A DNA stretch of 64,000 nt from Spartobacteria bacterium. Its GTDB lineage: Bacteria > Verrucomicrobiota > Verrucomicrobiia > Chthoniobacterales > UBA10450. The position numbers and the translations under genes are program-made. The notes under the pieces were generated by a model, which had not been told where the DNA came from, searched no databases, and saw nothing but the letters and a program-made list of their open reading frames with translations. The DNA lies in the NCBI GenBank assembly GCA_003134785.1, contig PLCN01000002.1, forward strand, positions 62,219 through 126,218. The letters are read 5' to 3'. Shown one piece after another: positions 1 to 64,000 of this stretch (position 1 is the first letter of the stretch; each line of letters begins with the position of its first letter).

Positions 1-915
1 TCGAGTCTGCCCTTCGCCCTTCACCCGCTCCGACGATTTCAGCCGCCACCCAAACCGAGAACGGTGTTCGGTCTTACCTTTCCCAATCCGATCGGATTGG
101 CCGCTGGCTTCGACAAAAATGGAGTAGCGCTTCCCGCTTGGGCGGCGCTTGGCTTCGGTTTCGTCGAAATCGGGACGGTGACGGCGCGGGCTCAACCTGG
201 AAATCCGAGGCCCAGGATTTTTCGTTATCCACCACAAGAGGCGCTGATTAATCGGCTCGGTTTCAACAACGACGGCGCGGAAGTGGTCGCGGCGAGGCTG
301 CGCATTTTGCGCGCAAATGGTGGCTGGCCCGGAATCCCCGTCGGCATCAACCTCGGAAAATCGAAAATCACGGCGATTGACGACGCGGCCGACGATTATC
401 TTTTTTCGTTTCGGCTCCTCCGCGAATTTGCCGACTACCTTGTTCTTAACATCAGTTCGCCGAACACACCGGGCCTCCGCACCTTGCAGGAACACACCGC
501 CCTCGAGCACCTGCTGAGTGTGATCCAGAAGGAAAGCCAAAGCGCTCCGAAACCGATCCTAGTCAAGATCGCCCCCGATCTCTCGCCCTCGGATCTCGAG
601 CAAGTCCTGGCGACTTGCCAGGAGAACGGCATCGCGGGAATCATCGCCACGAACACTACGCTGGATCACTCCGCCATTCCTAAAGCGCTCGATCAAAACG
701 GAGGGCTTAGCGGCCGGCCTCTGCGAGAAAAATCGACCGAGTTCGTGCGAGCGATCGCGAGTCACTCGCACTTGCCGGTCATCGCTTCCGGAGGAATTTC
801 GGATGCGGAGAGCGCGCGAGAAAAGCTCGAAGCGGGCGCGCAGCTTCTCCAAGTTTACACCGGTTACGTCTACCGCGGTCCCGGCTTGCTGCGCGAGCTC
901 GTCGAGAAATTGTAA
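1..915 (+). CDS. pyrD: Dihydroorotate dehydrogenase (quinone), class 2, 5' end cut by window
   Basis: Oxidises dihydroorotate to orotate with FMN and passes electrons to quinone, the fourth step of pyrimidine synthesis, on the inner face of the membrane. The frame is open from base 1, so the GTG at 64 is internal (a Val before FGLTFPNPIGLAAG) and the true start lies upstream. Visible family motifs are the substrate/FMN loop GFDKNG, the class 2 signature NISSPNTPGLR with its catalytic Ser, the ATNTT segment, the phosphate-binding ASGGI, and the C-terminal YTGYVYRGPG. Only the N-terminal membrane-associating helices are missing. The other pyr genes found (pyrR-pyrB-pyrC) lie some 31 kb away, so pyrD is not in that operon. 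Confidence 0.96.
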   Translation, partial: SSLPFALHPLRRFQPPPKPRTVFGLTFPNPIGLAAGFDKNGVALPAWAALGFGFVEIGTVTARAQPGNPRPRIFRYPPQEALINRLGFNNDGAEVVAARLRILRANGGWPGIPVGINLGKSKITAIDDAADDYLFSFRLLREFADYLVLNISSPNTPGLRTLQEHTALEHLLSVIQKESQSAPKPILVKIAPDLSPSDLEQVLATCQENGIAGIIATNTTLDHSAIPKALDQNGGLSGRPLREKSTEFVRAIASHSHLPVIASGGISDAESAREKLEAGAQLLQVYTGYVYRGPGLLRELVEKL

Positions 916-937
916 GCCGTTGGCCTTTAAGGAGAGG

Positions 938-1642
938 CTACCGGCTGACCCACCGGGCGTTCGTCCCAACAATGACCGGCAATTCGTCGAGCATATATTG
1001 GGTCTTCCCGATCACGCCCCACATCTGCGTTCCGGTCGCGGCATACCATTTTTTCGACATTTCTTCGCCGGTGTGACAGCCCCAGCTCTTGATGAAAGCA
1101 CCTCGCGCGAAAACGCGGCCGTTGATCTGTTTCAATTCATCCTGGTGCAGCCAGGATTTGCAAGCGCTCTCGATGTTGCTGCTGTAATCGAACATGAAGC
1201 AGGCCCGGTTCGAATGACCAAAGTACTCGAAGTCGGCGACCTTCAAGCTATCGCGCGGCTGGCCGTTATTCAGGTAATTGATGACTTCGTTGCCCTTGGA
1301 AAAATAGATGAGTTTTAGGTTATACTTGTCGCGGACGGTGCCGATGACGGCGAACAAATCCTGTTTCTCCTGCACCGCGCGATCTTTATAGCCCGGGCCA
1401 TAAACCAGCCAGGTGATCTTGACGTCCGGGCCGGCCTCCGTGCGAATTTGTTCGGTGCGAATGCGCGCCGCCCGGATAAAATTTGCCCACCAATGATCGT
1501 GCGGTTGAGCTTTATATTTTTCCCATTGCATCAAGGAAGGGCCGCCGACCAAAATGACGTATTCGCCCGCCGGCCGAGCGGCGAAGGCGCGCGAACCCAG
1601 CAACAGGCCGAAAAGAAGGAGGATGGGGAGCAGTCGTTTCAT
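938..1642 (-). CDS. Exported protein of unknown function
   Basis: I do not recognise a named family. The start chosen is the ATG at 1642, which gives 234 residues opening with a clear signal peptide (MKRLLPILLLFGLLLGSRAFA); the upstream in-frame start would add 25 residues without signal character. The mature part begins YVILVGGPSLMQWEKYK, has HDHWWANFIRAARIR and KLIYFSKGNEVINYLN, and near the C-terminus KSWGCHTGEEMSKKWY. The Cys-His pair and the serine/aspartate-rich middle (ADFEYFGHSNRACFMFDY) suggest a fold that handles a secreted peptide or wall substrate, but this is only an impression. It lies 65 bp downstream of lysA on the same strand and could be cotranscribed with it. Confidence 0.8.
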   Translation of the reverse strand: MKRLLPILLLFGLLLGSRAFAARPAGEYVILVGGPSLMQWEKYKAQPHDHWWANFIRAARIRTEQIRTEAGPDVKITWLVYGPGYKDRAVQEKQDLFAVIGTVRDKYNLKLIYFSKGNEVINYLNNGQPRDSLKVADFEYFGHSNRACFMFDYSSNIESACKSWLHQDELKQINGRVFARGAFIKSWGCHTGEEMSKKWYAATGTQMWGVIGKTQYMLDELPVIVGTNARWVSR

Positions 1643-1707
1643 CGAAATTGTAGGAGCAGTATTTATGCTGAGGATGGTTGGGTTGCAAGTCGCCGCACTC
1701 GAAACGC

Positions 1708-3009
1708 CTAGTTGCATTCGCCGCGAACAAGATCCTCCATCGTCTGGCGGCGGCGGACGAGGGAGAAACTTTCACCCTGCACCAGCACTTCGGCCGGGAG
1801 CGGTCTCGAGTTGTAATTTGAAGCCATCACAAATCCGTAGGCGCCCGCGCTCATCAATGCGGCCAGGTCGCCCTCGTGCATTTTCGTCAGCTCCCGGTCT
1901 TGGGCGAAGAAATCGCCGCTCTCGCAGACCGGTCCCACGACATCGACTAGTTCGCGGGCCGAATCGTCCGGCTCCCGCACCGGCACGATCTCATGGTAAC
2001 TCTGGTAGAGCGCGGGCCGGATCAAGTCGTTCATGCCAGCGTCGACGATGACGAATTTCTTGTGCTCGGTTTGTTTGATGTAGCGGACACGAGTTAGAAG
2101 AACACCGGCGTTACCGACCAGCAGACGGCCAGGCTCGAGGAGCACGCGCAGTCCGAGCGCGCGTAACGGAGGCAGGATGGCGGCGGCGTAATCGTGGATG
2201 GTGAGCGGGAGAGTAGACGTCGCTGTGATCCGGTCTTTTTCACTCCACCAATCGCCGCTCCCGCTGGCGAAGGACGATTCGTAGACGATTCCGATCCCGC
2301 CACCGACGCTGAAGAAGTCGAGCGCAAATTGTTCCTTCAGCTGCAGAATCAACGCCGTGACTTTCGCGATTGCTTCGGCAAACGGGGCGGCGTCGGTGAT
2401 CTGCGACCCGATGTGCATTTGCACGCCACGGATCGCGATGTTCGGCAGCCGCGCCGCCCGCTCGTAAACTTCGGCCGCGCGATCCAGCGCGATCCCGAAC
2501 TTGTTCTCACTCCGGCCGGTCGAGACGTAGCGATGCGTTCCAGCATCGACGTCGGGATTGACGCGCAGCGCGATCGGGGCGCGCAGGTCTTTGCTCCGCG
2601 CGATGCGATCGATGTAAGCGAGTTCCGCTTCGCTCTCGACGTTGAAACTCAGGACGCGCTGGTCGAGCGCGTATTCAATTTCGTCCTGCGACTTGCCGAC
2701 GCCGGCGAAAGTGCATTTTTGCGGATCGCCCCCGGCCGCTAGAACCCGAAAGAGTTCGCCGCCCGAAACGATATCGAATCCAGCCCCTTCTCGCAAAAGC
2801 AAATTGAGGATGGCGCGATTCGAATTCGCTTTGACCGCGTAGCAGATCGAGTGATCGAGGTCGCGGAGCGCCGAATTGAGTCTTCGGTAATGATCGAGAA
2901 TTGTTCCGGCGCTGTAGACGTAGAGCGGCGTTCCATATTTTTCGGCGACGCGTTCCAGATCGACGCCTTCGCAGTGGAGATTGCCGTTGTGATAACGAAA
3001 TGAATGCAC
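1708..3009 (-). CDS. lysA: Diaminopimelate decarboxylase
   Basis: PLP enzyme that decarboxylates meso-diaminopimelate to L-lysine, the last step of lysine synthesis, in the cytoplasm. It has 433 residues, in the usual range of 415-440. The PLP lysine sits in YAVKANSN near residue 60, followed by the alpha/beta-barrel motifs GGELFRVL, HIGSQI and GGGIGI. The C-terminal beta domain carries EPGR and the catalytic cysteine motif GPVCESGDFF. The start is GTG at 3009 (HSFRYHNGNLHCEGVDLE); no better in-frame ATG is seen upstream. The next gene upstream on this strand, the ZnuB-like permease, ends 67 bp away. Confidence 0.96.
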   Translation of the reverse strand: MHSFRYHNGNLHCEGVDLERVAEKYGTPLYVYSAGTILDHYRRLNSALRDLDHSICYAVKANSNRAILNLLLREGAGFDIVSGGELFRVLAAGGDPQKCTFAGVGKSQDEIEYALDQRVLSFNVESEAELAYIDRIARSKDLRAPIALRVNPDVDAGTHRYVSTGRSENKFGIALDRAAEVYERAARLPNIAIRGVQMHIGSQITDAAPFAEAIAKVTALILQLKEQFALDFFSVGGGIGIVYESSFASGSGDWWSEKDRITATSTLPLTIHDYAAAILPPLRALGLRVLLEPGRLLVGNAGVLLTRVRYIKQTEHKKFVIVDAGMNDLIRPALYQSYHEIVPVREPDDSARELVDVVGPVCESGDFFAQDRELTKMHEGDLAALMSAGAYGFVMASNYNSRPLPAEVLVQGESFSLVRRRQTMEDLVRGECN

Positions 3010-3076
3010 GTGTCAGAATGCGTGAGGGGTGAAGCGGTGCAAACACGAAACGACAAGTATGTGTTCGACGTCGCTT

Positions 3077-3895
3077 CTACTTGGCCGATTTCGGGAGGAG
3101 CAATGAGATCAATGAGACGATGACCAGCAACGCACCAAACGTGCAAACGATCGCGGCGCCCGAGGGGAAATCTCCCCAGAAGGAAAAGTAGAGCCCGCCG
3201 ACGCCGCCAATCAAAGCAATGAGCCAGCCGATCAGCAGCCGCCGGCTGAGCGAACGAGCGAGATTGATTCCGCAAACCGCGGGCACGATCAGATAGCTGA
3301 AGACGAGAAGCACGCCGGCGATGCGCACGAAACTGGTGACGACCAGACCGAAAGCCGCATAAAAAAGAAAGTCCCACCAGCGCACGCGCAAACCTTTCTC
3401 GTAAGCGCCGTCGCGATCGTAAGAGACGAGAATGAAATTGCGGCGCAGGACGAAATGCAGAATGCCCACGACGGCGAAAAGGCCGAAACACTTCCAGACT
3501 TCGAGGGGAGTCACGAGCAGAATATTTCCGACCAGCATCTGTTTGATTTGCTCGTCGCCTTCAGCCGCGCGGCTCAGCAACAAAACCGCCGCCGCTGCCG
3601 CCACGACATAGGCGATCCCGATAACCGCTTCCTGCGGGATCTGGCTCGAGCGTTTTCCGGTGAACGAGAAGATTGCGGCTCCAATGAGCGTGAAACTGAG
3701 CGCGATCGCAAACGTAATCGGACTCTGGAGATCGATCCGGAAGAGCAACGCGACGCAGATGCCGAGAGACGCCATTTGCGCCATGGCGATGTCGATAAAA
3801 ATGATGCCGCGCTGCACGACATGGAGGCCGAGATAAACCAGCAACCACGGCAGAAGCACACAGGCCACGATGGGCCAAAACATTACGTCCCACAT
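3077..3895 (-). CDS. Metal ABC transporter permease, ZnuB/TroC (ABC-3) family
   Basis: Membrane subunit of a zinc or manganese importer. From the ATG at 3895 it has 272 residues and eight or nine hydrophobic segments. Typical ABC-3 stretches are RGIIFIDIAMAQMASLGI, LLVGNILLV-like residues (MLVGNILLVTPLEV) and YDRDGAYEKGLRVRWWDFLFY, with a C-terminal SLLLPKSAK. A longer frame reaching 4018 would run through a large inverted repeat and encode charged, unrelated residues, so the MWDVMFWPIVAC start is preferred. The binding protein lies upstream on the same strand, but the ATPase gene normally placed between the two is absent. Confidence 0.9.
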   Translation of the reverse strand: MWDVMFWPIVACVLLPWLLVYLGLHVVQRGIIFIDIAMAQMASLGICVALLFRIDLQSPITFAIALSFTLIGAAIFSFTGKRSSQIPQEAVIGIAYVVAAAAAVLLLSRAAEGDEQIKQMLVGNILLVTPLEVWKCFGLFAVVGILHFVLRRNFILVSYDRDGAYEKGLRVRWWDFLFYAAFGLVVTSFVRIAGVLLVFSYLIVPAVCGINLARSLSRRLLIGWLIALIGGVGGLYFSFWGDFPSGAAIVCTFGALLVIVSLISLLLPKSAK

Positions 3896-3905
3896 ATTAG
3901 TAATC

Positions 3906-4045
3906 CGGGGAGCGCACGACTCGCGTGCTGTTCGTGGCGACTCGCCACGAACATTGTCCCTGATCTGATTTTTTTTGATTTCACGCGGAAGCTGCATGTT
4001 CGGCGAGTCGCCGAACACAGCACGCGAGTCGCGTGCGCTCCCCGG
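3906..4045. repeat. Large intergenic inverted repeat (family E)
   Basis: Left arm near 3906-3952 (CCGGGGAGCGCACG ... TTCGTGGCGACTCGCCACGAA) and right arm near 4000-4045 (TTCGGCGAGTCGCCGAACAC ... GTGCGCTCCCCGG) are imperfect complements of about 45 bp, and each arm contains its own small hairpin. The central 45 bp is AT-rich with an eight-T run. It fills the gap between the metal-binding protein and permease genes. A related sequence occurs inside hrpB (24932-24967). It looks like a non-autonomous repeat element; no transposase is nearby. Confidence 0.85.
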
Positions 4046-4067
4046 AAGGAAAGTTCCGCGCGTCTCT

Positions 4068-4976
4068 TCATTTCAACGCGGCGGCCAGGCGCGAGACCAG
4101 CGTGTCGATCAGCTTCACGTAAGTGTCGGTGTTCGGAAGCGCCCCGGGATATTGCGCGAAATCCACCACCTTTGCGCCGGTCGAGCTGGCTACCTTTTCG
4201 GCGATTTTTCGGTCGTGGAACGGCTCGACGATGATCGCTTTGATCTTCTGCGCTTTCATCTTCTCGATCACCTCCGCGAGATGCGAAGGCGAGGGTGGAA
4301 TACCGGGTTTCGGCTCGAGAAAAACATCGATGTTCAAACCGAACCGGTGCGCGAAGTAAACCCAGGAGTCGTGATAAGCGACGACGCTTTGCCCCTTAAA
4401 GGGAAGCATCGCAGTTCCCCACTCCTGGAGCTTCGCGTTGATTGTCGCCTCGAATTTCTTGTAGTTCGCATCGTAGTAGGCCGCGTTCGGTGGGTCCACG
4501 GCGGCGAACGATTGTGCGATGTGCTGCGCGACGGTCTTTGCAATGATCGGGTCGGTCATGAAGTGGGGATTTCCCAGCGCGTGAACGTCACCGGCCGCGC
4601 GCGTCACGTTCGTCGGCACATTCATCAGGCGCACGCCTTCTGAAGCCTGCACCCGGCCGGGCTTGCCGACCTCGATTTTTGAATTGCGCGCGTTCTGCAA
4701 GAGCGGCGGTAACCAGCCGATCTCGAGTTCCGCGCCGCCATCGATCAACACGTCCGCGCTGCGCAGTTGAACGACGAAGCTCGGGCGCGCATCGACGAAG
4801 TGCGGATCCTCCGTCGGCTTCGCCATCGAGCTTACTTCGACTTTGTCGCCGCCGACGTCCCGCGCCAGCGAAGCGAAGTCGGGCAGCGTCGCGACGACTT
4901 TCAATTTTGCCTGCGCGGCCGTGGCGACGATCGCGGAAAGCGCCGCGCTCAAGAAGATTCGGATCAGTGTTTTCAT
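4068..4976 (-). CDS. Metal ABC transporter substrate-binding protein, ZnuA/TroA family
   Basis: Periplasmic receptor that captures Zn2+ (or Mn2+) for an ABC-3 importer. It has 302 residues with a signal peptide (MKTLIRIFLSAALSAIVATAAQA). The family's His ligands are visible in EDPHFVDARPS, GNPHFMTDP and YHDSWVYFAHRFG, and the late acidic region is EPFHDRKIAEKVA. The His-rich loop typical of dedicated ZnuA proteins is absent, so the metal cannot be fixed from sequence. It starts 12 bp after the porin stop, so the two are very likely cotranscribed, and it is followed by an inverted repeat and the permease. Confidence 0.93.
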   Translation of the reverse strand: MKTLIRIFLSAALSAIVATAAQAKLKVVATLPDFASLARDVGGDKVEVSSMAKPTEDPHFVDARPSFVVQLRSADVLIDGGAELEIGWLPPLLQNARNSKIEVGKPGRVQASEGVRLMNVPTNVTRAAGDVHALGNPHFMTDPIIAKTVAQHIAQSFAAVDPPNAAYYDANYKKFEATINAKLQEWGTAMLPFKGQSVVAYHDSWVYFAHRFGLNIDVFLEPKPGIPPSPSHLAEVIEKMKAQKIKAIIVEPFHDRKIAEKVASSTGAKVVDFAQYPGALPNTDTYVKLIDTLVSRLAAALK

Positions 4977-4988
4977 AAATTGGTGGAA

Positions 4989-6590
4989 CTAAAATTTGTG
5001 GGCACCGTGCGCCCCGAGAATGAATTCCCATTGCAAGAAGACCGAATCCACGTCCCGGCCCGCCAGAAACTCGTTCTGCTCCAGGAAATCGTGATTGTAT
5101 TGCAGACGGATCTTGGAGAATTCCGTCGGATACCAGGTCAGGTTGGCCGAGATGCGCGAACGCGTTTGGCGCGCAATGTCGTCGGTGAACTGCGAATCCT
5201 CCATGTGGAGATAATCGCCGCGGATGCCGGCGACCCAGCCTTTCTTGAAACCCCAGAGCACCTGCGAATACGTTCCCCAGTCGTGAAAGGTCTCACTGAC
5301 CGGGAACGAATCATCGACTCCGCGGCCCGCTTCGAAGCGCCGGTACATTACTTCGGTTTGCCATTTCAGAAACGGAAACCCGCCTTCGGCCCGCGCGCTC
5401 TTCCACTTGTAGAGGAAGTCACTGCCATAGATCTGCGTGTGCTCGTGTGGCCCGGTCTCATTCGAACCGAATGCGCCCGACGCGCCGACGAGAACGGTCT
5501 GCGTATCGCTGAGGTTAAACGAGTTTTCCCAGCGCGGCACGAAGATAAAATCTCGCAGGCCCCGAGCTTCGCGATCGTTCGTTAGGCGTCCGTAAAAAAC
5601 GCCGCCGTCACCGGGATTGCGAAAGGAATATCCGGTGCTGCCCCTTCCGTTTTGGACTGCGAAGATGACTTGCGAATACCACGGGACTGGCACCGTCCAC
5701 GAGATTTGCCCGCCGACGCCGCGCAGCCCATCCGGACCGAGCAAACGTCCATTCACGAGCGGAGAATCCGCAAACTCCCAGGTATGCGGGTGCGTTGGAT
5801 TGATGCGGCCAAAGGCATCGAAAAATTGCCCGGCCTTGATCTGCAAGCCATAGGGCAGACTCGTCGTTTGCAGGAACGCTTCTTCGAGTTCGATCGAGGT
5901 TTGATTGTCGTTGTCGAGCTTCAGGACAATGTTCGCGAAGCCTTCAAAGTAAGGATCGACCGCGCCGTCGATGGCGATTTCCGCATTGCGCGCATTGAAG
6001 CCCCGCTGCTGCGGATCGTGATCGCCGACCTCGACGTTGTAGAGATCGCGCGCGCTGGAAGCGGCGAGCGCGAACATGCCGTCGAACGAGATGTTCATGT
6101 AGTTCTTACTTCCGCCGCCCGTGATCGGGATCGGTTGGGTTAAGGAAGAGCCGGTGTCCGAGCTCGAGACCGTCGCCGCCGTCGTAGTGACCGCGGCATC
6201 GGTGGTTGGGAACGTGGTGTCGGTGCCATTCGCGTTGACCGATGGCGCGGAAGCGACCACAGCGCTGTCCGTGGTGGGGAAAAGCGGCGGCGCGCTCGAT
6301 GAGGGCGCGGGGGGCGTAGAAACATCGGCGGATTGCGGTTCGGAACTTTGGGGAAGTGCAGGCGCCGTGGAATTATTTTTTTCCATCGCGGCTTGCTGAT
6401 CTTTTACCTGCTGTTGCAGGGTCTGCACCATCGTGGTGAGCGATTGGACTTGTTGACGCAACGCTTCGACATCGGCGGCGGTGGCTGGAGTCGTGGCGGC
6501 CGGGGGCGCATCGGCCGTCGGCTCAGCGCTGCGCGCCGCACCAGTCGCCACCGTGCCACAGGCGAGTACCACCAAAACAAACTTTCTCAT
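4989..6590 (-). CDS. Phosphate-selective porin (OprO/OprP-like) family protein
   Basis: Outer-membrane beta-barrel channel of 533 residues. The ATG at 6590 is preceded by a good ribosome site (AGGAG, 6 bp spacing) and followed by a signal peptide (MRKFVLVVLACGTVATGAARS). Residues about 33-65 form a short coiled coil (VEALRQQVQSLTTMVQTLQQQ), then an Ala/Thr/Ser/Pro-rich stretch to about 160, then the barrel with aromatic-rich strands such as GQFFDAFGRINPTHPHTWEF and KWQTEVMYRRF, ending in EFILGAHGAHKF. The coiled coil plus low-complexity linker resembles Verrucomicrobial and Planctomycete porins thought to contact peptidoglycan. Its position directly upstream of the metal-binding protein suggests it admits metal rather than phosphate here; that is inference. 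Confidence 0.88.
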   Translation of the reverse strand: MRKFVLVVLACGTVATGAARSAEPTADAPPAATTPATAADVEALRQQVQSLTTMVQTLQQQVKDQQAAMEKNNSTAPALPQSSEPQSADVSTPPAPSSSAPPLFPTTDSAVVASAPSVNANGTDTTFPTTDAAVTTTAATVSSSDTGSSLTQPIPITGGGSKNYMNISFDGMFALAASSARDLYNVEVGDHDPQQRGFNARNAEIAIDGAVDPYFEGFANIVLKLDNDNQTSIELEEAFLQTTSLPYGLQIKAGQFFDAFGRINPTHPHTWEFADSPLVNGRLLGPDGLRGVGGQISWTVPVPWYSQVIFAVQNGRGSTGYSFRNPGDGGVFYGRLTNDREARGLRDFIFVPRWENSFNLSDTQTVLVGASGAFGSNETGPHEHTQIYGSDFLYKWKSARAEGGFPFLKWQTEVMYRRFEAGRGVDDSFPVSETFHDWGTYSQVLWGFKKGWVAGIRGDYLHMEDSQFTDDIARQTRSRISANLTWYPTEFSKIRLQYNHDFLEQNEFLAGRDVDSVFLQWEFILGAHGAHKF

Positions 6591-6724
6591 TTCATCTCCT
6601 GATTTGGATCGGGCCATTGCGCCCGAAATAACTCTGAACGGACTAACTGCGTCCGGCGCGCATTGGATCAGCAGCCGGCGGAACGCGCGCGGGGCGGCTG
6701 TCCGCAAAAGCGGAACACCAACGG

Positions 6725-7048
6725 TCAGGAGATCGCGGGCGGCGCGTGCTCGAGCAGAGAGAATTCGAGGCGCGGGCTGACGAGTTGAAAGCCGGACTGG
6801 AAGAAGCGGGAAGCTGGCCGCGGGGGAGGCGGAGCGAGCGAGATCGCATCAGAAGGAGCGTCGGTGCAGTTGCCAGACGTGAGTAGGGTAACCGCGCATT
6901 CGTGGGTGGCGCCGGTCGGCTGGTGAATCCGTTCGTGGAGTTGCGGCGCGGCGAAGAGGACGAGCGTGAAGAGAAATGCGCCGATAGACCCGGCGGCCAC
7001 AATCGCGCGCAGCGCGATCAACTTGCCGTCGCTAAGACGCAGCTTCAT
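6725..7048 (-). CDS. Small exported or membrane-anchored protein upstream of porin
   Basis: It has 107 residues with one hydrophobic segment near residues 13-33 (ALRAIVAAGSIGAFLFTLVLFA), then HERIHQPTGATHECAV and LLTSGNC. The clustered His and Cys (HERIH, HECAV, GNC) could bind a metal, and the gene opens the leftward porin/ZnuA/permease cluster 134 bp before the porin start. The C-terminal half is Pro/Ser-rich and unstructured. Such small HxxxH/Cys proteins occur near metal-uptake genes, but I know no named family; a role in metal sensing or delivery is a guess. Confidence 0.6.
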   Translation of the reverse strand: MKLRLSDGKLIALRAIVAAGSIGAFLFTLVLFAAPQLHERIHQPTGATHECAVTLLTSGNCTDAPSDAISLAPPPPRPASRFFQSGFQLVSPRLEFSLLEHAPPAIS

Positions 7049-7109
7049 TGCGGGCGAGTCTGCTTCCTGAGAGGGAACATCGCAAGCATGATCTGTGGCC
7101 GCTGCTTTC

Positions 7110-7187
7110 CTGTAGCCGCTTCGTTATGCGAAGCGCAGAAAGAGTGGTCCCGCGCACACCACGCCGCCCGCAGGGCAGCGGCTACAG
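7110..7187. repeat. Short inverted repeat, family A copy 1
   Basis: Ends CTGTAGCCGC and GCGGCTACAG are inverted complements, and the left side has an internal hairpin CGCTTCGTTATGCGAAGCG. It lies between the metal-uptake cluster and chrA. Related copies are at 22817, 27782, 31960 and 39724. Confidence 0.85.
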
Positions 7188-7210
7188 TGCGTTTCGGTCT
7201 GACGGATCTT

Positions 7211-8548
7211 TCAGTGCGCGACGAGCTGGTAGATCAGTCCTGCGGCACCGCTGGCAAGAACGACAGGAACGACGCTCCATTTCAGCTTGAGCATTCCAAA
7301 GAACGCCACGAGGCCAACCGTCAACGCGAACCAGTCGATCGCTTTACCCGCAGGAAAGAGAACATGGAGGCCAAACCACACCGCAAGATTCAAAATCACA
7401 CCGACAACGGCCGCGGTCACGGTGGAAAGCGTGGAGGTGATTAATTTGTTGCCGCGCAATTGTTCGATGTGCGGGCCGCCGAGGAAAATCCAGAGAAAGC
7501 ACGGGACGAAGGTCGCCCAGGTGGTGATGAATGCGCCGAGTGTCGCGGCGAGCAGCGGAGACAACCCCATCGGGTGACTCCAGCCACCCATGAACCCAAC
7601 GAATTGCAAAACCATGATCAACGGGCCGGGAGTCGTTTCCGCGAGGCCCAAGCCATCCATCATCTGGCCGGGAGCGAGCCAATGATAATGTTCGACCGCT
7701 TGCTGCGCGACGTAGGGCAACACGGCATACGCGCCTCCGAAGGTAACGATGGCTGCTTTGCCAAAAAACAGTCCTTCCTGAAACAGCGTGTGGTTCCAGC
7801 CTTGCCAGAATCCAAGAGCCAGAATCGGCAACCACCACAATAGCCCCCAAGTAAGGCAGACTCGGATCGCCCGGCTCAGAGACGGTCTCGCATGTTCCGG
7901 CGATTCGTCCTGGTCATCGAGCACGCTCAATTCTCGTTCGCGTTTATCCGCGCTGTGGTCCTCGCCGCCGGAAAAAATTGCAGGCGCTAGTTTGCCCCCG
8001 ACAAAACCGATGATGCCGGCGCCCAGCACGATCACGGGAAACGGGACCTTAAGAAAAAAGATTCCGGTGAAGGAAGCCGCGGCGAGGCACCACATCACTG
8101 GATTGCGCAACGCTTTCCGGCCAATGCGGATCACGGCAAACGCGACAATGGCAAGCACCGCGGGTTTGAGACCGTAGAAGATCGCCGCGATCCACGGCAC
8201 ATTGCCGTAGGCCGCATAAACGAAACTCAATCCCCACAAAACGAACATTGACGGGATGACAAAGAGCGCGCCGGCGACGATGCCGCCCCACGTTTTGTGC
8301 AGCAGCCAGCCGCAGTAAATGGCCAACTGTGTTGCCTCGGGTCCAGGCAGGAGCATGCAAAAATTCAGCGCATGTAAAAAACGCGACTGACTGATCCATC
8401 GCCGGCGCTCGACCAGTTCCGTCTGCATGATCGCGATCTGGCCGGCCGGTCCGCCGAACGAGATGCAGCCCAGCTTCAGCCAAAACCGGAATGCTTCGGC
8501 GAAGGAAGGATGTGAGACCGAATCGACCTTTGCGGACGCTGTCGTCAT
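7211..8548 (-). CDS. chrA: Chromate transporter ChrA (two-domain CHR family)
   Basis: Inner-membrane chromate efflux protein of 445 residues. Two CHR domains are present: N-terminal with FWLKLGCISFGGPAGQIAIM and ALNFCMLLPGPEATQLA, C-terminal with FFGKAAIVTFGGAYAVLPYV and GLAETTPGPLIMVLQFVGF. A charged cytoplasmic linker separates them (EDHSADKRERELSVLDDQDE, about residues 205-225). The ATG at 8548 overlaps the chrB stop by 4 bp (ATGA), implying translational coupling. The longer frame to 8584 would only add residues inside chrB. Together with chrB it forms a standard chromate-resistance pair. Confidence 0.95.
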   Translation of the reverse strand: MTTASAKVDSVSHPSFAEAFRFWLKLGCISFGGPAGQIAIMQTELVERRRWISQSRFLHALNFCMLLPGPEATQLAIYCGWLLHKTWGGIVAGALFVIPSMFVLWGLSFVYAAYGNVPWIAAIFYGLKPAVLAIVAFAVIRIGRKALRNPVMWCLAAASFTGIFFLKVPFPVIVLGAGIIGFVGGKLAPAIFSGGEDHSADKRERELSVLDDQDESPEHARPSLSRAIRVCLTWGLLWWLPILALGFWQGWNHTLFQEGLFFGKAAIVTFGGAYAVLPYVAQQAVEHYHWLAPGQMMDGLGLAETTPGPLIMVLQFVGFMGGWSHPMGLSPLLAATLGAFITTWATFVPCFLWIFLGGPHIEQLRGNKLITSTLSTVTAAVVGVILNLAVWFGLHVLFPAGKAIDWFALTVGLVAFFGMLKLKWSVVPVVLASGAAGLIYQLVAH

Positions 8549-9474
8549 AATCGTTGGAGGAAGGAATACAATCCGTCGAAGCACGCTCCGCCGCGCTGGA
8601 GGAGTTCATCATCTGATATTCCAATCTTCGCCCAGCCCTTCAGCACGCGGTCGATGCCAATACATTCGTTACGCTGGAACTTTTCATCGCCGAGGTCGGC
8701 ATCGTGGACCATCTCGCCGATTTTCCGCAGGGATTTGTCGGCGATAGAGAAACGTCGCAGTAAAGTTTCGAAAGAACAGTCTTCGCCGTGATGCGAAAAT
8801 TCCACGGCCGGAAAGTCGAAGGGAAGCGCCTTGGGCGCGAGGTCTGCGGACGGCGCAAAAACAAAAGTGGCGGTCGAATCGATAAAGCGCCGAATCAGCC
8901 ACGCCGAAGCCACGCGATCAATTTCGGGCCGCGGACGCGTCACCCACGTTTTGCCCTGAAAATCTTTGGGATCGAGTTTCGGGGCGGCTGTGTTCTTGGG
9001 CCGCGCCGAGCTTTGAATCCGTTGCAGCAAAATCTCGGCATCGTGACCGCGGGGAGCGTTAAAGAAATCGACCTCGCGAATCCTGCGAAACTCTTTCTTT
9101 AGCGTCTCCACCTCTTCGGCGAACTGTGCGTCGCGCCTCTTTTTAGCTCCCCTTCGATTCAAAGCGCGCAGCGAGTTGGCGAGCTCCGCATATTGAGCGT
9201 CCCGAGCGGCATTGAAGAGGCCAATAAGTTTTTCGTCGGTGAGCCCCTCGATTTCCTGCGCACGGACGAGGGTCGATTCGCCGCCATAGTCCTTCACCTG
9301 CTTCGCCAGCCATTGAAACAGTTCGTACTGTCCCGCCCTGTCCGGCATCAGATAAGTGGAGGTCTTGATCTGGATCGCGCCGGATTTTTTCAGCTTCCGC
9401 CAGACTGCGACCCGCTCAGTCTTATGGGTGGCGGGCAGACTGTAGAGAAGTAGGAGCCAGGAGAGTTTGTCCAT
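8545..9474 (-). CDS. chrB: Chromate resistance protein ChrB
   Basis: Cytoplasmic protein of about 309 residues associated with ChrA; in characterised systems ChrB senses chromate and controls expression of the operon. N-terminal residues WLLLLYSLPATHKTERVAVWRKLKKSGA and the STYLMPDR segment match the ChrB N-terminal domain, and the C-terminal domain carries TWVTRPRPEIDRVASAWLIRRFID, PAVEFSHHGEDCSFE and the closing MVHDADLGDEKF. The ATG at 9474 is chosen; a GTG two codons upstream is possible. It overlaps chrA by 4 bp. Confidence 0.93.
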   Translation of the reverse strand: MDKLSWLLLLYSLPATHKTERVAVWRKLKKSGAIQIKTSTYLMPDRAGQYELFQWLAKQVKDYGGESTLVRAQEIEGLTDEKLIGLFNAARDAQYAELANSLRALNRRGAKKRRDAQFAEEVETLKKEFRRIREVDFFNAPRGHDAEILLQRIQSSARPKNTAAPKLDPKDFQGKTWVTRPRPEIDRVASAWLIRRFIDSTATFVFAPSADLAPKALPFDFPAVEFSHHGEDCSFETLLRRFSIADKSLRKIGEMVHDADLGDEKFQRNECIGIDRVLKGWAKIGISDDELLQRGGACFDGLYSFLQRL

Positions 9475-9568
9475 TGCCACTATCAGGGTTATACGTATTT
9501 CTACAGCGGGTTGGGCTTACATCCACGTCGATTAGCGCGCGCGAATCCTCAAAGTAACAAACAACATC

Positions 9569-9880
9569 ATGAAAAAAACTATCACATCATCGGTCCTGGC
9601 TGTGAGTCTGGCGCTTTGTTTGCCACTCGCATTGGCTAAGGAAAAAGAGCACGAAGAAGAAAACATCACTAAATCTGACGTTCCCGCCGCGGTCCAGAAG
9701 GCTGCCGACACGGAGGCAAAGGGCGGCAAAATTGTCCGCTGGGAAAAGGAGGGCGGCAACTACGAGGTCGTTATCGAAAAGAACGGCAAAGAGCGGGGTG
9801 TGAAAATGGACGCCACGGGCAAGGTGCTAAGCAAGCACGAGGAGAGCAAGGAAAAGGGCGAGAAGCACGAGAAACATTAG
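9569..9880 (+). CDS. Small exported PepSY-like protein
   Basis: It has 103 residues with a signal peptide (MKKTITSSVLAVSLALCLPLALA). The mature chain contains SDVPAAVQKAADTEAKGGKI, VRWEKEGGNYEVVIEKNGKE and VKMDATGKVLSKHEE, the pattern of the PepSY-like (beta-lactamase-inhibitor-like) fold, which usually sits in the periplasm and modulates proteases or binds small ligands. The tail is Glu/Lys/His-rich. It is divergent from chrB by 94 bp and followed by two other exported proteins, so these may form a periplasmic set. Function unknown. Confidence 0.8.
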   Translation: MKKTITSSVLAVSLALCLPLALAKEKEHEEENITKSDVPAAVQKAADTEAKGGKIVRWEKEGGNYEVVIEKNGKERGVKMDATGKVLSKHEESKEKGEKHEKH

Positions 9881-9931
9881 ACAGACCAAGGTTCTGGAGC
9901 GTTCCCGCGCTCCAGAATCAGCACCTTGTAA

Positions 9932-10858
9932 ATGAAAAAACACTTGATCACATTGGCGCTTCTTGGCGCCTCCAGCCTCACGGCGCTCGCGGATCTCGAC
10001 ACCGCAAAAATCGATCAGCTCACCGGGCTCAAAGGCAAAATGAATCAGGCGGAAGGCGTCTACAAAGTCACCTTCCCGCGCGACGACGTGAAAGTGTCGG
10101 TGGCGGGCTGGCAGATGCCGCCGTTCATGGGGCTGGGGACATGGGCCGCATTCCAAGGAACGAACGACAAAGCGATGATGATGGGCGACACCGTTTTGTT
10201 CGAAGATGAGGTCAACCCCGTGATGTCAGCAGCGTTCGACAACGGGCTGAGCGTGACCGCGCTGCATAACCATTTCTTCTTCGATGAGCCGAAGGTTTAT
10301 TTTATGCACATCGGTGGCGAAGGCAGCGCAGAGAAGTTGGCCGGAGCAGTGAAGAAGGTTTACGACACGATCAAAATGATCCGCGGACCCAATGCAAAGC
10401 CGGCGAACACATTTGGTCAGCAGGACATCGAGAAGGGACCGTTACCCAAAAAGAATTCGATCACGCCTGCGCCGCTGAATGAGATCTTCGCCATGCAAGG
10501 CGACGCGAAGGACGGCATGGTGAAGTTCACGATCGGCAAGAAATCGAAAATGCACGGCATGGAGATTGGCAAAGAGATCGGTGTCAATACTTGGGCGGCG
10601 TTCGCGGGTGCAGACGACAATGCGATCGTCGATGGCGACTTCGCTGTGACCGAAGATGAATTGCAACCGGCACTCAAAACGCTGCGCCAGGCCGGGATAA
10701 ATATTGTCGCCATTCACTCGCACATGACGCACGAAAATCCGCGCATTCTCTTTCTGCATTACTGGGGCAGAGGCTCAGCCAACGATCTGGCGAACGCGGT
10801 CAAAGGCGCGCTGCTCGTGACGGGAGTATCGGGCGTTACGACATCGGCATCGAATTGA
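9932..10858 (+). CDS. Exported protein with two DUF1259 domains (LppY/LpqO family)
   Basis: Secreted protein of 308 residues with a signal peptide (MKKHLITLALLGASSLTALA). It is an internal duplication. Domain 1 (about 30-160) has LGTWAAFQGTNDKAMMMGD, VTALHNHFFFDEPKVYFMH and domain 2 (about 175-295) has VNTWAAFAGADDNAIVDGD, IVAIHSHMTHENPRILFLH. The paired HNHF/HSHM histidine clusters are the family hallmark and could bind metal. The biochemical role of the family is not established. It overlaps no neighbour but the next gene starts 50 bp later. Confidence 0.88.
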   Translation: MKKHLITLALLGASSLTALADLDTAKIDQLTGLKGKMNQAEGVYKVTFPRDDVKVSVAGWQMPPFMGLGTWAAFQGTNDKAMMMGDTVLFEDEVNPVMSAAFDNGLSVTALHNHFFFDEPKVYFMHIGGEGSAEKLAGAVKKVYDTIKMIRGPNAKPANTFGQQDIEKGPLPKKNSITPAPLNEIFAMQGDAKDGMVKFTIGKKSKMHGMEIGKEIGVNTWAAFAGADDNAIVDGDFAVTEDELQPALKTLRQAGINIVAIHSHMTHENPRILFLHYWGRGSANDLANAVKGALLVTGVSGVTTSASN

Positions 10859-10908
10859 ATCCCGGCTGCTTTCGCCGTGTGCTTCAAAAACGACCCGGAC
10901 CGAGCCAG

Positions 10909-11898
10909 ATGAAACAACTGACACTCAGCATTGTCATCGCGATTCTCGCCGATCATCTCGCTGCGGCCGAACCTGGTGGCCCGCGGATCGAATTGAAACA
11001 GACCATCCCGCTGCCCGGAGTCGAAGGACGGATTGATCACTTCGATCTCGACGCCGCGGGCGAAAGGTTGTTCGTTTGCGCGCTTGGCAACAACACCGCC
11101 GAAGTGCTCGATTTGCGCAAGGGTGAGCGCATTTATTCGATCAGCGGCCTCGGAGCGCCCCAGAGTCTCGCTTATGTTCCCGAACTAAACCGGCTCTTCA
11201 TCGCGAACGATAAAGGAGGGCTGGTCAATATGTATGACGCCAAGTCCTGGCAGCTTCTCGGTTCAGCGGACTTCCAGGATGACGCGGACAACGTGCGTTA
11301 TGACAGTGCCACGAAACAAATTTTCGTGGGCTTTGGCGACGGCGGAATTGGCGTGATCAACGCGACCGATGGCAAACGCGCGGGCTCGATCAAACTCGCC
11401 GCGCACCCGGAAGCTTTTGCACTGGAGAGACACGGGCATCGAATTTTCGCAAATGTGCCGAGCGCCCATCAGGTGGCGGTGATTGACCGCGATAAGGGCG
11501 AAGTAATCTCGGCGTGGAAGAGTGATGGCGCCGCCGCAAACTTTCCGATGGCGCTCGACGAAGCCAACCACCGGCTGTTCATCGCATGCCGCAATCCCGC
11601 AAAGCTGGTCGTCCTTAACACCGACTCAGGAGACACCGTGACGACGCTCGATATTGCGGGCGATGCTGACGAGGTTTTCTATGACGCAAAGCGACGCCGC
11701 CTTTACGCGATATGTGGAGCTGGCTCCGTCGACATCATTGAGCAAACAGATTCGGATCATTACAAACTTGCTGTGAAAGTTCCCACGGCAAACGGTGCGC
11801 GCACCGGCCTTTTCGTCCCAGAGCGAGATGATCTGTTCATCGCGGTGCCTCACCGCGGCACGCAGGCCGCGGAGATTCGGCGATATCAAGTGAGGTAA
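10909..11898 (+). CDS. Exported YncE-like beta-propeller protein
   Basis: It has 329 residues from the ATG at 10909, with a signal peptide (MKQLTLSIVIAILADHLAAA). The frame could open at 10855, but that adds a positively charged leader overlapping the previous gene. Repeated blade motifs are visible: RIDHFDLDAAGERLFVCALG, LAYVPELNRLFIANDKGG, VRYDSATKQIFVGFGDGG, PMALDEANHRLFIACRNP and VFYDAKRRRLYAICGAG, giving about six or seven blades. Such YVTN/YncE propellers bind partners or small molecules outside the cytoplasm. The specific ligand is unknown. Confidence 0.83.
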   Translation: MKQLTLSIVIAILADHLAAAEPGGPRIELKQTIPLPGVEGRIDHFDLDAAGERLFVCALGNNTAEVLDLRKGERIYSISGLGAPQSLAYVPELNRLFIANDKGGLVNMYDAKSWQLLGSADFQDDADNVRYDSATKQIFVGFGDGGIGVINATDGKRAGSIKLAAHPEAFALERHGHRIFANVPSAHQVAVIDRDKGEVISAWKSDGAAANFPMALDEANHRLFIACRNPAKLVVLNTDSGDTVTTLDIAGDADEVFYDAKRRRLYAICGAGSVDIIEQTDSDHYKLAVKVPTANGARTGLFVPERDDLFIAVPHRGTQAAEIRRYQVR

Positions 11899-12208
11899 AG
11901 GCGGCGGTTCTCAAATCGTTGCGAACTCGCAGTATTGGCAAGCACTGGTGTGTTTGGCTAAATCGGCAGCGCGAGCAGCTGGCCATCGCATCTTTCTACT
12001 TTTCAAAAGGGCGGGCCGCTCGCAGCGGTGCCGGCGACCCTGGGGGTGGGCGGCGCGATGATGGCTGTGGCTGGAATATTCTTCTTCAGCCCGCGTCGCC
12101 GCTTTGGTTATTAGGGTCGTGATATCGATCACGGGCTTGTTGCTGCTGCGCCGCCAATTGGAGCGAAGCGCCGCCGCGCTCTAGCACGCGAATCGCTTTA
12201 GGAAGGGG
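11899..12208. other. Gene-free stretch before the histidine kinase gene
   Basis: About 310 bp. No convincing gene was seen. One frame on the plus strand reads a short hydrophobic stretch (VGGAMMAVAGIFFFSPRRR) near 12050-12110 that could be the remnant of a membrane or surface-anchor tail, but it has no start or family match. A B-type repeat fragment (GGCGGCGGTTCTCAAATCG) is at 11900. A usable ribosome site (GGAAGGGG) precedes 12209. Confidence 0.4.
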
Positions 12209-13348
12209 ATGGACACTTTGGTTTCGCCACCATTCGTGCCACCAGCCATTCGCGAGAAAAGTTCGCCGGAGAGCTGGGTTGGCCGCGCGGTCATGCCCGC
12301 GAACATTGCCCTGGAGAAAGCCTCCCGGGTTAGTGTGATGGTGCTTTCCTTGATCTGGATCGGCCTGGTGGGTCTGGTCGATTACTGGACCGGCTACGAT
12401 CGGTCGATGCTGATCTTTTATCTCATTCCCATTACGTTGGGGACTTGGTTTGTCGGCCGCAACTTTGGGATGTTCCTGTCTGGTTTGAGCGTTGGCACTT
12501 CCATCCTGACCGATATCGCCTCGGGCATTCCAGAGGTGCGATATTGGAATCCGGCGGTGGGGCTGGCATCGTACGCGATCTTTGTCTGGCTCCTGGCGCG
12601 GTGGCGCGGCTCGCTTCGGCAAATGGACGAGCGGGTGCGTCTCCGCACGGCCGATCTCCAGGAGGAGATTCTGGAACGGATGCGGATCGAAAAAGAAATG
12701 GCCGAGGTCACGGAGCGGGAACGGCGGCGGCTGGGCCACGATTTGCACGACAGTCTTTGCCAACACCTCACCGGCACCGCGCTGGCCGCCCAGGTGCTTC
12801 GAGCGAAGCTCAACTCGAAGCTGGCTGAAGAAGCGGTGGAGGCAGGAAAGCTCGTCGAATTAGTCGAAGAAGGAATCGATCTCACGCGCAGCCTGGCCCG
12901 GGGATTATTTTCTCCCGATCTGGAGCGGGGCGGACTGGCAGCCGCCTTGGAAGATTTGGCTCACAGCACAGAAGAGCGCACCGGGATTCATTGTGAATTT
13001 CACCACGACGAAAGCCAGATCGGTTCCGGTGACGCCGCGGTGCTGACGCAATTGTATCGCATTGCCCAGGAAGCGGTGGCCAATGCAGTGAAGCACGCTC
13101 GAGCGCGTCGAATCGTGGTCGAACTCGACGCGGCGGATGGCGAGTTGACGCTTAATGTTTTTGATGACGGCGTGGGACTCGGAGACGCGAGCGAGACACA
13201 CGGGCTCGGCCTTAAGATGATGCGCCACGGAGCCACTTTGATCGGAGCGGATTTCAAGGCGTCGCGTCAGAACCCGGCGGGGACCATCATTTCCTGCGTC
13301 CTACCGCAAGGTGCGGGACCGGACAGAAAGTATCGCGATGAAATCTGA
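12209..13348 (+). CDS. Membrane sensor histidine kinase, NarL-type (HisKA_3)
   Basis: It has 379 residues. An N-terminal membrane region (about 40-130) carries three or four hydrophobic segments with no large periplasmic loop, so the signal is probably membrane-borne or intracellular. A short coiled coil (MDERVRLRTADLQEEILERMR) leads to the HisKA_3 helix ERERRRLGHDLHDSLCQHL, where the phospho-accepting residue should be His180 in LHD. The ATPase domain has LYRIAQEAVANAVKHA (N box), FDDGVGLG and THGLGLKMMRHGA (G boxes). A ribosome site AAGGGG precedes the ATG. The response regulator gene overlaps its 3' end by 11 bp, so the two are a cognate pair. Confidence 0.93.
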   Translation: MDTLVSPPFVPPAIREKSSPESWVGRAVMPANIALEKASRVSVMVLSLIWIGLVGLVDYWTGYDRSMLIFYLIPITLGTWFVGRNFGMFLSGLSVGTSILTDIASGIPEVRYWNPAVGLASYAIFVWLLARWRGSLRQMDERVRLRTADLQEEILERMRIEKEMAEVTERERRRLGHDLHDSLCQHLTGTALAAQVLRAKLNSKLAEEAVEAGKLVELVEEGIDLTRSLARGLFSPDLERGGLAAALEDLAHSTEERTGIHCEFHHDESQIGSGDAAVLTQLYRIAQEAVANAVKHARARRIVVELDAADGELTLNVFDDGVGLGDASETHGLGLKMMRHGATLIGADFKASRQNPAGTIISCVLPQGAGPDRKYRDEI

Positions 13349-14024
13349 TTTTCTGGCGCGGAAAAGTCGCGTGTTCATTGTCGACGATCACCCGCTAGTG
13401 CGCGACGGCTTGAGCACTCTGATCAATCAAGAGAGCGACCTCGAGGTGTGCGGCGCTGCGGAAGACGCGATCTCAGCCCTGCCGGCGATCGCGGCGAGCC
13501 GGCCGCATATCGCGTTGATCGATATTTCGCTCAAGAACACGTCCGGTTTGGAATTGATCAAGGACTTGAAAATCCAGCAGCCCTCCGTGGCGCTGATCGT
13601 AGTCTCGATGCACGACGAGATGCTTTACGCAGAGCGCGCGTTGCGCGCGGGCGCCCGCGGTTACATCATGAAGCGGGAGACGACCAGGAATGTGCTCACC
13701 GCTATCCGTCGTGTGCTCGAAGGCGGTGTTTACCTGAGCGATAACGTGGTGACGCGGATGGCAAGCCTCGTGGCCGGACAACGCCAGCGCGAATCGATCA
13801 GCGCCGAGCGCGTGGAGCGATTGAGCGATCGGGAGCTTGAGATTTTTCGTCTTCTTGGACGGGGCCTGGCCACTTCGGAGATTGCGGGCATTTTGCACAT
13901 CAACTTCAAAACGATCCAAGCCTACTGCGCGCGCGCCAAAGAAAAACTCGGCCTGACCACTGCGATCGAGCTGCGGCGCGCGGCCACGAGATGGGAAGAT
14001 CAGCACGGCGCCGCCACGGCCTGA
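13338..14024 (+). CDS. Response regulator, NarL/FixJ family
   Basis: It has 228 residues. The receiver domain (about 9-130) has the acidic pair in FIVDDHPLVRDGL, the phospho-accepting Asp62 in IALIDISL, and the conserved Lys in YIMKRETT. A LuxR-type helix-turn-helix follows (about 155-215: ERLSDRELEIFRLLGRGLAT, INFKTIQAYCARAKEKLGL). The ATG at 13338 lies inside the kinase gene's last codons; an upstream GTG at 13311 would add nine unconserved residues. It is expected to be phosphorylated by the adjacent kinase and to act as a DNA-binding activator. A pilin-like gene lies 96 bp downstream, a candidate target. Confidence 0.93.
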   Translation: MKSDFLARKSRVFIVDDHPLVRDGLSTLINQESDLEVCGAAEDAISALPAIAASRPHIALIDISLKNTSGLELIKDLKIQQPSVALIVVSMHDEMLYAERALRAGARGYIMKRETTRNVLTAIRRVLEGGVYLSDNVVTRMASLVAGQRQRESISAERVERLSDRELEIFRLLGRGLATSEIAGILHINFKTIQAYCARAKEKLGLTTAIELRRAATRWEDQHGAATA

Positions 14025-14120
14025 GAAATTGCCCGCGAAGCGTTTGTAGGGCTGCGCCTTACACGAAGACGCGGCGCACCTGCGTCCCCACTGGTCTCTT
14101 GGTTGCTGAACACAGGAGGC

Positions 14121-14522
14121 ATGAAAGAGTTGCCTTCTGCAAAGTTCAACCACGGCTTCACGCTGGTGGAAATAATGATCGTCGTTTCGATCATCGCCAT
14201 GCTCGCTGCGCTCGCCGTGCCGGGATTTCTCCGCGCGCGCAAGCGCTCGCAAGCCAGCCGGATCATTAACGACTTGCGCTTGATCGACTCGGCCGTGGAT
14301 CAATACGCGATCGAAAATAACAAGCCCACCGGCGCAGCCCTCGCGATCTCGGATTGGACCAAATATCTCAAAGCCGGCACGAACCTCTACCTGACGGGAA
14401 CGGACATTTTCGGAAACACCTATGGCGCACAGACAGTCGACTCGCTTCCCTCCGTCCCCACAGCTTCCAAGACCGCGCTTTCGGATGTGACCGACAACAC
14501 CTTCTGGTCGCCTTATAACTGA
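14121..14522 (+). CDS. Pilin-like protein with prepilin N-terminus
   Basis: It has 133 residues. The class III leader is MKELPSAKFNHG followed by the prepilin peptidase site and helix FTLVEIMIVVSIIAMLAAL, ending AVPGFLRARKRSQA. The mature start FTLVE, with Glu at position +5, is diagnostic of type IV pilin or type II secretion pseudopilin. The C-terminal part has DLRLIDSAVDQYAIEN and a short globular region. The ribosome site AGGAGG sits only one base before the ATG at 14121; a TTG at 14103 is an alternative start. No assembly ATPase or prepilin peptidase gene lies nearby, so it is probably a minor or orphan pseudopilin of a machine encoded elsewhere. Confidence 0.85.
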   Translation: MKELPSAKFNHGFTLVEIMIVVSIIAMLAALAVPGFLRARKRSQASRIINDLRLIDSAVDQYAIENNKPTGAALAISDWTKYLKAGTNLYLTGTDIFGNTYGAQTVDSLPSVPTASKTALSDVTDNTFWSPYN

Positions 14523-14603
14523 TCGCCCCCTCCGGCCGGACTATCGTCCGTCTCCGCGGACCGCCTAGACAGAAGTAGCCGCACGGGTTACCAATGCGAA
14601 GGA

Positions 14604-14924
14604 ATGATCGGCCCGGCTAAAATCTATTTCATTATTTTCGGCCTGCTCACGATCGTGGGCGGGGTGATAGGGTACCTCAAAGCTGGCAGCACCGCGTCGA
14701 TCATCGCCGGCTCAATTTCTGGAATTCTCTTGCTGGTCGCGGCCTATTTTCTTCCCGGCCATTTGGCACTTGGTCTTGCGATCGCCGCCGTTGTCTCGAT
14801 CGCGCTGGCCGGCCGGTTCGTGCCGGCGTTCATTAAGACCGGGCACGTCATGCCGGCGGGGTTGATGTCGGTTCTAAGCGTGATCGGCGTCATCGTGTCG
14901 ATCGTCGCCTGGATCAAGAAATAA
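14604..14924 (+). CDS. Small membrane protein, TMEM14 family
   Basis: It has 106 residues forming four hydrophobic helices: IYFIIFGLLTIVGGVIGYLKAGS, IIAGSISGILLLVAAYFLP, LALGLAIAAVVSIALAGRFV and LMSVLSVIGVIVSIVAWIKK. The GYLKAGSTAS and GRFVPAFIKTG segments match the UPF0136/TMEM14 pattern shared between bacteria, plastids and mitochondria, whose members are implicated in lipid or haem-precursor export. The precise substrate in bacteria is unknown. It begins 81 bp after the pilin gene and ends 6 bp before the next gene, so it is likely cotranscribed with the latter. Confidence 0.82.
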   Translation: MIGPAKIYFIIFGLLTIVGGVIGYLKAGSTASIIAGSISGILLLVAAYFLPGHLALGLAIAAVVSIALAGRFVPAFIKTGHVMPAGLMSVLSVIGVIVSIVAWIKK

Positions 14925-14930
14925 CCGAGC

Positions 14931-16295
14931 GTGGCCAGATTTCGTCTGAGGACGCTGCGTTTTTTCACGCTCGTTCTGTTCTCCGCCGTGCTCGCGGCCA
15001 TTGTTCTGCGATGGATCTCGCTCGAACGATGGCACCGGACACAAGCCATCGCCCCGGAGGAACTGATCGAAGTCGTCATTCCGGAAAAAACTCCGGCGCC
15101 ATCACAGCCGGGCAGACCGCCGGTGATCACGGGCCGGCTCGATACCGCGCGTCTTTTCAGCGGCATCACGGTGCACGCGGCGGTGGATCCGATCCCGGGC
15201 GGCGCGGCTTCCGACGAACGCGCCGATCCGCAGAGTTACGTTCTCGACTTGAAATTGCATGCGCGGGTCCCGGCACCGAACAAGACAATCGAAGAGCTGG
15301 CCAAAGTCAGCCCCGATCTTCCAAGACTGCTTCCCGGATTGGCCGCGATGCTCACACCGGATTCGGTCTCGCCTTTTTTCAAGGAGCTTTACGACACGAA
15401 GCTGAAACTTCTGCAGCAAAATCTTGTTCGGCTCGATCAACTGCTTTCGCGCCACAATTTTTACGATTGCCAGACGGTCCTGCAATTGCGGCATCCGGAA
15501 AGCCATCGCCGCGCGGTCTTGTTGCAAGCCGATATGGATGTCGACGCCGATGGTTCCGATTCCGACCGGCTTCCGACGGGCTCGGGGGCGTCGGCAAATT
15601 TCAAACCGGTCACCAGCTTTCGTTGGGCGAAGAAAAGTCCGATCCCCAATCCTTATTTGACGGTCCTGGAAGAAAAGCAGAAACGCTATGAAGGAGAGCT
15701 ATCAGTCAAGGGGACCACAGCGGAGCGCAAACGTGAATTGAAGGGCGCGATCTCGGAACTGCGGGACGAGATGGAGTCGCTCAAGAGATACAGCTTCTTG
15801 ATTGGCGCGACTGATCCCTACATCGTGCTGCCTTCGGGGCTGGGGAAAGCCGACGGCGGGAAAGTCGGCGATTATGTGGTGGTCGTTTTCGGCGACCGGA
15901 TTTTCCCCGCGGTCGTAGGCGACATCGGTCCATCGGACAAAACAGGTGAAGCGTCATTGCGGATCGCGAAGGAAATCAACGCGATGGCCACGCCGAATAA
16001 CCGGCCGGTGAGCGATCTAAAAGTGACGTATCTGATTTTTCCCGGCACGGCTGAGACGCCTTTCGGCCCGCCCGATCTGGAGAAGCTGCAAGCGCGTTGC
16101 GAGACGCTGGTGAAAGAGATTGGCGGGGCGGCGGTTCCGCTCCATCACTGGGAAAATATTATTCCGCCGTTGCCAACGCCGACTCCGAGTCCGTCGCCGA
16201 CTGCAACGCCGTCGGTAGCCATGTCGCCTGGAGCGTCGCCTGGTTCGACCTTTGCGTTTCCCCTTCCGTCTGCCAGCGCATCGCCTTCGCCGTAA
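14931..16295 (+). CDS. Membrane-anchored GH75 chitosanase-like protein
   Basis: It has 454 residues from a GTG start. One N-terminal transmembrane segment (about 11-30) anchors it, with a long extracytoplasmic part ending in a Pro/Thr/Ser-rich tail (about 412-454). Residues about 175-350 resemble family GH75 chitosanases: DMDVDADGSDSDR, TSFRWAKKSPIPNPY, DPYIVLPSGLG, and GDIGPSDKTGEASLRIA. The last segment places an Asp (331) and a Glu (340) nine residues apart, the spacing of the catalytic acid pair I recall for GH75. About 50 residues (245-290) form a helical, charged insertion not typical of fungal members. If active it would cut chitosan or a related aminosugar polymer outside the cell. 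Confidence 0.65.
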   Translation: MARFRLRTLRFFTLVLFSAVLAAIVLRWISLERWHRTQAIAPEELIEVVIPEKTPAPSQPGRPPVITGRLDTARLFSGITVHAAVDPIPGGAASDERADPQSYVLDLKLHARVPAPNKTIEELAKVSPDLPRLLPGLAAMLTPDSVSPFFKELYDTKLKLLQQNLVRLDQLLSRHNFYDCQTVLQLRHPESHRRAVLLQADMDVDADGSDSDRLPTGSGASANFKPVTSFRWAKKSPIPNPYLTVLEEKQKRYEGELSVKGTTAERKRELKGAISELRDEMESLKRYSFLIGATDPYIVLPSGLGKADGGKVGDYVVVVFGDRIFPAVVGDIGPSDKTGEASLRIAKEINAMATPNNRPVSDLKVTYLIFPGTAETPFGPPDLEKLQARCETLVKEIGGAAVPLHHWENIIPPLPTPTPSPSPTATPSVAMSPGASPGSTFAFPLPSASASPSP

Positions 16296-16314
16296 CTATG
16301 GCGGGCGGAAGGAA

Positions 16315-16378
16315 TGTAGAAGTGCTTGTGCCAAACACCTATTGTCTTCGTTAGGCGCTTGGCCCAAGCGCTTCTACA
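16315..16378. repeat. Short inverted repeat, family D copy 1
   Basis: Outer ends TGTAGAAGTGCTTG and CAAGCGCTTCTACA are inverted complements; the copy is interrupted by about 30 bp including a second GGCGCTTGG. A compact copy is at 35208. It follows the GH75-like gene and may act as a transcription stop. Confidence 0.75.
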
Positions 16379-16396
16379 TTTGTCAGAGCTTCTATC

Positions 16397-16910
16397 ATGA
16401 GCAAGGCCTTCACGCGCGAGGAAACCGACGGACCGGACATTCCCGATCTTCCGCCGCTAGGCTCGGCGCTTTCTCCCGGCGCCAGGAACTACATCACGGC
16501 CGCAGGCGCGCAGAAGTTACGCGACGAACTTCAGCGCGCGGTCGAAATCACGCGGCCATCACTTGCGAGTTTATCGGACGATCCTGAGGCGAAGCGGCAA
16601 CTGGCCCGGCTCGACCAGCGAATCGCGCAACTCGAGGAAAGTTTGCAGTCGGCCGAAATCGTCACGCCTCCGATTGGCGCAGCGGAGATTGTCCGCTTCA
16701 GCGCTACAGTGGTGGTAAGGGAAAGCGACGGGTGCGAAGCGACCTACCGGATCGTGGGCGTAGATGAGATCGACATCGAACGCGGGTGGGGTTAGTTGGC
16801 TGTCGCCGATCGCGAAGGCGCTCTTGAACAACAAGCGCGGCCAGAGAGTGCCCTTTAAATTTCCGTCGGGTGAAGAAACACTGGAGATCATCGATATTCG
16901 ATATGAATGA
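16397..16910 (+). pseudogene. GreA/GreB-like transcription elongation factor, frameshifted near the 3' end
   Basis: GreA/GreB proteins bind the RNA polymerase secondary channel and stimulate cleavage of backtracked RNA. The first 132 codons give the helical N-terminal hairpin (AAGAQKLRDELQRA, LARLDQRIAQLEESLQSAEIV) and then the start of the C-terminal domain (TYRIVGVDEIDIERGW), where the frame meets TAG at 16793. In the next frame, from about 16789, the missing family C-terminus is intact: VSWLSPIAKALLNNKRGQRV then FKFPSGEE and IIDIRYE, stopping at 16910. One extra G in the run of four at 16786-16789 explains this. It may be a genuine mutation or a sequencing error. No ribosome site is obvious at 16397. 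The next gene starts within the restored end. Confidence 0.88.
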
Positions 16911-18633
16911 AATGTTATTGCGAAAGCACTCCTTAGGTTCATTGCTCGCGCGAGTTTTCGCCGCCGGCCTGATTCTGGCCGTGGCACCGGAGTTCGCCGG
17001 CGGCGCGGAACCGTCTTCCGAGAAGTTCGATGTCCTGATCAAAGGAGGCACTGTCTATGACGGGACGGGCGAAAAGCCGCGCGTCACAGATGTCGCGATC
17101 CGCGGCGATCACATCGTTGGTCTCGGAAATTTCCCGGGGGACCGAGCCCGCACCGTGGTCGACGCAAAGGGAATAGCGGTCGCGCCGGGCTTCATCAACA
17201 TGCTTTCCTGGTCGACCGAGTCGCTAATCGAAGATGGCCGTTCGCAAAGCGAAGTTCGCGAAGGCGTGACGACCGAGATCATGGGCGAAGGCTTTTCGAT
17301 GGGACCGCTCAACGATCGCATCAAAGAACGAATGCGCAGCCAGCAGGGTGACATCAAGTACGAGATCAAGTGGAACACGCTGGCGGAATATTTGCGCTAT
17401 CTGGAGCAGCACGGCATCTCCTGCAACGTCGCTTCCTTTATTGGCGCGACTACGATTCGCGAGCACGTCATTGGCCTCGAGGACAAACAGCCTACCCCGG
17501 AGCAGCTCGAGCAAATGCGTCAGCTCGTCCGCCAGGAAATGGAAGCGGGCGCGCTCGGGATCGGTACGTCGCTCATTTATCCGCCCGCATTCTATGCAAG
17601 GACCGAGGAGCTGATCGAGCTCTGCAAAGTCGCCGCGAAATATCATGGCAAATACATCTCGCACATGCGCAGCGAAGGAAATCAATTGCTCGAGGCGATC
17701 GATGAGTTGCTGCGCATCAGCAAGGAAGCGGACATCCCGGCGGAGATTTATCACATCAAAGCAGCCGGCCAGTCGAACTGGGGAAAAGCGGACGCGATGC
17801 TGGCAAAGATCGAGGATGCCCGCAAAGCCGGGCTGAAAATCACGGCGAATATGTATACCTACACCGCCGCCGGCACGGGTCTGGATGCCTGCCTGCCGCC
17901 CTGGACCGAGGATGGCGGATATCCGGCCTTGTTCAAACGGCTCCGTGATCCCGCCACGCGCGAGAAAATTGCGGCGGAGGTGCGGACGCCCAGCGACAAA
18001 TGGGAAAATCTCTATCTTGCCGCCGGTTCCCCGGAGAAAATCCTGCTCGCCGGATTCAAGTCGGAAAAACTAAAACCGCTCACGGGTAAATCGCTGGCCG
18101 AAATCGCCAAGATGCGCGGCAAGGATCCGATCGAGACCGCGATGGATTTGATCAGCGAAGACGAGTCACGGATCGATTCGATCTACTTCCTCATGTCGGA
18201 GGAGAACGTGAAGAAAGAGATCGCAAAGCCCTGGGTCTCGTTTGGATCCGATGAAGCGTCGCAGGCGCCGGAAGGCAACTTCCTGAAGTCGAACTGTCAT
18301 CCGCGCGCTTACGGCAATTTCGCGCGCGTGCTTGCTAAGTATGTCCGCGAAGAAAAGGTGCTGACGCTCGCGGATGCGATCCGGAAGCTGAGCGGACTGC
18401 CGGCGACGAATCTCGGGCTCGACCATCGCGGTTTTATCCGGGAAGGAATGTTCGCGGACATTGTTGTCTTCGATCCGGCGACGATTGCCGATCGCGCTAC
18501 GTTTGAGAAGCCGCATCAGTACGCCGTCGGTATGAAGCATGTTTTTGTGAACGGCGTGCAGGTTCTGCGAGACGGCGAGCACACCGGCGCGAAACCGGGA
18601 CGGGCCTTGTGGGGACCGGGAAGGGGTCGATAG
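16903..18633 (+). CDS. N-acyl-D-amino-acid deacylase (D-aminoacylase) family amidohydrolase
   Basis: It has 576 residues from the ATG at 16903, which overlaps the restored Gre frame by 8 bp. A signal peptide or anchor is present (SLLARVFAAGLILAVAPEFAGG), so it is exported. The amidohydrolase core begins KGGTVYDGTGEKPRVTDVA. Metal-ligand positions of D-aminoacylases are seen as YISHMRSEG, EIYHIKAAG and SFGSDEAS. The HxH motif usual after the first strand is replaced (PGFINMLSWST), and the bridging Cys is replaced by Glu (GVTTEIMGEG), a known variation in a subfamily of exported homologues. It probably removes acyl groups from D-amino acids or from dipeptides of cell-wall origin; the substrate is not certain. 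Confidence 0.85.
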   Translation: MNEMLLRKHSLGSLLARVFAAGLILAVAPEFAGGAEPSSEKFDVLIKGGTVYDGTGEKPRVTDVAIRGDHIVGLGNFPGDRARTVVDAKGIAVAPGFINMLSWSTESLIEDGRSQSEVREGVTTEIMGEGFSMGPLNDRIKERMRSQQGDIKYEIKWNTLAEYLRYLEQHGISCNVASFIGATTIREHVIGLEDKQPTPEQLEQMRQLVRQEMEAGALGIGTSLIYPPAFYARTEELIELCKVAAKYHGKYISHMRSEGNQLLEAIDELLRISKEADIPAEIYHIKAAGQSNWGKADAMLAKIEDARKAGLKITANMYTYTAAGTGLDACLPPWTEDGGYPALFKRLRDPATREKIAAEVRTPSDKWENLYLAAGSPEKILLAGFKSEKLKPLTGKSLAEIAKMRGKDPIETAMDLISEDESRIDSIYFLMSEENVKKEIAKPWVSFGSDEASQAPEGNFLKSNCHPRAYGNFARVLAKYVREEKVLTLADAIRKLSGLPATNLGLDHRGFIREGMFADIVVFDPATIADRATFEKPHQYAVGMKHVFVNGVQVLRDGEHTGAKPGRALWGPGRGR

Positions 18634-18667
18634 CGGAAGGGCCCCATCTATCATCACGTGCTGCTAG

Positions 18668-18827
18668 ATGTCATCCCGAGCCGCGCAGACGGCGAGGGAC
18701 CTCGCAGTTGCAATGCGAATTTGCTCGCGCCCTACATCGTCGAATGCATTAGCGATTCCGCACCTCGCGGAAGCGGGCGGTTGAGCAGTTGTGAGATCCC
18801 TCGGCGTCTGCGCGCCTCGGGATGACA
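18668..18827. repeat. Inverted repeat around a 75-bp centre (family F)
   Basis: TGTCATCCCGAGCCGCGCAG...AGGGACCTCGCAGTTGC on the left and GCAGTTGTGAGATCCCTCGG...CTGCGCGCCTCGGGATGACA on the right are imperfect complements of about 42 bp. The TGTCATCCCGAG / CTCGGGATGACA ends are seen in many genomes of this group. It lies between convergent genes and may end transcription in both directions. Confidence 0.8.
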
Positions 18828-18850
18828 CGCGCATTCGAGTTCCATTGCAG

Positions 18851-19432
18851 TTAGCGCCTTTTCGCGTCTGCGCGGGATTCGATTTGATCCAGGCTGGGAT
18901 CGTTTTGCTTGATCCATTCCTGGATCGCATTGACCTCAGCCGGATCCACCGCGGTGGCGCGGGATTCATCGGGCTTTTTCTTAAATTTCCAATGATGGCC
19001 GTGGCGATACAGCGCGTAATAAAACGTTTTCGCTTCGACAGGGCCCACCCCGCTGCAGCGCATCGCATCGTAAAACATCCGATCCACCTGTTGCCAAGGA
19101 CGCGATTTCTGATCGTAGGCGACATCGTGAAGGACCGACGCGTTCCGGTATCTTCCTTCGAACGGTCCCCCGAAAAACGACCAGAGCACCCGAGGAAGTG
19201 AAGCGCCATCAACTTCCGACCCGGCGGGCGCAATCCAGACCACCCCCTTCGGGTCGGTGTAACGCAGTTCGTTCAGCAGCGTCATCGTTCTGCCGTCGGC
19301 TTCCCAGCGCGTGTCGATCGGGCCGCTGAAATAACCCCAGGTGTTGGCCGGTTTGACGTGCTCCGATTTCTTTCCGCCAAAAACGCAGGAAGAAAGCAGC
19401 ACGGCGGCAATGAGAACTAAGACAACTCTCAT
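18851..19432 (-). CDS. DUF1353 lipoprotein
   Basis: It has 193 residues. The start is a typical lipoprotein signal (MRVVLVLIAAVLLSSC) with the lipid-accepting Cys in LSSCVFGG. The DUF1353 core is WVIAP-like (VVWIAPAGSEVDGASLPRVLWSFFGGPF) followed by NASVLHDVAYD and QVDRMFYDAMRCSGVG, the conserved pattern of this small family found in bacteria and phages. A hydrolase or holin-like role has been proposed for the family, without proof. It ends near the family F repeat and begins 9 bp from the end of the ResB gene, so it is probably in that transcription unit. Confidence 0.82.
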   Translation of the reverse strand: MRVVLVLIAAVLLSSCVFGGKKSEHVKPANTWGYFSGPIDTRWEADGRTMTLLNELRYTDPKGVVWIAPAGSEVDGASLPRVLWSFFGGPFEGRYRNASVLHDVAYDQKSRPWQQVDRMFYDAMRCSGVGPVEAKTFYYALYRHGHHWKFKKKPDESRATAVDPAEVNAIQEWIKQNDPSLDQIESRADAKRR

Positions 19433-19441
19433 CAATACTCG

Positions 19442-21400
19442 TTAGGTTGCGGTGGGAACGAGAGCTTTCTCGCGCTTCTCGCGCGAGGAGCGCGACGCGG
19501 CGGAAAGAGGAGCTGACGCGGCCGGTCGCCGGAACCCCTTCAAATAAAAGAGCATGAAGATGCCGGAGACAATGAGGAGCGACCCGATCCATTTCAGCAG
19601 CCAGCCCGGATCGCGCAGAATCTGGATCGTGCTTTGTCCGAGATTCTCCGGGTTCCAGGAAGCCTGCGACATTTTGTAGGTGAGTCCCGTCCAAGTGCGC
19701 CACGATTCGCCCGGAAAACTGAATGGATTATTCATCCAGCATTGGCCGGTGGCCGTCTGGCCCTCCAGATTCGTGACGCGCACGGTGCTCTTGAATCCCG
19801 CCGGACTGTCGTTGCCTTCGTTGCGTTGCACTTCGAATTCCTCCAGCTCCAAGGCGATCGGCAGCGGAATCTGCTTCCAGCCGTACGCGATTTGCACATC
19901 GCTGGACGACGCTGGCACACTTACCTGCCAGCCGGCCGGAATCCATTGCTCGGAAATCTCGGAGCCTTGCTGAAGGCGGATGCGGACCCCGTCCGGCAAA
20001 TCCGCCGTGACGACCGCAGTCGAAGCAGGATTAAAATCCATCCATTCCTGCGCGTGCGGCATTGTGCGATCCAAGGTCAATTGCCAGTCGGCCCAACCGG
20101 TGGTGAGTGGCTTGTTCGCTTCGAGCTTGCCGGTGGAATTTCCGAGCTTTCGTGAAGCAAGATCGTAGCTCACGGCGCCGTCGTCCGCGATGAAGAGAGT
20201 GAGATGGTTTTGCGGGGTGACGCCGGCTGCCGGCATCTCAGGTGCGACGCCCGGAGTGTCGCCATGCGCGTTGGGCGCGGCGGAAACGGGAATGCCCTTG
20301 CCGCGAAGCGTGACGACGACTGCAGGATTATTCGGCTGGTCGCTCAACGAGCCGGGTTTGCCGTTGTCGATGCGAAAATCCGGCCAGTAGTTTTCGATCC
20401 GAAGCGTGAACGTGCTCCCATCCATCGGCCTGTCCTGGCCGAGATTTTGCGCGACGTCGAAGGTCCAAGTTTTTCCTGCGAGATTAACGACCACGCTGCC
20501 TTCGTTTCCATTCTGCGGCTGGGTCAACTGGACTTTCGCGCCGGTGTTGCCGCCTTTCATGGCTTTAGCGATCTGCTCCTCGGGCGCTTTCGCAAAAGCA
20601 AAAATCGTTTCTTCGATTTCCACTTCCGTGGTGCTCTTCGCCTCATCCGTGACAGACGGTGACGTGCTCGCCGGCGGCGCAGTGCCGCGTTTCAACTCGA
20701 TGGTCGCGAGACCCATGTTGAACGAGCCGTGCTGGTGATCATCCGCCAGAAGCCAGCTCTCGAGGTGCTGATTCATCATCGCGGTTGCGATGGTAAAATG
20801 AAGCGCGGGCGCGCCTCCGTCATTGGCCGGCTTCGGGTTCAGCTTGCCCTCGAGGGCGGGCGCATATTCCACGATGCTCAGTCGCGCACCTCCAGCGAGC
20901 AGGCCGAGGTCCCACGGTTTTTGCGGCGTGGGCGGACGATGAATGAATTCGGCCGGGTAACCTTTCACGATGCCATCCGTGTCGCGCACCCGCAGTTGAT
21001 GTTGATCGACCAGGAGACGGTTACTTGGCGGCTCGCCTTTGAAGAGCGTGATGGTCCCTTCGATTCCCCAGGTGCGTCCGATGAGCGATCCGGTCAGGAG
21101 CGTGATGATGCCGAGATGCGTGATGAGGAACGCGACGTGATGTTTTTTCCAGGGCCAGCGTGAGAGCGCAGAGACGATGAGGTTCGACGCGAGAAGGAGA
21201 AGCCAGACGTTGAACCATGGGGCGCCGTAGACATACGCACGCGCTACTTTCGCATCGAAGGTCGATTCGTAGAGGGTCCCTGCGATCGCGCCAATAATCA
21301 GAACGGCGAGCAAGACGACCGCCAGCTTGAGCGACGCGAAAAACCGGAAGACCGGATTGCGTTGCCAGCTGGGGCGCGAAGTGGAAGAAGGGGCGGCCAT
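19442..21400 (-). CDS. ResB/Ccs1-like cytochrome c biogenesis protein
   Basis: It has 652 residues. ResB (Ccs1) works with CcsA in system II haem attachment to c-type cytochromes, outside the membrane. Three N-terminal helices are seen (LKLAVVLLAVLIIGAIAGT, FNVWLLLLASNLIVSAL, VAFLITHLGIITLLTGSLIG), then a large extracytoplasmic domain and a final helix (LLKWIGSLLIVSGIFMLFYLKGF). The middle (about 130-590) is much longer than usual and repetitive in character, including an Ala/Pro/Thr-rich stretch. No CcsA gene is adjacent in the window; a four-heme cytochrome gene lies upstream on the same strand, its probable client. The C-terminus is rich in Ala/Ser/Arg. Confidence 0.85.
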   Translation of the reverse strand: MAAPSSTSRPSWQRNPVFRFFASLKLAVVLLAVLIIGAIAGTLYESTFDAKVARAYVYGAPWFNVWLLLLASNLIVSALSRWPWKKHHVAFLITHLGIITLLTGSLIGRTWGIEGTITLFKGEPPSNRLLVDQHQLRVRDTDGIVKGYPAEFIHRPPTPQKPWDLGLLAGGARLSIVEYAPALEGKLNPKPANDGGAPALHFTIATAMMNQHLESWLLADDHQHGSFNMGLATIELKRGTAPPASTSPSVTDEAKSTTEVEIEETIFAFAKAPEEQIAKAMKGGNTGAKVQLTQPQNGNEGSVVVNLAGKTWTFDVAQNLGQDRPMDGSTFTLRIENYWPDFRIDNGKPGSLSDQPNNPAVVVTLRGKGIPVSAAPNAHGDTPGVAPEMPAAGVTPQNHLTLFIADDGAVSYDLASRKLGNSTGKLEANKPLTTGWADWQLTLDRTMPHAQEWMDFNPASTAVVTADLPDGVRIRLQQGSEISEQWIPAGWQVSVPASSSDVQIAYGWKQIPLPIALELEEFEVQRNEGNDSPAGFKSTVRVTNLEGQTATGQCWMNNPFSFPGESWRTWTGLTYKMSQASWNPENLGQSTIQILRDPGWLLKWIGSLLIVSGIFMLFYLKGFRRPAASAPLSAASRSSREKREKALVPTAT

Positions 21401-21479
21401 GGTAGTGAGCGGGCATTTTCCGCGAGAAGTCCGACAGGTTCAACGCGAGAGTTCGCGCACGATTTTCCAAGAGGCTTCC

Positions 21480-21597
21480 AAGGAGCGGCGGTCTCCAGCC
21501 CGCCGACTGAAGTGTGAGCGGTTAGAAAATGCGTTCCCAAGCGGGAGCTTGGGAACGAGAGAAAGAAAGACGGCGGTTTGGAAAGCGCCGCTCCTTG
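21480..21597. repeat. Inverted repeat, family B copy 1
   Basis: AAGGAGCGGCGGTCTCCAGC on the left and GGCGGTTTGGAAAGCGCCGCTCCTTG on the right form imperfect complements. It separates the cytochrome and ResB genes. A longer copy is at 42590, and fragments occur at about 30820, 50577 and 51514. Confidence 0.8.
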
Positions 21598-21611
21598 ACG
21601 GGTATCTGACG

Positions 21612-22772
21612 TTATCCGCTCTTGTCCAAGGCGGTGCGGAAATTTTGGAGATGGCCTGCGAACGCAATCGCGTCGAAGGCATCGAGGGTTTTGACATCCT
21701 GGAAAAGCTGGTTCAACTCGTTGTCGATCTTCAGATGTGCGCTGCTGTTTTGGTTGAGCGCATTGGCCAACCGATCCAATGCGAGAACAAGCCGCTTCGC
21801 GCGCTGGCCGAGCAGTAGGCTTGCAGTTCCCTTCACGGTGAATTCCCCATCTGTGGAAGCCAGCGCGAGGAGTAAAGAACGCGCGGAGCTGCCGCTCCAA
21901 TTGGAAGTCGACGCGCGATGCGCGAGCGCATCCGCCTGCGTTTGCATGCTGATGAAATCAGACTTGCCGGGAGTGCTCGTGGGTTGGCTCACCGGCGACG
22001 GGATGCTCGCCGCGGAAGTGGCCGTGGCGCAAAGCCACGCTAGACCATTCCAACGCGCGGCGGAAAATTCATCGCTTGATTGATCGCTCGCGAGCGCCCA
22101 GCTCATCTCGCGCAACGCCACCGCCTGTCCGGTAAGCCATTCGCGCAGACCGCTCCACGATTCGTCCTCGGTCCAATGTTTCGGCTCGGCGACCGACTGG
22201 CCGTCCATTTCGAAAAACAAATCGGGATGACCCGCGCGCAGGATTTCGGGCGCAAGACTTTGGTGACACGCCACGCACGCATTCGCCCGCACGTAAAGAT
22301 TGCGGAGATCGCGCATCCCGGCGGCGACGCGAGTGTTGTAGGTCCAGTCCGTCCGGGTGTGACCGCGCAGCCAGCCGCTGGCGGCGCCGTGGCATGTCTC
22401 ACACGAAACGCCTTCGTTGGCCCGCACCGTCGGGGCAACGCGCTCCTGCGCGACAGATTGGAACGGCGAATGACAAACCGTGCAACGAGCGCTCGTGGTC
22501 GCGGAGCCTTCGGCGATTCCGAGAGCCTCGGCGATGCGCGTCGATCGCGCATTAAGCAGGACCGCATACGCCTTGGTATGAAAATCCTTCTGGCTCCAGG
22601 TGATGTATTGACTGCGTTTGGGTCCAGCTCCGCCGTGACAGCTCGAAGATTTGCAGCCGATCGATCCGACAAAAGCGCCGCCGGTTTCGCGAATTTGCCG
22701 CGGCTCTTTCGCCTCCAAACTGAAAACCACCGTCAAAGCGAAAATGAAGATCGCAACAGCTCTCAGCAACAC
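21612..22772 (-). CDS. Four-heme c-type cytochrome, exported
   Basis: It has 386 residues with a signal peptide (MLLRAVAIFIFALTVVFSLEA). Heme-binding sites are CKSSSCH (a CX4CH spacing), CTVCH, CETCH and CVACH. A cytochrome c554-like pattern follows (NEGVSCETCHGAA, GHTRTDW). The C-terminal 200 residues are Ser/Ala-rich with no heme motif and end in KIDNELNQLFQDVKTLDAFD. It probably carries electrons in the periplasm; the partner is unknown. The unusual CX4CH is known in some multiheme cytochromes and needs a dedicated lyase in some bacteria. The ResB gene follows on the same strand. Confidence 0.9.
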   Translation of the reverse strand: MLLRAVAIFIFALTVVFSLEAKEPRQIRETGGAFVGSIGCKSSSCHGGAGPKRSQYITWSQKDFHTKAYAVLLNARSTRIAEALGIAEGSATTSARCTVCHSPFQSVAQERVAPTVRANEGVSCETCHGAASGWLRGHTRTDWTYNTRVAAGMRDLRNLYVRANACVACHQSLAPEILRAGHPDLFFEMDGQSVAEPKHWTEDESWSGLREWLTGQAVALREMSWALASDQSSDEFSAARWNGLAWLCATATSAASIPSPVSQPTSTPGKSDFISMQTQADALAHRASTSNWSGSSARSLLLALASTDGEFTVKGTASLLLGQRAKRLVLALDRLANALNQNSSAHLKIDNELNQLFQDVKTLDAFDAIAFAGHLQNFRTALDKSG

Positions 22773-22816
22773 ACGGAGAGATTAACACCGGCATTTCGGA
22801 AAATGCGACTGCAAAC

Positions 22817-22968
22817 CTGTAGTCGCTTCGCTATGCGAAGCGTGAGGGTTGCGCTGCTGAAGGGGGAGGTGCCTTAAGCTTGAGGAAGCCGGCCCGGCGA
22901 AACGCCGCCCACCCGCCTTCGCCTTGCTTCGGCGTGCTTCGGCGTGGCAAGCAGGGCGGCGGCTACAG
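22817..22968. repeat. Inverted repeat, family A copy 2 (long)
   Basis: Ends CTGTAGTCGCTTCG and GGCGGCGGCTACAG, with the small hairpin CTTCGCTATGCGAAG near the left end. The centre is about 110 bp and includes a GCCTTGCTTCGGCGTGCTTCGGCGTGGCAAG palindrome. It lies between the cytochrome and DUF883 genes. Confidence 0.8.
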
Positions 22969-22973
22969 GGCTG

Positions 22974-23486
22974 TTAGTTCGCCCAGGACTTCCACTTCTT
23001 CCGCAGCGGTTTCACGTAGCGATCGACATCTACCTTCTTCAGTCGATCGACGCCGTCCTTAACCACATCCGCGGAATCCTCGTATTTCCGGCGCATCGAT
23101 TTGAAGAGCGGCCAGAGAAAGGGAAGCGAAAGAACGCTCAGGTCCACGTTTCCGAGAGGCGATTTCACTTCGACTTCTTTCTCCGCCGAACTGGACGCGT
23201 AACGGATCGCCAGCCCGATCGCGACACCGATGGCCAGCGCGCCGATCACAGTTGGGACCGGATTTTCGCGCAGGAAAAATTCCGTCCGCTCGCGGGCCGT
23301 TCCTGCTTTTTCCTTGGTCTGTTCCCACGCTTCGCCCGCCGCTATCGAAACCTTACCGGCCGCCTGGCGCAATCGCCCTGGGATTTCCCCGGAAATCTGT
23401 TCCTCGCTCGACCTCATCGAGGCCGCCAGCGGATCGTCTTCCATAAATTCGTCGCCGTTTGGATTGATCATATAAACACTTCGCAT
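22974..23486 (-). CDS. DUF883/YqjD-like membrane-anchored protein
   Basis: It has 170 residues. The ATG at 23486 has a ribosome site (AAGGTGG) 5 bp ahead; a longer frame to 23687 would run through repeat family C and overlap hrpB, so it is not used. An amphipathic helical N-terminus (AASMRSSEEQISGEIPGRLRQ, EQTKEKAGTARERTEFFL) leads to the conserved segment RENPVPTVIGALAIGVAIGL, the ElaB/YqjD C-terminal membrane hairpin pattern. The C-terminus is basic and charged (VKDGVDRLKKVDVDRYVKPLRKK). E. coli relatives associate with ribosomes in stationary phase; the role here is not known. Confidence 0.78.
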   Translation of the reverse strand: MRSVYMINPNGDEFMEDDPLAASMRSSEEQISGEIPGRLRQAAGKVSIAAGEAWEQTKEKAGTARERTEFFLRENPVPTVIGALAIGVAIGLAIRYASSSAEKEVEVKSPLGNVDLSVLSLPFLWPLFKSMRRKYEDSADVVKDGVDRLKKVDVDRYVKPLRKKWKSWAN

Positions 23487-23523
23487 ATCGCCCACCTTTT
23501 GCGCCTCTAGTTTCACTTTTCTT

Positions 23524-23610
23524 CCTCGTGCTCGTGCTCGTGATCGTGATCGTAATCGAAGCGAAACCAGATCGATCACGAGCAGGAGCACGAGCACGAT
23601 TACGAGGAGG
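23524..23610. repeat. Hexamer-rich inverted repeat, family C copy 1
   Basis: CCTCGTGCTCGTGCTCGTGA...CGTAATCG and CGATCACGAGCAGGAGCACG...ACGAGGAGG form complementary arms built from CTCGTG and ATCGTG units. It lies between hrpB and the DUF883 gene; its sister is at 35621-35690. Confidence 0.85.
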
Positions 23611-23617
23611 ATGAGAA

Positions 23618-26182
23618 TCACCGCCATTCGTGCTTTGGATATTTCCGCTGCAGCTCTTTCTTGATCTTCGGATAGCCTTCGCGCCAAAAATTCTCCAGAT
23701 CGTTAGTGATCTGGATCGGCCGATGATTCGGCGCGAGAACTTGAATCCTGAGCGCAGTGCGTCCGCGCCCGACGGCGAGACCGCGGGGGGTGTCATACAA
23801 ATCTTGGATTCGGGCTGCGATCGTCGGCGGAGCCGCGTCGCCATAGGTGATTTTGGCGGCGCGCCCGTTGACTAATCTGATCCGCTCCGGTGCCACGTCG
23901 TCGAGCGTCTGTTGTTGTGCCGCGCTCAGCCACGACTTCACGACAAGCCAGACCGACCGCTCCTTGATCTCTTTGTAACTGGTTGCCCCTTGGCAGATTT
24001 GTTCCAGAAGCAGAAGTTTCCCGGCTTCGTCGATCCGCGGAAATTGCAATTCGGGAAACTCCGCCGCGACGAAATTCACGCGCTCAATCCACTGCTCGAC
24101 GGCATTGTTCCAATGTTTGAGCGGACAAGTTCCCGCCAAGACTTCGCGAGCGAGGAGCTGCGTCGCGGCTGGATCGCCTTTCGGAGAAAATTCTTCACTG
24201 CGCAAAACCAGATCGTGAAAAAGCGTTGTCCGATGACCGGTGACGCGACGCAGAGCTGCATCGAATTCGACGTGCGTCTCTTCCCGGAAAGATTCCGGGA
24301 ACAATTCGCGGAGCCAATCTTCTTCGATCTTCGTGGCGAGCGTCAGCAAGACCTGTCGCTCTTTTTCGCTGCTCTCGATCTCGCGAACTTCAGACGCCAC
24401 GAGCAAACGCGCGGTGTGCACGGCGCTTTCGCGCGCCAGCACCCCGCGCCGTCCATGCACCAGCGCGCAACGCAGCGTCCCCGCATCCAGCCGCACCGCG
24501 ACTTGATCGGGAAAGCCCGCGAGGACGCAACGCTCGATCGACCCGGCCTTGATCTCGCCGGATTGCAAATCAAGGCGTTCGTCGCGTGCGATGGCTAGGA
24601 ACTGCTCGGTTAACTGCGCGGCTTCGCGAGCCGCTCCCGCGTTGATTCCCAACCGCGCGCACCGCTGTGAATCGAATCGGCTGTTTTCCGCGTAGCGAAA
24701 CGCGCGCATCAAAATGAAAAGGTCCGATTCGGCGTCACTGCCGAGAACATCTTCGCGATCGTCGCGCGCTTGTTTGCCGTCGAGGCGGCGCAAGAGATTG
24801 CGGCCCTGCGTAAGCGCCGCGATGAGCGCGACGGCGGACACACAACGATATTGCTGCGCGGCCAGAAGCATGCGCGCATAGCGCGGATGGACGGGGAACG
24901 CGAGCATTCGCTGGCCAAGTTCTGTGATGCCGAGTAGCGCGTGCGTCTCGCGTGCGCTACCCGGATTAGCAAGCGCTCCGAGATCCACGAGCAACTGCTC
25001 GGCGCGAGCGAGGGCCTGCGGCTCTGGCGGTTCCAACCAGCGGAAGTTTCCGATTTCCTCGACGCCGCTTGCTTTCAATGTGAGAACGACTTCCGCGAGG
25101 TCGAGGCGTTTTACTTCCGGCAATTCTTGCGCCGCGTGATCGAGATGCTCCCGCTCCGTCCAAAGCCGGAGGCAATGACCCGGCGCCGTTCGTCCGGCGC
25201 GACCGGCGCGTTGATCGGCGGAAGCTCGGCTGATTTTTTCCACGAGCAAGGTGTTGATGCCGCGTCGGGCATCGAACCGCGCGATGCGCGCGAGGCCGCT
25301 GTCGATGACGACCTGGACTCCATCGATCGTGAGCGAAGTCTCCGCCACATTTGTCGCTACGATCGCCCGGCGCTTTTGATAATGAGCGAGCGCGGCGTCC
25401 TGCTCCGCCGGCGGCAATTCGCCATGAAGCGGCAGAACGATAAATCGATCGGACACATGTGAAGCGCGAACGGCGGAGATGGTTCGGTTGATCTCATATT
25501 TTCCGGGCATGAAGATGAGCACGTCGCCGTCGGTCTGCGGCGCGAGACGCTCGAGCTCGTCGGCGGCAAGATCCCAGACGGGGTAGCCGTCGCCGCCGAA
25601 TGGTTTCGCCAGGTACTCGATCGCGACCGGAAAGGCGCGGCCACTCGAACTCAACACCGCGCACGGTTCCAAATATTTTTGGAGAAGCCCGGCATCCAAA
25701 GTCGCGGACATGACAGCGAGTTTCAGATCGGGGCGCGAAGTCGCCTGAAGTTGGAGAGCGCGAGCGAGCGTGATATCGCCGTAAAGATGGCGTTCGTGAA
25801 ATTCGTCGAAAAGAATTGCGGAGACGCCGCGCAGCTGCGGATCTTGAATCAGTTGGCGGAGAAGGATTCCCTCAGTGACAAAGCGAATCCGGGTGCGATT
25901 CGACGTAATGTTTTCGAAGCGGATTTGGTAGCCGACTTCGTCACCGGGCCGGCTATTGCGCTCAGAGGCGACGCGCGCGGCAAGGAGGCGAGTCGCAAGC
26001 CGCCGCGGTTGCAAGATCACGACCTGACCGTCGCCGAGCAATCCGTGATCGAGCAGGATTTGCGGGACTTGCGTCGATTTTCCTGAGCCAGTCGGTGCTT
26101 GGACGATTAGGCGGGAGCGTTTCTTAAGCTCGGCCACGAGCGAATGCTCGAGTTCAAAAATAGGCAGGTCTTCGCGCGGCAT
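23618..26182 (-). CDS. hrpB: ATP-dependent RNA helicase HrpB
   Basis: It has 854 residues. DEAH-box helicase motifs are QAPTGSGKSTQVPQIL (I), RLAT-like LQPRRLATRLLA (Ia), VTEGILLRQL, DEFHERH (II, with Phe in the DEFH position), VMSATLD (III) and the C-terminal half ATNVAETSLTIDGV and DQRAGRAGRTAPG (V, VI). Its length is close to the usual 810-860. The C-terminal HrpB-specific region (VNGRAAKITYGDAAPP, LAPNHRPIQIT) is present. Family members are thought to act in RNA processing; the substrate is not established. A short repeat-derived segment (GSARETHALLGI) lies about residues 405-420, see findings. Confidence 0.95.
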   Translation of the reverse strand: MPREDLPIFELEHSLVAELKKRSRLIVQAPTGSGKSTQVPQILLDHGLLGDGQVVILQPRRLATRLLAARVASERNSRPGDEVGYQIRFENITSNRTRIRFVTEGILLRQLIQDPQLRGVSAILFDEFHERHLYGDITLARALQLQATSRPDLKLAVMSATLDAGLLQKYLEPCAVLSSSGRAFPVAIEYLAKPFGGDGYPVWDLAADELERLAPQTDGDVLIFMPGKYEINRTISAVRASHVSDRFIVLPLHGELPPAEQDAALAHYQKRRAIVATNVAETSLTIDGVQVVIDSGLARIARFDARRGINTLLVEKISRASADQRAGRAGRTAPGHCLRLWTEREHLDHAAQELPEVKRLDLAEVVLTLKASGVEEIGNFRWLEPPEPQALARAEQLLVDLGALANPGSARETHALLGITELGQRMLAFPVHPRYARMLLAAQQYRCVSAVALIAALTQGRNLLRRLDGKQARDDREDVLGSDAESDLFILMRAFRYAENSRFDSQRCARLGINAGAAREAAQLTEQFLAIARDERLDLQSGEIKAGSIERCVLAGFPDQVAVRLDAGTLRCALVHGRRGVLARESAVHTARLLVASEVREIESSEKERQVLLTLATKIEEDWLRELFPESFREETHVEFDAALRRVTGHRTTLFHDLVLRSEEFSPKGDPAATQLLAREVLAGTCPLKHWNNAVEQWIERVNFVAAEFPELQFPRIDEAGKLLLLEQICQGATSYKEIKERSVWLVVKSWLSAAQQQTLDDVAPERIRLVNGRAAKITYGDAAPPTIAARIQDLYDTPRGLAVGRGRTALRIQVLAPNHRPIQITNDLENFWREGYPKIKKELQRKYPKHEWR

Positions 26183-26194
26183 CTAACGGGAAAC

Positions 26195-26229
26195 GTCCAA
26201 CGTTCAACGTTCAACGTCCAACGCCCAAC
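26195..26229. repeat. Tandem heptamer array, five units (H1)
   Basis: Reads GTCCAAC, GTTCAAC, GTTCAAC, GTCCAAC, GCCCAAC, five 7-bp units, just upstream of the hrpB start. The array at 52079-52106 is essentially its reverse complement (GTTGGAC units). Confidence 0.88.
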
Positions 26230-26293
26230 TTCAGAAGAAGAGAAGTGATTGGCGGTAGTGTTGCCGACGTGCAGAGCGGCCAAGCATCGGACC

Positions 26294-27061
26294 TTAGAGC
26301 GGCTTGTGGATCAGCCCAACGCCGCAGGCGTCCTTGTAGAACGGACGCGGTAATTCCATCGTGCGAGCGTCACCGTTCAGGCAAAATGATTCCATGCCAG
26401 GATGCGCCTTTCTCCATTCGGCGAAGGCCCGCCCGACGCCGCCTTGTTGAGTGACGTCGAATTCGGCCGCGAAACGGCTGACATCATGCAAGACGAGCAG
26501 TGCACCCGGCGCGAGCGCGGCGTACCAGAGATCGAGTTCCTCCAAGGTCGCTTGGTATTCGTGAGAGCTATCGACAATGATCAGCTCCGGATCGCCGCCG
26601 AGATACTTCTTTGCCGCGATGGGGGATTGTGCATCGAGGGAATTCCCTTCTGCGATCTCGACGAAATTCTCCAAGCCGGCACGCGTGATCCAACGCCGCG
26701 ACATTTCGCACATGGCTGGATTGAGATCCAAGCTGAAAAGGCCATGCGCGGCATTCATGCGGCGGAGCATCCACCCGAGCAGCAGAGCTGAGTAACCGGC
26801 GCAGGTGCCGAGTTGCACGATTCGGCTCGCGCGATTTCCCATCACGAGTCCGTGCAGCAAAGAAATCAGCGGCACGGCGCATTCGCCGATCGGACCGTTC
26901 CGATCGGTTTCGTCGTACCACTCGCACAGCGTGATCCATTCGGTTTCGGCTAAGTCTGAATAAATGGGAGGGATGTAATCGTTGCCGGGCAGATCGTGCC
27001 ACCAATAACGCGCCTGTGGATTGTCGTTCCACGCGCGCGAACGCAACGAATCGTCGGGCAT
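26294..27061 (-). CDS. Class I SAM-dependent methyltransferase
   Basis: It has 255 residues from the ATG at 27061, which overlaps the pdxH stop in TGATG. The SAM-binding motif is RIVQLGTCAGYSALLLGW, then FSLDLNPAM (motif post-I) and DPELIIVDSSHEYQATL, followed by LAPGALLVLHDVSR. This is the pattern of the methyltransferase_24 family, seen among sugar- and small-molecule O-methyltransferases. The substrate is unknown. It is probably translated with pdxH from one transcript. Confidence 0.85.
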   Translation of the reverse strand: MPDDSLRSRAWNDNPQARYWWHDLPGNDYIPPIYSDLAETEWITLCEWYDETDRNGPIGECAVPLISLLHGLVMGNRASRIVQLGTCAGYSALLLGWMLRRMNAAHGLFSLDLNPAMCEMSRRWITRAGLENFVEIAEGNSLDAQSPIAAKKYLGGDPELIIVDSSHEYQATLEELDLWYAALAPGALLVLHDVSRFAAEFDVTQQGGVGRAFAEWRKAHPGMESFCLNGDARTMELPRPFYKDACGVGLIHKPL

Positions 27062-27717
27062 CACGGCGCGAGGCGATCGATCTGCCACGTGCCGTCGGCC
27101 CGCCGCGAATAACGAAACCGATCGTGAAGTCGATTCGGCCGCCCTTGCCAGAATTCGATTTCGTCCGGATGGACGCGATATCCGCCCCAGTGCGGCGGCA
27201 GCGAGATTTCCCCGTTCTCGAAACGCTCGGTCATCTCCTTCAGGCGCGAGTCGAGAATTTTTCGAGCGTCAATTACTTCGCTTTGCTTTGAAACCCACGC
27301 GCCGAGCCGGCTGCCGGCCGGGCGCGAATGAAAGTAAGCGGCGGAATCTTCGCGAGAGGTTCTTTCCACCGGACCGCTGATCCGAACCTGGCGCTCGAGT
27401 TTTGCCCAATAGAATACCAGCGCCGCGTACGGATTCGCCTCAAGCTGCCGGCCTTTTAGGCTGTCGTAATTCGTGAAGAACGCGAAGCCGCGTTCATCGA
27501 ATCCTTTGAGCAGGACGATGCGCGCCGACGGTTTGCCGTCGGGAGTCGCGGTCGCAAGCGTCATGGCATTGACGTCGCGGATATCGGCAGCGAGAGCGGC
27601 GGCGAACCATGCGCCGAATTGTTTGAGCGGGTCGGAATGAAGATCGGCTCGGCGCAATCCATGCGCGTCGTATTCATGGCGCAGTCCGGTGAGGTCGGTT
27701 GGCGGCGTCGTGTCCAT
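27061..27717 (-). CDS. pdxH: Pyridoxamine 5'-phosphate oxidase
   Basis: It has 218 residues and oxidises pyridoxine/pyridoxamine 5'-phosphate to pyridoxal 5'-phosphate with FMN. Family motifs are [37 protein letters not shown] (FMN binding), [29 protein letters not shown] and the C-terminal WQIDRLAP ending shared with E. coli PdxH. The start is ATG at 27717. The methyltransferase gene follows with overlapping stop and start. PLP supply fits the local PLP enzymes such as lysA, but there is no close link. Confidence 0.96.
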
Positions 27718-27781
27718 TGTTCGGAAGGCCCAAGATTATTTGAGACTGGCCGAAATGTCGAAGGGCATTGTAGCGCCGGTC

Positions 27782-27859
27782 CTGTAGCCGCCCTGTGGGC
27801 GGCGCGAGGGAAATGTAAGCAGCGCGAGTCCCACGCTTCGCATAGCGAAGTGGCTACAG
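27782..27859. repeat. Inverted repeat, family A copy 3
   Basis: Ends CTGTAGCCGCCCTG and GTGGCTACAG, with CGCTTCGCATAGCGAAGTGG near the right end, the mirror image of copy 1. It lies between the ankyrin-transpeptidase and pdxH genes. Confidence 0.85.
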
Positions 27860-27874
27860 GGGCGAAGCGGCCAG

Positions 27875-29281
27875 CTAGTTGATCATCACGACCGTGCCGA
27901 CGGGAATCTCGACGAACAGTTTCTTGGCAGCATCGGACGGCAAGCGAATACAGCCATGTGACGCCGGATATTGCGGCACAACTCCTTCATGCATCCCGAA
28001 GTCGCGGCAATTGAGCCGCATGAAGTAAGGCATGGCGCATTTGTAGATCGTGGAGCGGTGGTCGCGGTCTTTGTCCGTGATGACGTAATGACCGGGCGGC
28101 GTGGTGAAGCCGTTGCGGCCGGTGGAAACCCTCGTGGTGAAAACCGTGACGCCATCCTTAATGACCATGGCGCTTTGTTTCGCGAGCGAAATTTCGACGC
28201 GAAGTTGATCGGGCATGGGACCGCCGCCGAGGAGCATTTGCACACATTGCCAGTTCTCGGTCCACGCCGCGAAATAAAGCGGGAGCATTTTCTCGCGGGG
28301 CGTGGCGCGGTTTCGATCAGCCCCGGCGTCGAGCAGCGCGCGGACGTAATCGGCTTTGCCGAGCCCAGCGGCAAGCATCAAGAGATTAACGCCCGTCTCT
28401 TCCTGAACATAGAGGCGAAGATATTTTGATTTAAGCAGCGAGATAAATTCCTTCTCGGCCGCTTTCGGAACGACGATGTTCGGATCGCTGCCGCAGGCGA
28501 GCAGGGTTTGGAAAAGCGCCGGGTCGTCGTTGACGATGGCGTAGGCGATGAGCGGGACGGTGCCGCCTTCACGAGTGGGAGGTGAAGGGTGTTTGCTCAA
28601 AAGAAGCCGCACTTGTTCCCTCATATCCGCGTGCAACGCGGCTTCGAGCGCGCTTCGCGTGCTTGGGGTCCATTGCAACGTGGCCGGCAAACGCTCGAGC
28701 ACAGTCTGGAAAATTTTCATGTCGCCCGTTTCGAGGGCCATGGTCAGCAGGTCGGAGCCGGCTGCCGAGGCCGTCTCAAGATTCGACATCAGCGGCAGAA
28801 GGAATTGGACCGCGTCCAGTTTGCCTGCGGCCAAGGCGTAATGCAGCGCCGTGCGTCCGAGTGAATCGACCAGGTCCACTCTGGCCTGGCGTTCGATTAA
28901 CGCGCGGATCATGGCGAGGTTGCCTTGCATGGCTGCTGCCATCAGCGGTGTGGTCCCGATGTCGTCAGCAGTTTCAACCGAAACGCCCGCGTCCAGCATG
29001 CGCCGAACGACTTCCCATTCCTCTTTCAGCGCGGCGGTGACGACCGCAAGCTGGCCGGGAGAGGGGGGCGCGTTCCGATCGAGTTCCGTGGTGAAACAGC
29101 GGTCGATGATGTGTGATCGTCGTGCTGCCGTTACAGGCAAGGCCGCCGCGGTGAGAGCTGGTTGAACTGAGGCGTCCGGGTTCGTGGCTGCAACCGGATC
29201 CGGTGTTTCAGGGTCAGGCGCGAGGCTTGTCGCTCGAACCAGGAGCAAAGCAGCTATGCCGCAAACAAGAATTCGATCCAT
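27875..29281 (-). CDS. Ankyrin-repeat L,D-transpeptidase (YkuD) fusion
   Basis: It has 468 residues, exported: the ATG at 29281 opens a signal peptide (MDRILVCGIAALLLVRATS). Residues about 75-335 carry seven or eight ankyrin-like repeats (e.g. TPLMAAAMQGNLAMIRALIE, TALHYALAAGKLDAVQFLL, NLLMLAAGLGKADYVRALLD). Residues about 340-468 are a YkuD L,D-transpeptidase domain with the catalytic motif HEGVVPQYPASHGCIRLP, containing the conserved His-...-Ser-His-Gly-Cys-Ile-Arg. The enzyme would make 3-3 crosslinks in peptidoglycan or attach proteins to it, and the ankyrin array is probably a protein- or wall-binding platform. An ankyrin/YkuD architecture is not a usual one. Confidence 0.9.
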   Translation of the reverse strand: MDRILVCGIAALLLVRATSLAPDPETPDPVAATNPDASVQPALTAAALPVTAARRSHIIDRCFTTELDRNAPPSPGQLAVVTAALKEEWEVVRRMLDAGVSVETADDIGTTPLMAAAMQGNLAMIRALIERQARVDLVDSLGRTALHYALAAGKLDAVQFLLPLMSNLETASAAGSDLLTMALETGDMKIFQTVLERLPATLQWTPSTRSALEAALHADMREQVRLLLSKHPSPPTREGGTVPLIAYAIVNDDPALFQTLLACGSDPNIVVPKAAEKEFISLLKSKYLRLYVQEETGVNLLMLAAGLGKADYVRALLDAGADRNRATPREKMLPLYFAAWTENWQCVQMLLGGGPMPDQLRVEISLAKQSAMVIKDGVTVFTTRVSTGRNGFTTPPGHYVITDKDRDHRSTIYKCAMPYFMRLNCRDFGMHEGVVPQYPASHGCIRLPSDAAKKLFVEIPVGTVVMIN

Positions 29282-29591
29282 TAATGCGCGCATATTTCCG
29301 AATGATGGCCACGATGATACACCCTTCGTCAAGAGGTTTAGAGCAAAAGAGAGGCCTGCCGCTCCTTTAGTCTCAAAACATCGGGGCTAATAGTGATCTG
29401 AAGACGGCTCGCCCGCACCGTTTTGCGAGGCTGTTGCGCCCGCGGCTAAATCTGACCTTGACTCGGTGTCGCGGCGCAAAATAGGGTTCGGGTCGCCTTA
29501 CCACCTCTGAAAATTCCGACCTTACGCGAATCGCCGTGGTCGGGAACCTGTGGAGGACTTCAGAAACCAAACCGAAAAAGGAAGCCTACAA

Positions 29592-30266
29592 ATGAAAAAA
29601 GCCATCCTCGCCTTTACCGCGCTCTTCGCAGCCGCCGCTCCCCTCGTCTGGGGCCAAGAAGATGCCACGCCGGCCCCGGCCGCCACCCCCGAAGTCACCG
29701 CGCCGGAAGAATCACAGTCGCCCGCGGACCCGAGCGTTTCAGTCACGACGGAAAAGACCGCCACGCCGGCGCCCAGCAAGACCAACTCGCCTGCGGCGAC
29801 AAAATCCTCTTCGCCAGCCGCGAAAAGCAGTCCGTCCGCTTCGACCAAGACTTCGGCGTCTCCCGCCCCCGTCACTTCGACGAAAAAATTGAGCCCTGAA
29901 GCAACGATCAGAGACTCCGAGAATAGATGGGAAGCGGCCACCATGACTCACGATACGTCGGTCGCGGTTGCCTTATTGGGAGATGATTACCAGGGTGTGA
30001 ACTCGAAGGGCAAGCTCATGAGTAAGCGCAGCCTCATCGCCGAAATAAAAAAGGACAAGGACACCTATACCTCGGCCAAGAACGGAAGGATGGATGTGCG
30101 TATTTACGGTGGCCATTTCGCGGTGGTCACGGGCACTTCGAGCGAGACCGGCAAAGACAAGGATGGCAAAGCCTTTAACCGCGCCTTTCGTTGGACCGAT
30201 GTCTGGGTCGATCGTAATGGCAAATGGTCTTGCGTTGCCTCGCAGGCGAATCTGGTGGCGAAATAA
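29592..30266 (+). CDS. Exported protein with C-terminal DUF4440 (SnoaL/NTF2-like) domain
   Basis: It has 224 residues from the ATG at 29592, with a signal peptide (MKKAILAFTALFAAAAPLVWG). A Pro/Ala/Ser/Thr-rich stretch (about 25-110) is followed by an NTF2-like domain: SENRWEAATMTHDTSVAVAL, LLGDDYQGVNSKGKLMSKRS, GHFAVVTGTSSETGKDKDGK and RWTDVWVDRNGKWSCVASQA, the DUF4440 pattern. These domains often bind small ligands or degrade reactive compounds; no specific role can be given. An upstream start at 29550 is possible but lacks signal character. Confidence 0.85.
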   Translation: MKKAILAFTALFAAAAPLVWGQEDATPAPAATPEVTAPEESQSPADPSVSVTTEKTATPAPSKTNSPAATKSSSPAAKSSPSASTKTSASPAPVTSTKKLSPEATIRDSENRWEAATMTHDTSVAVALLGDDYQGVNSKGKLMSKRSLIAEIKKDKDTYTSAKNGRMDVRIYGGHFAVVTGTSSETGKDKDGKAFNRAFRWTDVWVDRNGKWSCVASQANLVAK

Positions 30267-30356
30267 GAATCCCACGCCGGTCCGCGCTCTGGACATCGCC
30301 GTTCCTTGACGGCCGGATCGGTGTTCGCTCGCGCTCTCGCTAGTTTACGCATCAAT

Positions 30357-30812
30357 ATGGATCCTTCCCCGCCGCCGGTTAACATTGCGCCACCGCGACC
30401 CGGTTGGTGGCAACGGAATTGGAAATGGTTCGTGCCGACCGGCTGCCTGGGCATGCTGCTGCTTTTGGCGGCCTTCGTTTTTTTCATCGTCGCGATCGTC
30501 TTCGGCGCCCTCAAATCATCCGACGCCTACAAGATGGCTTTAGCCCGGGCCAAGGCCGATCCTCGGGTGGTGGCTGCGCTCGGATCGCCCATCAAGGACG
30601 GATTCATTATCTCCGGAAAGACCAACGTAAATGGTTCCTCCGGCCAGGCTGATCTCAGCGTCCCGATCTCAGGCCCTAACGGCAACGGCACGATTTACTT
30701 TGTCGCCTCGAAATTTGCCGGCGAGTGGACCTTTTCGAAACTGATCGTGACGGTGGAAAAGACGGGCGAAAAAATCGACCTCAAGGAAGAAACTCCCAGG
30801 ACCGTGCCTTAA
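30357..30812 (+). CDS. Coa1/cytochrome-oxidase-assembly-like membrane protein
   Basis: It has 151 residues from the ATG at 30357. A Pro-rich cytoplasmic start (PSPPPVNIAPPRPGWWQRN) leads to one transmembrane segment (about 25-50, GCLGMLLLLAAFVFFIVAIVF), followed by AYKMALARAKADPRVVAALG and IKDGFIISGKTNVNGSSGQAD, ISGPNGNGTIYFVASKF, the pattern of the Coa1 / DUF1783-like family known to help cytochrome c oxidase assembly in mitochondria. In bacteria the role is unproven. The four-heme cytochrome region is unrelated in position. Confidence 0.68.
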   Translation: MDPSPPPVNIAPPRPGWWQRNWKWFVPTGCLGMLLLLAAFVFFIVAIVFGALKSSDAYKMALARAKADPRVVAALGSPIKDGFIISGKTNVNGSSGQADLSVPISGPNGNGTIYFVASKFAGEWTFSKLIVTVEKTGEKIDLKEETPRTVP

Positions 30813-30923
30813 ACCAAGCAGCGGCGGTTTCCAACCGCTTCTCACAAGTTTGAGGTTTGACGCGAGCGCCGTTTCGTCAGCGCCTTGTTTACTCATGCGC
30901 CAGGACCGGTAACTTACACGCCC

Positions 30924-31964
30924 ATGCCGATCTCAGAGGAGCAAGTGAAGGAAGCGTTGAAGGGAGTAAAGTATCCCGGCTTCAGCCGAGATATCGTTTC
31001 GTTCGGTTTGGTGAAGGGCATCCGGATCGACGGCGGAGCGGTCACCGTACAATTGGCGCTGGCCACGAATGAGCCGGCGATTCCTCAAGCGATCAAGACT
31101 GAGGCGGAGCAGATCTTGCGCGTTTTGAAGGGCGTCGAAAACGCGAAGGTCTTGATCGATATCCAAGCGCCGCCGGCAGGAGCGGGCGCGGCCGGAGTCG
31201 GAGCCACCCGCATCGAGGGAATCAAACACGTCATTGCGATTGCGAGCGGCAAAGGCGGTGTGGGCAAATCCACCGTGGCCGCAAACCTCGCGGTGGCGTT
31301 GCAGAAAAGTGGAGCGGCAGTCGGACTTTGCGATTGCGATATCTACGGGCCCAGCATCTCGCTCATGTTCGGCACGCGTGATCGGCCGACCGCCACGGAA
31401 GAGAATCGGATCATCCCGATTGAGCAATACAACCTAAAGCTAATGTCGATGGGTTTTCTGCTCGACGATTCCGCTCCCGCGATTTTGCGCGGGCCGATGG
31501 TGACGCGATACACCCAGCAATTTCTGCGGCAGGTGGAGTGGGGCGAACTCGACTACCTTGTGCTCGACCTGCCGCCAGGCACAGGCGACATCCAACTGAC
31601 GATCGTGCAGACAGTCGCCCTAGCCGGCGCCATCATCGTGACCACGCCTCAGGAAGTCGCGCTGATCGACGCGCGGAAAGCGTCCACCATGTTCGAGAAA
31701 GTGAATGTTCCCGTGCTGGGTTTGATTGAGAACATGAGCTACTTCCTCTCGCCCAGCGACGGTGTCCGCTACGACATCTTCGGCTCAGGCGGCGGAGAAC
31801 GGGAAGCAAAACGGCTTCGGGTCCCGTTGCTCGGTCAGATTCCGATCGATATCGCCACCCGCGAATCGGGCGATCGCGGGATGCCCATTACGGGTGAGGA
31901 TTTGGATTCACCCGTGGCGGCCGAGTTCATGAAGATCGCGCGGTATTTGCGTGAAACCGTGTAG
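30924..31964 (+). CDS. Mrp/ApbC-type iron-sulfur carrier ATPase
   Basis: It has 346 residues from the ATG at 30924. The N-terminal DUF59 (MIP18-like) domain covers about 1-85 (PISEEQVKEALKGVKYPGFS). The ATPase domain has the deviant Walker A IASGKGGVGKSTVAANLAV and then DCDIYGPSI, LDLPPGTGDIQLT and IENMSYFL. Mrp proteins hold and deliver iron-sulfur clusters. The CPxC ligands that usually follow ENMSYF are absent here (SPSDG instead). Its stop codon lies inside a family A repeat. Confidence 0.92.
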   Translation: MPISEEQVKEALKGVKYPGFSRDIVSFGLVKGIRIDGGAVTVQLALATNEPAIPQAIKTEAEQILRVLKGVENAKVLIDIQAPPAGAGAAGVGATRIEGIKHVIAIASGKGGVGKSTVAANLAVALQKSGAAVGLCDCDIYGPSISLMFGTRDRPTATEENRIIPIEQYNLKLMSMGFLLDDSAPAILRGPMVTRYTQQFLRQVEWGELDYLVLDLPPGTGDIQLTIVQTVALAGAIIVTTPQEVALIDARKASTMFEKVNVPVLGLIENMSYFLSPSDGVRYDIFGSGGGEREAKRLRVPLLGQIPIDIATRESGDRGMPITGEDLDSPVAAEFMKIARYLRETV

Positions 31965-32042
31965 CCGCTTTGCTATGCGAAGCGCCGCGTTCGGTTATCC
32001 AAGCCACGCGTGCATGCGCCGCCCACAGAGCGGCGGCTACAG
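31960..32042. repeat. Inverted repeat, family A copy 4, supplying the Mrp stop codon
   Basis: Ends TGTAGCCGC and GCGGCTACA; left hairpin CTTTGCTATGCGAAG. The TAG of TGTAG is the stop of the Mrp gene (31962-31964). Confidence 0.85.
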
Positions 32043-32116
32043 GAAGATTGAATAGGTACGGCCGCTGCTACATCTAAAGCAGACGGTATGGTTTTTATTG
32101 ACCAAAGCTCGTTTAT

Positions 32117-32362
32117 ATGAAAAACAGTCCCGAGATGACGGTCGCCCACGGGGAACAATCTCAGTTCGTTAAGAACTCGGTGCTCTACAAAGAGTTCCTG
32201 GCCGAGCGGGAAGAGATTTTGAAGCACAAGTGGATCGAGAGCGAAAAGGCCGGATCCGATATCGGTTTCGAAAAGGCGCTGGGCGATTGGATTGTGAAAT
32301 ATCGTTCCAGTTGGCGGAGCAAGCGGCTAAAGGAGGCCAAGGCCGAAACAACTGCTGCCTGA
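32117..32362 (+). CDS. Small conserved-looking protein of unknown function
   Basis: It has 81 residues, soluble, rich in Lys/Glu and helical (KNSVLYKEFLAEREEILKHKW, EKALGDWIVKYRSSWRSKR). No family is recognised. The pattern HKWIESEKAGSDIGFEKALG, with a central Trp-Ile, is suggestive of a short regulatory protein widespread in soil bacteria, but this is a weak impression. It precedes pyrR by 49 bp and may be cotranscribed with the pyr operon. Confidence 0.65.
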   Translation: MKNSPEMTVAHGEQSQFVKNSVLYKEFLAEREEILKHKWIESEKAGSDIGFEKALGDWIVKYRSSWRSKRLKEAKAETTAA

Positions 32363-32411
32363 CCTCCGCCATTTCCTTTAATGCGATCCCGCGAGGTCGC
32401 CAAGGAACACC

Positions 32412-32987
32412 GTGAAACAAAACACCCGCACTTCATCCCCGTCCCTCACTCCTCCGGTGATGGATGGCGGCGCCATCAGCCGCGCCCTTCGCCGCATCGC
32501 GCACGAAATCATTGAGCGCAATCCGGACCTCGCTTCCGTCATTCTCGCGGGCATTCCTTCACGCGGCGTCGAGATCGCCCGGCGACTGGCCGGCCTCATC
32601 GAGTCGTTAGCCCAAATTCCGATCGGGACCGGTGTCATCGACGTTTCGATGCATCGGGATGATGTCGGGAAACGAGCGGAGTTGCCAAGGGTCCAAGCCT
32701 CGCGGCTGCCGCTGCCGCTCGAACACAAGACCGTCATCATCGTGGATGACGTTTTTTATACCGGTCGCACGGTGCGCGCGGCGATGGATGCGATCAGCTC
32801 CTTCGGGCGCCCCGCCAGAATCCAGCTGGCCGCGTTGATCGATCGGGGGCATCGCGAATTGCCCATCCGCGTCGATTACGTGGGGAAAAATCTTCCCACG
32901 GCCGTGGGCGAGCGCGTGCGGCTGCGCCTGGAGAATGTGGATGGCGAACCCGATGCCGTCTGGCTGATCAAGGAGGAGAAAGCGTGA
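32412..32987 (+). CDS. pyrR: PyrR, regulator of pyr genes / uracil phosphoribosyltransferase
   Basis: It has 191 residues from GTG at 32412, preceded by AAGGAACACC. PyrR binds pyr mRNA in response to UMP and, in many bacteria, also has uracil phosphoribosyltransferase activity. The PRPP loop [21 protein letters not shown] and the earlier [16 protein letters not shown] are both diagnostic. It overlaps pyrB by 4 bp (GTGA), so it is translated with the operon. No attenuator hairpin with PyrR-binding sequence was recognised in the leader. Confidence 0.95.
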
Positions 32988-33934
32988 CGGAGCTGGTGAA
33001 GTCGCAAATGCGCTGGCAGCGGAAAGATCTGCTCGGTATCCGCGAACTTTCCGCGGAGGAAATCATTTTCATTCTCGATACCGCGGACGCGTTCAAGGAA
33101 GTAGGGACCCGCGACATCAAGAAGGTCCCGGCGCTACGCGGCAAGACGCTGGTGAATTTTTTCGTCGAGCCGAGCACGCGCACCCGCACGTCATTCGAAA
33201 TCGCGGCGATCCGTTTGAGCGCGGACGTGATCAATATCTCGGCGAACTCTTCCAGCCTAACGAAGGGCGAAACGCTCAAGGACACCGCAAAAATTCTGGA
33301 AGCGAATCATGCCGACATCATCGTGCTGCGGCACAGTTCGTCCGGCGCGCCGCAGTTTCTGGCTGAGCGCCTGACCTCGAGCATCATCAACGCAGGCGAC
33401 GGCGCGCACGAGCATCCCACGCAAGCCCTCCTCGATCTCTACACGATCCGGTCCCGAAAGAGCGCGGTCGCCGGGCTGCACGTCGTGATCATTGGCGACA
33501 TCCTTTTCAGCCGCGTCGCGCGCTCGAACATCTTTGGACTGCTGAAACTTGGCGCACGTGTGACGTTGGTCGGGCCGAGCACACTCGTGCCGCGCGAATT
33601 TGAAAAACTCGGCGTCGCGGTTTCGTACGACCTCGACAGAGTCCTGCCGACTGCCGATGTGGTAAACCTGCTTCGAATTCAGCACGAGCGGCAGCGCAAA
33701 GAATATTTCCCGGGCATTGGCGAATACATCCGGCTGTTTGGTCTCACCAAAGAGCGCGCGAAACTCTTGAAACCGGATTGTCTCATCATGCATCCGGGCC
33801 CGATCAATCGCGGCGTCGAGATCGACAGCGAACTGGCCGACGGCGCGCAAAGCGTCATCCTCGATCAAGTCACTAACGGTCTGGCGATTCGGATGGCGGT
33901 CCTTTATCTCTGCGGAGGAATTTCCGGGCAATGA
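32984..33934 (+). CDS. pyrB: Aspartate carbamoyltransferase catalytic chain
   Basis: It has 316 residues, the usual length. It condenses carbamoyl phosphate and aspartate. The carbamoyl-phosphate motif is [15 protein letters not shown], then [18 protein letters not shown] and the C-terminal [12 protein letters not shown] with SQ-type ending [14 protein letters not shown]. The start is GTG at 32984 overlapping the end of pyrR. There is no pyrI-like regulatory gene, in line with a class using the PyrR system. It overlaps pyrC by 4 bp (ATGA). Confidence 0.97.
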
Positions 33935-35211
33935 ACACGGTCATCCGTAACGGCCGCCTCATCGATCCGGCGAACAAGCGTGATGAAGTCGCCGACCTCG
34001 CCATCGTCGATGGGCGAATTGCCGATCTTTCCGAAATCCGAAATCCGAAATCCGAAATCGAGGAGATAGACGCCAGCAATCTCATCGTCTCCCCCGGCTT
34101 GATCGATCTTCACGTCCACCTGCGCGAGCCGGGATTCGGTTGGAAGGAAACAATTGAATCTGGCGCGCGCGCCGCGGCCGCAGGCGGATTTACCACCATC
34201 GTCTGCATGCCGAATACATCGCCAGTAGCGGATAGCCCGAGCACGATCGCGTGGATCAAAGATCGTGCGGCGGAAATCGCGTGCGTTCATGTGCTGCCGA
34301 CGGGCACCATTTCAAAAGGCTTGATGGGTGAAGAGCTGGCGCCGATCGGTTCGCTCGCACAAGGCGGTGTGGTCGCGATCACCGACGATGGGCGATGCGT
34401 GCAGAACAATGAATTGATGCGCCGCGCGGTGGAATACGCGCGCATGGTCGGCTTGCCGGTTTTCGATCACTGCCAGGATTACAATCTCGTGGGCAATGGC
34501 GTGGTGCACGAGGGCTACTGGAGCACGCTACTGGGCCTGCCCGGTTGGCCGAGCGCCGGCGAAGAAGCGATCGTACTCCGCAATGTTCTCCTGGCCGAGC
34601 TTTGCGATCATCACATCCATTGTCAGCACATCAGCGCCGCTGGAAGCGTGCGGATTCTGCGCGAAGCCCGGGCGCGCGGCGTCAAGATCAGCGGCGAAGT
34701 TTGTCCGCATCACATCGCGCTCACCGATGACGCAATCCAGAACTTCGATACGAATTTCAAAATGAATCCGCCGTTGCGAGCGCAGGAGGATGTGGCGGCG
34801 CTGTTGGAGGGAATTGCCGACGGCACGATCGGGATTCTTTGCAGCGATCACGCGCCGCACGCGCAGTTCGAGAAGGAGGTCGAGTTCGATGCCGCGCCGT
34901 TTGGGATAGTCGGGTTGGAAACGGAGCTGGGATTGTTTCTCGATCTCCTCGTTCACAAGAACCAAACGATCGATCTTCCGCGCTTGATTGAGATGTACAC
35001 GGTCAATCCTGCGCGCCTGTTGCAGATCGAGGCCGGCACGCTTTCACCGGGCCGGGCTGCGGACGTAACCTTGATCGACCCCGACCTGGAATGGACGTTT
35101 GACGCGAGCGCCTCTCAATCGATCTCCCGCAACACGCCCTTCAATGGATGGAAGCTGAAAGGCCGCGCGGTCCGCACCATCGTCGGCGGACAAACGGTTT
35201 GGAAAATGTAG
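33931..35211 (+). CDS. pyrC: Dihydroorotase, multifunctional complex type
   Basis: It has 426 residues. It cyclises carbamoyl aspartate to dihydroorotate with two zinc ions. The metal motif is [17 protein letters not shown]; further ligands appear in GEVCPHHI and LCSDHAPH, and the region ISGEV / [12 protein letters not shown] is typical. A heptamer array encodes residues about 33-43 ([12 protein letters not shown]), within the N-terminal beta domain. The stop TAG lies in a family D repeat. Confidence 0.96.
34030..34059. repeat. Heptamer array inside pyrC (H2)
   Basis: Four copies of TCCGAAA followed by a partial unit, inside the pyrC frame, encoding [11 protein letters not shown]. The reading frame is kept. 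Confidence 0.85.
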
Positions 35212-35237
35212 AGGCGCTTGTGCCAAGCGCCTCTGCA
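35208..35237. repeat. Short inverted repeat, family D copy 2, supplying pyrC stop
   Basis: TGTAGAGGCGCTTG - TGC - CAAGCGCCTCTGCA is a compact hairpin of about 12 bp arms. Its TAG is the pyrC stop. It lies between the convergent pyrC and DUF4870 genes, and may end transcription. Confidence 0.85.
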
Positions 35238-35594
35238 TTAATTGATTAGCCGAATGGTTAGCGGGTAGCGATACATCTGTCCTTCGCCCGCCCTTACCGC
35301 GGCGATGATCACGAACACGACATTGAGGACGTGCAGGATGGCGAGGAAAACGAAACCGATCAGGATCAGACATAAGATCGCGGAGACCACGCTGTAGAGC
35401 AGCATCGAGATTTGGAAGTTCAACGCCTCTTTCCCGTGCGCGTCGATCTCAGGTGAATCACTGCGCTTGATCAGCCACACAATCAGCGGCCCGAAAATAT
35501 GTCCCAAGGCTGGAATGAAAAACCCGGCCAGCGCGCTCAGATGAGAGATCACGCACCAGGACCGGACTTCGCCTGCTTGAATAGTTCCATTCAT
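35238..35594 (-). CDS. DUF4870 small membrane protein
   Basis: It has 118 residues with three or four hydrophobic helices: SHLSALAGFFIPALGHIFGP, ALNFQISMLLYSVVSAILCL and GFVFLAILHVLNVVFVIIAA. The signature SHLSALAGFF and GKEALNFQIS match the DUF4870 pattern, widespread in bacteria and of unknown function. It lies downstream of the convergent pyrC gene and is bounded upstream by repeat family C. Confidence 0.88.
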   Translation of the reverse strand: MNGTIQAGEVRSWCVISHLSALAGFFIPALGHIFGPLIVWLIKRSDSPEIDAHGKEALNFQISMLLYSVVSAILCLILIGFVFLAILHVLNVVFVIIAAVRAGEGQMYRYPLTIRLIN

Positions 35595-35620
35595 ATAAGA
35601 CTGCTCCCTTCTTTTCTCCT

Positions 35621-35690
35621 CCTACTCGTGCTCGTGATCGTCTTCTTCGCCTGACAATCGATCACGAGCAGGAGCGCGAGCACGATTACG
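35621..35690. repeat. Hexamer-rich inverted repeat, family C copy 2
   Basis: CCTACTCGTGCTCGTGATCG and ATCGATCACGAGCAGGAGCG...CACGATTACG form the arms of a copy of the repeat at 23524; the centre is about 17 bp. It lies between murA and the DUF4870 gene. Confidence 0.83.
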
Positions 35691-35698
35691 AAATCTTG

Positions 35699-36958
35699 CT
35701 ACGCTTTCACCCGCTCGATATGCGCGCCAAGCTCGCTCAGCTTTTCATCGAGATGTTCGTAGCCGCGATCGATATGATAAACGCGGCTCACTTCCGTTCG
35801 GCCCTCGGCTTTTAATCCAGCCAGCACCAGCGCGGCCGACGCGCGCAAATCGCTAGCCATCACCGGCGCTCCAAATAATCGTTCCACTCCCTGGATGACC
35901 GCGGTCGATCCCTCGAGCTGCACGTGCGCGCCCATCCGCTTCAATTCCGCCACGTGCATGTAGCGCTGCGGGAAAATATTTTCCGTAATGACGCTGATGC
36001 CTTCCGTGGTGGAAAGCAGCGCGCACATCTGCGCCTGCATATCCGTGGGAAAACCGGGATAAGGCTCGGTCGCGATCTCGAGCGGTTTCACCGCGCCATT
36101 GGGCGAAACCGTGATGGAATTTTCTGCCCATTGGATCTGGTATCCGCAGGCGATGAGCGCGTCCGTCACTGAGCTGACATGCTCGCGCACCACGCGTTTG
36201 ATCGTAACGCCTTTGCCGGCGATCGCGCCCGCGACGAGAAACGTCCCTGCTTCGATCCGGTCCGGAATGATATCGTGCTCGGCGCCGTGCAATTCCTTCA
36301 CGCCTTCGATGATCAAGCGCCGCGTGCCGGCGCCTTCAATCTTCGCGCCCATCTTGTTCAGGAAATCCGCCAGGTCGACAACCTCCGGTTCGGTCGCAGC
36401 GCCCTCGATCACGGTGATGCCTTCGGCCAGCACCGCTGCCATCATGACGTTGTCGGTGCCAAGAACCGTGGGACCGAATTTGCCCGTGAGATTGATGATC
36501 GCGCCGGTCAATTTTGGCGCGAACACTTTGACGTTGCCGCCTTCGACGCGAATCGCCGCGCCGAGTGCTTCGAAACCCTTCAAATGCAAATCGATCGGCC
36601 GATCGCCGATAACGCAGCCGCCCGGTAACGAGACAGTCGCTTCCTTGCAACGGCCGAGCAGCGGACCGAGCACACAAACCGAGGCGCGCATTTTTCGCAC
36701 GACTTCGTAGGGCGCGATCGACTCGATCTTCTCGGCGTTGACCGTGACGGTGCCGCTGGCGCGTTCCACTTGCGCGCCGAGATGCATCAGGATTTGCAGC
36801 ATGTAATGGGTGTCGCTCAAGTCCGGCACGCGATGCAGGATGCAGGGCTCGCGCGTGAGCAGGGTGGCGGCGAGAATCGGTAGCGCGGAATTTTTCGAGC
36901 CACTGATCTTGATCGAGCCCGAAAGCGGGCGGCCACCGTGAATCAGAATTTTATCCAT
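35699..36958 (-). CDS. murA: UDP-N-acetylglucosamine 1-carboxyvinyltransferase
   Basis: It has 419 residues from the ATG at 36958, which overlaps the prmC stop by 8 bp. It transfers enolpyruvate from PEP to UDP-GlcNAc, the first committed step of peptidoglycan synthesis. The active-site loop has SLPGGCVIGDRPIDLHLKG, with the reactive Cys retained, and the N-terminal KISGSKNSALPILAATLL and the C-terminal GYEHLDEKLSELGAHIERV are typical. The next gene on this strand is the DUF4870 gene, separated by repeat C. Confidence 0.97.
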   Translation of the reverse strand: MDKILIHGGRPLSGSIKISGSKNSALPILAATLLTREPCILHRVPDLSDTHYMLQILMHLGAQVERASGTVTVNAEKIESIAPYEVVRKMRASVCVLGPLLGRCKEATVSLPGGCVIGDRPIDLHLKGFEALGAAIRVEGGNVKVFAPKLTGAIINLTGKFGPTVLGTDNVMMAAVLAEGITVIEGAATEPEVVDLADFLNKMGAKIEGAGTRRLIIEGVKELHGAEHDIIPDRIEAGTFLVAGAIAGKGVTIKRVVREHVSSVTDALIACGYQIQWAENSITVSPNGAVKPLEIATEPYPGFPTDMQAQMCALLSTTEGISVITENIFPQRYMHVAELKRMGAHVQLEGSTAVIQGVERLFGAPVMASDLRASAALVLAGLKAEGRTEVSRVYHIDRGYEHLDEKLSELGAHIERVKA

Positions 36959-37790
36959 ACCTGCCAAAGAGGAATCGTGTCACTCCGCCATAATCGCGTA
37001 TCGAAGCGATGTCGTGATAATTTTTCTCGGTCATGAGCGCGGCCAAGTCGTCCGCCTGCCCGATGCCGACTTCGAGCGCGAGCAGTCCGCCGGGATGGAG
37101 ACGATCACGCGCCACGATAATCAGCTCCCGAATCAATTCGTCACCGCGTTCTCCGGCGAAGACAGCGGATTCGGGATCATGCAGGACTTCGCGCGCGAGC
37201 GTCGGGCGATCGGTCGCTGGGACATAAGGGAGATTGGCTACGATGAGGTCGAATTGGCCTTCAACACCTTCGAGCAAATTGCCTTTTGCAAAACGAACCC
37301 GCTGCTGCAAATCGAGCCGAGCCGCATTTTCTCGCGCGAGCGCGAGCGCGTCGTTGGAAATATCGACCGCGTGCACTTCGGCATCCGGAAAATGCGCGGC
37401 CAGCGTGAGCGCGATGACACCGCTGCCGGTGCCGATATCGATGATGGTTGATGGTTGATGGTTGATGGTTAATTCAAAGAGCCGCTCAACGAGTTCTTCT
37501 GTTTCAGGCCGCGGAACGAGCGCGCGCTTGTCGCAAAGAAAAACGCGACCGGCGAATTCCACCGTGCCCAGCAAGTGCTGCAGTGGCTCGCCCAAGCCGC
37601 GACGCCTTACCAGTTCGCGAAGCGGAGCTAGCTCGGGTTCCGTCAAAGCCCGTTCGAACTCGAGATAGAGCTCGATGCGTTTGCGCTTGAGCACATGCGC
37701 GAGCAAATGTTCCGCATTCAAACGCGGACTTTCGATCTCGCGCTTTTTGAAATATGCGGTCGTCGATTGCAAGACTTCGAGGACGGTCAT
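36951..37790 (-). CDS. prmC: Release factor glutamine methyltransferase PrmC (HemK)
   Basis: It has 279 residues from the ATG at 37790. It methylates the GGQ glutamine of release factors, using SAM. The SAM motif is IIDIGTGSGVIALTLA, and the substrate motif reads VANLPYVP instead of the usual NPPY. The N-terminal helical part is TVLEVLQSTTAYFKKREIES. A heptamer array encodes the linker NHQPSTI just before motif I. prfA, its substrate, lies 2 kb upstream on the same strand, separated by a membrane-protein gene. Confidence 0.94.
   Translation of the reverse strand: MTVLEVLQSTTAYFKKREIESPRLNAEHLLAHVLKRKRIELYLEFERALTEPELAPLRELVRRRGLGEPLQHLLGTVEFAGRVFLCDKRALVPRPETEELVERLFELTINHQPSTIIDIGTGSGVIALTLAAHFPDAEVHAVDISNDALALARENAARLDLQQRVRFAKGNLLEGVEGQFDLIVANLPYVPATDRPTLAREVLHDPESAVFAGERGDELIRELIIVARDRLHPGGLLALEVGIGQADDLAALMTEKNYHDIASIRDYGGVTRFLFGRYG
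37442..37469. repeat. Heptamer array inside prmC (H3)
   Basis: Four copies of TGATGGT on the plus strand (ACCATCA on the coding strand), in the prmC frame, encoding TINHQPST just before the SAM-binding motif. Confidence 0.87.
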
Positions 37791-38016
37791 GGAAAATTTC
37801 CGGTGGGGGCACAATGTGACAGCAGCGCGCCATTGGGCAAACCGCCGGCCACAAAGCAGCTCTAACCGAAATGCGAACCACGACGCGCCCTGTGCCGTAA
37901 CCGATCAGTTCTATGCCTCTGAGCGGCGTAAAACGAAAACAAAGGGCAATCCCGATCGATAAGACGGAGACTGCCACCCACAGGAGAATTAGGTAATCGC
38001 TCAGGACTGTGGGCAC
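37791..38016 (-). pseudogene. Decayed 5' fragment of the large membrane protein
   Basis: From GTG at 38016 the frame reads VLSDYLILLWVAVSVLSIGI, ALCFRFTPLRGIELIGYGTG, about 60% identical by eye to the N-terminus of the 532-residue membrane protein just upstream (LADYLLLAWVLMSISAIGIA, LCHRFTRFGGIELVGYG). Similarity is lost after about 45 residues, and the frame then runs into prmC. It looks like a truncated paralogue left after tandem duplication. The frame is unlikely to be translated usefully. Confidence 0.75.
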
Positions 38017-38089
38017 GACAGCATACTACTACTCGGAGCGCGCGCTCGATGACAAGACTTCGACGACAGTCGTCCAAATGCTGTAGCGC

Positions 38090-39688
38090 CTAGGAAAGAT
38101 GCGCTCCCACCAAAACGCCCCGAGCCACCACGATCCAAAGATTGCAAAGTAACTGGAATGTGATTAAGGCAGCAAAGGCGAACGAAGATAGGTTTCGCCG
38201 CAGTCTCAGGACACCGAGGAACATGAGTGCTCCGATAATGGGCTGCCAGCCATGCAGCACCGGCAGGGCTGTGCAACTATAAAGACCCAGGATCAGCGCC
38301 GCAGGAATTGCCAGGCCGTACCAGACTAGCATTGGCTCTTCCACGCGTAAGCGCCAACACTCCGCTAATGCTGGGATGATGAGGAAGATCCCAACAGCAA
38401 AGGGAAGACAAAACATGGCATGGTTCACGACCGCTTCGAGTTGGAAGGGATAGACGGCGAAAGGCAGCGGCGAGAAGGTATCGAAAGCGTTGTTGAATCG
38501 AATCCAGATGAAATCGATTGGGGAAGCCAGGGCTGCTTCCGAGCCCGGTCCGGCAAAGTTCTGCGCGATCATATTTGAGGGAATTTGCAGGATAGCTCTC
38601 GTCCAGATAACCCAGGGCAAGAGAGCCAGGATGAATACAACTCCGTATTCAAGGACAGGCCTGAAGCTGCTCTTCGCGCGGAACCATTGCACCGCATACC
38701 ACAATCCTAAACTGGCCACGACGGCGATGCTGGAAGGATGACAGTGATAAGCTGCGGCCGCGCATAAGCCTGCGATCTTGGGATCGTAATTGCGCCGGAC
38801 AGCGTTCCAACCAAGGACAATAAAAAAACCGGCCATCGCTTTCGGCCAGGTGAAGATCGTTTGGTCAATTACGTACAGATTTGTCACGAACAGGAGCGAA
38901 GCAAGAGCAAGCCCTTTCGATTGAAAACTTGAGAATAAAACGATCAAGCCAACCAGAAGCAGAGAGTTAAGAAAAATGCCGACAACGAGGAACTGTCGGA
39001 ACGAAGCTTCCTCATAAAGCTTCTCCACGTCGGGCCAGCTTTGCCCAAGGTAGTCGAACCGGCCTATTTTCTTCGAGCCAAAGTCAGGCCAACTGAGCGC
39101 CGCGCGAAAGGGCACTGCTACTAGCGACATAAGGATGGTCCGGTTGCTTACCTCATTGCCGGGAAGCACCGGGCGCTCGTGCCGGAAGGAAACATGACGC
39201 AGCAAATACTCCGTCACCGCGTAAGGGATGTAGTTGTCGGCCGGCGATGTCGCCATGAATTGAATCTTCACGTTCAAGGTGTGTTTCTTGAAGACGTACA
39301 TCCCATCAGGCAGTGAGGCCGGGTAGCGCACGTCGAGGTGGACAAGCGCGATACAAGCCGCGAGAAACAGCAGCCAAATGATCAACGAGATGCGCACCGG
39401 GCGAGTCAGAGCGGGCCAGAGTTGCGTCCAGACCCGCCGCCGGAAGAGATAGAAAATGGAAGCAACTGCGCAGACGACCGGTACGAGGATGAAGAGGGGT
39501 CGCAACCTCCACGTTACGGCAACAAGCAGGCCCAACACGCCATGGCTAACCACGCCGGCAGCCACTCCGTATCCTACGAGTTCAATCCCACCGAACCGCG
39601 TAAACCGATGGCAAAGAGCAATGCCGATCGCTGAGATCGACATGAGGACCCAGGCCAGGAGCAGGTAGTCGGCGAGCAGATCAGCCAT
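38090..39688 (-). CDS. Large polytopic membrane protein, GT-C-like
   Basis: It has 532 residues with about 12 hydrophobic segments, e.g. LVGYGVAAGVVSHGVLGLLVAV, ISLIIWLLFLAACIALVHL, ALASLLFVTNLYVI, FFIVLGWNAV, YGVVFILALLPWVIW and YGLAIPAALILGLYS. After the first few helices is an extracytoplasmic stretch with KFQF-type polar residues (FMATSPADNYIPYAVTEYLL), the layout of GT-C glycosyltransferases that use lipid-linked sugars. No DxD or other catalytic motif can be assigned, so this is a layout argument only. It sits between prfA and prmC and has a partial copy of itself at 37791-38016. Confidence 0.75.
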   Translation of the reverse strand: MADLLADYLLLAWVLMSISAIGIALCHRFTRFGGIELVGYGVAAGVVSHGVLGLLVAVTWRLRPLFILVPVVCAVASIFYLFRRRVWTQLWPALTRPVRISLIIWLLFLAACIALVHLDVRYPASLPDGMYVFKKHTLNVKIQFMATSPADNYIPYAVTEYLLRHVSFRHERPVLPGNEVSNRTILMSLVAVPFRAALSWPDFGSKKIGRFDYLGQSWPDVEKLYEEASFRQFLVVGIFLNSLLLVGLIVLFSSFQSKGLALASLLFVTNLYVIDQTIFTWPKAMAGFFIVLGWNAVRRNYDPKIAGLCAAAAYHCHPSSIAVVASLGLWYAVQWFRAKSSFRPVLEYGVVFILALLPWVIWTRAILQIPSNMIAQNFAGPGSEAALASPIDFIWIRFNNAFDTFSPLPFAVYPFQLEAVVNHAMFCLPFAVGIFLIIPALAECWRLRVEEPMLVWYGLAIPAALILGLYSCTALPVLHGWQPIIGALMFLGVLRLRRNLSSFAFAALITFQLLCNLWIVVARGVLVGAHLS

Positions 39689-39723
39689 CCGCGCATATTA
39701 CCCGACGGGTCAACCAAGGGTCG

Positions 39724-39753
39724 TGTAGCGGCGGTCATAGACCGCCGCTACAG
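39724..39753. repeat. Short inverted repeat, family A minimal copy
   Basis: TGTAGCGGCGGTC - ATA - GACCGCCGCTACA is a nearly perfect 13-bp-arm hairpin, just after the prfA stop. It could act as a terminator, though no T run follows on either strand. Confidence 0.85.
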
Positions 39754-39764
39754 AAGATCCTACG

Positions 39765-40844
39765 TCACGCGGTCAGCGCAGTATCGTTTAATCGTTCCTG
39801 TAGATCGGCGGCTTGGAGCGATTGAATCATCTCCTTCAGGTCGCCTTCCATGACGCGGTCGAGGTTGTAGAGAGTAAGACCGATCCGGTGATCCGTGATC
39901 CGGTTCTGCGGGAAATTGTAAGTGCGGATTTTTTCTTCGCGGCCGCCCGAGCCGATCTGCGTCTTGCGATGGGCGGAATATTTTGCCTCTTCTTCACGCT
40001 GCTTTTCTTCGAGCAGCCGCGCGCGCATGATCTTGAGCGCTTTCTCTTTGTTCTTCTGCTGGCTGCGCCCGTCCTGGCAACGCACGATCCGGCCAGTCGG
40101 AATGTGGAGAATTTGCACGGCGGAGTCGGTGGTGTTCACGCCCTGCCCGCCGGGGCCGCCGGAGCGGCAAACTTCAATCCGTAAATCTTCCGGTTTCAAT
40201 TCGAGATCGACCTCCTCCGCTTCCGGCAACACGGCGACAGTGGCGGTGGAAGTATGGATGCGGCCCTGCGCTTCGGTCGCCGGCACGCGCTGCACGCGAT
40301 GCACCCCGCTTTCGAAACGGAGCTGGCGGAAAACGTTTTCGCCTGAGACCTTGAAAATGGATTCCTTCAACCCGCCCAACTCCGACGGACTCGATTCGAG
40401 ATCCTCGACTTTGAGCCCGGCCGTCTCGGCGTAGCGGTTGTACATCCGGTAAAGATCGGCGGCGAAGATGGCGGCTTCGCTGCCACCGGTGCCGGCGCGG
40501 ATTTCGACGATCGCGTCGCGATTCTCGTTTTCGTCCGGAGGAAGAAGCGCGATCTGGAATTCACGCTCCAGATCGCTGACTCGCTTTTCGAGGTCGGGAA
40601 TTTCGTCGTGAGCCATCGCCGCCATCTCGACGTCGCTGGACTGCGACAGCTCCCGGTTGTCGTCCAATTGCCGGCGCGCGGTTTCCAGCTCGTTCCAGCG
40701 CGCGAGGAGTTGCTTCACGCCGGAATGCTCCCGCATGATCTCGCTGGCGCGCTTGCGATTTTCAAAAAGAGCCGGGTCCGCGATCTCGCGTTCGAGTTGC
40801 TCGAACCGCTCCCGCTTGCGCTCAACCATGGAATTAAAGTCCAT
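39765..40844 (-). CDS. prfA: Peptide chain release factor 1
   Basis: It has 359 residues from the ATG at 40844 (DFNSMVERKRER). The stop-codon recognition loop is VQRVPATEAQGRIHTSTATV (PAT motif), and the catalytic motif is GGPGGQGVNTTDSAVQ, with the GGQ that PrmC methylates. An alternative start is at the Met eight codons in. No Shine-Dalgarno is visible before either, and the start directly follows a terminator-like hairpin after rpmE. Confidence 0.96.
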   Translation of the reverse strand: MDFNSMVERKRERFEQLEREIADPALFENRKRASEIMREHSGVKQLLARWNELETARRQLDDNRELSQSSDVEMAAMAHDEIPDLEKRVSDLEREFQIALLPPDENENRDAIVEIRAGTGGSEAAIFAADLYRMYNRYAETAGLKVEDLESSPSELGGLKESIFKVSGENVFRQLRFESGVHRVQRVPATEAQGRIHTSTATVAVLPEAEEVDLELKPEDLRIEVCRSGGPGGQGVNTTDSAVQILHIPTGRIVRCQDGRSQQKNKEKALKIMRARLLEEKQREEEAKYSAHRKTQIGSGGREEKIRTYNFPQNRITDHRIGLTLYNLDRVMEGDLKEMIQSLQAADLQERLNDTALTA

Positions 40845-40847
40845 AAA

Positions 40848-40883
40848 CAAAAACGGCGACCCCGAAAAATTTCGAGATCACCG
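40848..40883 (-). terminator. Rho-independent terminator after rpmE
   Basis: On the minus strand CGGTGATCTCGAA ... TTCGGGGTCGCCG pair to form a stem of about 12 bp with one or two mismatches, followed by TTTTTGTTT. It lies 17 bp after the rpmE stop and just before the prfA start, so it may also control read-through into prfA. Confidence 0.78.
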
Positions 40884-40899
40884 CTTGGAAAATTGAGCC

Positions 40900-41133
40900 C
40901 TAAGCTTTTCTGGCTACGCCGGCGCGGGTGGCCTTGGTGCTGCCATAGCGGCGCGCGAATTTCTCGACGCGGCCCGCGGTATCGACGAACTTCTGTTCGC
41001 CGGTGAAAAACGGATGGCATGCCGCGCAGATGCCGATTTTAATGTCCCGCTTGGTCGAGCGTGTGTGGTAGACAGCTCCGCACGCGCAGGAGATGTCGGT
41101 CTCGAAATACTCAGGATGAATGTCCGCTTTCAT
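40900..41133 (-). CDS. rpmE: Large-subunit ribosomal protein L31, zinc type
   Basis: It has 77 residues with the zinc-binding pattern CACG and CAAC around [19 protein letters not shown] and [18 protein letters not shown], the C+ form of L31. The C-terminal [15 protein letters not shown] is typical. It shares a 50-bp divergent gap with the AMP-forming ligase gene and is followed by prfA, prmC as in other bacteria. Confidence 0.96.
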
Positions 41134-41183
41134 GTTTGGAAACGAGTGGCGAACTTAGGCGCGCTCATGCCCGCGCGCAAGGG

Positions 41184-42575
41184 ATGAAATCGCCTGATCC
41201 CGACAGTTTGCTCGAGGCGTGGGGTGCGCTTTCGCATTTCGCACGGCGGGCCGCAATCTTCGACACGGGCGGGCAGGTGCTCCGGACTTTTGCGCAGATC
41301 GAAGAGGAGGCGCGCGAGTTCGAGAAGACATTGCTTCGGGAATTTCGAGAGGGCGAAGTAATCGCGATACAGGTCGGGAATCATGCGGCGTGGCTTGCTT
41401 TGCTGCTGGCCTGTTTGCGTCGCCGGCTCGTTGCGCTTCCGCTGGAGCGGAGCATGGCTGAACGCGAGCGCGATGCCGCGCTGCAGATCTGCGGCGCCGC
41501 GGCAGTGGTGGAGATCGCGAACGAGCGAGTTGCGCTCACGGCGCTGGCCCACGAGCCGGCCGCATGGGGACCGGGTCCGCCGTCGCTTTTGAAACTCACG
41601 TCCGGCACGACAGCGGCACCGCGCGCGATCCGTTTCCGCAGCGAACAGCTGCTGGCCGATTGCGCCCAGATTTGCGACACGATGGGAATCACCGAGCACG
41701 ATCTAAATTTCGCGGTCATCCCTCTTTCGCATTCCTACGGTTTTAGCAATCTCGTCACTCCGTTGCTGGCGCGCGGCGTGCCGATGGTCCTGAGCCGCGA
41801 TCGCATGCCGCGCGCGGTCCTGGATGATCTCGCGCGCACAAATGCGACCGTGTTCCCCAGTATGCCGGTTTTTTACCAAGCGTTTTCCGAGATGAACGAC
41901 GTGCCCGCGCTTCCGCAATTGCGCTTATGCATCTCCGCGGGCGCGCCGCTTCCGCTCGAAGTCGCAAGAAAATTTCGAGAGAAATTCAACCAGCCGATTC
42001 ATTCCTTTTACGGTTCCTCGGAATGCGGCGGCATTTGTTACGATCGCGATGCCGCATTGCTCGAGCCCGGTTTTGTGGGCGAGCCGATGCGCGGGGTGAA
42101 GCTGGAGCTGATGGAACCCAACGTTCCCGCAACTCGCGTGCGCGTTCGAAGCGCCGCGGCGGGTGACGATTATTTTCCAGAGCCGGATGAAGAAAAACTT
42201 GGGCGCGGCATTTTTGTTCCGGACGATTTGTTGAGCGCGAGCGAAAGCGGATTCCGGATCGTCGGCCGCACTTCCGACATGATTAACGTCGCCGGCAAAA
42301 AAGTGAATCCGGCGGAAGTGGAGGCGGAACTGCTCCGATTTGCCGGTGTGCAGGCCGCAGTCGTTTTCGGGCGCGAATCAATTTTGCGCAATGAAGAGGT
42401 GACCGCCTGCGTCGTGGCAGAAGATGGCGTTCGCGAAGCCGATTTGTTGGAATTTTGCCGCGGGCGTCTCAGCGGTTGGCAGGTCCCGAAGCGGATTTTT
42501 TTTGTCGAAGAAATTCCGGTGAACGAGCGCGGCAAAATCAATCGCCGTGAGCTGGCGACGAAGTTTCGCTCGTAA
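41184..42575 (+). CDS. AMP-forming acyl-CoA synthetase / ligase (ANL family)
   Basis: It has 463 residues from the ATG at 41184. It activates a carboxylic acid with ATP to an acyl-adenylate. The P-loop-like motif is LLKLTSGTTAAPRAIRF, then HSYGFSN, SFYGSSECGGICYD (A5 motif), IVGRTSDMINVAGKKVNPAE and the lysine motif VNERGKINRREL. The substrate is unknown. At 463 residues it is shorter than the 500-550 usual in this family, mainly in the N-terminus. No acyl-carrier or thiolase gene is nearby. Confidence 0.88.
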   Translation: MKSPDPDSLLEAWGALSHFARRAAIFDTGGQVLRTFAQIEEEAREFEKTLLREFREGEVIAIQVGNHAAWLALLLACLRRRLVALPLERSMAERERDAALQICGAAAVVEIANERVALTALAHEPAAWGPGPPSLLKLTSGTTAAPRAIRFRSEQLLADCAQICDTMGITEHDLNFAVIPLSHSYGFSNLVTPLLARGVPMVLSRDRMPRAVLDDLARTNATVFPSMPVFYQAFSEMNDVPALPQLRLCISAGAPLPLEVARKFREKFNQPIHSFYGSSECGGICYDRDAALLEPGFVGEPMRGVKLELMEPNVPATRVRVRSAAAGDDYFPEPDEEKLGRGIFVPDDLLSASESGFRIVGRTSDMINVAGKKVNPAEVEAELLRFAGVQAAVVFGRESILRNEEVTACVVAEDGVREADLLEFCRGRLSGWQVPKRIFFVEEIPVNERGKINRRELATKFRS

Positions 42576-42589
42576 TGGGTCTCGCGCTT

Positions 42590-42682
42590 CAAGGAGCGGC
42601 GGTTTACAAACCGCCGTCTGGGGAAAGTGTGCGGTCTGAAAACCGCAGTTAAAGACGGGCGGTTTGGAAAGCGCCCCTCCTG
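42590..42682. repeat. Inverted repeat, family B copy 2
   Basis: CAAGGAGCGGCGGTTTACAA on the left, GGTTTGGAAAGCGCCCCTCC on the right. The inner part has GGCGGTTTACAAACCGCCG and GCGGTCTGAAAACCGC sub-hairpins. Confidence 0.82.
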
Positions 42683-42971
42683 GTGCAGCACCTCAGTAAA
42701 AAGCGACAGCGGCCATGGCGTCACTGCCGGTGTTCACGATACTCCGCACGGAGTGACTGCGGGCGTCCATACGCAGTAATGGAGCCGGAAGTTTAGAGCC
42801 GGCGCGCGCGGGCGCCGTTTTTCATGCGGTTTGCTCAGCGGCCTGAGGGCAGGCCGTCTCCAGAGACCGCGTGAGAAAAATGCTTTTCATTTGCCCGGAA
42901 GCAGGCATTTCTAAGTAGGGCAAACCCGCGAGTCGGCTACTGTCGTCCCGGCATCCCCTCCATTCATAATT
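42683..42971. other. Gene-free leader before the DUF4388 regulator
   Basis: About 290 bp with no credible gene. It contains AGTAGGGCAAACCCGCGAGT followed by CGGCTACTG, where AGTAG and CTACT could pair. The AGGGCAAACC core recalls the class I c-di-GMP riboswitch, but the GACGCAAAGC half of that motif is missing, so I do not call one. No Shine-Dalgarno is evident before the GTG at 42972. Confidence 0.35.
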
Positions 42972-45323
42972 GTGAAAGAAACAACTCCAACCAATCCCGG
43001 AAATTCCGCCGAACCAGGCGGGCGCGTTCTGGTGCTCGAGCCGGAAGAGGATCTTGCGGCCAAGATTCGCGCCGCGCTCCAGGAGGCGGCGCCGTCCGCG
43101 CAAGTCGACCTGGCTCATAGTCTCGAGGAGGCCCAGCGCCTCGTCATGAACGATCGGCCGGACCTCTTCGTGCTTGACGTGGATGCGGTCCCGGATCTTG
43201 GCCAGGAATTTCTTTACGATTTGCGCACGAGTCATCCGAATGCACGCGCGATCGTGTTGACGGGGACTCACATGGCCGCGGATCGCGAGCGGGCGGCCGG
43301 CCTCGGCGCGATTCATTTTCTGGAGAAACCATTTCCCCACGGCGATTTCGTCCTTCTCGTCCAGGCGTTGCTTTCGCCTTCGACCAACGCGGACAGCGAA
43401 AAATTTCAGGGAACCCTGAGCGATCTGCATCTCGCGGATATCATTCAGTTGAAATGCATGAGCGGATCATCCGCCGCGCTCCAGTTCACCGGTCCGCAAG
43501 GGGAAAAGGCGCGCGTCTATTTCGAAAGCGGCCAGGTGCGGCACGCAACCGCGCCGGGAAAAGAAGGCATCGCGGCGTTTAACGAAATCGTGAATTGGAA
43601 GGGCGGCCAAATTTCTGAAGTGACCGGCGGCACCCAAAGTCCGCGCACGATCGATCTCGATTGGCAGATTCTGCTCATGGAAGCCGTCCGCAAGATGGAT
43701 GAAACGCGCGGTGCGCAATCGACTGCCGCGGCTGACGCTCCGCCTGAATCCGGCGGCCGAAAAGTTCTCGTGATCGACGACAGCCTGATGCTGCTCAGCT
43801 TTGTGAAGGAGATTCTGTCGGAAGCGAAGTATCAGGTCGCGACCGCTGGCACCGCGGAGGAGGGTCTCGTGTCCGCGCGGAACGAGGTGCCGGATCTGAT
43901 TCTGCTCGATTATATTTTGCCTGACATGAAAGGCGACGAAGTCTGCCGGCACTTATCGGAAAACCCAACGACGGCAAAAGTGCGGATCGTTTACATGTCA
44001 GGTTTCGGCACGGACCTGCAAGCGGATCAAATTAAGAACGCCAACGTGATCGGATCATTGAATAAGCCGTTCACTTCTGATCTGCTACTCAGAACCGTGG
44101 AGAATTACATGCGCAAGGATCAGAGCGAACCAGACTCGAAGCCAGCGGAAGCCGAGGCCAGTTCTCCTGTGGCTGAACCCGCGTGGCCCGAGCCCGAAGC
44201 TCCCGCGGCCGAACCGCCAACCACCACGACCGCAGGGTCCGAACCCGAATCTCACGAGCCCGCCCCGGCCTGGCCAGAACCGGAACCTGCCGCCTCAGAG
44301 GAATGGAAAAAGCCAGAACCTGCCTGGGAAGCAGCGAGCGATCCCGCGCCCGCGGAGGCCGCGGAAACTGCCGGCATCGCCGCGAGTGCCGGCGCTACCA
44401 GCGACGCCTGGTGGAGCGCGCCGGTCTCGACCGTCGCCCCTGCCTGGTCCGAAGAAAAACCTGCGTCATCGGACGCGGGTTTCGAATCCACTTCCACTGC
44501 TCCACCCGCTGAGACACGCAGCGAAGAACCGCTTCCAGTAGACGGCGCTTTCTTCTCCGGCGACACGAGTTTCTTCTCGCTCAACGGCGCGCTGCACACG
44601 ATCGGAAAAGAAAAACTGAGCGGCACGCTTCGCTCATTTTGGAATCGGGAGACGGTCGATCTTCTCGCGCGAAATGGAGAAGTCATCCTCGTCACCACGC
44701 GCGATCCGGAACTCTATTGCCCGGAGGCGCCGATCACTCTCGTCAATGTGGATGCGAACCAAACGGAGCAAGCCAGCGCAAAACAACGAGAGACCGGCTG
44801 TCCCATTTTTCTTACACTCGCGAGCGAAGGATTGATCCTGCACGAGCCGGCGGTGCAATTGGTTCAGCATTACGGCCAGAAACTTTTCGCGCAGCTTTGG
44901 ACCGCGAAGAAAGTCCGCTTCGTCTTCGAGCAGAGCGACTCGCTGCCGGAATATGCCCGGGATGTCCCCGGCGAAGAAGACATCGATCACTGGATCTTGA
45001 GCACGCTGCGCAGCATTCAATTCCAGGAATTGGGCGACAAGGCGGAAGTGGATGGCGGCTGCATCCCTGCCTACACCCGCGACGGTTTCGAGCGCGTGCA
45101 GAAACTTCGGCTCACGGTTGCTGAGGCGCAGTTTGCCTCACAATTCAATGGCGCTCGTTCGATCTTGCAGATCGCGAAAAATCTCCGATTGGATTTCAAA
45201 TTCGCGCGGCTCACGCTGTATCGTTTCCTCGCCCTCGAAATCGTCGAATGCTGGCCGGCGTCGGTGGGAAATGCGAAACAGGAACGGCGCGGCTTTTTCC
45301 AGCGGCTCGGATTTGGCGATTAG
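42972..45323 (+). CDS. Two-receiver regulator with DUF4388 domains
   Basis: It has 783 residues from GTG. Order: a receiver-like domain (about 15-140; VLVLEPEEDLAAKIRAAL, LFVLDVDAVPDLG); a DUF4388 domain (about 143-245; FQGTLSDLHLADIIQLKCMS); a receiver (about 258-380; KVLVIDDSLMLLSFVKEILS, LILLDYILPDMKG); an Ala/Glu/Pro/Trp-rich linker with repeated WPEPE (about 385-530); and a second DUF4388-like domain with a helical C-terminus (about 540-783; SLNGALHTIGKEKLSGTLR, SQFNGARSILQIAKNL). DUF4388 (PatA-N) proteins work as gliding or signalling adaptors. No DNA-binding or output enzyme domain is recognised. ppk1 begins 22 bp downstream. Confidence 0.88.
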   Translation: MKETTPTNPGNSAEPGGRVLVLEPEEDLAAKIRAALQEAAPSAQVDLAHSLEEAQRLVMNDRPDLFVLDVDAVPDLGQEFLYDLRTSHPNARAIVLTGTHMAADRERAAGLGAIHFLEKPFPHGDFVLLVQALLSPSTNADSEKFQGTLSDLHLADIIQLKCMSGSSAALQFTGPQGEKARVYFESGQVRHATAPGKEGIAAFNEIVNWKGGQISEVTGGTQSPRTIDLDWQILLMEAVRKMDETRGAQSTAAADAPPESGGRKVLVIDDSLMLLSFVKEILSEAKYQVATAGTAEEGLVSARNEVPDLILLDYILPDMKGDEVCRHLSENPTTAKVRIVYMSGFGTDLQADQIKNANVIGSLNKPFTSDLLLRTVENYMRKDQSEPDSKPAEAEASSPVAEPAWPEPEAPAAEPPTTTTAGSEPESHEPAPAWPEPEPAASEEWKKPEPAWEAASDPAPAEAAETAGIAASAGATSDAWWSAPVSTVAPAWSEEKPASSDAGFESTSTAPPAETRSEEPLPVDGAFFSGDTSFFSLNGALHTIGKEKLSGTLRSFWNRETVDLLARNGEVILVTTRDPELYCPEAPITLVNVDANQTEQASAKQRETGCPIFLTLASEGLILHEPAVQLVQHYGQKLFAQLWTAKKVRFVFEQSDSLPEYARDVPGEEDIDHWILSTLRSIQFQELGDKAEVDGGCIPAYTRDGFERVQKLRLTVAEAQFASQFNGARSILQIAKNLRLDFKFARLTLYRFLALEIVECWPASVGNAKQERRGFFQRLGFGD

Positions 45324-45345
45324 CGCTCGCCACCGTACTGTGGCG

Positions 45346-47571
45346 ATGCCTCCGAAAACGGAATCTTCGACGCCGGAAGAACCGTCGAACATCGTCGCGT
45401 TGCCCACCGCGTCTGAGGAAAATCACGCGCCCCGTTTTTCCGCGCCGGAGAATTTCATTAATCGCGAGCTGAGCTGGCTCGAATTCAACCGGCGCGTTCT
45501 CGAGGAAGCGCAGGATCCGACGCAACCGCTGATCGAGCGCGTCAAATTTCTCACCATCGTCAGCTCGAACCTGGACGAGTTTTTCGAGATTCGCGTCGCG
45601 GGCATCAAGCAACAAATCGAAAGCGAGACGAGCGACGTGGGTGCCGATGGCCAGAGTCCCACCGAAACGTTTAACGCGATCCAGCGTACCGCGCACGAGA
45701 TGGTCGCGACTGAGTACGCCCTTTGGAAAGACGACCTCGCACCCGCGCTGGCCAAGAACGGCATCCGCGTCCATGACGTGACGGATTTGAACGCAAAGCG
45801 AACGGCCTGGGCCCAGCGCTATTTCCGGGAAGAAGTTTTTCCGATGCTCACCCCGCTCGCGGTGGATGCGAGCCACCCTTTTCCGCAGCTCTTGAATAAG
45901 AGCCACAATCTGCTTGTGCGCGCGCGGAGCGAACGCGGCGGCGAACTGCTCCATGCCATCGTGCAAGTCCCGCGCGTCTTGCCGCGGCTGATTCTTCTCC
46001 CGCGCGGCAAGGGCGAAGACGAGCCTTGGGATTACATCTACCTCTCGTCGCTGATCAAACATCACATCGCCGATCTTTTCCCCGGCTTGCTCCTCGATGG
46101 CGCGCACGCCTTTCGTGTCACCCGCAACAGCGATCTCTACATCGACGAAGAAGAAGCGGACAATCTCCTGCGCAGCATCGAGCAGGAATTGCGGCGTTCG
46201 AGCCGCGGTGACGCCGTGCGCCTGGAGGTGGCTGCGGATTGTCCAAAAGATTTCCGCGAGTTGCTCCTCGAGTTTTTCGAGCTTGGCGAGATGGATTTGT
46301 ACCGGCTCGATGGCCCGCTCTCGATGACGCATCTGTCGCCGCTGGTCGCGAACGACGCCTTCGCGAAATTGAAGGACCGCGTCTTTCAACCGGCGCGCGA
46401 TCCCGCCTTGCCGCCCCACGCGAATATTTTCGAAGTGATGCGCAAACAGGATGTGCTGTTGCATCATCCCTACGAAAGCTACGATCCGATCGTTGAGTTC
46501 ATCGAGAACGCCGCGCAAGATCCGCAAGTCCTTGCCATCAAGATCACCTTGTATCGCACCAGCGGCGATTCACCGATCGTGGAAGCGCTCATGCACGCGG
46601 CCAGCGCCGGCAAGCAGGTCACCGCTTTGGTTGAATTGCGGGCGCGCTTCGATGAAGCCGCCAACATCCAATGGGCCCGGCGGCTCGAGGAAGCAGGCGC
46701 GCATGTCGTCTACGGCGTCGTCGGTTTGAAAACGCACTGCAAGGCGCTCCTCATCGTCCGGCGCGATGCCGATCGGCTCCGACAATATGTCCACTTAGGA
46801 ACCGGCAACTATCACCCGCGCACCGCTCGCACTTACACCGACTTCAGCTTGTTCACGACCAATCCGAAAATCACCGAGGAAGTCGCGATCGTTTTCAACA
46901 CCCTCACCGGCCTCGCCAGTTATCCCGGCCTGGAAAAGCTTCTGGTCGCGCCCTTCGACCTGAAGAGCCGCATCATCGGAATGATCGAGCGCGAGCGCGA
47001 CCACGCCCTGGCCGGGAAAAGCGGGCGCATGATCGTGAAGCTCAACTCACTCGTGGACCAGGAAATCATCGAGAAACTTTACGAAGCATCCTGCGCCGGC
47101 GTGAAGATCGATCTGATCGTGCGCGGCATCTGCTGCCTGCGGCCGCGCATCCCGAACCTGAGCGAAAATATTCGCGTCATCAGCATCGTCGGCCGGTTTC
47201 TCGAGCACAGCCGGATTTATTATTTCGAGAACTCAGGGAAGCCGGAAGTCTTTCTCGCGAGCGCGGATTGGATGCCGAGGAATTTCATCCGCCGCGTCGA
47301 GATCGCCTTTCCGATCGAGGACGCCACGCTGCGCGATGAAATCGTCAACGAAGTGCTGCCCCGTTTTCTGAACGATCACATCAAAGCCCGCGAACTTCAG
47401 GCCGATGGCACTTATGTCCGCCTGAAACCGGAAGAAGGCGCACCCCGATCGCAGGCCCAACTGCATTTCCGCGAAAGATCGCGCGGCCAGGCGCGCAAGC
47501 TCGCCGAATCACAGAAAGCTCCGATGATCAAGTTGACGCCCATTAACGTGGTCCGGAAAGAACCCTCATGA
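45346..47571 (+). CDS. ppk1: Polyphosphate kinase 1
   Basis: It has 741 residues from the ATG at 45346 (PPKTESSTPEEPSN). It polymerises the gamma-phosphate of ATP into polyphosphate, reversibly. The N-terminus has INRELSWLEFNRRVLEEAQD and TIVSSNLDEFFEIRVAG. The phospho-accepting His lies in YVHLGTGNYHPRTAR, and the second conserved His motif is FLEHSRIYYFENSG. The C-terminus is longer than the E. coli enzyme by about 40 residues, mostly disordered N- and C-tails. It overlaps the ROK gene by 4 bp (ATGA). Confidence 0.96.
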   Translation: MPPKTESSTPEEPSNIVALPTASEENHAPRFSAPENFINRELSWLEFNRRVLEEAQDPTQPLIERVKFLTIVSSNLDEFFEIRVAGIKQQIESETSDVGADGQSPTETFNAIQRTAHEMVATEYALWKDDLAPALAKNGIRVHDVTDLNAKRTAWAQRYFREEVFPMLTPLAVDASHPFPQLLNKSHNLLVRARSERGGELLHAIVQVPRVLPRLILLPRGKGEDEPWDYIYLSSLIKHHIADLFPGLLLDGAHAFRVTRNSDLYIDEEEADNLLRSIEQELRRSSRGDAVRLEVAADCPKDFRELLLEFFELGEMDLYRLDGPLSMTHLSPLVANDAFAKLKDRVFQPARDPALPPHANIFEVMRKQDVLLHHPYESYDPIVEFIENAAQDPQVLAIKITLYRTSGDSPIVEALMHAASAGKQVTALVELRARFDEAANIQWARRLEEAGAHVVYGVVGLKTHCKALLIVRRDADRLRQYVHLGTGNYHPRTARTYTDFSLFTTNPKITEEVAIVFNTLTGLASYPGLEKLLVAPFDLKSRIIGMIERERDHALAGKSGRMIVKLNSLVDQEIIEKLYEASCAGVKIDLIVRGICCLRPRIPNLSENIRVISIVGRFLEHSRIYYFENSGKPEVFLASADWMPRNFIRRVEIAFPIEDATLRDEIVNEVLPRFLNDHIKARELQADGTYVRLKPEEGAPRSQAQLHFRERSRGQARKLAESQKAPMIKLTPINVVRKEPS

Positions 47572-48251
47572 AAAAGATTCTCGTCATCGACATCGGCGGC
47601 ACGCACGTGAAGCTCATGATTTCGCGCCGCGAAAAACGCAAATTCGATTCCGGGCTGAAACTTTCGCCCCGCCAATTGATCGCCGAGGTAAAAAAGACCG
47701 CCGAAGGCTGGAGCTACGACGCCATTTCCATCGGTTTCCCCGCCCCCGTGCGCAAGGGCCGCATCGCCGCCGATCCCAAGCACCTTGCGAAAGGATGGGT
47801 CGGTTACAATTTCAGCAAGTCGTTAGGTAAACCTACCCGCATCCTGAACGACGCCGCCATGCAAGCGCTCGGCAGCTTTCGCGGCGGGCGCATGCTCTTC
47901 CTGGGTCTCGGCACCGGTCTGGGGTCCACCCTGGTCTGGCAGCGTAACGTGCTTCCGTTGGAGTTAGGCGATTTGCCTTACGAAGGCGGCATCATTGAAG
48001 ACGTCTTGGGCAAACCCGGCCTCGAGCGCCTGGGAAAGAAAGCCTGGGAGCGCGAAGTCCTCTTCTGCCTCGGGCAGCTCAAGCTTTCACTCATCGCCGA
48101 TTACGTCATGCTCGGCGGCGGCAACGCCAAGATTCTGGATCGGTTACCCGACGGCGTCGAGCTAGGCCACAACCGAAACGCCTACCTCGGCGGCTGCCGC
48201 ATGTGGGAAACCGAGCCCGGGACGAAGGAGCCAAAGTGGAATGTAATCTAG
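47568..48251 (+). CDS. ROK-family kinase, likely polyphosphate glucokinase
   Basis: It has 227 residues. The phosphate-binding motif is LVIDIGGTHVKLMIS, then AISIGFPAPVRKGRI, TRILNDAAMQALGSF and LFLGLGTGLGSTLVW. The zinc-binding CxCGxxGC block typical of most ROK proteins is absent, which is also true of polyphosphate glucokinases. The ATGA overlap with ppk1 implies that the two are made together, which fits use of polyphosphate as phosphate donor for glucose. This specific activity is inference. Confidence 0.8.
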   Translation: MKKILVIDIGGTHVKLMISRREKRKFDSGLKLSPRQLIAEVKKTAEGWSYDAISIGFPAPVRKGRIAADPKHLAKGWVGYNFSKSLGKPTRILNDAAMQALGSFRGGRMLFLGLGTGLGSTLVWQRNVLPLELGDLPYEGGIIEDVLGKPGLERLGKKAWEREVLFCLGQLKLSLIADYVMLGGGNAKILDRLPDGVELGHNRNAYLGGCRMWETEPGTKEPKWNVI

Positions 48252-48541
48252 GATAACACCCTATCCGGATGAAAAGGAGGGCGAACGGCTCGCGTTAAGA
48301 CCAGGCTTCCCCTTATCCTCAGAGGTGTATCACCTCGTTAGGCCCTCTCTCGGTTTCATTCCACTTGCTCAGCGCTGGTTGGATTAGAGCAAGTTCGTAT
48401 GCTCCAGTTATCCTGAGCGGTTATCTTTCTAGCTCTTCGCTCCCGCTTGCGGCGCAAAGACGAGTCGCCGCCCGCACCACCCCTAGCGGCGGAGTTGCCG
48501 CAGGAGAGCCGACAGGGTAGTAGAGAGCCTCTTTGTACCGC
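48252..48541. other. Gene-free stretch after the ROK gene
   Basis: About 290 bp. Nothing recognised: no open frame with coding character, no clear repeat family, and no strong terminator. The bases are slightly less GC-rich than the genes around it. Confidence 0.4.
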
Positions 48542-49195
48542 ATGATCACACTGCTACCCAAGTCGCGAGGGGCCTGGCTCCGGTGTGGCGTTATCATCCT
48601 GCTCCTGCTGGGAGCCTGTTTCTACCGGAACGTTTTCTCCTTATGGAAGCTTTCCGAGTATCAGCCGCGGGATGGCGACATTGTCTTTCAATCCTTGCCC
48701 CATGGTGGCCTGGTAGATGCGATCGAAGGAATCAGTAACTCGCGCTGGTCACATTGTGGCGTTGTTGTCTACGAGCAACGGCGTTGGCTGGTGGTTGAGG
48801 CCATCGATGAAGTGCGAAAGACGCCGCTGTCGCTTTGGTTGATGCGCGGCCGGAAGGGTTACTTCGAGGCATACCGATCCGTCGCGCCACTGCCAGCTAA
48901 CTACGAGCCGCTCCACGCGGCGCTCAATCATTATCTAGGCCGTCCTTATGATTACCATTACGCCCCCGGCGACGCAGAAATCTATTGCTCCGAGCTAGTC
49001 TACGATGCCTACCGGGATGCGTTCGGCCTCAAGCTCGGCGAGTGGCAAGCCTTGAGCGATCTCAACTGGAGACCGTTTGAAGGATTCATTCGATCAATGG
49101 AACAAGGCGCTCTTCCGCTCGAGCGGCAGATAGTCACACCAGTGAGCCTCACCCGATCGCCTCTGGTTCGACGTGTTTATCCAAAGAAAATGTAG
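48542..49195 (+). CDS. YiiX/YebB-like permuted papain hydrolase, membrane-anchored
   Basis: It has 217 residues from the ATG at 48542. One N-terminal transmembrane segment (AWLRCGVIILLLLGACFY) anchors it. The NlpC/P60-related permuted papain fold is seen in RDGDIVFQSLPHGG, SRWSHCGVVVYEQ (catalytic His in SHCGV) and EIYCSELVYDAYRD (nucleophile Cys in YCSELVY). Such enzymes cut amide bonds in peptidoglycan peptides or lipids. The stop TAG occurs in TGTAGTGGC, resembling the beginning of repeat A or D. Confidence 0.85.
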   Translation: MITLLPKSRGAWLRCGVIILLLLGACFYRNVFSLWKLSEYQPRDGDIVFQSLPHGGLVDAIEGISNSRWSHCGVVVYEQRRWLVVEAIDEVRKTPLSLWLMRGRKGYFEAYRSVAPLPANYEPLHAALNHYLGRPYDYHYAPGDAEIYCSELVYDAYRDAFGLKLGEWQALSDLNWRPFEGFIRSMEQGALPLERQIVTPVSLTRSPLVRRVYPKKM

Positions 49196-49353
49196 TGGCG
49201 ACTGAAGGGGGTCGCTTTCATATCCAGGCATTAGGTCACGATCCGTCTCAGGAAATTCCGGACGTGGCGTCCCGGCGAGATATTCAAATCACTGGAAATA
49301 ATAAGCGGTCGCGGCAAGATTAGTCCTCGTTTCGGCTTACTAAACCCAAGACA

Positions 49354-50127
49354 ATGCGACGTTATCTTCCCTTTGCCATCATTGGCGCGATTCTTCTCCT
49401 GGCCCTCGGGAGCGGGGTGTTGCTTTACCGTTCGAAGCAAGCGGGCCTCGGCCCGGTCATTATCGCGCCGGACAAACCGGGAGCCGAGCCGCCGCACATC
49501 CGCGGCGGCGAAACCGCGCGTGTGACCATTGAGGAGTTCGGAGATTTCCAGTGCCCGCCTTGTGGAGCGATATTTCCCATACTCGAAAAACTCGAGCACG
49601 AGTACGGGGCTCGCATGCGCGTTATCTTCCGGAATTATCCCATGCGCAGACACAAACACGCGCTGGTTGCGGCCTGCGCTGCCGAAGCGGCTGGGCTGCA
49701 AGGCAAGTTTTGGGAGATGCACGATTTATTGTTTCAGAATTCAAAGGATTGGGGCAAAGGGGTCGATGGCAAAGCGGCCTCAGAAATAACCCTGACGCTC
49801 GCGAACCAATCGCACCTCCAGCCTAACGAATACACGGACGCGGAGGTGCGAGCCATCTTCGGCGAATTTGCCGCGACGTTGAAGCTGGATGAGGAGCGTT
49901 TCAAGAAGGACATCGACAGCGAACAAGTGAAAACGCGAGTGACCATGGATCTGCAACGCGCCACCGCGCTGACCGTGGACCGGACACCGACGCTATTTCT
50001 CAACGGCCGGCTCATTCCAGCCTCCTCTCGGACCGAAGAGAGAATGCGCGCGCTGATCGATGCCGAGCTAGCTGGCAGGACACCGCCGCCTGAACCCTCT
50101 GCCACGCCAACGCCCGCTTCTCAATGA
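49354..50127 (+). CDS. DsbA-like thiol-disulfide oxidoreductase, membrane-anchored
   Basis: It has 257 residues. The N-terminal helix (YLPFAIIGAILLLALGSGVLL) anchors a periplasmic thioredoxin-fold domain. The active site is FGDFQCPPCGAIFPIL (CPPC), and the cis-Pro region is TVDRTPTLFLNGRLI. A helical insertion lies in the middle (LDEERFKKDIDSEQVKTR). It overlaps the VKOR gene by 4 bp (ATGA), and together they should form a disulfide-generating pair, VKOR reoxidising this protein. The C-terminus is Pro/Ser-rich. Confidence 0.92.
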   Translation: MRRYLPFAIIGAILLLALGSGVLLYRSKQAGLGPVIIAPDKPGAEPPHIRGGETARVTIEEFGDFQCPPCGAIFPILEKLEHEYGARMRVIFRNYPMRRHKHALVAACAAEAAGLQGKFWEMHDLLFQNSKDWGKGVDGKAASEITLTLANQSHLQPNEYTDAEVRAIFGEFAATLKLDEERFKKDIDSEQVKTRVTMDLQRATALTVDRTPTLFLNGRLIPASSRTEERMRALIDAELAGRTPPPEPSATPTPASQ

Positions 50128-50576
50128 AGGACGATCGCTCTTCCAAAACGCGCGGTTACCCCTGGCTCTATCTTTTCGCCGCTTTGTTGTCGTTAGGTGG
50201 GCTGGCCGACTCCATCTACCTTACCGTCACGCATCTCACCGGCGAGAACGTAGCCTGCGTGGCTTCCTCAGGGTGTAACGAAGTCCTGGGCAGCGCCTAT
50301 GCCACCGTCGGGAAATTTCCTCTGGCGTCGTTTGGCGCCCTCGCTTACTTCCTCGCCTTCAGTTGCGCGACGCTCGGCTCTTTTGGTCATCCGCGCGCGC
50401 GAGTTCTTCTGACCATTGTCGTAGCAGCAATGCTCGCTACGACTCTCTACCTGCTTTATGTACAGGCCTATGTCCTACATGCCTTCTGTGACTATTGCCT
50501 CTTATCCGCCGCGTTGACGTTGTCCCTCTCCGCTGTCGTCGCTGTCAGCTATCTCGTCCGTTCCACTCCCAAGTAG
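50124..50576 (+). CDS. Vitamin K epoxide reductase-family quinone oxidoreductase
   Basis: It has 150 residues and four transmembrane segments (PWLYLFAALLSLGGLADSIYL, ALAYFLAFSCATLGSF, LLTIVVAAMLATTLYLLYVQ, LLSAALTLSLSAVVAVSYL). The catalytic site is HAFCDYCLLSA (CxxC), and the relay pair is seen in ACVASSGCNEVL. Bacterial VKORs take electrons from DsbA-like proteins and pass them to quinone. It follows the DsbA-like gene with an ATGA overlap. Confidence 0.93.
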   Translation: MKDDRSSKTRGYPWLYLFAALLSLGGLADSIYLTVTHLTGENVACVASSGCNEVLGSAYATVGKFPLASFGALAYFLAFSCATLGSFGHPRARVLLTIVVAAMLATTLYLLYVQAYVLHAFCDYCLLSAALTLSLSAVVAVSYLVRSTPK

Positions 50577-50610
50577 CAAGGGGGGCTTTCCAAACCGCCC
50601 ACCCTTCACT
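50577..50610. repeat. Family B repeat fragment
   Basis: CAAGGGGGGCTTTCCAAACC and GCCCACCC resemble one arm of family B. It lies between VKOR and the PPK2 gene. Confidence 0.55.
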
Positions 50611-50650
50611 CTAAGCGAAGCGAAGGGCTTCTCCCTCCTACCACACCTTT

Positions 50651-51478
50651 CTACTCGATCTTGATCTCCTTCGGATCAACCTCCGGCGCCGGGTACTTCG
50701 GGTCCATCTTCTCAAGCGCCGTTACTACTGTCTCGAGCATCGCCAGGTTGCGCATCCATTTGCGATCCGCCGACACGATTCGCCAGGGCGCGTGTTTGGT
50801 CGTGCAACAACTCATTACCGCTTCGTAGGCGCGTTGGTAATCGTCCCAAAACCGGCGCTCCGCCAAATCACCGGGGTTGAATTTCCAAAGTTTGTCCGGT
50901 TCCTTCAAGCGCGCTTCCAGCCGGCACTTTTGTTCCTCCTTCGAGATATGAAGAAAGAACTTTAAGATGGTCACGCCATTGTGGCCCAGCAAACTTTCAA
51001 AGGCGTTGATATCTTCGCAGCGCTTAAACCAGACCTTGTCCGTAATCTCGCCGTGCACCAACGGCACGAGCATATCTTCGTAGTGCGATCGATTCCAGAG
51101 CGCGACCGCGCCTTTCCGCGGCGCGGCCTTGTGGACGCGCCAGAGAAAATCGTGATCCCGTTCTTCGGCTGTGGGGTATTTAAAATTCGTTAGCTGCACG
51201 CCGTTCGGATCGAGCCCCAGGCAAAGATTCTTGATCGCGCCATCCTTGCCGCCGGTATCCATCGCTTGGACCACGATGAGCAAACTGCGTTGATGCTCCG
51301 CGTAGAGCGCCTCCTGCAACTCCGCCAGGCGTTGCCGGAGTTTCTCGATCTTCACAATGGCGTCAGACTTCGAATATCCAGCCGTCTCGGCGGGATCGAC
51401 CTCCGCGAGACAAATCTTGTCGCCTGGCCTAACGAGAACAAGACTATCCTCGCATTTTGTTTTTCTGTTGTCCGTCAA
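50651..51478 (-). CDS. PPK2-family polyphosphate kinase
   Basis: It has 275 residues. PPK2 enzymes move phosphate between polyphosphate and nucleotides. The Walker A motif is VVQAMDTGGKDGAIKNL and the Walker B-like lid is ALWNRSHYEDMLVPLV. The N-terminal LRQRLAELQEALYAEHQRSL and the C-terminal RIVSADRKWMRNLAMLETV are family traits. Class (AMP- or ADP-using) cannot be settled by eye. It is divergent from sixA by 107 bp. Confidence 0.94.
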   Translation of the reverse strand: MTDNRKTKCEDSLVLVRPGDKICLAEVDPAETAGYSKSDAIVKIEKLRQRLAELQEALYAEHQRSLLIVVQAMDTGGKDGAIKNLCLGLDPNGVQLTNFKYPTAEERDHDFLWRVHKAAPRKGAVALWNRSHYEDMLVPLVHGEITDKVWFKRCEDINAFESLLGHNGVTILKFFLHISKEEQKCRLEARLKEPDKLWKFNPGDLAERRFWDDYQRAYEAVMSCCTTKHAPWRIVSADRKWMRNLAMLETVVTALEKMDPKYPAPEVDPKEIKIE

Positions 51479-51513
51479 AGTGCCTCCACGCTAGGGGCCA
51501 CAGCCGGCCTTGG

Positions 51514-51549
51514 CAAGGAGCTCCGTTTTCCAACCGCGCTCCTGGTTAG
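51514..51549. repeat. Family B-like short inverted repeat
   Basis: CAAGGAGCTCCGTTTTCCAA and CCGCGCTCCTGG resemble the ends of family B. It lies in the divergent gap between the PPK2 gene and sixA. Confidence 0.55.
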
Positions 51550-51585
51550 GTTGCATCGTCGAGCTAACACCTTCACCTTGGAACC

Positions 51586-52044
51586 ATGAAGTTATATCTC
51601 CTCCGTCACGGAAAAGCGGATTGGCCGGACTGGAACGAACCCGATGACGAACGGCCGTTGACTCCTGAGGGCAGAGCCGAAGTTGCGGCCGTCGCGAAGC
51701 TTCTGGCGCGGCTGGAAATAACGCCCTTTATCCTCACCAGTCCTCTACCGCGGGCCAGTCAGACCGCCGAGATCGCCGGCAAATACTTGAAAACCGAAGT
51801 CCATGAAGAATCTCTTCTGCGTCCCGGCTTCGATGCCGCGCGTCTGCGCAAGATCCTCAAGAACTTTTCCGGCAAGGGTCTGATGGTAGTTGGACACGAG
51901 CCCGACTTCACTCGCACGATTTTCCAAATCACCGGAGGTCAGACCAAGATGTCCAAAGCCGGCATCGCCTTGGTGGAACTCGAGACCAGCTCCATGAAAG
52001 GCGAGCTACGCTGGCTCGTCCCGCCAAAATTCGCAAAAGAGTAA
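51586..52044 (+). CDS. sixA: Phosphohistidine phosphatase SixA family
   Basis: It has 152 residues of the histidine phosphatase fold. The catalytic motif is LYLLRHGKADWPDW (RHG), followed by DERPLTPEGRAEV, ILTSPLPRASQTAEI and the second His in MVVGHEPDFTRTI. SixA removes phosphate from phosphohistidine, for example on phosphotransfer proteins. Homologues are often found next to polyphosphate genes. The start is ATG at 51586. Confidence 0.93.
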   Translation: MKLYLLRHGKADWPDWNEPDDERPLTPEGRAEVAAVAKLLARLEITPFILTSPLPRASQTAEIAGKYLKTEVHEESLLRPGFDAARLRKILKNFSGKGLMVVGHEPDFTRTIFQITGGQTKMSKAGIALVELETSSMKGELRWLVPPKFAKE

Positions 52045-52078
52045 TATGGCGATGCGGTGCCAGATTACTTTTTTCTGA

Positions 52079-52106
52079 GTTGGACGTTGAGCGTTGGACG
52101 TTGGAC
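52079..52106. repeat. Heptamer array upstream of the phosphodiesterase (H4)
   Basis: GTTGGAC, GTTGAGC, GTTGGAC, GTTGGAC, essentially the reverse complement of the units at 26195. It lies in the 85-bp gap before the phosphodiesterase start. Confidence 0.86.
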
Positions 52107-52128
52107 GTTTCCCCCTCTTCTTCTAGCC

Positions 52129-53706
52129 ATGGAATTGAACCCGCCGTTAATCCCACGCCTGTTCGTGTTGGTCGCCTGCCTCCTGCCTGCGACCGTCTTT
52201 TGCGAAACAAAGTCCCCGCCGAACGATCGCCACGTCGTGGTGCTGGTCTGGGACGGCATGCGTCCCGACTTCGTCACCGAACGCAATACTCCCGTGCTTT
52301 GGAAGCTCGCGCACGACGGCGTGACCTTTCGCCATCACCATTCTGTCTATCCCACCGCCACGAACGTTAACGGCGCCGCAATCGCCACGGGCGTCTACCC
52401 GAACCGCAACAGCTTGCTCGCGAACCGGGAGTACCGCCCGCAGATCGATCCACGCAACGCATTTGAAAACGGCGAACCGTCCATCATCAAAAAGGGAGAC
52501 GAAGTGAGCGGCGGAAAATATATCGCGTCGCCTACTATTGCCGAGATCGTGCGAGGCGCCGGTCGCCGCACCGCGATCGTCGGGACGAAGTCGGTCGCCT
52601 TTCTGCATGATCGTCATGGCGAATGGACCACGGCAACCTCAAAGGATGGACTCACTAAATTCGCCGCCGCGCCGATGTCTTCGAGCGTGCGCGAAGAAAC
52701 GTTGCGCCTTCTCGGGCCATTTCTCATCGAGCCGGGCAAGACTAGCGATCAGCGCAACACCTATGCGACCCGCGCCCTGACCGAGATCCAATGGCGCGAC
52801 GGTTTGCCGGCATATTCACTTCTGTGGCTGAGCGATCCCGACATGACTCAGCACGAATATTCCCCCGGCGCCGAACCTTCCCTGGCCGCTGTTCGAAGTT
52901 CCGATCGCAACCTTGCGCTCGTGCTCGAGTCGCTTTCGAAAAAGAACGCGCGTGAAACGACGGACGTTCTCGTCGTTTCCGATCACGGCTTCTCTACCAT
53001 TGAGCGCGACATCGATTTCGCCCCCGCCTTGCGCGCCGCCGGCTTCGACGCAGTCACCTCCTTCGCAGAAACACCGAAGGCCGGCCAAATCATAGTAGTC
53101 GGAAATGGCGGCACGATTCTGTTCTATGTCACAGAACATGATCGCGCAGTTACCGCTCGCCTGGTCGAATGGCTGCAGCGTTCCGATTTCGCAGGTGTGA
53201 TTTTCGCGCGGGAAACATTCGAAGGCACTTTCCCGCTGGATTCCGTTCGCGCGAATACTACCGATGCGCCCGATGTGGTGGTAGCGATGCGATGGAATGC
53301 GAAGCCGAATCGCTTCGGAGTTCCCGGCCAAATCATCACGGATTCCACCCGCGGCGCTGGCCAAGGCAGCCATGCCACCCTGAGCGAGTTCGACGTTCAC
53401 AATACCTTAATTGCGGCCGGTCCCGATTTTCGTCACGGCCTGATGAGCGACGTTCCAAGTGGGAACGTGGATATCGCACCAACCGCCCTGCACCTTCTCG
53501 GAGTGGAGTCGCCCAACAAATTCGACGGGCGCGTTCTTTCCGAAGCAATGAACGAGACGCCATCCGCCGTTGCGAAAACTACCACCGAAACATCGGAAGC
53601 TCTGCGCAAATTTCCCGCCGGCGAATGGCGTCAGCACTTACGCATATCACGCGTGGGCGAGACGACCTATTTCGACGAAGGTAACGGCGCCTTTTCCGGG
53701 CATTAA
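52129..53706 (+). CDS. Alkaline phosphatase superfamily phosphodiesterase (NPP-like), exported
   Basis: It has 525 residues from the ATG at 52129, with a signal peptide (IPRLFVLVACLLPATVFC). The core begins VVVLVWDGMRPDFVTERNTP, with the first metal Asp, and the nucleophile Thr is in VYPTATNVNGAAIATGVYPN. Further metal ligands lie in SDPDMTQHEYSPG and VVSDHGFSTIERDI. This is the pattern of type I phosphodiesterase/nucleotide pyrophosphatases that release phosphate from phosphodiesters outside the cell. The neighbouring polyphosphate genes suggest phosphate scavenging. Confidence 0.93.
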   Translation: MELNPPLIPRLFVLVACLLPATVFCETKSPPNDRHVVVLVWDGMRPDFVTERNTPVLWKLAHDGVTFRHHHSVYPTATNVNGAAIATGVYPNRNSLLANREYRPQIDPRNAFENGEPSIIKKGDEVSGGKYIASPTIAEIVRGAGRRTAIVGTKSVAFLHDRHGEWTTATSKDGLTKFAAAPMSSSVREETLRLLGPFLIEPGKTSDQRNTYATRALTEIQWRDGLPAYSLLWLSDPDMTQHEYSPGAEPSLAAVRSSDRNLALVLESLSKKNARETTDVLVVSDHGFSTIERDIDFAPALRAAGFDAVTSFAETPKAGQIIVVGNGGTILFYVTEHDRAVTARLVEWLQRSDFAGVIFARETFEGTFPLDSVRANTTDAPDVVVAMRWNAKPNRFGVPGQIITDSTRGAGQGSHATLSEFDVHNTLIAAGPDFRHGLMSDVPSGNVDIAPTALHLLGVESPNKFDGRVLSEAMNETPSAVAKTTTETSEALRKFPAGEWRQHLRISRVGETTYFDEGNGAFSGH

Positions 53707-53785
53707 CAGTTAGCCGCATAGCTTGCCACACCGACATCGTCAGCGCGCTAATTACCCCCATCTTCGTTCGAAGCACGGAGACTTC

Positions 53786-54301
53786 GTGCACGTGGCCGGC
53801 GAACCAATCTCCTTCGCCACTGAGATCGACCAGGTGGTGAGTAACATCGACCATTTCTGGATAACCGTTCGTATAGGCAAAGTCGGCTCCTCGCGCATCG
53901 CACTAAGCACTCATTCCCGGCAGAACGCTGCGGCTGGATTCGATCCGCGAGTGCGGGTAGGCATGACAGCTTCCGCCTGGATAGAACTGCCCGCGACAGG
54001 ATTACTTTCTTGCGCAGGCCTTGATTACCGCACGATTGAAGCAACGACGCCCGTGACCTATCTGGAATATGAACGACCCGCACTGGAAGCTCTGCTTACA
54101 GAAAAGGCTCGCCGCGCCATCTTCGTCGAAGCCTGGGGCGAGCTATACGTTCGCAATCATCTCGGGATCCACCAAATCCACAGCCGGCGCGCGAGCTGCA
54201 GCGTGCCGAAGGAAGACCTGGGACGCGACGGAGCCATTCGCTTTTACTTTCCGAATGCCACAGCGGAAATGCTTCTCTTCAAGTACTGCGACCAGGCTTG
54301 A
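53786..54301 (+). CDS. Hypothetical protein
   Basis: It has 171 residues from GTG at 53786, preceded by GGAG at five bases; other starts exist upstream. I see no named family. The sequence mixes beta segments (FWITVRIGKVGSSRIALSTH, VTYLEYERPALEALLTEK) with a Cys near RASCSVPKEDLG. The likely stop is TGA at 54299. It lies between the phosphodiesterase and a GNAT gene on the same strand. Function unknown. Confidence 0.6.
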   Translation: MHVAGEPISFATEIDQVVSNIDHFWITVRIGKVGSSRIALSTHSRQNAAAGFDPRVRVGMTASAWIELPATGLLSCAGLDYRTIEATTPVTYLEYERPALEALLTEKARRAIFVEAWGELYVRNHLGIHQIHSRRASCSVPKEDLGRDGAIRFYFPNATAEMLLFKYCDQA

Positions 54302-54331
54302 TCCGGCTTTATCTCTGCTTAGGGTGTCACG

Positions 54332-54784
54332 ATGAGTCACTTCGAGGAGAGCCGCGGTCCTTGGACCATTACTACCGATCCCGCGAGGCTGGACGTGGAA
54401 GCGATCTATCACTACTTGTCTGCTTCTTATTGGGCGAAGAACCGATCTCGTGAATCAGTAGAACGCTCCCTGAAGAATTCGTTCTGCTTCGGCTTGTACG
54501 ACGCCGGCAAACAAATCGGATTAGCCAGGGTAATCAGCGACTTTGCCACCTTCGCCTACCTCTGTGACGTTTATGTGCTGGACGCTTATCAAGGCAAAGG
54601 CCTGGGCACCTGGCTGCTTCGATCGGTTATGTCTCATCCCGATCTGCAAAATCTTCGGCGTTGGATCCTGGCCACGCGCGATGCTCATCGACTCTATCGC
54701 AAGTCCGGCTTTACGGAGCTGCAAACGCCCGAACGCTGGATGGAGATCCTAACCTCTCCACCCGCAGCGGAAACGCGAAGCTAA
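54332..54784 (+). CDS. GNAT-family acetyltransferase
   Basis: It has 150 residues. The acetyl-CoA motif is VYVLDAYQGKGLGTWLLRSV (QGKGLG), and the later RDAHRLYRKSGFTEL is the usual C-terminal GNAT motif. The N-terminus has LSASYWAKNRSRESVERSL. The substrate is unknown. It begins 31 bp after the hypothetical gene and is cotranscribed with it by orientation. Confidence 0.87.
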   Translation: MSHFEESRGPWTITTDPARLDVEAIYHYLSASYWAKNRSRESVERSLKNSFCFGLYDAGKQIGLARVISDFATFAYLCDVYVLDAYQGKGLGTWLLRSVMSHPDLQNLRRWILATRDAHRLYRKSGFTELQTPERWMEILTSPPAAETRS

Positions 54785-54847
54785 GGGTTGCAGCTACTTA
54801 TCAAGGCGGAGGTAATCAAGGCATGGGACGCGTCGAATTCTATAAGC

Positions 54848-55690
54848 TTATTCGTATTCAGGAGGATGGGACGCCCGTTCCATGATTTCCTGAAATCTCG
54901 GTGTCGCCCTGATATTGTCCCAGACAGAATCGAAGCGTAGCTGGCCGTAGTTGGGCCCGCCGGGCAGCTTGACCAGCCTGGCCAATTGATCGAGTGCGGC
55001 TTCACCTTCTCCGACCCAGGCGCAGAGCTGGGCCAGCACGTTCGCATACATCATTCCGTCTACTGTGTCGCGTGACATGGGAACGAGTTCGACCACCAAT
55101 CTAGCTTCACGCAAGGCATCCTCTTTTCGTCCGGCTCCGGCGTTGGCAATACTTAAGTTACTTAATACGGCCGGGTCATTTGGGTGCTCGACCAATTGTT
55201 TCCCGAAATAATCCCGGGCGTTTTGGAAACAGGATTTCGCGTTCGCCTCTTCCCCCTGGCCCAGTGCGATCATGCCCTCGAGAAAATATCAAGATTCCGG
55301 ACGGAGACTTGTTTCGATGCGCGGGGTGATCATCGCGTCCGAAGCGAGAACAACCCAGCCTTCTTCGGTCGCTGGCCGGCGATACCAGGCCGCGTCCATC
55401 ACGTTGGTTCGATTAAAGTCGCTCGTGGATGTGACGACGAGAATGGGCCAGCGGCGGGACGGGTCGAACGCGGCCGGAAACATCAAGACCGCGCGTCCTG
55501 TGTCCACTCGAGGGTTGCCACCTTCAGCGGCGAGATCCTGGAATGATTTCGCGACCGGGAAGCGAATTTCCACCATACCTCCGCCTTGCACCGGTTTCCC
55601 CGCGAGCGTCGCGCCGGCACTCACCCGAGGCAGCACTAACAAAAGCCAAAGTAAACTCAGGACGGCGGTGACGCGCCCGGGTCTCTTCAT
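54848..55690 (-). pseudogene. Hydrolase-TPR chimera broken by an in-frame TGA
   Basis: One frame runs through both parts. From the ATG at 55690, a signal peptide (RVTAVLSLLWLLLVLPRVSAG) and the start of an alpha/beta-hydrolase-like domain (VLMFPAAFDPSRRWPILVVT, EEGWVVLASDAMI) reach TGA at 55289. The same frame continues YFLEGMIALGQGEEANAKSC into TPR-like repeats (NLSIANAGAGRKEDALREAR, AALDQLARLVKLPGG) and ends with the tail pattern LRFDSVWDNIRATPRFQEIM seen in TPR proteins of this phylum. A Trp codon (TGG) may have become TGA. The hydrolase lacks its catalytic half, so a deletion joined two genes, followed by nonsense mutation. Confidence 0.8.
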
Positions 55691-55961
55691 TTGGTGAATT
55701 AGGTGAATAGGTTGCGATTCTCCTAGACCGAAAGTTAGTGTCTTAAATGATAGCGGCCGAACCTCCCCCATAGCTCCGGCCGCCAAACCTAACGCACCAA
55801 TGGGCACGGCACTCTGGAACTGACATCCCAGTGGTCGCGAACGCGCGACCTGCGTTTTCCAATGTTTCGTTGCGTCCATTCTGGCGCGCCCCTCTCAAAA
55901 CAGGTAGGACTTCTAACAGGCGTTTTGGGACACGAAACGTGTGCTAACTGCACCAGGCCAC

Positions 55962-56917
55962 TTAGGAGCTGATGTTATCTCGCTCCCATGCGATGGTTCG
56001 TCGAAGCGCCGCATCGGACGACACTACTTCCTGATAACCTAGCTCCTGGCGGATTCGCTGAGTATCAGCCACCAGATCGTAGCTCCAATCATAGGGCTCC
56101 TTCTTATCTTCGGGCAGAGTTGCGTCTGGAACCAGCGTGACGTGGCCGTTCCAACCGGCCGCGCGTCCGATTTGCCTGATCCACTCAACCTCTGTCTTAG
56201 CCTCGTTCTCGCCGATATTGTAAACGCGACTGGCTGCTTTCCCGCCGGCAACCGCCAGGCTAATCCCGAAAGCGATGTCTTCGACATAGCCGCGGGTCCA
56301 GCGCCACTTTGCTTTCGCCTCGCCGATAACGATGTCTTCGCCCGCATCCATCTGTTTCAAGTAAGCTCGAAGCCGGTGCTGCCGATCGTGTGGACCAAAC
56401 ACTTGTGGCAACCGCAGCACGATTGCCGGCAAGCGATCCTCATTCATTACGATGCGTTCCACCGGGATCTTGTCATAGCTGTAGAAGAGGTCATCCGGTC
56501 CACCCGCCAGCGCGCGATAGGGATAAAACGTAGTGCGAAGAGGTGCGTCCTCGGCGAAAGGTTGCGAAGGGGAATTGCTGGATTCGAGACGGCGAAAGCA
56601 CCCGTAGGCGCGATACACATCCATGCTGCTTAGGCAAACCATGCGTTCGGCGCGCCCACGAAAGGTTTCGGTCAGCGAGCGGGCGTCACTCTCGTTGAAG
56701 GCAAGCAGGTCGATGACTACTTGAGGTCCGAAGGCATCGAACTGCGGCGCATACTTCGCCAGGTGTTTCCGATCGCCGTGGATGTGAGCCACAGAATCGG
56801 GCATCGCTGCTCCTAGCTCGCCACGATGAAATACTGCAACCTCATGCCCATTCGCCAGCAACTGATGCGCGAGGTGGGGGCCGATGAACCCATTCCTCCG
56901 AGGAGCAATATTTTCAC
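55962..56917 (-). pseudogene. NAD-dependent epimerase-like gene with 1-base frameshift near its start
   Basis: The frame without interruption starts inside the tRNA gene, which is not meaningful. In the next frame, GTG at 56917 gives the expected start VKILLLGG, and then the frame must shift by one base near 56895 to continue as GFIGPHLAHQLLANGHEVAV, so the Rossmann motif GGxGFIG is split. The rest is intact: YRALAGGPDDLFYSYDKIPV (YxxxK), VLRLPQVFGPHD and YVEDIAFGISLA. This is an extended short-chain epimerase/dehydratase of about 318 residues. A single-base deletion or a sequencing error explains the break. It starts 10 bp after the tRNA. Confidence 0.85.
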
Positions 56918-56926
56918 GAGTTGAAA

Positions 56927-57008
56927 TGCCAGGGAGGGGACTCGAACCCCTAAGGATTGCTCCACCAGATCCTAAGTCTGGCGCGTCTGCCAATTTCGCC
57001 ACCCTGGC
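56927..57008 (-). tRNA. tRNA-Leu, anticodon TAG
   Basis: On the minus strand the 82-nt gene reads GCCAGGGTGGCGAAATTGGC ... anticodon arm CCAGACTTAGGATCTGG, with a long variable arm (TGGAGCAATCCTTAG), T-arm GGGGTTCGAGTCCCC, and acceptor end TCCCTGGCA. The acceptor stems pair (GCCAGGG / CCCTGGC) with discriminator A. Anticodon TAG reads CUA and related Leu codons. CCA is not encoded. Confidence 0.97.
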
Positions 57009-57220
57009 TTATGATTAATTCACCTTAGTGATGTAGAAAAACGGGCCGTTTGCAAATTGATACTGCATCCTCCAACATTTGCTTGATGGCTAGGCCGTGG
57101 CTACCGTCGGGGTAACCCGGCCGCTTTTGCTGTCTTAGGAGTAGGAGAGTAGGTCCGCCTAAGGATTGGGCAAGGTTGGCGATGCCGCGTTCTGAATCAG
57201 GGGACGTGATCGATTGTCTA

Positions 57221-57260
57221 CAAAAGATTGAACGGGTTGCCTTCGCGGATGCCCGTTCAA
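57221..57260 (-). terminator. Hairpin terminator after the MocR gene
   Basis: TTGAACGGG and CCCGTTCAA are a perfect 9-bp inverted repeat (57228-57236 and 57252-57260), followed on the minus strand by ATCTTTTG. The stem overlaps the stop codon. Confidence 0.8.
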
Positions 57261-58726
57261 ACGCGCTTCTCTTTGAGTGCTGAAGCGAGCTTGACCAGGC
57301 CTTCTCGAATTTGCGCCCGCGACCAGGCCGCGAAGCCAAAGATTAGCGCGGGATCTAGCGCCGCTTTGATGCAATAAAACGATAGCGATATGGGCCTGAT
57401 CCCGATCTTTTCTCGAGCACGCAAAATTCGCGGCAAATCTTCTTTGCGCCGCAGCCAGGCCACGAAGTGTAGCCCAGCTTCCGGAATCTGCAGATTGAAG
57501 TGGTCGCCGAGCGAATTATTAAATTGTTCAATGAAGAAATCTCTTCGATCAGAATATATTTTCCGCATCCGTTTGATGTGGCTCAGGAAAAACCCCTCCG
57601 TCAGGAATCGTGCCAGCGTCGCCTGATCAATCGCGGAAGAGTGTTGATCCATCACGGCCCGGACTTTGATCATCGAATCGACCAACGGCTCCGGGACCAC
57701 GAGATATCCCAAGCGCAAAGAAGGATAGAGAATTTTGCTCATTGTCCCCGCGTAGATCACTCGAGCGGAGTTATCGAGTCCCTGCAAACATGGCAGAGGT
57801 GGACCATTGAAACGGAATTCCGAGTTAAAATCGTCCTCGAAAATATAAGCGTTGCGCTTGCGAGCAAAATCAATCAGGGCAGTTCTTCGCTCGAGACTCA
57901 TCGTGACTCCAAGGGGAAATTGATGAGAAGGCGTCACGAAAATAATTTTGGGGGACGGCTGCTTGGACGAGGGAGCGATCACGATTCCTTCGCGGTCGAT
58001 CGGCCTCGGAACGAGCGTTGCGCCGGCCAAAACAAACGCCCTGCGCGCTTGTGAAAATCCAGGATCTTCGATCCATGCGGCTTCGCCCGGGTTTATCAAG
58101 ACCATCGCGCTGATTAGCATCGCCTGCTGCATTGCGGCCACGACTACGATCTGGTCGGGATGGCACCGTGCTCCCCGAAAATCGCACAAGTAGGCGGCAA
58201 TTGCCTTGCGCAGGTCGGCGTCGCCGCGATTCGACGCATAGCGCAATAAATGGGCTCCCTTTTTCGCGAGGACTTCCGCTCTGAGTCGTTCCCAAACTGC
58301 GATCGGAAATTCGTCGACCGCCGGGACGCCCGGTACGAGAGAGATGCTAGGCCCGCCGGTAATCCCAACATCAAATTCCTTTCCCCTGCGGTTATCGGGA
58401 ATTTTCCTAACGCGTTCGGAAATGCGCGGGGGGCGCTTGGCTTCCTGCCCGCCTTTCGGCTTATCGACGCGCAAGAGGGTTTCGGGCAACGGGTCTGCTG
58501 CAAACGTCCCCGACCCGAGCTTGGATCGCAGGTAGCCCTCAGCGTGAAGCTTCGAGAACGCGAGGTTTACGGTCAGTCTCGAGATTCCGAGATCCGTGGC
58601 CAGAGCTCGAGAGGACGGGAGCCGCGAGGACTCGTCGCTAAAGCTTCCCGATCCCAATTCATCACGGATTTGACGATAGAGTTGCTGGTAGAGCGGTTCG
58701 ACCGCAGTCCGGTCCAGTCGAATCAT
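57257..58726 (-). CDS. MocR-type regulator (GntR helix-turn-helix with aminotransferase domain)
   Basis: It has 489 residues from the ATG at 58726. The GntR winged-helix domain is in the first 75 residues (PLYQQLYRQIRDELGSGSF, LPSSRALATDLGISRLTVNL, AEGYLRSKLGSGTF). A fold-type I aminotransferase domain follows (about 115-480), with EDPGFSQARRAFVLAGA, FVTPSHQFPLGVTM, YIFEDDFNSEFRF and the PLP lysine in VIYAGTMSKILYPSLRLGY. MocR proteins use PLP as ligand and often control PLP or amino-acid metabolism genes. It is divergent by 185 bp from msrA, a possible target. Confidence 0.93.
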   Translation of the reverse strand: MIRLDRTAVEPLYQQLYRQIRDELGSGSFSDESSRLPSSRALATDLGISRLTVNLAFSKLHAEGYLRSKLGSGTFAADPLPETLLRVDKPKGGQEAKRPPRISERVRKIPDNRRGKEFDVGITGGPSISLVPGVPAVDEFPIAVWERLRAEVLAKKGAHLLRYASNRGDADLRKAIAAYLCDFRGARCHPDQIVVVAAMQQAMLISAMVLINPGEAAWIEDPGFSQARRAFVLAGATLVPRPIDREGIVIAPSSKQPSPKIIFVTPSHQFPLGVTMSLERRTALIDFARKRNAYIFEDDFNSEFRFNGPPLPCLQGLDNSARVIYAGTMSKILYPSLRLGYLVVPEPLVDSMIKVRAVMDQHSSAIDQATLARFLTEGFFLSHIKRMRKIYSDRRDFFIEQFNNSLGDHFNLQIPEAGLHFVAWLRRKEDLPRILRAREKIGIRPISLSFYCIKAALDPALIFGFAAWSRAQIREGLVKLASALKEKRV

Positions 58727-58911
58727 TTCGAAAGCTATGATCGAGCGCCGACGCCGCTTTTCGCTGTTCGATTTCCTCGTTCTGGTCCTCATAGCCGAAC
58801 TGGCATGCCCATTCCGTTCGAAGTGGACATTGCCGCCTTATCACAAAGCCGCAAGACTTGTTGACCATGTGCCAGTCATTGTCCAGACAGAATGGTCCGC
58901 CGGAGAAATCC

Positions 58912-59493
58912 ATGAGGGTACAACCCCATTCCCTTCCGCGTCTGTTGTTTTGTTGCGGTGCTTTCGCTCTCGGCCTGGCATTCTCTTGTCCGTCACCTGC
59001 CCAAAGCAATGAGACGAAATCTGACTCCGGCAAGGTAGCGTACTTTGCCGGCGGTTGTTTTTGGTGCACGCAAGAAATTTTCCGACAGGCGCCCGGGGTT
59101 ACCTCGGTTGTTTCCGGTTATATGTCCGGTGCGGAAACGGTCGAAGTCGCCTTCGATCCCGCCAAGACGAGCTACGAGAAATTACTGACGATATTTTGGC
59201 GGGCGCACGACCCCACCGAAATCGATCGCCAGGGCCCGGACACCGGGAGGCAATATCGCTCGGCCATCTTTTACATAAATGATCAACAACGTGAAATGGC
59301 TCAACGGTCCAAAAAACAGCTACAGGCGACCCACGCCTATCCGAAACCTATAGCTACCGGGATTACTCGCGCAGGTAGCTTCGATCGCGCCGACGAACAT
59401 CATCAGAATTTCTGTCGCAAGAACCCGAACAACTCTTACATCCAGCAAACGCTCGTGCCGAAGCTTAAGAAGCTTGGCCTAAAGCTCCCTTGA
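58912..59493 (+). CDS. msrA: Peptide methionine-S-sulfoxide reductase MsrA, exported
   Basis: It has 193 residues from the ATG at 58912. A signal peptide (RLLFCCGAFALGLAFSCPSP) precedes the MsrA domain: KVAYFAGGCFWCTQEIF, with the catalytic Cys49 in GCFWC, then VVSGYMSGAETVEVAFDP, FWRAHDPTEIDRQGPDTG and YRSAIFYIND. It reduces methionine S-sulfoxide in proteins. The export signal places it outside the cytoplasm, where ordinary thioredoxin cannot reach. Four bases separate it from the DUF1223 gene. Confidence 0.94.
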   Translation: MRVQPHSLPRLLFCCGAFALGLAFSCPSPAQSNETKSDSGKVAYFAGGCFWCTQEIFRQAPGVTSVVSGYMSGAETVEVAFDPAKTSYEKLLTIFWRAHDPTEIDRQGPDTGRQYRSAIFYINDQQREMAQRSKKQLQATHAYPKPIATGITRAGSFDRADEHHQNFCRKNPNNSYIQQTLVPKLKKLGLKLP

Positions 59494-59497
59494 AGTC

Positions 59498-60274
59498 ATG
59501 ATTAATGCGTCCAGCCGCGCCGGTCACGCCGAAGTTCGTTTGGCGCGCTGTCTCTTAATCGTAATCTTAATTAGCGGCGCTTACACAACGCGTACATTCG
59601 CCGGCGAAGAAGCGCTCTTTCAAAGCTCCGGCAAACAGACAAATCTTATAGAACTTTACACTGCGGAAGGATGTAGCAGTTGCCCGCCCGCCGAGGAGTG
59701 GCTTAGCAAACTTGGGGCGCAACCGGGCCTTTGGAAGGATTTCGTCCCCCTGGCGTTTCACGTCGATTACTGGGATGGGCGTGGCTGGAAAGATCGATTC
59801 GCGTCCGCGGCGTTCACCCAACGTCAGCGCGCTTACACGGCTGCCTGGAACAGCGGTTCCCCTTACACACCCGCCTTTGCTGTTAACGGCCGCGAATCGC
59901 GCTCGCCTGGATTGCCTGCTGCCACAAACGTCAACGCGGGCACGCTGAGAATCATGCGTGCGGGACGTAACCGATTTGTATTTGCCTATTCGCCGGCTTC
60001 CAAAACCGAATCGCAGTGGGATTTGCATGTCGCATTACTCGGCAGCGGAATCGTTTCAAAGGTTGCAGGCGGCGAAAACGCAGGGCGCCAGCTTCGACAC
60101 GACTTTGTGGTTCTGAAATACGATCGACTACGAATGACGGGCAGCGCGGGTCTCGTTCGGGCCGAGACCGCTTTAATCCGAGCAGAGGGAGCATCCCGCA
60201 GCGCGCTGGCAGCCTGGGTAACGCTCCACGACCAGATGATTCCAGTGCAAGCTACCGGCGGCTGGTTGCGGTGA
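59498..60274 (+). CDS. DUF1223 thioredoxin-like exported protein
   Basis: It has 258 residues with an N-terminal signal or anchor (CLLIVILISGAYTTRTFAG). The DUF1223 domain has LIELYTAEGCSSCPPAEEWL, with a CSSC pair at the thioredoxin-like active-site position, FVPLAFHVDYWDGRGWKDRF, RQRAYTAAWNSGSPYTPAFA. The remaining beta-rich C-terminus is FVFAYSPASKTESQWDLHVA. The family's role is not established. Lying between exported MsrA and MsrB, it is a good candidate for their electron donor or a redox partner. It is 22 bp before msrB. Confidence 0.85.
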   Translation: MINASSRAGHAEVRLARCLLIVILISGAYTTRTFAGEEALFQSSGKQTNLIELYTAEGCSSCPPAEEWLSKLGAQPGLWKDFVPLAFHVDYWDGRGWKDRFASAAFTQRQRAYTAAWNSGSPYTPAFAVNGRESRSPGLPAATNVNAGTLRIMRAGRNRFVFAYSPASKTESQWDLHVALLGSGIVSKVAGGENAGRQLRHDFVVLKYDRLRMTGSAGLVRAETALIRAEGASRSALAAWVTLHDQMIPVQATGGWLR

Positions 60275-60296
60275 GAAGAACACAAGGACGAGGAAT

Positions 60297-60821
60297 ATGC
60301 AGGGACGAATAGCCGCTTGTTTTTTACTTACTGGTCTTCTGCTCGTTTGCGGAATTACCGCCGCCAGGTCGGTTGATGCGGAAGTTCAACGGATTCGAAA
60401 ACAACTTAAGACGCTACCCATGAATCAGCCAGTGAAGCTCTCCGAAGAAGACTGGCGAAAGCTTCTGACGCCCGCCCAATTCCTTGTTCTGCGCCAGCGT
60501 GCGACGGAGCCTCCATTTACAAATGAGTATGCGAACGAGCATCAAAGCGGGATCTACCTTTGCGCCGCGTGCGGAAATGAACTCTTCGCTTCCAAGACAA
60601 AGTTCGAATCCGGAACCGGCTGGCCCAGCTTCTACGCGCCGCTCGCACCAGACAAGATAGCTCTAGCCGCGGATAGGACGACAGGCTTTTCGCGGCAAGA
60701 AGTTTTGTGCGCTCGATGCTGGTCACATCTTGGGCATGTCTTCAACGATGGTCCGCCCCCGACACATCTTCGTTACTGTTTGAATTCGGTTTCCCTGAAA
60801 TTGAAGAAGAGCAAGGAGTGA
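60297..60821 (+). CDS. msrB: Peptide methionine-R-sulfoxide reductase MsrB, exported
   Basis: It has 174 residues with a signal peptide (RIAACFLLTGLLLVCGITAA). The MsrB domain has CAACGNELF and CARCWSHLG (zinc Cys pairs), ESGTGWPSF, and the catalytic Cys in LRYCLNSVS. It reduces methionine R-sulfoxide in proteins outside the cytoplasm. It completes the msrA-DUF1223-msrB set. A truncated copy follows at 60963. Confidence 0.95.
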   Translation: MQGRIAACFLLTGLLLVCGITAARSVDAEVQRIRKQLKTLPMNQPVKLSEEDWRKLLTPAQFLVLRQRATEPPFTNEYANEHQSGIYLCAACGNELFASKTKFESGTGWPSFYAPLAPDKIALAADRTTGFSRQEVLCARCWSHLGHVFNDGPPPTHLRYCLNSVSLKLKKSKE

Positions 60822-60962
60822 TGGCATGCTGCATTGGGACGTGCTTGCTTCAAGAATGAATATCGCGTCGGCTGAAAGACCAAGCCGCCGCAAAAGTAGT
60901 CTTGTCACGTTGGCCTAAGCGGGTCTTGTGGCTAACTCGTTTCAATTCCATGACAGAGGTAG

Positions 60963-61361
60963 ATGAATGGCCCATCGAGACTTCCTGGCTGGCGAAAGCT
61001 TCTGACGCCCGTCCAATTCCTTGTTCTGCGTCAGCGCTCGACGGAGCCTCCATCTACAAATGAGTATGCGAACACGCATCAAAGCGAGATCTACCTTTGT
61101 GCCGCGTGCGGAAATGAACCCTTCGCTTCCAAGACAAAGGTCGAATCCGGAACCGGCTGGCCCAGTTTCTACGCGCCGCTCGCACCAGACAAAATAGCTC
61201 TAGCCGAGGATAAGACGACGGGCTTTTCGCGGCAAGAGGTTCTGTGCGCTCGATGCCGGTCACATCTTGGACGCGTCTTCAATGATGGTCCTCCCCCGAC
61301 ACATCTTCGTTACTGTTTGAAGTCGGTTTCACCGAGATGGAAGAAGGGCAAGGAGCGATAG
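60963..61361 (+). CDS. Second MsrB copy, truncated N-terminus, no signal peptide
   Basis: It has 132 residues. From about codon 9 (GWRKLLTPVQFLVLRQRSTE) the sequence is a near copy of msrB, about 90% identical in DNA, starting at 60989 (first copy 60452, shift about 537). The zinc Cys pairs (CAACGNEPF, CARCRSHLG), GTGWPSF and the catalytic RYCLKSV are all kept, so it may be active. It has lost the signal peptide and first 50 residues, so it would stay in the cytoplasm. A ribosome site (AGAGGT) precedes the ATG. Confidence 0.88.
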   Translation: MNGPSRLPGWRKLLTPVQFLVLRQRSTEPPSTNEYANTHQSEIYLCAACGNEPFASKTKVESGTGWPSFYAPLAPDKIALAEDKTTGFSRQEVLCARCRSHLGRVFNDGPPPTHLRYCLKSVSPRWKKGKER

Positions 61362-61508
61362 CTATGCGCCTGACGGCTTGAGTATGGTAGAGTTTTCGGC
61401 GCAGGGAAAACTGCTGACCCGATGGCGCTGAGTGCGAACCGTAATCACTTGTTACGATGGGCGACGCTCTCTCTTTGTAGGCGTAGCTGATTGATCTCGT
61501 TAGGCAAC

Positions 61509-61796
61509 ATGAATGTGCCTCTTGCACCCGGCGACAATGTTAGACCGGGCGTCTGGATTCTCGTTGTTATCGGCATTGTTAGTGCGATCCCCTTGGCGTT
61601 CAGCGTCTGGTTCGTTGCGTCGCTACTGTGGACCAGCGTTCGTCATGGATTTTCTCCTTTTGCGGTTTGGCGAAACGCTTTTCTGCATCGGGTGGCTTTC
61701 GCTCGCCGTCTTCTTCTTTGTTCTCTTGTCGCAGTGGATTCTGTTTCTTCTTCGCAGGCAACCCGTCATCCGAGGCAAACGCCTTTGGGGATTTAG
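61509..61796 (+). CDS. Possible small membrane protein
   Basis: It has 95 codons from the ATG at 61509 (NVPLAPGDNVRPGVW). One hydrophobic segment is at about 15-40 (WILVVIGIVSAIPLAFSVWF). The rest turns basic and shows no family. The overlapping frame that begins at 61645 encodes more hydrophobic residues, so this could be the first part of one gene broken by a frameshift near 61640, or a real short protein. Confidence 0.35.
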   Translation: MNVPLAPGDNVRPGVWILVVIGIVSAIPLAFSVWFVASLLWTSVRHGFSPFAVWRNAFLHRVAFARRLLLCSLVAVDSVSSSQATRHPRQTPLGI

Positions 61797-62001
61797 CGTC
61801 GCGTATTTCGCATTGTTTCTTAGTCTTTCGCTTGCTTGGTCGGCATATCTCGTCTGGTCTTCGTCTTATCCTGATCATTCGCGGCGCGATCTAGGATGGG
61901 GCTTTGTCGTGGTTTTTCCGCTACCTAGCCTCGGCCCCGCTTGTTGCTGTTTGTTCGTTTCCTATCTTGTCTGGACTCATCTGAATCGCCTAACCCGCTG
62001 A
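61645..62001 (+). CDS. Possible small polytopic membrane protein
   Basis: It has 118 residues with three or four hydrophobic segments (FCIGWLSLAVFFFVLLSQWI, WGFSVAYFALFLSLSLAWSA, GFVVVFPLPSLGPACCCLFV). No family recognised. The ATG at 61645 is inside another frame. See the preceding entry for the relation to it. The base content here is less GC-rich than the main part of the window. Confidence 0.5.
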   Translation: MDFLLLRFGETLFCIGWLSLAVFFFVLLSQWILFLLRRQPVIRGKRLWGFSVAYFALFLSLSLAWSAYLVWSSSYPDHSRRDLGWGFVVVFPLPSLGPACCCLFVSYLVWTHLNRLTR

Positions 62002-62271
62002 TCTAATTCTCGCTAGTTTCATGAAGGTCGCTCGTTGGTTCTTCGTGCTACCACCAATCCACGTCGAAAGGCAATCAGTTGGGGGCTTTTTTTCGGTGTC
62101 GTGATGACGCGTCCTCGGCGACAAGTAATGCGAGACAGCGTTAACTACTGCGCTACCAGGGATCAGCAGGAATATGCCGAGCCCGAAGGTTAGTAGAATG
62201 GGCCAAGGCTTTAGCCTGAACCCGCTCAATCGGATAAAGGATGAAACCTGCTGATTCGGCGCGGCGGGCAT
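61990..62271 (-). CDS. Possible small membrane protein, minus strand
   Basis: It has 93 residues with one hydrophobic segment (WPILLTFGLGIFLLIPGSAV). No family match and no clear ribosome site. It overlaps the end of the preceding plus-strand frame by 12 bp. Given as a weak candidate only. Beyond it to 62452 I see no gene. Confidence 0.3.
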   Translation of the reverse strand: MPAAPNQQVSSFIRLSGFRLKPWPILLTFGLGIFLLIPGSAVVNAVSHYLSPRTRHHDTEKKPPTDCLSTWIGGSTKNQRATFMKLARIRSAG

Positions 62272-62452
62272 GCAATCGTCGGGTTCGTTGAACGAATCAG
62301 TCTAACATATGATTATGCCGACAATTTCGACGGTCGTCCAGCGTACTAGCCAACAAATCCGTCATTCTCTCATGCCGAGTTCATACGACTATGCTGCAGT
62401 GACATCCCGTATCTCCGGTTCGAGTTTTCCCTCTTCTGTTATTGTGGGCGCG

Positions 62453-62857
62453 CTATCGAGTTAGCTCGCAAATCCAATTTGTTTCCCAAGTCTTACCACC
62501 GTCGGGCGAGAAGGATTGTTCCATGCGCGCCGATTTAGGTGAGATATTCAACGAGACGTAACGGACAAGAATCGCGCGCCCCTTGTATTGTTCCTCGTCG
62601 TAAAACTCGCCGCGGTTATCCTTGAACTCACCTACGACCGGCGGCAAACCGAGACCGCCTTTGTCCAAGTCCAAAAGGTAGACTGGAACGCTCCAGTCAC
62701 CCATTATCCCGCGTAAACCGGCAGTGCGGTCGCGCACCCAAACGGTCGTGCCGGGCGGGAAGTCATTCAAGGTAGCTTTGCCTCCGCTGAACATACCCAC
62801 TGTTTTCCAGTTAGCGTCCAGATTGGGATCGCCTGTGCAGGTTTGCACTTCGTTCAT
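62453..62857 (-). CDS. FN3-like and DUF1579-like mosaic protein
   Basis: It has 134 residues from the ATG at 62857. The first half (about 5-60) resembles a fibronectin-III-type repeat (DANWKTVGMFSGGKATLNDF, PPGTTVWVRDRTAGLRGIMG). The second half (about 80-134) matches the C-terminal part of DUF1579-like proteins (EFYDEEQYKGRAILVRYVSL, MEQSFSPDGGKTWETNWICE). The linker PVYLLDLDKGGLGLPPVVGE joins them. Both parts look incomplete, so it may be a fusion from deletion. Function unknown. Confidence 0.6.
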   Translation of the reverse strand: MNEVQTCTGDPNLDANWKTVGMFSGGKATLNDFPPGTTVWVRDRTAGLRGIMGDWSVPVYLLDLDKGGLGLPPVVGEFKDNRGEFYDEEQYKGRAILVRYVSLNISPKSARMEQSFSPDGGKTWETNWICELTR

Positions 62858-62927
62858 GCTCGGGATTCCTTTAGGGCGGCAGCGCGCGCCGACCGCGCGC
62901 CATGATGTGAAAGCAAGACCTCGATTA

Positions 62928-63881
62928 TCAGGCGCTGACCTCATGGCTGGTTCGTTTGCTGAGAGCATCAGCCAGAACCAGCGCAGTTCCGCTGAAGGCT
63001 AAAATATCAACGAAATTGTTCAGCCCACCGTCTATGTCGGAAGGGTTAGCGACTATGATGGGGAAGTAAACAAATACTCCTAGAAGCAGAATCACAATCC
63101 CCAGATATATTGCTGCCAAGCGTACCTTTTTATTCAGGCCAATACACGCGCCGCAAGCAATAAGAGCCGAGCCCGTGAGATAGGCCCAGAAAAGACGCCC
63201 AGGAATCCATGCAGGTGTTATTGTTTCCATAGGAATACCGGGCGCGAGCGTGGGATGCAAAAAATGCTCCACGCCGAAGACTATCGCCGGTATCCCCACG
63301 AAAAAGCGGCAAAGAGTTACCAACCCTGGCGTGCCATCGGAAAGCGTTCTTTTCGACTGTCTTCCGGCCAACGCAAAAGCTCCACCGCTGAAGGCTAGAT
63401 CCCTCAGGCCGATGGTCCAAAACAAACGAGCGCCATGTGTGGCCACTATGTTAGGGATATGCATCAGGACCACGAAAAGTAGAAACATGCATCCCAAAAG
63501 TGTGGCCGCCAGCCGTGCATGTTTCTCCAGGATGGTGCTCAGCACCGCGGCAATAAGCGCAATGCCCACCAGATAGACCCAAAATGTGTGCAGCGGCATC
63601 CAGGACGGAACGATACTGGCAACGAACTTTGTATTGGTAAAATGCTGCGTGGCGAATACTGCCATCGGGATGGCAAAGAACAGCCGACCGAATGGCGAGG
63701 TCTTGTCGAGCCCGTGTTTTTGCGGTAGCTCGTCCTTAATAATCTTTGTTAGCCCGATTACAAAAAGAACGGCGCAGCTAAAATACGGCCAGAACACGTC
63801 CGCCCGGATTGGGAAGACAGCAAATGCTAAAGCAAGACGAGCGTGGTGGAGAAATTGGAAACTGCAATACAGCATATTCAT
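62928..63881 (-). CDS. DoxX-like membrane protein with internal duplication
   Basis: It has 317 residues, eight or nine hydrophobic helices. The two halves are related: FGRLFFAIPMAVFATQHFTN, WMPLHTFWVYLVGIALIAAV and LCRFFVGIPAIVFGVEHFLH, WIPGRLFWAYLTGSALIACG, each then followed by HARLAATLLG / KVRLAAIYLG. The pattern is that of DoxX/DUF4149-type quinone-related membrane proteins. It overlaps the preceding gene on this strand by 4 bp (ATGA). Confidence 0.75.
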   Translation of the reverse strand: MNMLYCSFQFLHHARLALAFAVFPIRADVFWPYFSCAVLFVIGLTKIIKDELPQKHGLDKTSPFGRLFFAIPMAVFATQHFTNTKFVASIVPSWMPLHTFWVYLVGIALIAAVLSTILEKHARLAATLLGCMFLLFVVLMHIPNIVATHGARLFWTIGLRDLAFSGGAFALAGRQSKRTLSDGTPGLVTLCRFFVGIPAIVFGVEHFLHPTLAPGIPMETITPAWIPGRLFWAYLTGSALIACGACIGLNKKVRLAAIYLGIVILLLGVFVYFPIIVANPSDIDGGLNNFVDILAFSGTALVLADALSKRTSHEVSA

Positions 63882-64000
63882 TTTAGGATCACCATTACCC
63901 GACTCTGAATCACAAAGGGCTTAACCGGAATCTTCTTTTTGACTTCAAACACGGTGCCGAACTTACACCTACCCCGCCTGTTCGCGACTTTGTGAAACAG
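63878..64000 (-). CDS. C-terminal end of an unknown gene, cut by window
   Basis: On the minus strand the frame reads LFHKVANRRGRCKFGTVFEV, KKKIPVKPFVIQSRVMVILK and stops at TGA overlapping the DoxX-like start (ATGA), a typical operon junction. The family cannot be told from 40 residues. It suggests that the DoxX-like gene has an upstream cotranscribed partner. Confidence 0.6.
   Translation of the reverse strand: MFHKVANRRGRCKFGTVFEVKKKIPVKPFVIQSRVMVILK

Follow-up and report, generated by a model that had tools for sequence, protein, structure and literature searches.

An ankyrin–YkuD fusion conserved in Verrucomicrobiota: a predicted L,D-transpeptidase-type enzyme joined to an ankyrin stack of variable length

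Ankyrin stacks usually bind proteins, and a gene in a Spartobacteria draft genome that joins such a stack to a YkuD domain raises the question of what ankyrin repeats contribute to a putative cell-wall enzyme outside the cytoplasm. This gene was analyzed within a stretch of 64,000 nucleotides, referred to as the window. It lies on the minus strand as an intact open reading frame of 472 residues (stop codon included in the coordinates of Table 1). The preferred start, MRALMDR, is located four codons upstream of the ATG chosen in the first-pass annotation (27875–29281). Met-Arg occupies the aligned start in 23 of 30 aligned family orthologues, a position that was favoured when orthologue starts were chosen, four of them being set by hand. 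Seven same-genus orthologues are 65–79% identical to the window protein, and dN/dS against them is below 0.4 in every computable part of it. This conservation excludes a chance open reading frame, and a mis-joined gene was likewise rejected, as the fusion is conserved across the family, the order and the class.

Table 1. Features of the fusion gene, in positions of the window.
Feature	Position	Strand	Basis
Ankyrin–YkuD fusion gene, 472 aa	27875..29293	-	ORF, Pfam, orthologue alignment
N-terminal hydrophobic helix, residues 1–24 (signal peptide or signal anchor)	29222..29293	-	model helix 2–23; hydropathy peaks in aligned rows
Low-confidence, fast-evolving linker, residues 25–76	29066..29221	-	pLDDT, dN/dS
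Outer ankyrin repeats 1–5, residues 77–241	28571..29065	-	Pfam, model, designed-ankyrin superposition
Catalytic-proximal ankyrin repeats 6–8 with insert, residues 242–362	28208..28570	-	column occupancy, model, dN/dS
Helical insert between repeats 6 and 7, residues 276–301	28391..28468	-	model helices 281–285, 290–298; conservation
YkuD catalytic domain, residues 363–472	27878..28207	-	Pfam; structure matches to core model
Catalytic His435	27989..27991	-	invariant in 74/74 rows; motif as in PMC12729407
SHGCIRL motif, nucleophile Cys448	27941..27961	-	S445, H446, G447, C448 and R450 invariant in 74/74 rows

Two Pfam domains are detected above their cut-offs, Ank_2 (1.8e-29) and, at the C-terminus, YkuD (1.2e-17; 65.3 bits against a cut-off of 23.4). 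The best NCBIfam match, PRK06132.1-2 (NF004785; residues 317–484 of a 485-residue reading frame), scores 115.3 bits, so that the protein falls below the cut-off for this family (169 bits). The catalytic region reads FGMH, followed by SHGCIRL beginning 10 residues past His435. We judge this to be the L,D-transpeptidase motif as given in a 2025 review (hydrophobic-G-hydrophobic-H-G-(S/T), 10 residues, (S/T)XGC-hydrophobic-R-(M/L); PMC12729407), the agreement being inexact directly after the catalytic histidine, where the window protein has EG instead of G(S/T). The C-terminal YkuD domain and the intact SHGCIRL motif reported in the first-pass annotation are thus both borne out. The catalytic fold, the histidine, the cysteine and the (S/T)XGC-hydrophobic-R-(M/L) motif are common to the window protein and the YkuD L,D-transpeptidases LdtMt1, LdtMt2, Ldtfm, B. 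subtilis YkuD and Stackebrandtia 5bmq.

The full-length AlphaFold2 model, built from an alignment of 74 rows (mean pLDDT 87.9, pTM 0.76), contains eight ankyrin helix pairs (residues 79–101, 116–134, 149–168, 182–201, 210–233, 248–266, 304–322 and 338–355), an additional helix pair (281–298) that constitutes the insert, and a YkuD beta fold after the last repeat. The earlier estimate of seven or eight repeats, for which structure prediction had been suggested as a check, is therefore matched by eight two-helix repeats and one helical insert. With the Ank_2 match, the eight pairs correspond to the ankyrin fold of stacked helix-turn-helix units of about 33 residues. Residues 77–237 of the predicted model superpose on designed ankyrins with Z of about 19–20 and an rmsd of about 1.9. 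Insert position 283 is a phenylalanine that is mostly conserved in the 74-row alignment, and the linker region has ten-residue pLDDT means of 37–61 over residues 21–80. All 50 matches listed in the structure search with the full model were ankyrins; the YkuD part was searched by means of a core model that starts at residue 243 and comprises repeats 6–8, the insert and the YkuD domain (pLDDT 95.7, pTM 0.89). In this model, the YkuD part superposes over 112 residues on LdtMt1 (4jmn) with a Z score of 19.3, the best value obtained, and an rmsd of 1.3; the scores of several further solved L,D-transpeptidases lie within one Z unit of it. The protein is probably an active YkuD enzyme that works outside the cytoplasm.

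The predicted location depends on the N-terminus. A hydrophobic segment is found there in the aligned rows (14-residue hydropathy peaks of 1.5–3.1), a property that is partly built into the scan-derived relatives because their starts were picked by hydrophobicity. A lipobox pattern matched 15 of the 74 rows, corrected by eye to 14 (the window and L150 were considered false, while L165 was added as real). Two possible cleavage points are seen in the window protein, one of them followed by proline. Helix or lipid anchors are described as common among L,D-transpeptidases (PMC12729407). Of the earlier description as an exported protein, the export-type hydrophobic N-terminus stands, and a location outside the cytoplasm is what such an N-terminus would imply. 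The earlier suggestion that the ankyrins anchor the enzyme needs to be modified: anchoring is plausible, via the N-terminus rather than via the ankyrins.

To place the fusion among its relatives, genome profile searches were carried out within Verrucomicrobiota. All counts are lower bounds because the initial scoring was limited to a few candidates in each genome. Of 213 genomes in the order, at least 97 were matched by a 30-row profile (E≤1e-35), at least 57 of them among the 83 genomes of the window's family and at least 40 elsewhere. In an even draw across the phylum, at least 22 of 387 genomes matched, while a 74-row profile (A3, E≤1e-45) matched at least 69 of 384 genomes of the class. 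The distribution of the gene is patchy. No match at E≤1e-35 is found in genus g5 (11 genomes, four of them at least 90% complete), and partial matches in the order comprise the YkuD part only (G105 and G162) or are in pieces or cut (G061, G067, G069, G073, G074 and G078).

Relatives were also collected with two peptide patterns, and the best 80 loci were kept. Verrucomicrobiota titles are attached to 78 of these; the other two are Sulfurovum loci that match in the YkuD part only. Lineages among the matches listed include Prosthecobacter, Luteolibacter, Roseibacillus, Brevifollis and Akkermansiaceae, and the closest relatives among them are Spartobacteria MAGs (74–79% identical in protein), with Candidatus Udaeobacter among the further ones, which suggests a place for the host within the Chthoniobacterales. 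The wide alignment (A2, 74 rows) consists of 62 of the best 80 loci, 11 rows from other genomes and the window. Left out were near-duplicates of kept rows (L101, L106, L108, L111, L113, L114, L143 and L164), loci that were broken or truncated, contained N or had an uncertain frame or start (L119, L130, L134, L138, L169, L170 and L173), and loci in which a YkuD domain was seen without ankyrins (L171, L172 and L174). Both Pfam domains were matched in all 74 rows, which range from the family of the window as far as Akkermansiaceae and Prosthecobacter; this figure describes chosen relatives, since the rows were selected as such. The search for further fusions proposed in the first-pass annotation was thus productive, and the opposite outcome that it had envisaged, an ankyrin part absent in all homologues, did not hold. 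A tree of the YkuD domain (115 usable columns) requires three changes for the fusion label and is compatible with one or several origins; the Sulfurovum proteins (L171 and L172) lie in an unresolved fork together with fusions.

Some members of the set have peculiarities of their own. Some orthologues in MAGs are split across frames (L119, G069 C142 and G073 C200) and are either pseudogenes or assembly errors. A long-array version (L165) is found in a MAG labelled Akkermansia muciniphila (isolate HRSG-E1-bin-74), a species label that looks doubtful.

The host draft genome (4.39 Mb, 25 contigs, 97.09% complete) has 14 YkuD loci including the fusion gene, and only two ankyrin loci detected by Ank_2, the fusion gene and C3:86501-86677 (L177). 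The latter is short, contains an in-frame TAG, is located at none of the other YkuD places and is perhaps a decayed ankyrin gene. It follows that the other 13 YkuD genes are without ankyrins detectable by Ank_2, and a multiplication of ankyrins across the host genome was rejected as an explanation. Three of the YkuD paralogues (L005, L007 and L008) have the motif variants SYGC and SFGC instead of SHGC, and L008 also has an internal TAG in its YkuD frame. The genome contains two Peptidase_S11 genes, which we take to be of the type able to make tetrapeptide donors. Other origins of the fusion were also considered. No support was seen for an injected effector, the NCBIfam T4SS-Ank names scoring far below their cut-offs, and a plasmid gene was rejected, as 24 plasmid records matched but none of them covered 80% of the query at any one place.

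A literature search of titles and passages of open-licence papers found no description of an ankyrin–YkuD fusion, and a full-text search on ankyrin with YkuD did not return the 2025 L,D-transpeptidase review (PMC12729407). Table 2 of this review gives LysM, PG4 and endolysin- or amidase-type domains, together with helix or lipid anchors, as accessory parts of these enzymes, whereas in the window protein an ankyrin stack is joined directly to the YkuD domain. The fusion thus belongs to a known enzyme family, but its domain arrangement, which is real and conserved, is one for which we found no earlier description.

The two parts of the ankyrin stack differ in how they are maintained. With a repeat HMM derived from the family, the number of repeats per protein ranges from 2 to 17 across the 74 aligned relatives (two matches in all 74 shuffled control sequences together); in the window protein, this HMM counts seven of the eight repeats, missing repeat 4. 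In the shortest forms (L121, L123 and L132; 282–316 residues, 2–3 counted repeats) the catalytic-proximal part is kept, and relatives with 2–4 counted repeats show that the outer arm can be short or nearly absent. Repeats 6–8 and the insert have a mean column occupancy of 0.99–1.00 in A2. Mean information per column in this alignment is 1.30–1.52 bits for repeats 1–5, 1.79 for repeat 6, 1.52 for the insert, 2.01 for repeat 7, 1.99 for repeat 8 and 2.67 for YkuD; repeats 6–8 are thus less conserved than the catalytic domain over this wide range (1.79–2.01 against 2.67 bits). Among the seven same-genus orthologues, dN/dS is 0.06–0.12 for repeats 6–8, compared to 0.05–0.11 for YkuD, 0.11–0.26 for repeats 1–5 and 0.25–0.39 for the anchor and linker (one of the seven comparisons being saturated), all rough figures because dS is mostly near or above 1. 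These computations show that repeats 6–8, the insert and the YkuD domain form one conserved unit, that the outer repeats are variable, and that the whole fusion protein, outer repeats included, is under purifying selection.

The close association of repeats 6–8 with the enzyme could mean that the repeats regulate it in cis, by covering or gating the active site from within the same chain. We regard this as improbable. In its favour, these repeats accompany the catalytic domain in nearly every row, and the segment between the TPxG motif and the catalytic histidine, which in our reading is the place of the capping loop of other L,D-transpeptidases, is short: 37 residues in the window protein and in 65 of the 74 rows and 37–41 in all 74, compared to 47–69 in the host-genome paralogues (9 of 13 measurable by a simple pattern). 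However, the stand-alone Sulfurovum proteins (L171 and L172), which lack ankyrins, also have 37 residues there, and in B. subtilis YkuD the capping-loop place consists of just a few unstructured residues (PMC12729407). The short segment is therefore not tied to ankyrins, and a replacement of the cap by repeats 6–8 is a guess. The arrangement would be a fused counterpart of two cases in Bdellovibrio, where ankyrin genes adjoin wall-enzyme genes (PMC4686830). Bd3460 is an exported, periplasmic ankyrin protein that binds and inhibits wall DD-endopeptidases for self-protection, while Bd1180 (ankyrin) and Bd1181 (L,D-transpeptidase) are encoded in one operon, their joint action being only predicted by the authors (PMC4686830, the sole paper returned by a literature search on this pair). 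Bd3460 resembles the window protein as an exported ankyrin stack linked with wall enzymes, but it is a separate protein that inhibits in trans, whereas the ankyrins of the window protein share a chain with a domain whose catalytic residues are intact, which, judged by sequence, sets it apart from inhibitors of the Bd3460 type. Bd1180 and Bd1181 are the same two types of protein as are fused here, but as two proteins, and the likeness is one of description only.

The outer repeats bear on a second alternative, docking, in which the array would recruit the enzyme to a partner protein, such as a wall enzyme, a membrane protein or a protein destined for wall linkage. The common role of ankyrin stacks as protein binders, the example of Bd3460, the attachment of proteins to the wall by L,D-transpeptidases (PMC12274547) and the purifying selection on the outer repeats all agree with docking. 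The conservation of the surface does not. In repeats 1–5, conservation is lower at the usual binding positions than at the remaining exposed ones, both in the family alignment A1 (1.94 against 2.33 bits, p = 0.003) and in A2 (0.94 against 1.20 bits, p = 0.003), the register having been assigned by hand and both the register and the list of positions presumed from designed ankyrins. Repeat 4 alone shows the opposite direction in A1, through Trp208, and repeats 6–8 are without such a difference (p = 0.32 and 0.90). The contrast in repeats 1–5 is the principal evidence against the docking proposed in the first-pass annotation. The variation from 2 to 17 repeats also speaks against docking, as does the gene neighbourhood, where no gene within 5 kb is common to more than 20 of 76 loci. 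The less conserved binding positions and the variable outer repeats argue against one conserved docking partner and in favour of a positioning arm. We thus consider docking unlikely, although it deserves some weight; a partner specific to one lineage, or binding via another face, is possible. Of the earlier proposal that the ankyrins bind a partner, the array within one conserved protein stands, while its docking role is weakened, as the outer repeats vary in number with less conserved binding positions and repeats 6–8 look integral to the enzyme.

The neighbouring genes were compared across 76 loci among the matches listed (L095–L170), many of which are closely related and have flanks of unequal length. 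In the window, the fusion gene is followed on the same strand by pdxH, a methyltransferase gene and hrpB, and is faced by a DUF4440 gene; this order is common to L095 on both sides and to L096 on the upstream side. A gene for an HtrA/Do-like protease (TIGR02037, 404 bits, just under the cut-off of 416) is located divergently upstream of the fusion gene in 19 of the 76 loci, 125 bases from the chosen start of the fusion gene in L098; a further weak HtrA match in L163 is far off. A gene combining a BadF-type (NagK-like) sugar kinase with the MurNAc-6-phosphate etherase MurQ (e.g. L098:1088-2839 and L153:5719-7596) occurs near the fusion gene in 18 of the 76 loci. It lies beyond the HtrA gene in 15 of the 19 HtrA-bearing loci, and in L153, L160 and L162 it comes after the fusion gene in the same orientation, separated from it by 31 bases in L153. 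Those three loci are among eight rows of a Prosthecobacter-group clade, the other five being without a MurQ match. The Chthoniobacterales loci are close relatives and do not count as independent cases; more weight attaches to the recurrence of MurQ in a second order, where it is found on the opposite side of the gene. The window contains neither of these MurQ and HtrA neighbours, and the host genome has a MurQ gene on another contig.

MurQ belongs to wall recycling, and this gene context therefore fits wall turnover. It is also the context in which the YkuD domain might be a turnover hydrolase, an L,D-carboxypeptidase or amidase, instead of a crosslinker. Not all YkuD domains crosslink: DpaA reportedly detaches Lpp. 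ElsL, which consists of a YkuD domain alone, is an L,D-carboxypeptidase of wall recycling (PMC8649774) and shares with the window protein both the domain and a link to this pathway. However, ElsL is leaderless and cytoplasmic (PMC8649774), whereas the ankyrin–YkuD family has hydrophobic N-termini and the window protein has ankyrins and, in the model, a hydrophobic N-terminal helix that distinguishes it from the ElsL type. Since the catalytic motif of the L,D-transpeptidases is also retained, we consider a hydrolase very unlikely.

We therefore favour a wall L,D-transpeptidase with integral repeats 6–8 and an outer positioning arm, although for this account as a whole the chances appear evenly balanced. 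The alternatives overlap with it and with each other, and our estimates need not add up to certainty. In the favoured account, the protein would be a periplasmic L,D-transpeptidase of the YkuD type, with a membrane-inserting N-terminus by which it would be exported and, at least initially, kept at the membrane; from there a rigid ankyrin stack would extend, bearing the catalytic domain at its far end. Cys448 would join wall stem peptides, forming 3-3 crosslinks or using another acceptor. Repeats 6–8 and the insert may shape or steady the catalytic domain, while the outer repeats would mainly be a spacer or positioning arm that sets the working distance of the enzyme from the membrane; any docking of proteins would be lineage-specific. 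A bolder version is that the ankyrins act as a ruler, with the number of outer repeats setting the distance from the membrane at which the wall is crosslinked or membrane proteins are joined to it, and with repeats 6–8 and the insert replacing the short capping loop. We consider this version doubtful. As the number of repeats is variable, the idea of distance setting is directly testable by adding or removing repeats.

If the ruler reading were true, the fusion would be the first L,D-transpeptidase known to us in which a repeat stack provides both the reach and the cover of the active site. The presence of both protein types in one chain is also indirect support for the ankyrin/L,D-transpeptidase pair predicted in Bdellovibrio. 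Verrucomicrobiota are common in soil and gut, and to our knowledge their wall crosslinking has been little described. The ankyrin-armed family of the L,D-transpeptidase type provides a defined handle on wall crosslinking in these bacteria.

What the first reader, a model, noticed from the sequence alone, without database searches (positions are those of the whole stretch)
58912..60821. Exported MsrA-DUF1223-MsrB: predicted periplasmic methionine repair with its own redox partner
MsrA and MsrB both have export signals and flank a DUF1223 protein with CSSC in a thioredoxin-like fold, with gaps of 4 and 22 bp. Periplasmic Msr enzymes need an electron source; known systems use MsrP/Q or DsbD-fed domains. 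DUF1223 as donor would be a new role.
Basis: partly seen in the sequence, partly recalled or inferred. Interest (0 to 1): 0.58.

Follow-up and report, generated by a model that had tools for sequence, protein, structure and literature searches.

The report
Exported methionine-repair enzymes with thioredoxin-like partner
Two enzymes that repair oxidised methionine outside the cell membrane are encoded with a thioredoxin-like protein of unknown function (DUF1223), and related bacteria show the same pairing often enough to suggest that this protein supplies the electrons for the repair, although nobody has yet tested it here.

Summary
Observation confirmed: msrA, DUF1223 and msrB lie on the + strand with gaps of 4 and 22 bp, all with export-signal-like N termini.

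DUF1223 stands directly beside Msr genes in 10 of 106 surveyed loci (Verrucomicrobiota, Gammaproteobacteria, Bdellovibrionota). In 75 DUF1223 genomes, 7 have MsrB within 1.5 kb against 0.10 expected (two of the seven were known beforehand). All linked copies fall in one DUF1223 subfamily, with about seven changes of the link on the tree; it is absent from a wider pseudomonadotal sample (0 of 80).

The best gammaproteobacterial loci read response regulator, histidine kinase, DUF1223, exported MsrAB; one has a separate exported Met-rich peptide, two have Met-rich repeats fused to MsrAB and a CcdA-like gene nearby. Fusobacterium has a similar cluster with eTrx instead of DUF1223.

DUF1223 has an invariant CxxC (100 sequences) and the two-domain fold of HBP35, a proven disulfide reductase. 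Most likely it recycles exported Msr. The functional link is well supported for the subfamily; electron transfer is inferred. New variant of a known kind.

The parts
58912..59493 (+). msrA, export-signal-like N terminus; catalytic GCFWC with Cys49 and Cys52, further Cys168
59128..59133 (+). site in msrA (between Gly73 and Ala74) where a 17-residue loop of other MsrA is missing
   Evidence: alignment of 26 MsrA; only the window and L003 lack it
59498..60274 (+). DUF1223 gene: exported two-domain protein, thioredoxin fold plus beta-sandwich
59672..59683 (+). CSSC motif of DUF1223 (residues 59-62); both Cys invariant in 100 sequences
59867..59872 (+). Thr124-Pro125 of DUF1223, position of the thioredoxin-type cis-proline; invariant in 100 sequences
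   Evidence: cis state inferred from the fold
60297..60821 (+). msrB, export-signal-like N terminus; two CxxC zinc-type pairs and catalytic RYC, no other Cys after the signal
60963..61361 (+). decaying partial duplicate of msrB without signal; HLGH to HLGR and RYCLN to RYCLK

Best explanation
The operon is a methionine-sulfoxide repair set for the cell envelope. Exported MsrA and MsrB reduce the S and R sulfoxides of envelope proteins. Turnover leaves them oxidised: MsrA probably as a disulfide, MsrB, which has no spare cysteine, as a sulfenic acid or mixed disulfide. The DUF1223 protein, an exported thioredoxin-fold protein with CSSC, reduces them again and is itself reduced by a membrane thiol importer, here probably the unlinked DsbD-type protein. 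In Gammaproteobacteria the same DUF1223 subfamily sits in a two-component-controlled set with exported MsrAB, in three loci with a Met-rich peptide or domain that may act as a sacrificial oxidant sink. Shown: gene order, export-like N termini, conserved redox residues, predicted fold, recurrent linkage. Inferred: direction of electron flow, the chain DsbD to DUF1223 to Msr, the oxidant sensed.
For: Msr directly beside DUF1223 in 10 of 106 loci, 11 of 11 such genes at position +/-1, 10 of 11 on the same strand. SelR is the top Pfam family downstream, 7 of 104, and among the top upstream, 3 of 103. 7 of 75 DUF1223 genomes have MsrB within 1.5 kb, 0.10 expected; 5 of 73 without the two chosen genomes. 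All 11 linked rows lie in a 69-row clade and need 7 changes, at least 3 on starred branches. CxxC and Thr-Pro invariant. Fold like HBP35, Z 17.5, 203 residues, 3.2 A, which reduces insulin by its two Cys. CcdA-like gene near two linked loci. A TlpA/ResA-like gene or a fused thioredoxin domain stands beside or within other gammaproteobacterial MsrAB (L205, L210). DsbD-type importer in this genome. Published CcdA-Etrx-MsrAB sets have a thioredoxin in the corresponding place.
Against: No biochemistry. 96 of 106 loci have no Msr neighbour in the +/-5 gene survey, and 0 of 80 wider pseudomonadotal genomes within 1.5 kb. 10 of 14 gammaproteobacterial MsrAB fusions are not beside DUF1223. The MsrB beside DUF1223 in L088 and L149 has no signal-like N terminus. 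The window's MsrA lacks the loop with one catalytic Tyr and could be altered in activity. HBP35 also complements a dsbA mutant, so this fold can work as an oxidant. The window has no two-component system, CcdA or Met-rich gene beside the operon.
Confidence: 0.58

Rival explanations
1. DUF1223 belongs to the same envelope oxidative-stress response but does not feed Msr: it repairs oxidised cysteines or wrong disulfides in parallel, as DsbG/DsbC do, while Msr takes electrons from elsewhere.
For: HBP35, same fold, complements an E. coli dsbA mutant. L088 and L149 have an MsrB without signal beside an exported DUF1223. A review reads the Fusobacterium msrAB2 cluster in just this way: cytosolic MsrAB2 with an exported eTrx that serves other proteins.
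Against: In the window, L003, L008, L009, L109, L114, L127 and L135 the Msr neighbour has a signal-like N terminus, and only Msr, not other cysteine-repair genes, is recurrent at position +/-1.
Confidence: 0.25
2. DUF1223 handles copper or another metal, and Msr and Met-rich proteins are there because metal stress oxidises methionine.
For: In L088 a P-type ATPase with a heavy-metal-binding domain lies upstream of the TauE-DUF1223-MsrB set. Met-rich segments can bind Cu(I) (recalled). Weak Foldseek matches include the copper chaperone for superoxide dismutase.
Against: The ATPase is seen in one of the 10 linked loci. The CxxC is followed by PPA and sits with a conserved Thr-Pro as in thiol oxidoreductases.
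Confidence: 0.08
3. The neighbourhood is incidental: DUF1223 has an unrelated job and lies beside msr genes by operon shuffling.
For: Most DUF1223 loci lack Msr; in two of the pseudomonadotal loci looked at, DUF1223 lies divergent from an aconitase-like gene instead (gene name recalled).
Against: About seven changes of the link on the tree, both gene orders, separate and fused Msr, 7 genomes against 0.10 expected.
Confidence: 0.06

Closest known systems
Fusobacterium nucleatum msrAB2-ccdA-eTrx-modR-modS cluster (PMC12288474, passages read)
   Same: MsrAB, CcdA, an exported thioredoxin-fold protein and a two-component system in one cluster, as in L127 and L135.
   Different: eTrx instead of DUF1223; MsrAB2 there has no export signal; no Met-rich peptide mentioned in the passages read. 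The window itself has neither ccdA nor a two-component system beside the operon.
Streptococcus pneumoniae CcdA1-Etrx1-MsrAB2 operon (PMC3914529, passages read)
   Same: A dedicated extracytoplasmic thioredoxin-fold protein encoded with MsrAB and shown to reduce it.
   Different: Etrx is a single-domain, DsbD-C-terminal-like lipoprotein; DUF1223 is another family with a second beta-sandwich domain. Foldseek lists Etrx2 only as a weak match (E 0.023).
Neisseria PilB, thioredoxin-MsrA-MsrB fusion fed by DsbD (PMC6210582, passages read)
   Same: Periplasmic MsrA and MsrB recycled by a thioredoxin-like unit that DsbD reduces.
   Different: In PilB the unit is fused and of TlpA/Redoxin kind (compare L210); here it is a separate DUF1223 protein.
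Met-rich peptide plus MsrPQ under an ECF sigma factor (Brucella bcrXQP; Azospira MrpX) (PMC8315932, passages read)
   Same: Envelope Met-rich peptide with a sulfoxide reductase under stress control, as in L109, L127 and L135.
   Different: MsrP is a molybdoenzyme fed by MsrQ from quinones; here thiol-dependent MsrAB, with a two-component system instead of a sigma factor.
DUF1223 structure 2axo (Agrobacterium Atu2684) and HBP35 of Porphyromonas gingivalis (5y1a)
   Same: Same two-domain fold, Z 20.6 and 17.5; HBP35 has thioredoxin activity.
   Different: HBP35 is a hemin-binding surface protein, not tied to Msr in the passages read; no function was seen for 2axo.

Membership tests
DUF1223 (PF06764) | profile score over the Pfam cut-off | tested here: met
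   153.3 bits against 30.7
DUF1223 (PF06764) | CxxC and Thr-Pro of the thioredoxin fold | tested here: met
   C59, C62, T124, P125 invariant in 100 sequences; model pLDDT 91.1, 2axo Z 20.6
MsrA (PF01625) | profile score and fold | tested here: met
   157.3 bits against 23.7; model matches MsrA structures, best Z 23.5
MsrA (PF01625) | catalytic Cys, Glu94 and Tyr134 counterparts | tested here: met
   C49, E75, Y115 invariant in 26 sequences; roles from PMC6210582, the mapping of numbers is mine
MsrA (PF01625) | loop with the Tyr82 counterpart | tested here: not met
   17 residues missing in the window and L003 only, of 26
MsrB (PF01641) | profile score, zinc-type CxxC pairs, HLGH and catalytic RYC | tested here: met
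   159.4 bits against 24.9; motifs read in the translation
PilB-type system | thioredoxin domain fused to MsrA-MsrB | tested here: not met
   three separate genes
CcdA-Etrx-MsrAB system | ccdA and a TlpA/ResA-like Etrx in the Msr operon | tested here: not met
   the middle gene is DUF1223; the genome's only DsbD_TM match is on another contig. Two relatives (L127, L135) do have a CcdA-like gene nearby
Msr-recycling thioredoxin (function) | reduces oxidised MsrA and MsrB | not testable with these tools
   needs purified proteins or mutants

The most novel reading that the evidence does not exclude
One DUF1223 subfamily is a dedicated envelope thioredoxin for exported MsrA/MsrB. In Gammaproteobacteria it forms, with an orthologous two-component system, a CcdA-like importer and a Met-rich sacrificial peptide (free in L109, fused to MsrAB in L127 and L135), a thiol-driven counterpart of the Met-rich-peptide/MsrPQ system that scavenges hypochlorous acid.
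Probability: 0.4. Interest if true: 0.7.

Novelty: new variant of a known kind. Interest (0 to 1): 0.55.

Why it matters
DUF1223 is common (113 of 398 pseudomonadotal genomes sampled) and has no assigned function that I saw: two papers of the held library name it, and the passages read in one give its fold only. If a subfamily recycles exported Msr it gains a testable role, and the question how envelope methionine repair is powered in bacteria without a PilB-type fusion or a CcdA-Etrx pair gets an answer. The three Met-rich loci also point to a thiol-based oxidant-scavenging cycle.

Tried and rejected
Chance neighbourhood was rejected by the counts. A DUF1223-MsrB fusion in G099 (531-aa open frame) was dropped: DUF1223 ends with a stop at 2127 of L053 and msrB starts at 2134. 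A family-wide partnership of DUF1223 with Msr was tested and not found: 0 of 80 pseudomonadotal genomes within 1.5 kb, one (G606) at 3.1 kb; the 80 were the first 80 of the 110 DUF1223 genomes new, because the tool takes 80 handles. In 20 of those neighbourhoods no MsrA, MsrP, MsrQ or CcdA was found, and MsrB only in L224, the G606 locus. MsrPQ lies near DUF1223 in 4 of 106 loci, in two of them (L138, L145) adjacent and convergent; L034 has only a distant molybdoenzyme; kept as a weak hint. A promoter scan found no sigma-70-like site, which says little for this phylum. The Met-rich peptide of L109 matches no NCBIfam or Pfam model, so its likeness to MrpX/BcrX rests on composition. A DoxX-like gene in the window (62928-63881, - strand) barely passes its cut-off, and the L003/L150 gene beside the operon matched nothing, so a DoxX link was dropped. 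Paper searches for an earlier DUF1223-Msr link; none seen in what was listed or read, and the library holds open-licence papers only. Rows dropped: 7 duplicate loci and L144 (no DUF1223 hit) before the count of 106; three loci with short DUF1223 matches, then four more partial ones, before the 100-row alignment. Adjacency within 1.5 kb was read by eye from the coordinates.

Full report
What is there. The window holds msrA (58912-59493), a DUF1223 gene (59498-60274) and msrB (60297-60821) on the + strand, 4 and 22 bp apart. Pfam names all three with clear scores, and NCBIfam names the two Msr. The N termini look like export signals by a hydrophobicity score, with the genome's cytosolic-looking MsrA and MsrB as controls. 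The 4.39 Mb genome (its class-mates and named relatives are Verrucomicrobiota) has two DUF1223, three MsrA and five MsrB genes. A Spartobacteria MAG (L003) has the same operon at about 86% protein identity.

Two features were missed. First, the MsrA lacks 17 residues that 24 of 26 aligned MsrA carry; L003 shares the loss. By my mapping the lost loop holds the counterpart of Tyr82; a review gives the proton donor as Tyr82 or Tyr134 with Glu94 as acid (PMC6210582, passages), and the counterparts of Glu94 and Tyr134 are kept. The gene is not decaying: dN/dS against L003 is 0.27, beside 0.22 for DUF1223 and 0.19 for msrB, and the model of the mature part is confident and matches MsrA structures. 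Second, a signal-less copy of msrB follows (60963-61361), 82.7% identical over 133 residues, with HLGH changed to HLGR and dN/dS 0.47: a duplicate that seems to be decaying.

Is the link real? I gathered DUF1223 loci by similarity to the window protein (34 named loci) and by family search: 26 of 236 genomes of the window's class and 50 of 229 of a class centred on one Msr-linked gammaproteobacterium; flanks came. Of 106 distinct loci with DUF1223, 10 have Msr genes within five genes; all 11 such genes stand directly beside DUF1223, 10 of them on the same strand. A Pfam tally of the next genes puts MsrB first downstream (7 of 104) and among the top upstream (3 of 103). In 75 DUF1223 genomes with 106 MsrB matches, 7 have one within 1.5 kb, expected 0.10; two of them (G000, G238) were chosen for it, which leaves 5 of 73. 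Relatives are not independent: on the tree the 11 linked rows need 7 changes, at least 3 on starred branches, and all lie in a 69-row clade, none among the other 31. A wider pseudomonadotal sample was negative: 0 of 80 within 1.5 kb, one at 3.1 kb. So the link belongs to a subfamily, not to DUF1223 at large.

What the linked loci look like. L109, L127 and L135 read response regulator, histidine kinase, DUF1223, exported MsrAB fusion; L114 has exported MsrAB, then DUF1223; L008 and L009 have MsrB with a signal-like start just before DUF1223 and the same regulator pair further upstream. These kinases are 52-66% identical to that of L109 over nearly their whole length, or in L204 over the part held; the pair also stands beside MsrAB without DUF1223 in L204, and the kinase in L201. 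L127 and L135 have a CcdA-like gene five genes upstream. L109 has an exported-looking 118-aa peptide, 18 Met in its 93 residues after the signal, just upstream of the regulator, and the MsrAB of L127 and L135 carry Met-rich repeats at their N termini (23 Met in 81 residues in L127). L017 has a convergent MsrB. L088 and L149 have TauE, DUF1223 and an MsrB without signal-like start, which does not fit a simple donor model.

Other donors in the same place. Of 14 MsrAB fusions found with the L109 protein (itself among them), 4 are beside DUF1223, and one (L205) is beside a TlpA/ResA-like gene; L210, from the same search, is a PilB-like thioredoxin-MsrA-MsrB fusion. The Fusobacterium cluster msrAB2-ccdA-eTrx-modR-modS (PMC12288474, passages) and the pneumococcal CcdA1-Etrx1-MsrAB2 operon (PMC3914529, passages) have a thioredoxin where these loci have DUF1223.

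The DUF1223 protein. Its two Cys and the Thr-Pro are invariant in 100 sequences, and an HVDYW motif nearly so. The model (pLDDT 91.1) is a thioredoxin domain plus a beta-sandwich, matching 2axo at Z 20.6 (195 residues, 2.7 A) and HBP35 at Z 17.5 (203 residues, 3.2 A), far above the next row at Z 6.8. HBP35 reduces insulin more actively than E. coli thioredoxin and loses this when both Cys are replaced, but an hbp35 plasmid also complements a dsbA mutant (PMC2907840, passages). That DUF1223 has a thioredoxin fold was known (PMC3091736, passages).

Mechanism. After its signal the window's MsrB has four zinc-type Cys and the catalytic one, so it needs an outside thiol; its MsrA has Cys49, Cys52 and Cys168. 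DUF1223 is the only thiol-reductase-like protein of the operon. The genome has one DsbD_TM match, unlinked, in a 719-aa protein with DsbD_N, DsbD_TM and a thioredoxin domain. The likely chain is DsbD to DUF1223 to MsrA and MsrB. Each arrow is inference.

Verdict. Observation confirmed; functional link well supported for one subfamily; donor role likely but untested; a new variant of a known kind.

Noticed in passing
L127 7659-8981 (+); L135 4544-5893 (-): Exported MsrAB fusions with Met-rich, M-x-K-D-like repeats between signal and MsrA domain (23 Met in 81 residues in L127): a repair enzyme that may carry its own oxidant sink.
   Followed up: partly
L109 4751-5107 (-): Small exported-looking Met-rich peptide (118 aa) directly upstream of response regulator, kinase, DUF1223 and MsrAB.
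   Followed up: partly
L209 2366-2920 (-): Exported-looking protein made of GMSGMG repeats on the opposite strand just after an MsrA with a lipoprotein-like start.
   Followed up: no
window 57257-58792 (-): GntR-aminotransferase (MocR-type, name recalled) regulator divergent from msrA, with Pfam GntR and Aminotran_1_2; also in L003. Possible regulator of the operon.
   Followed up: no
L087, L088, L149: Second DUF1223 copy of this group follows a TauE/SafE gene; MsrB follows it in G099 and G236 but not in the window's genome.
   Followed up: partly
L138 5355-7717; L145 6785-9274: MsrP and MsrQ genes convergent with and next to DUF1223 in two loci.
   Followed up: partly
L228, L235: DUF1223 of pseudomonadotal genomes divergent from an aconitase-like gene, with a TlpA-like gene beyond it in L235 (names partly recalled).
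   Followed up: no
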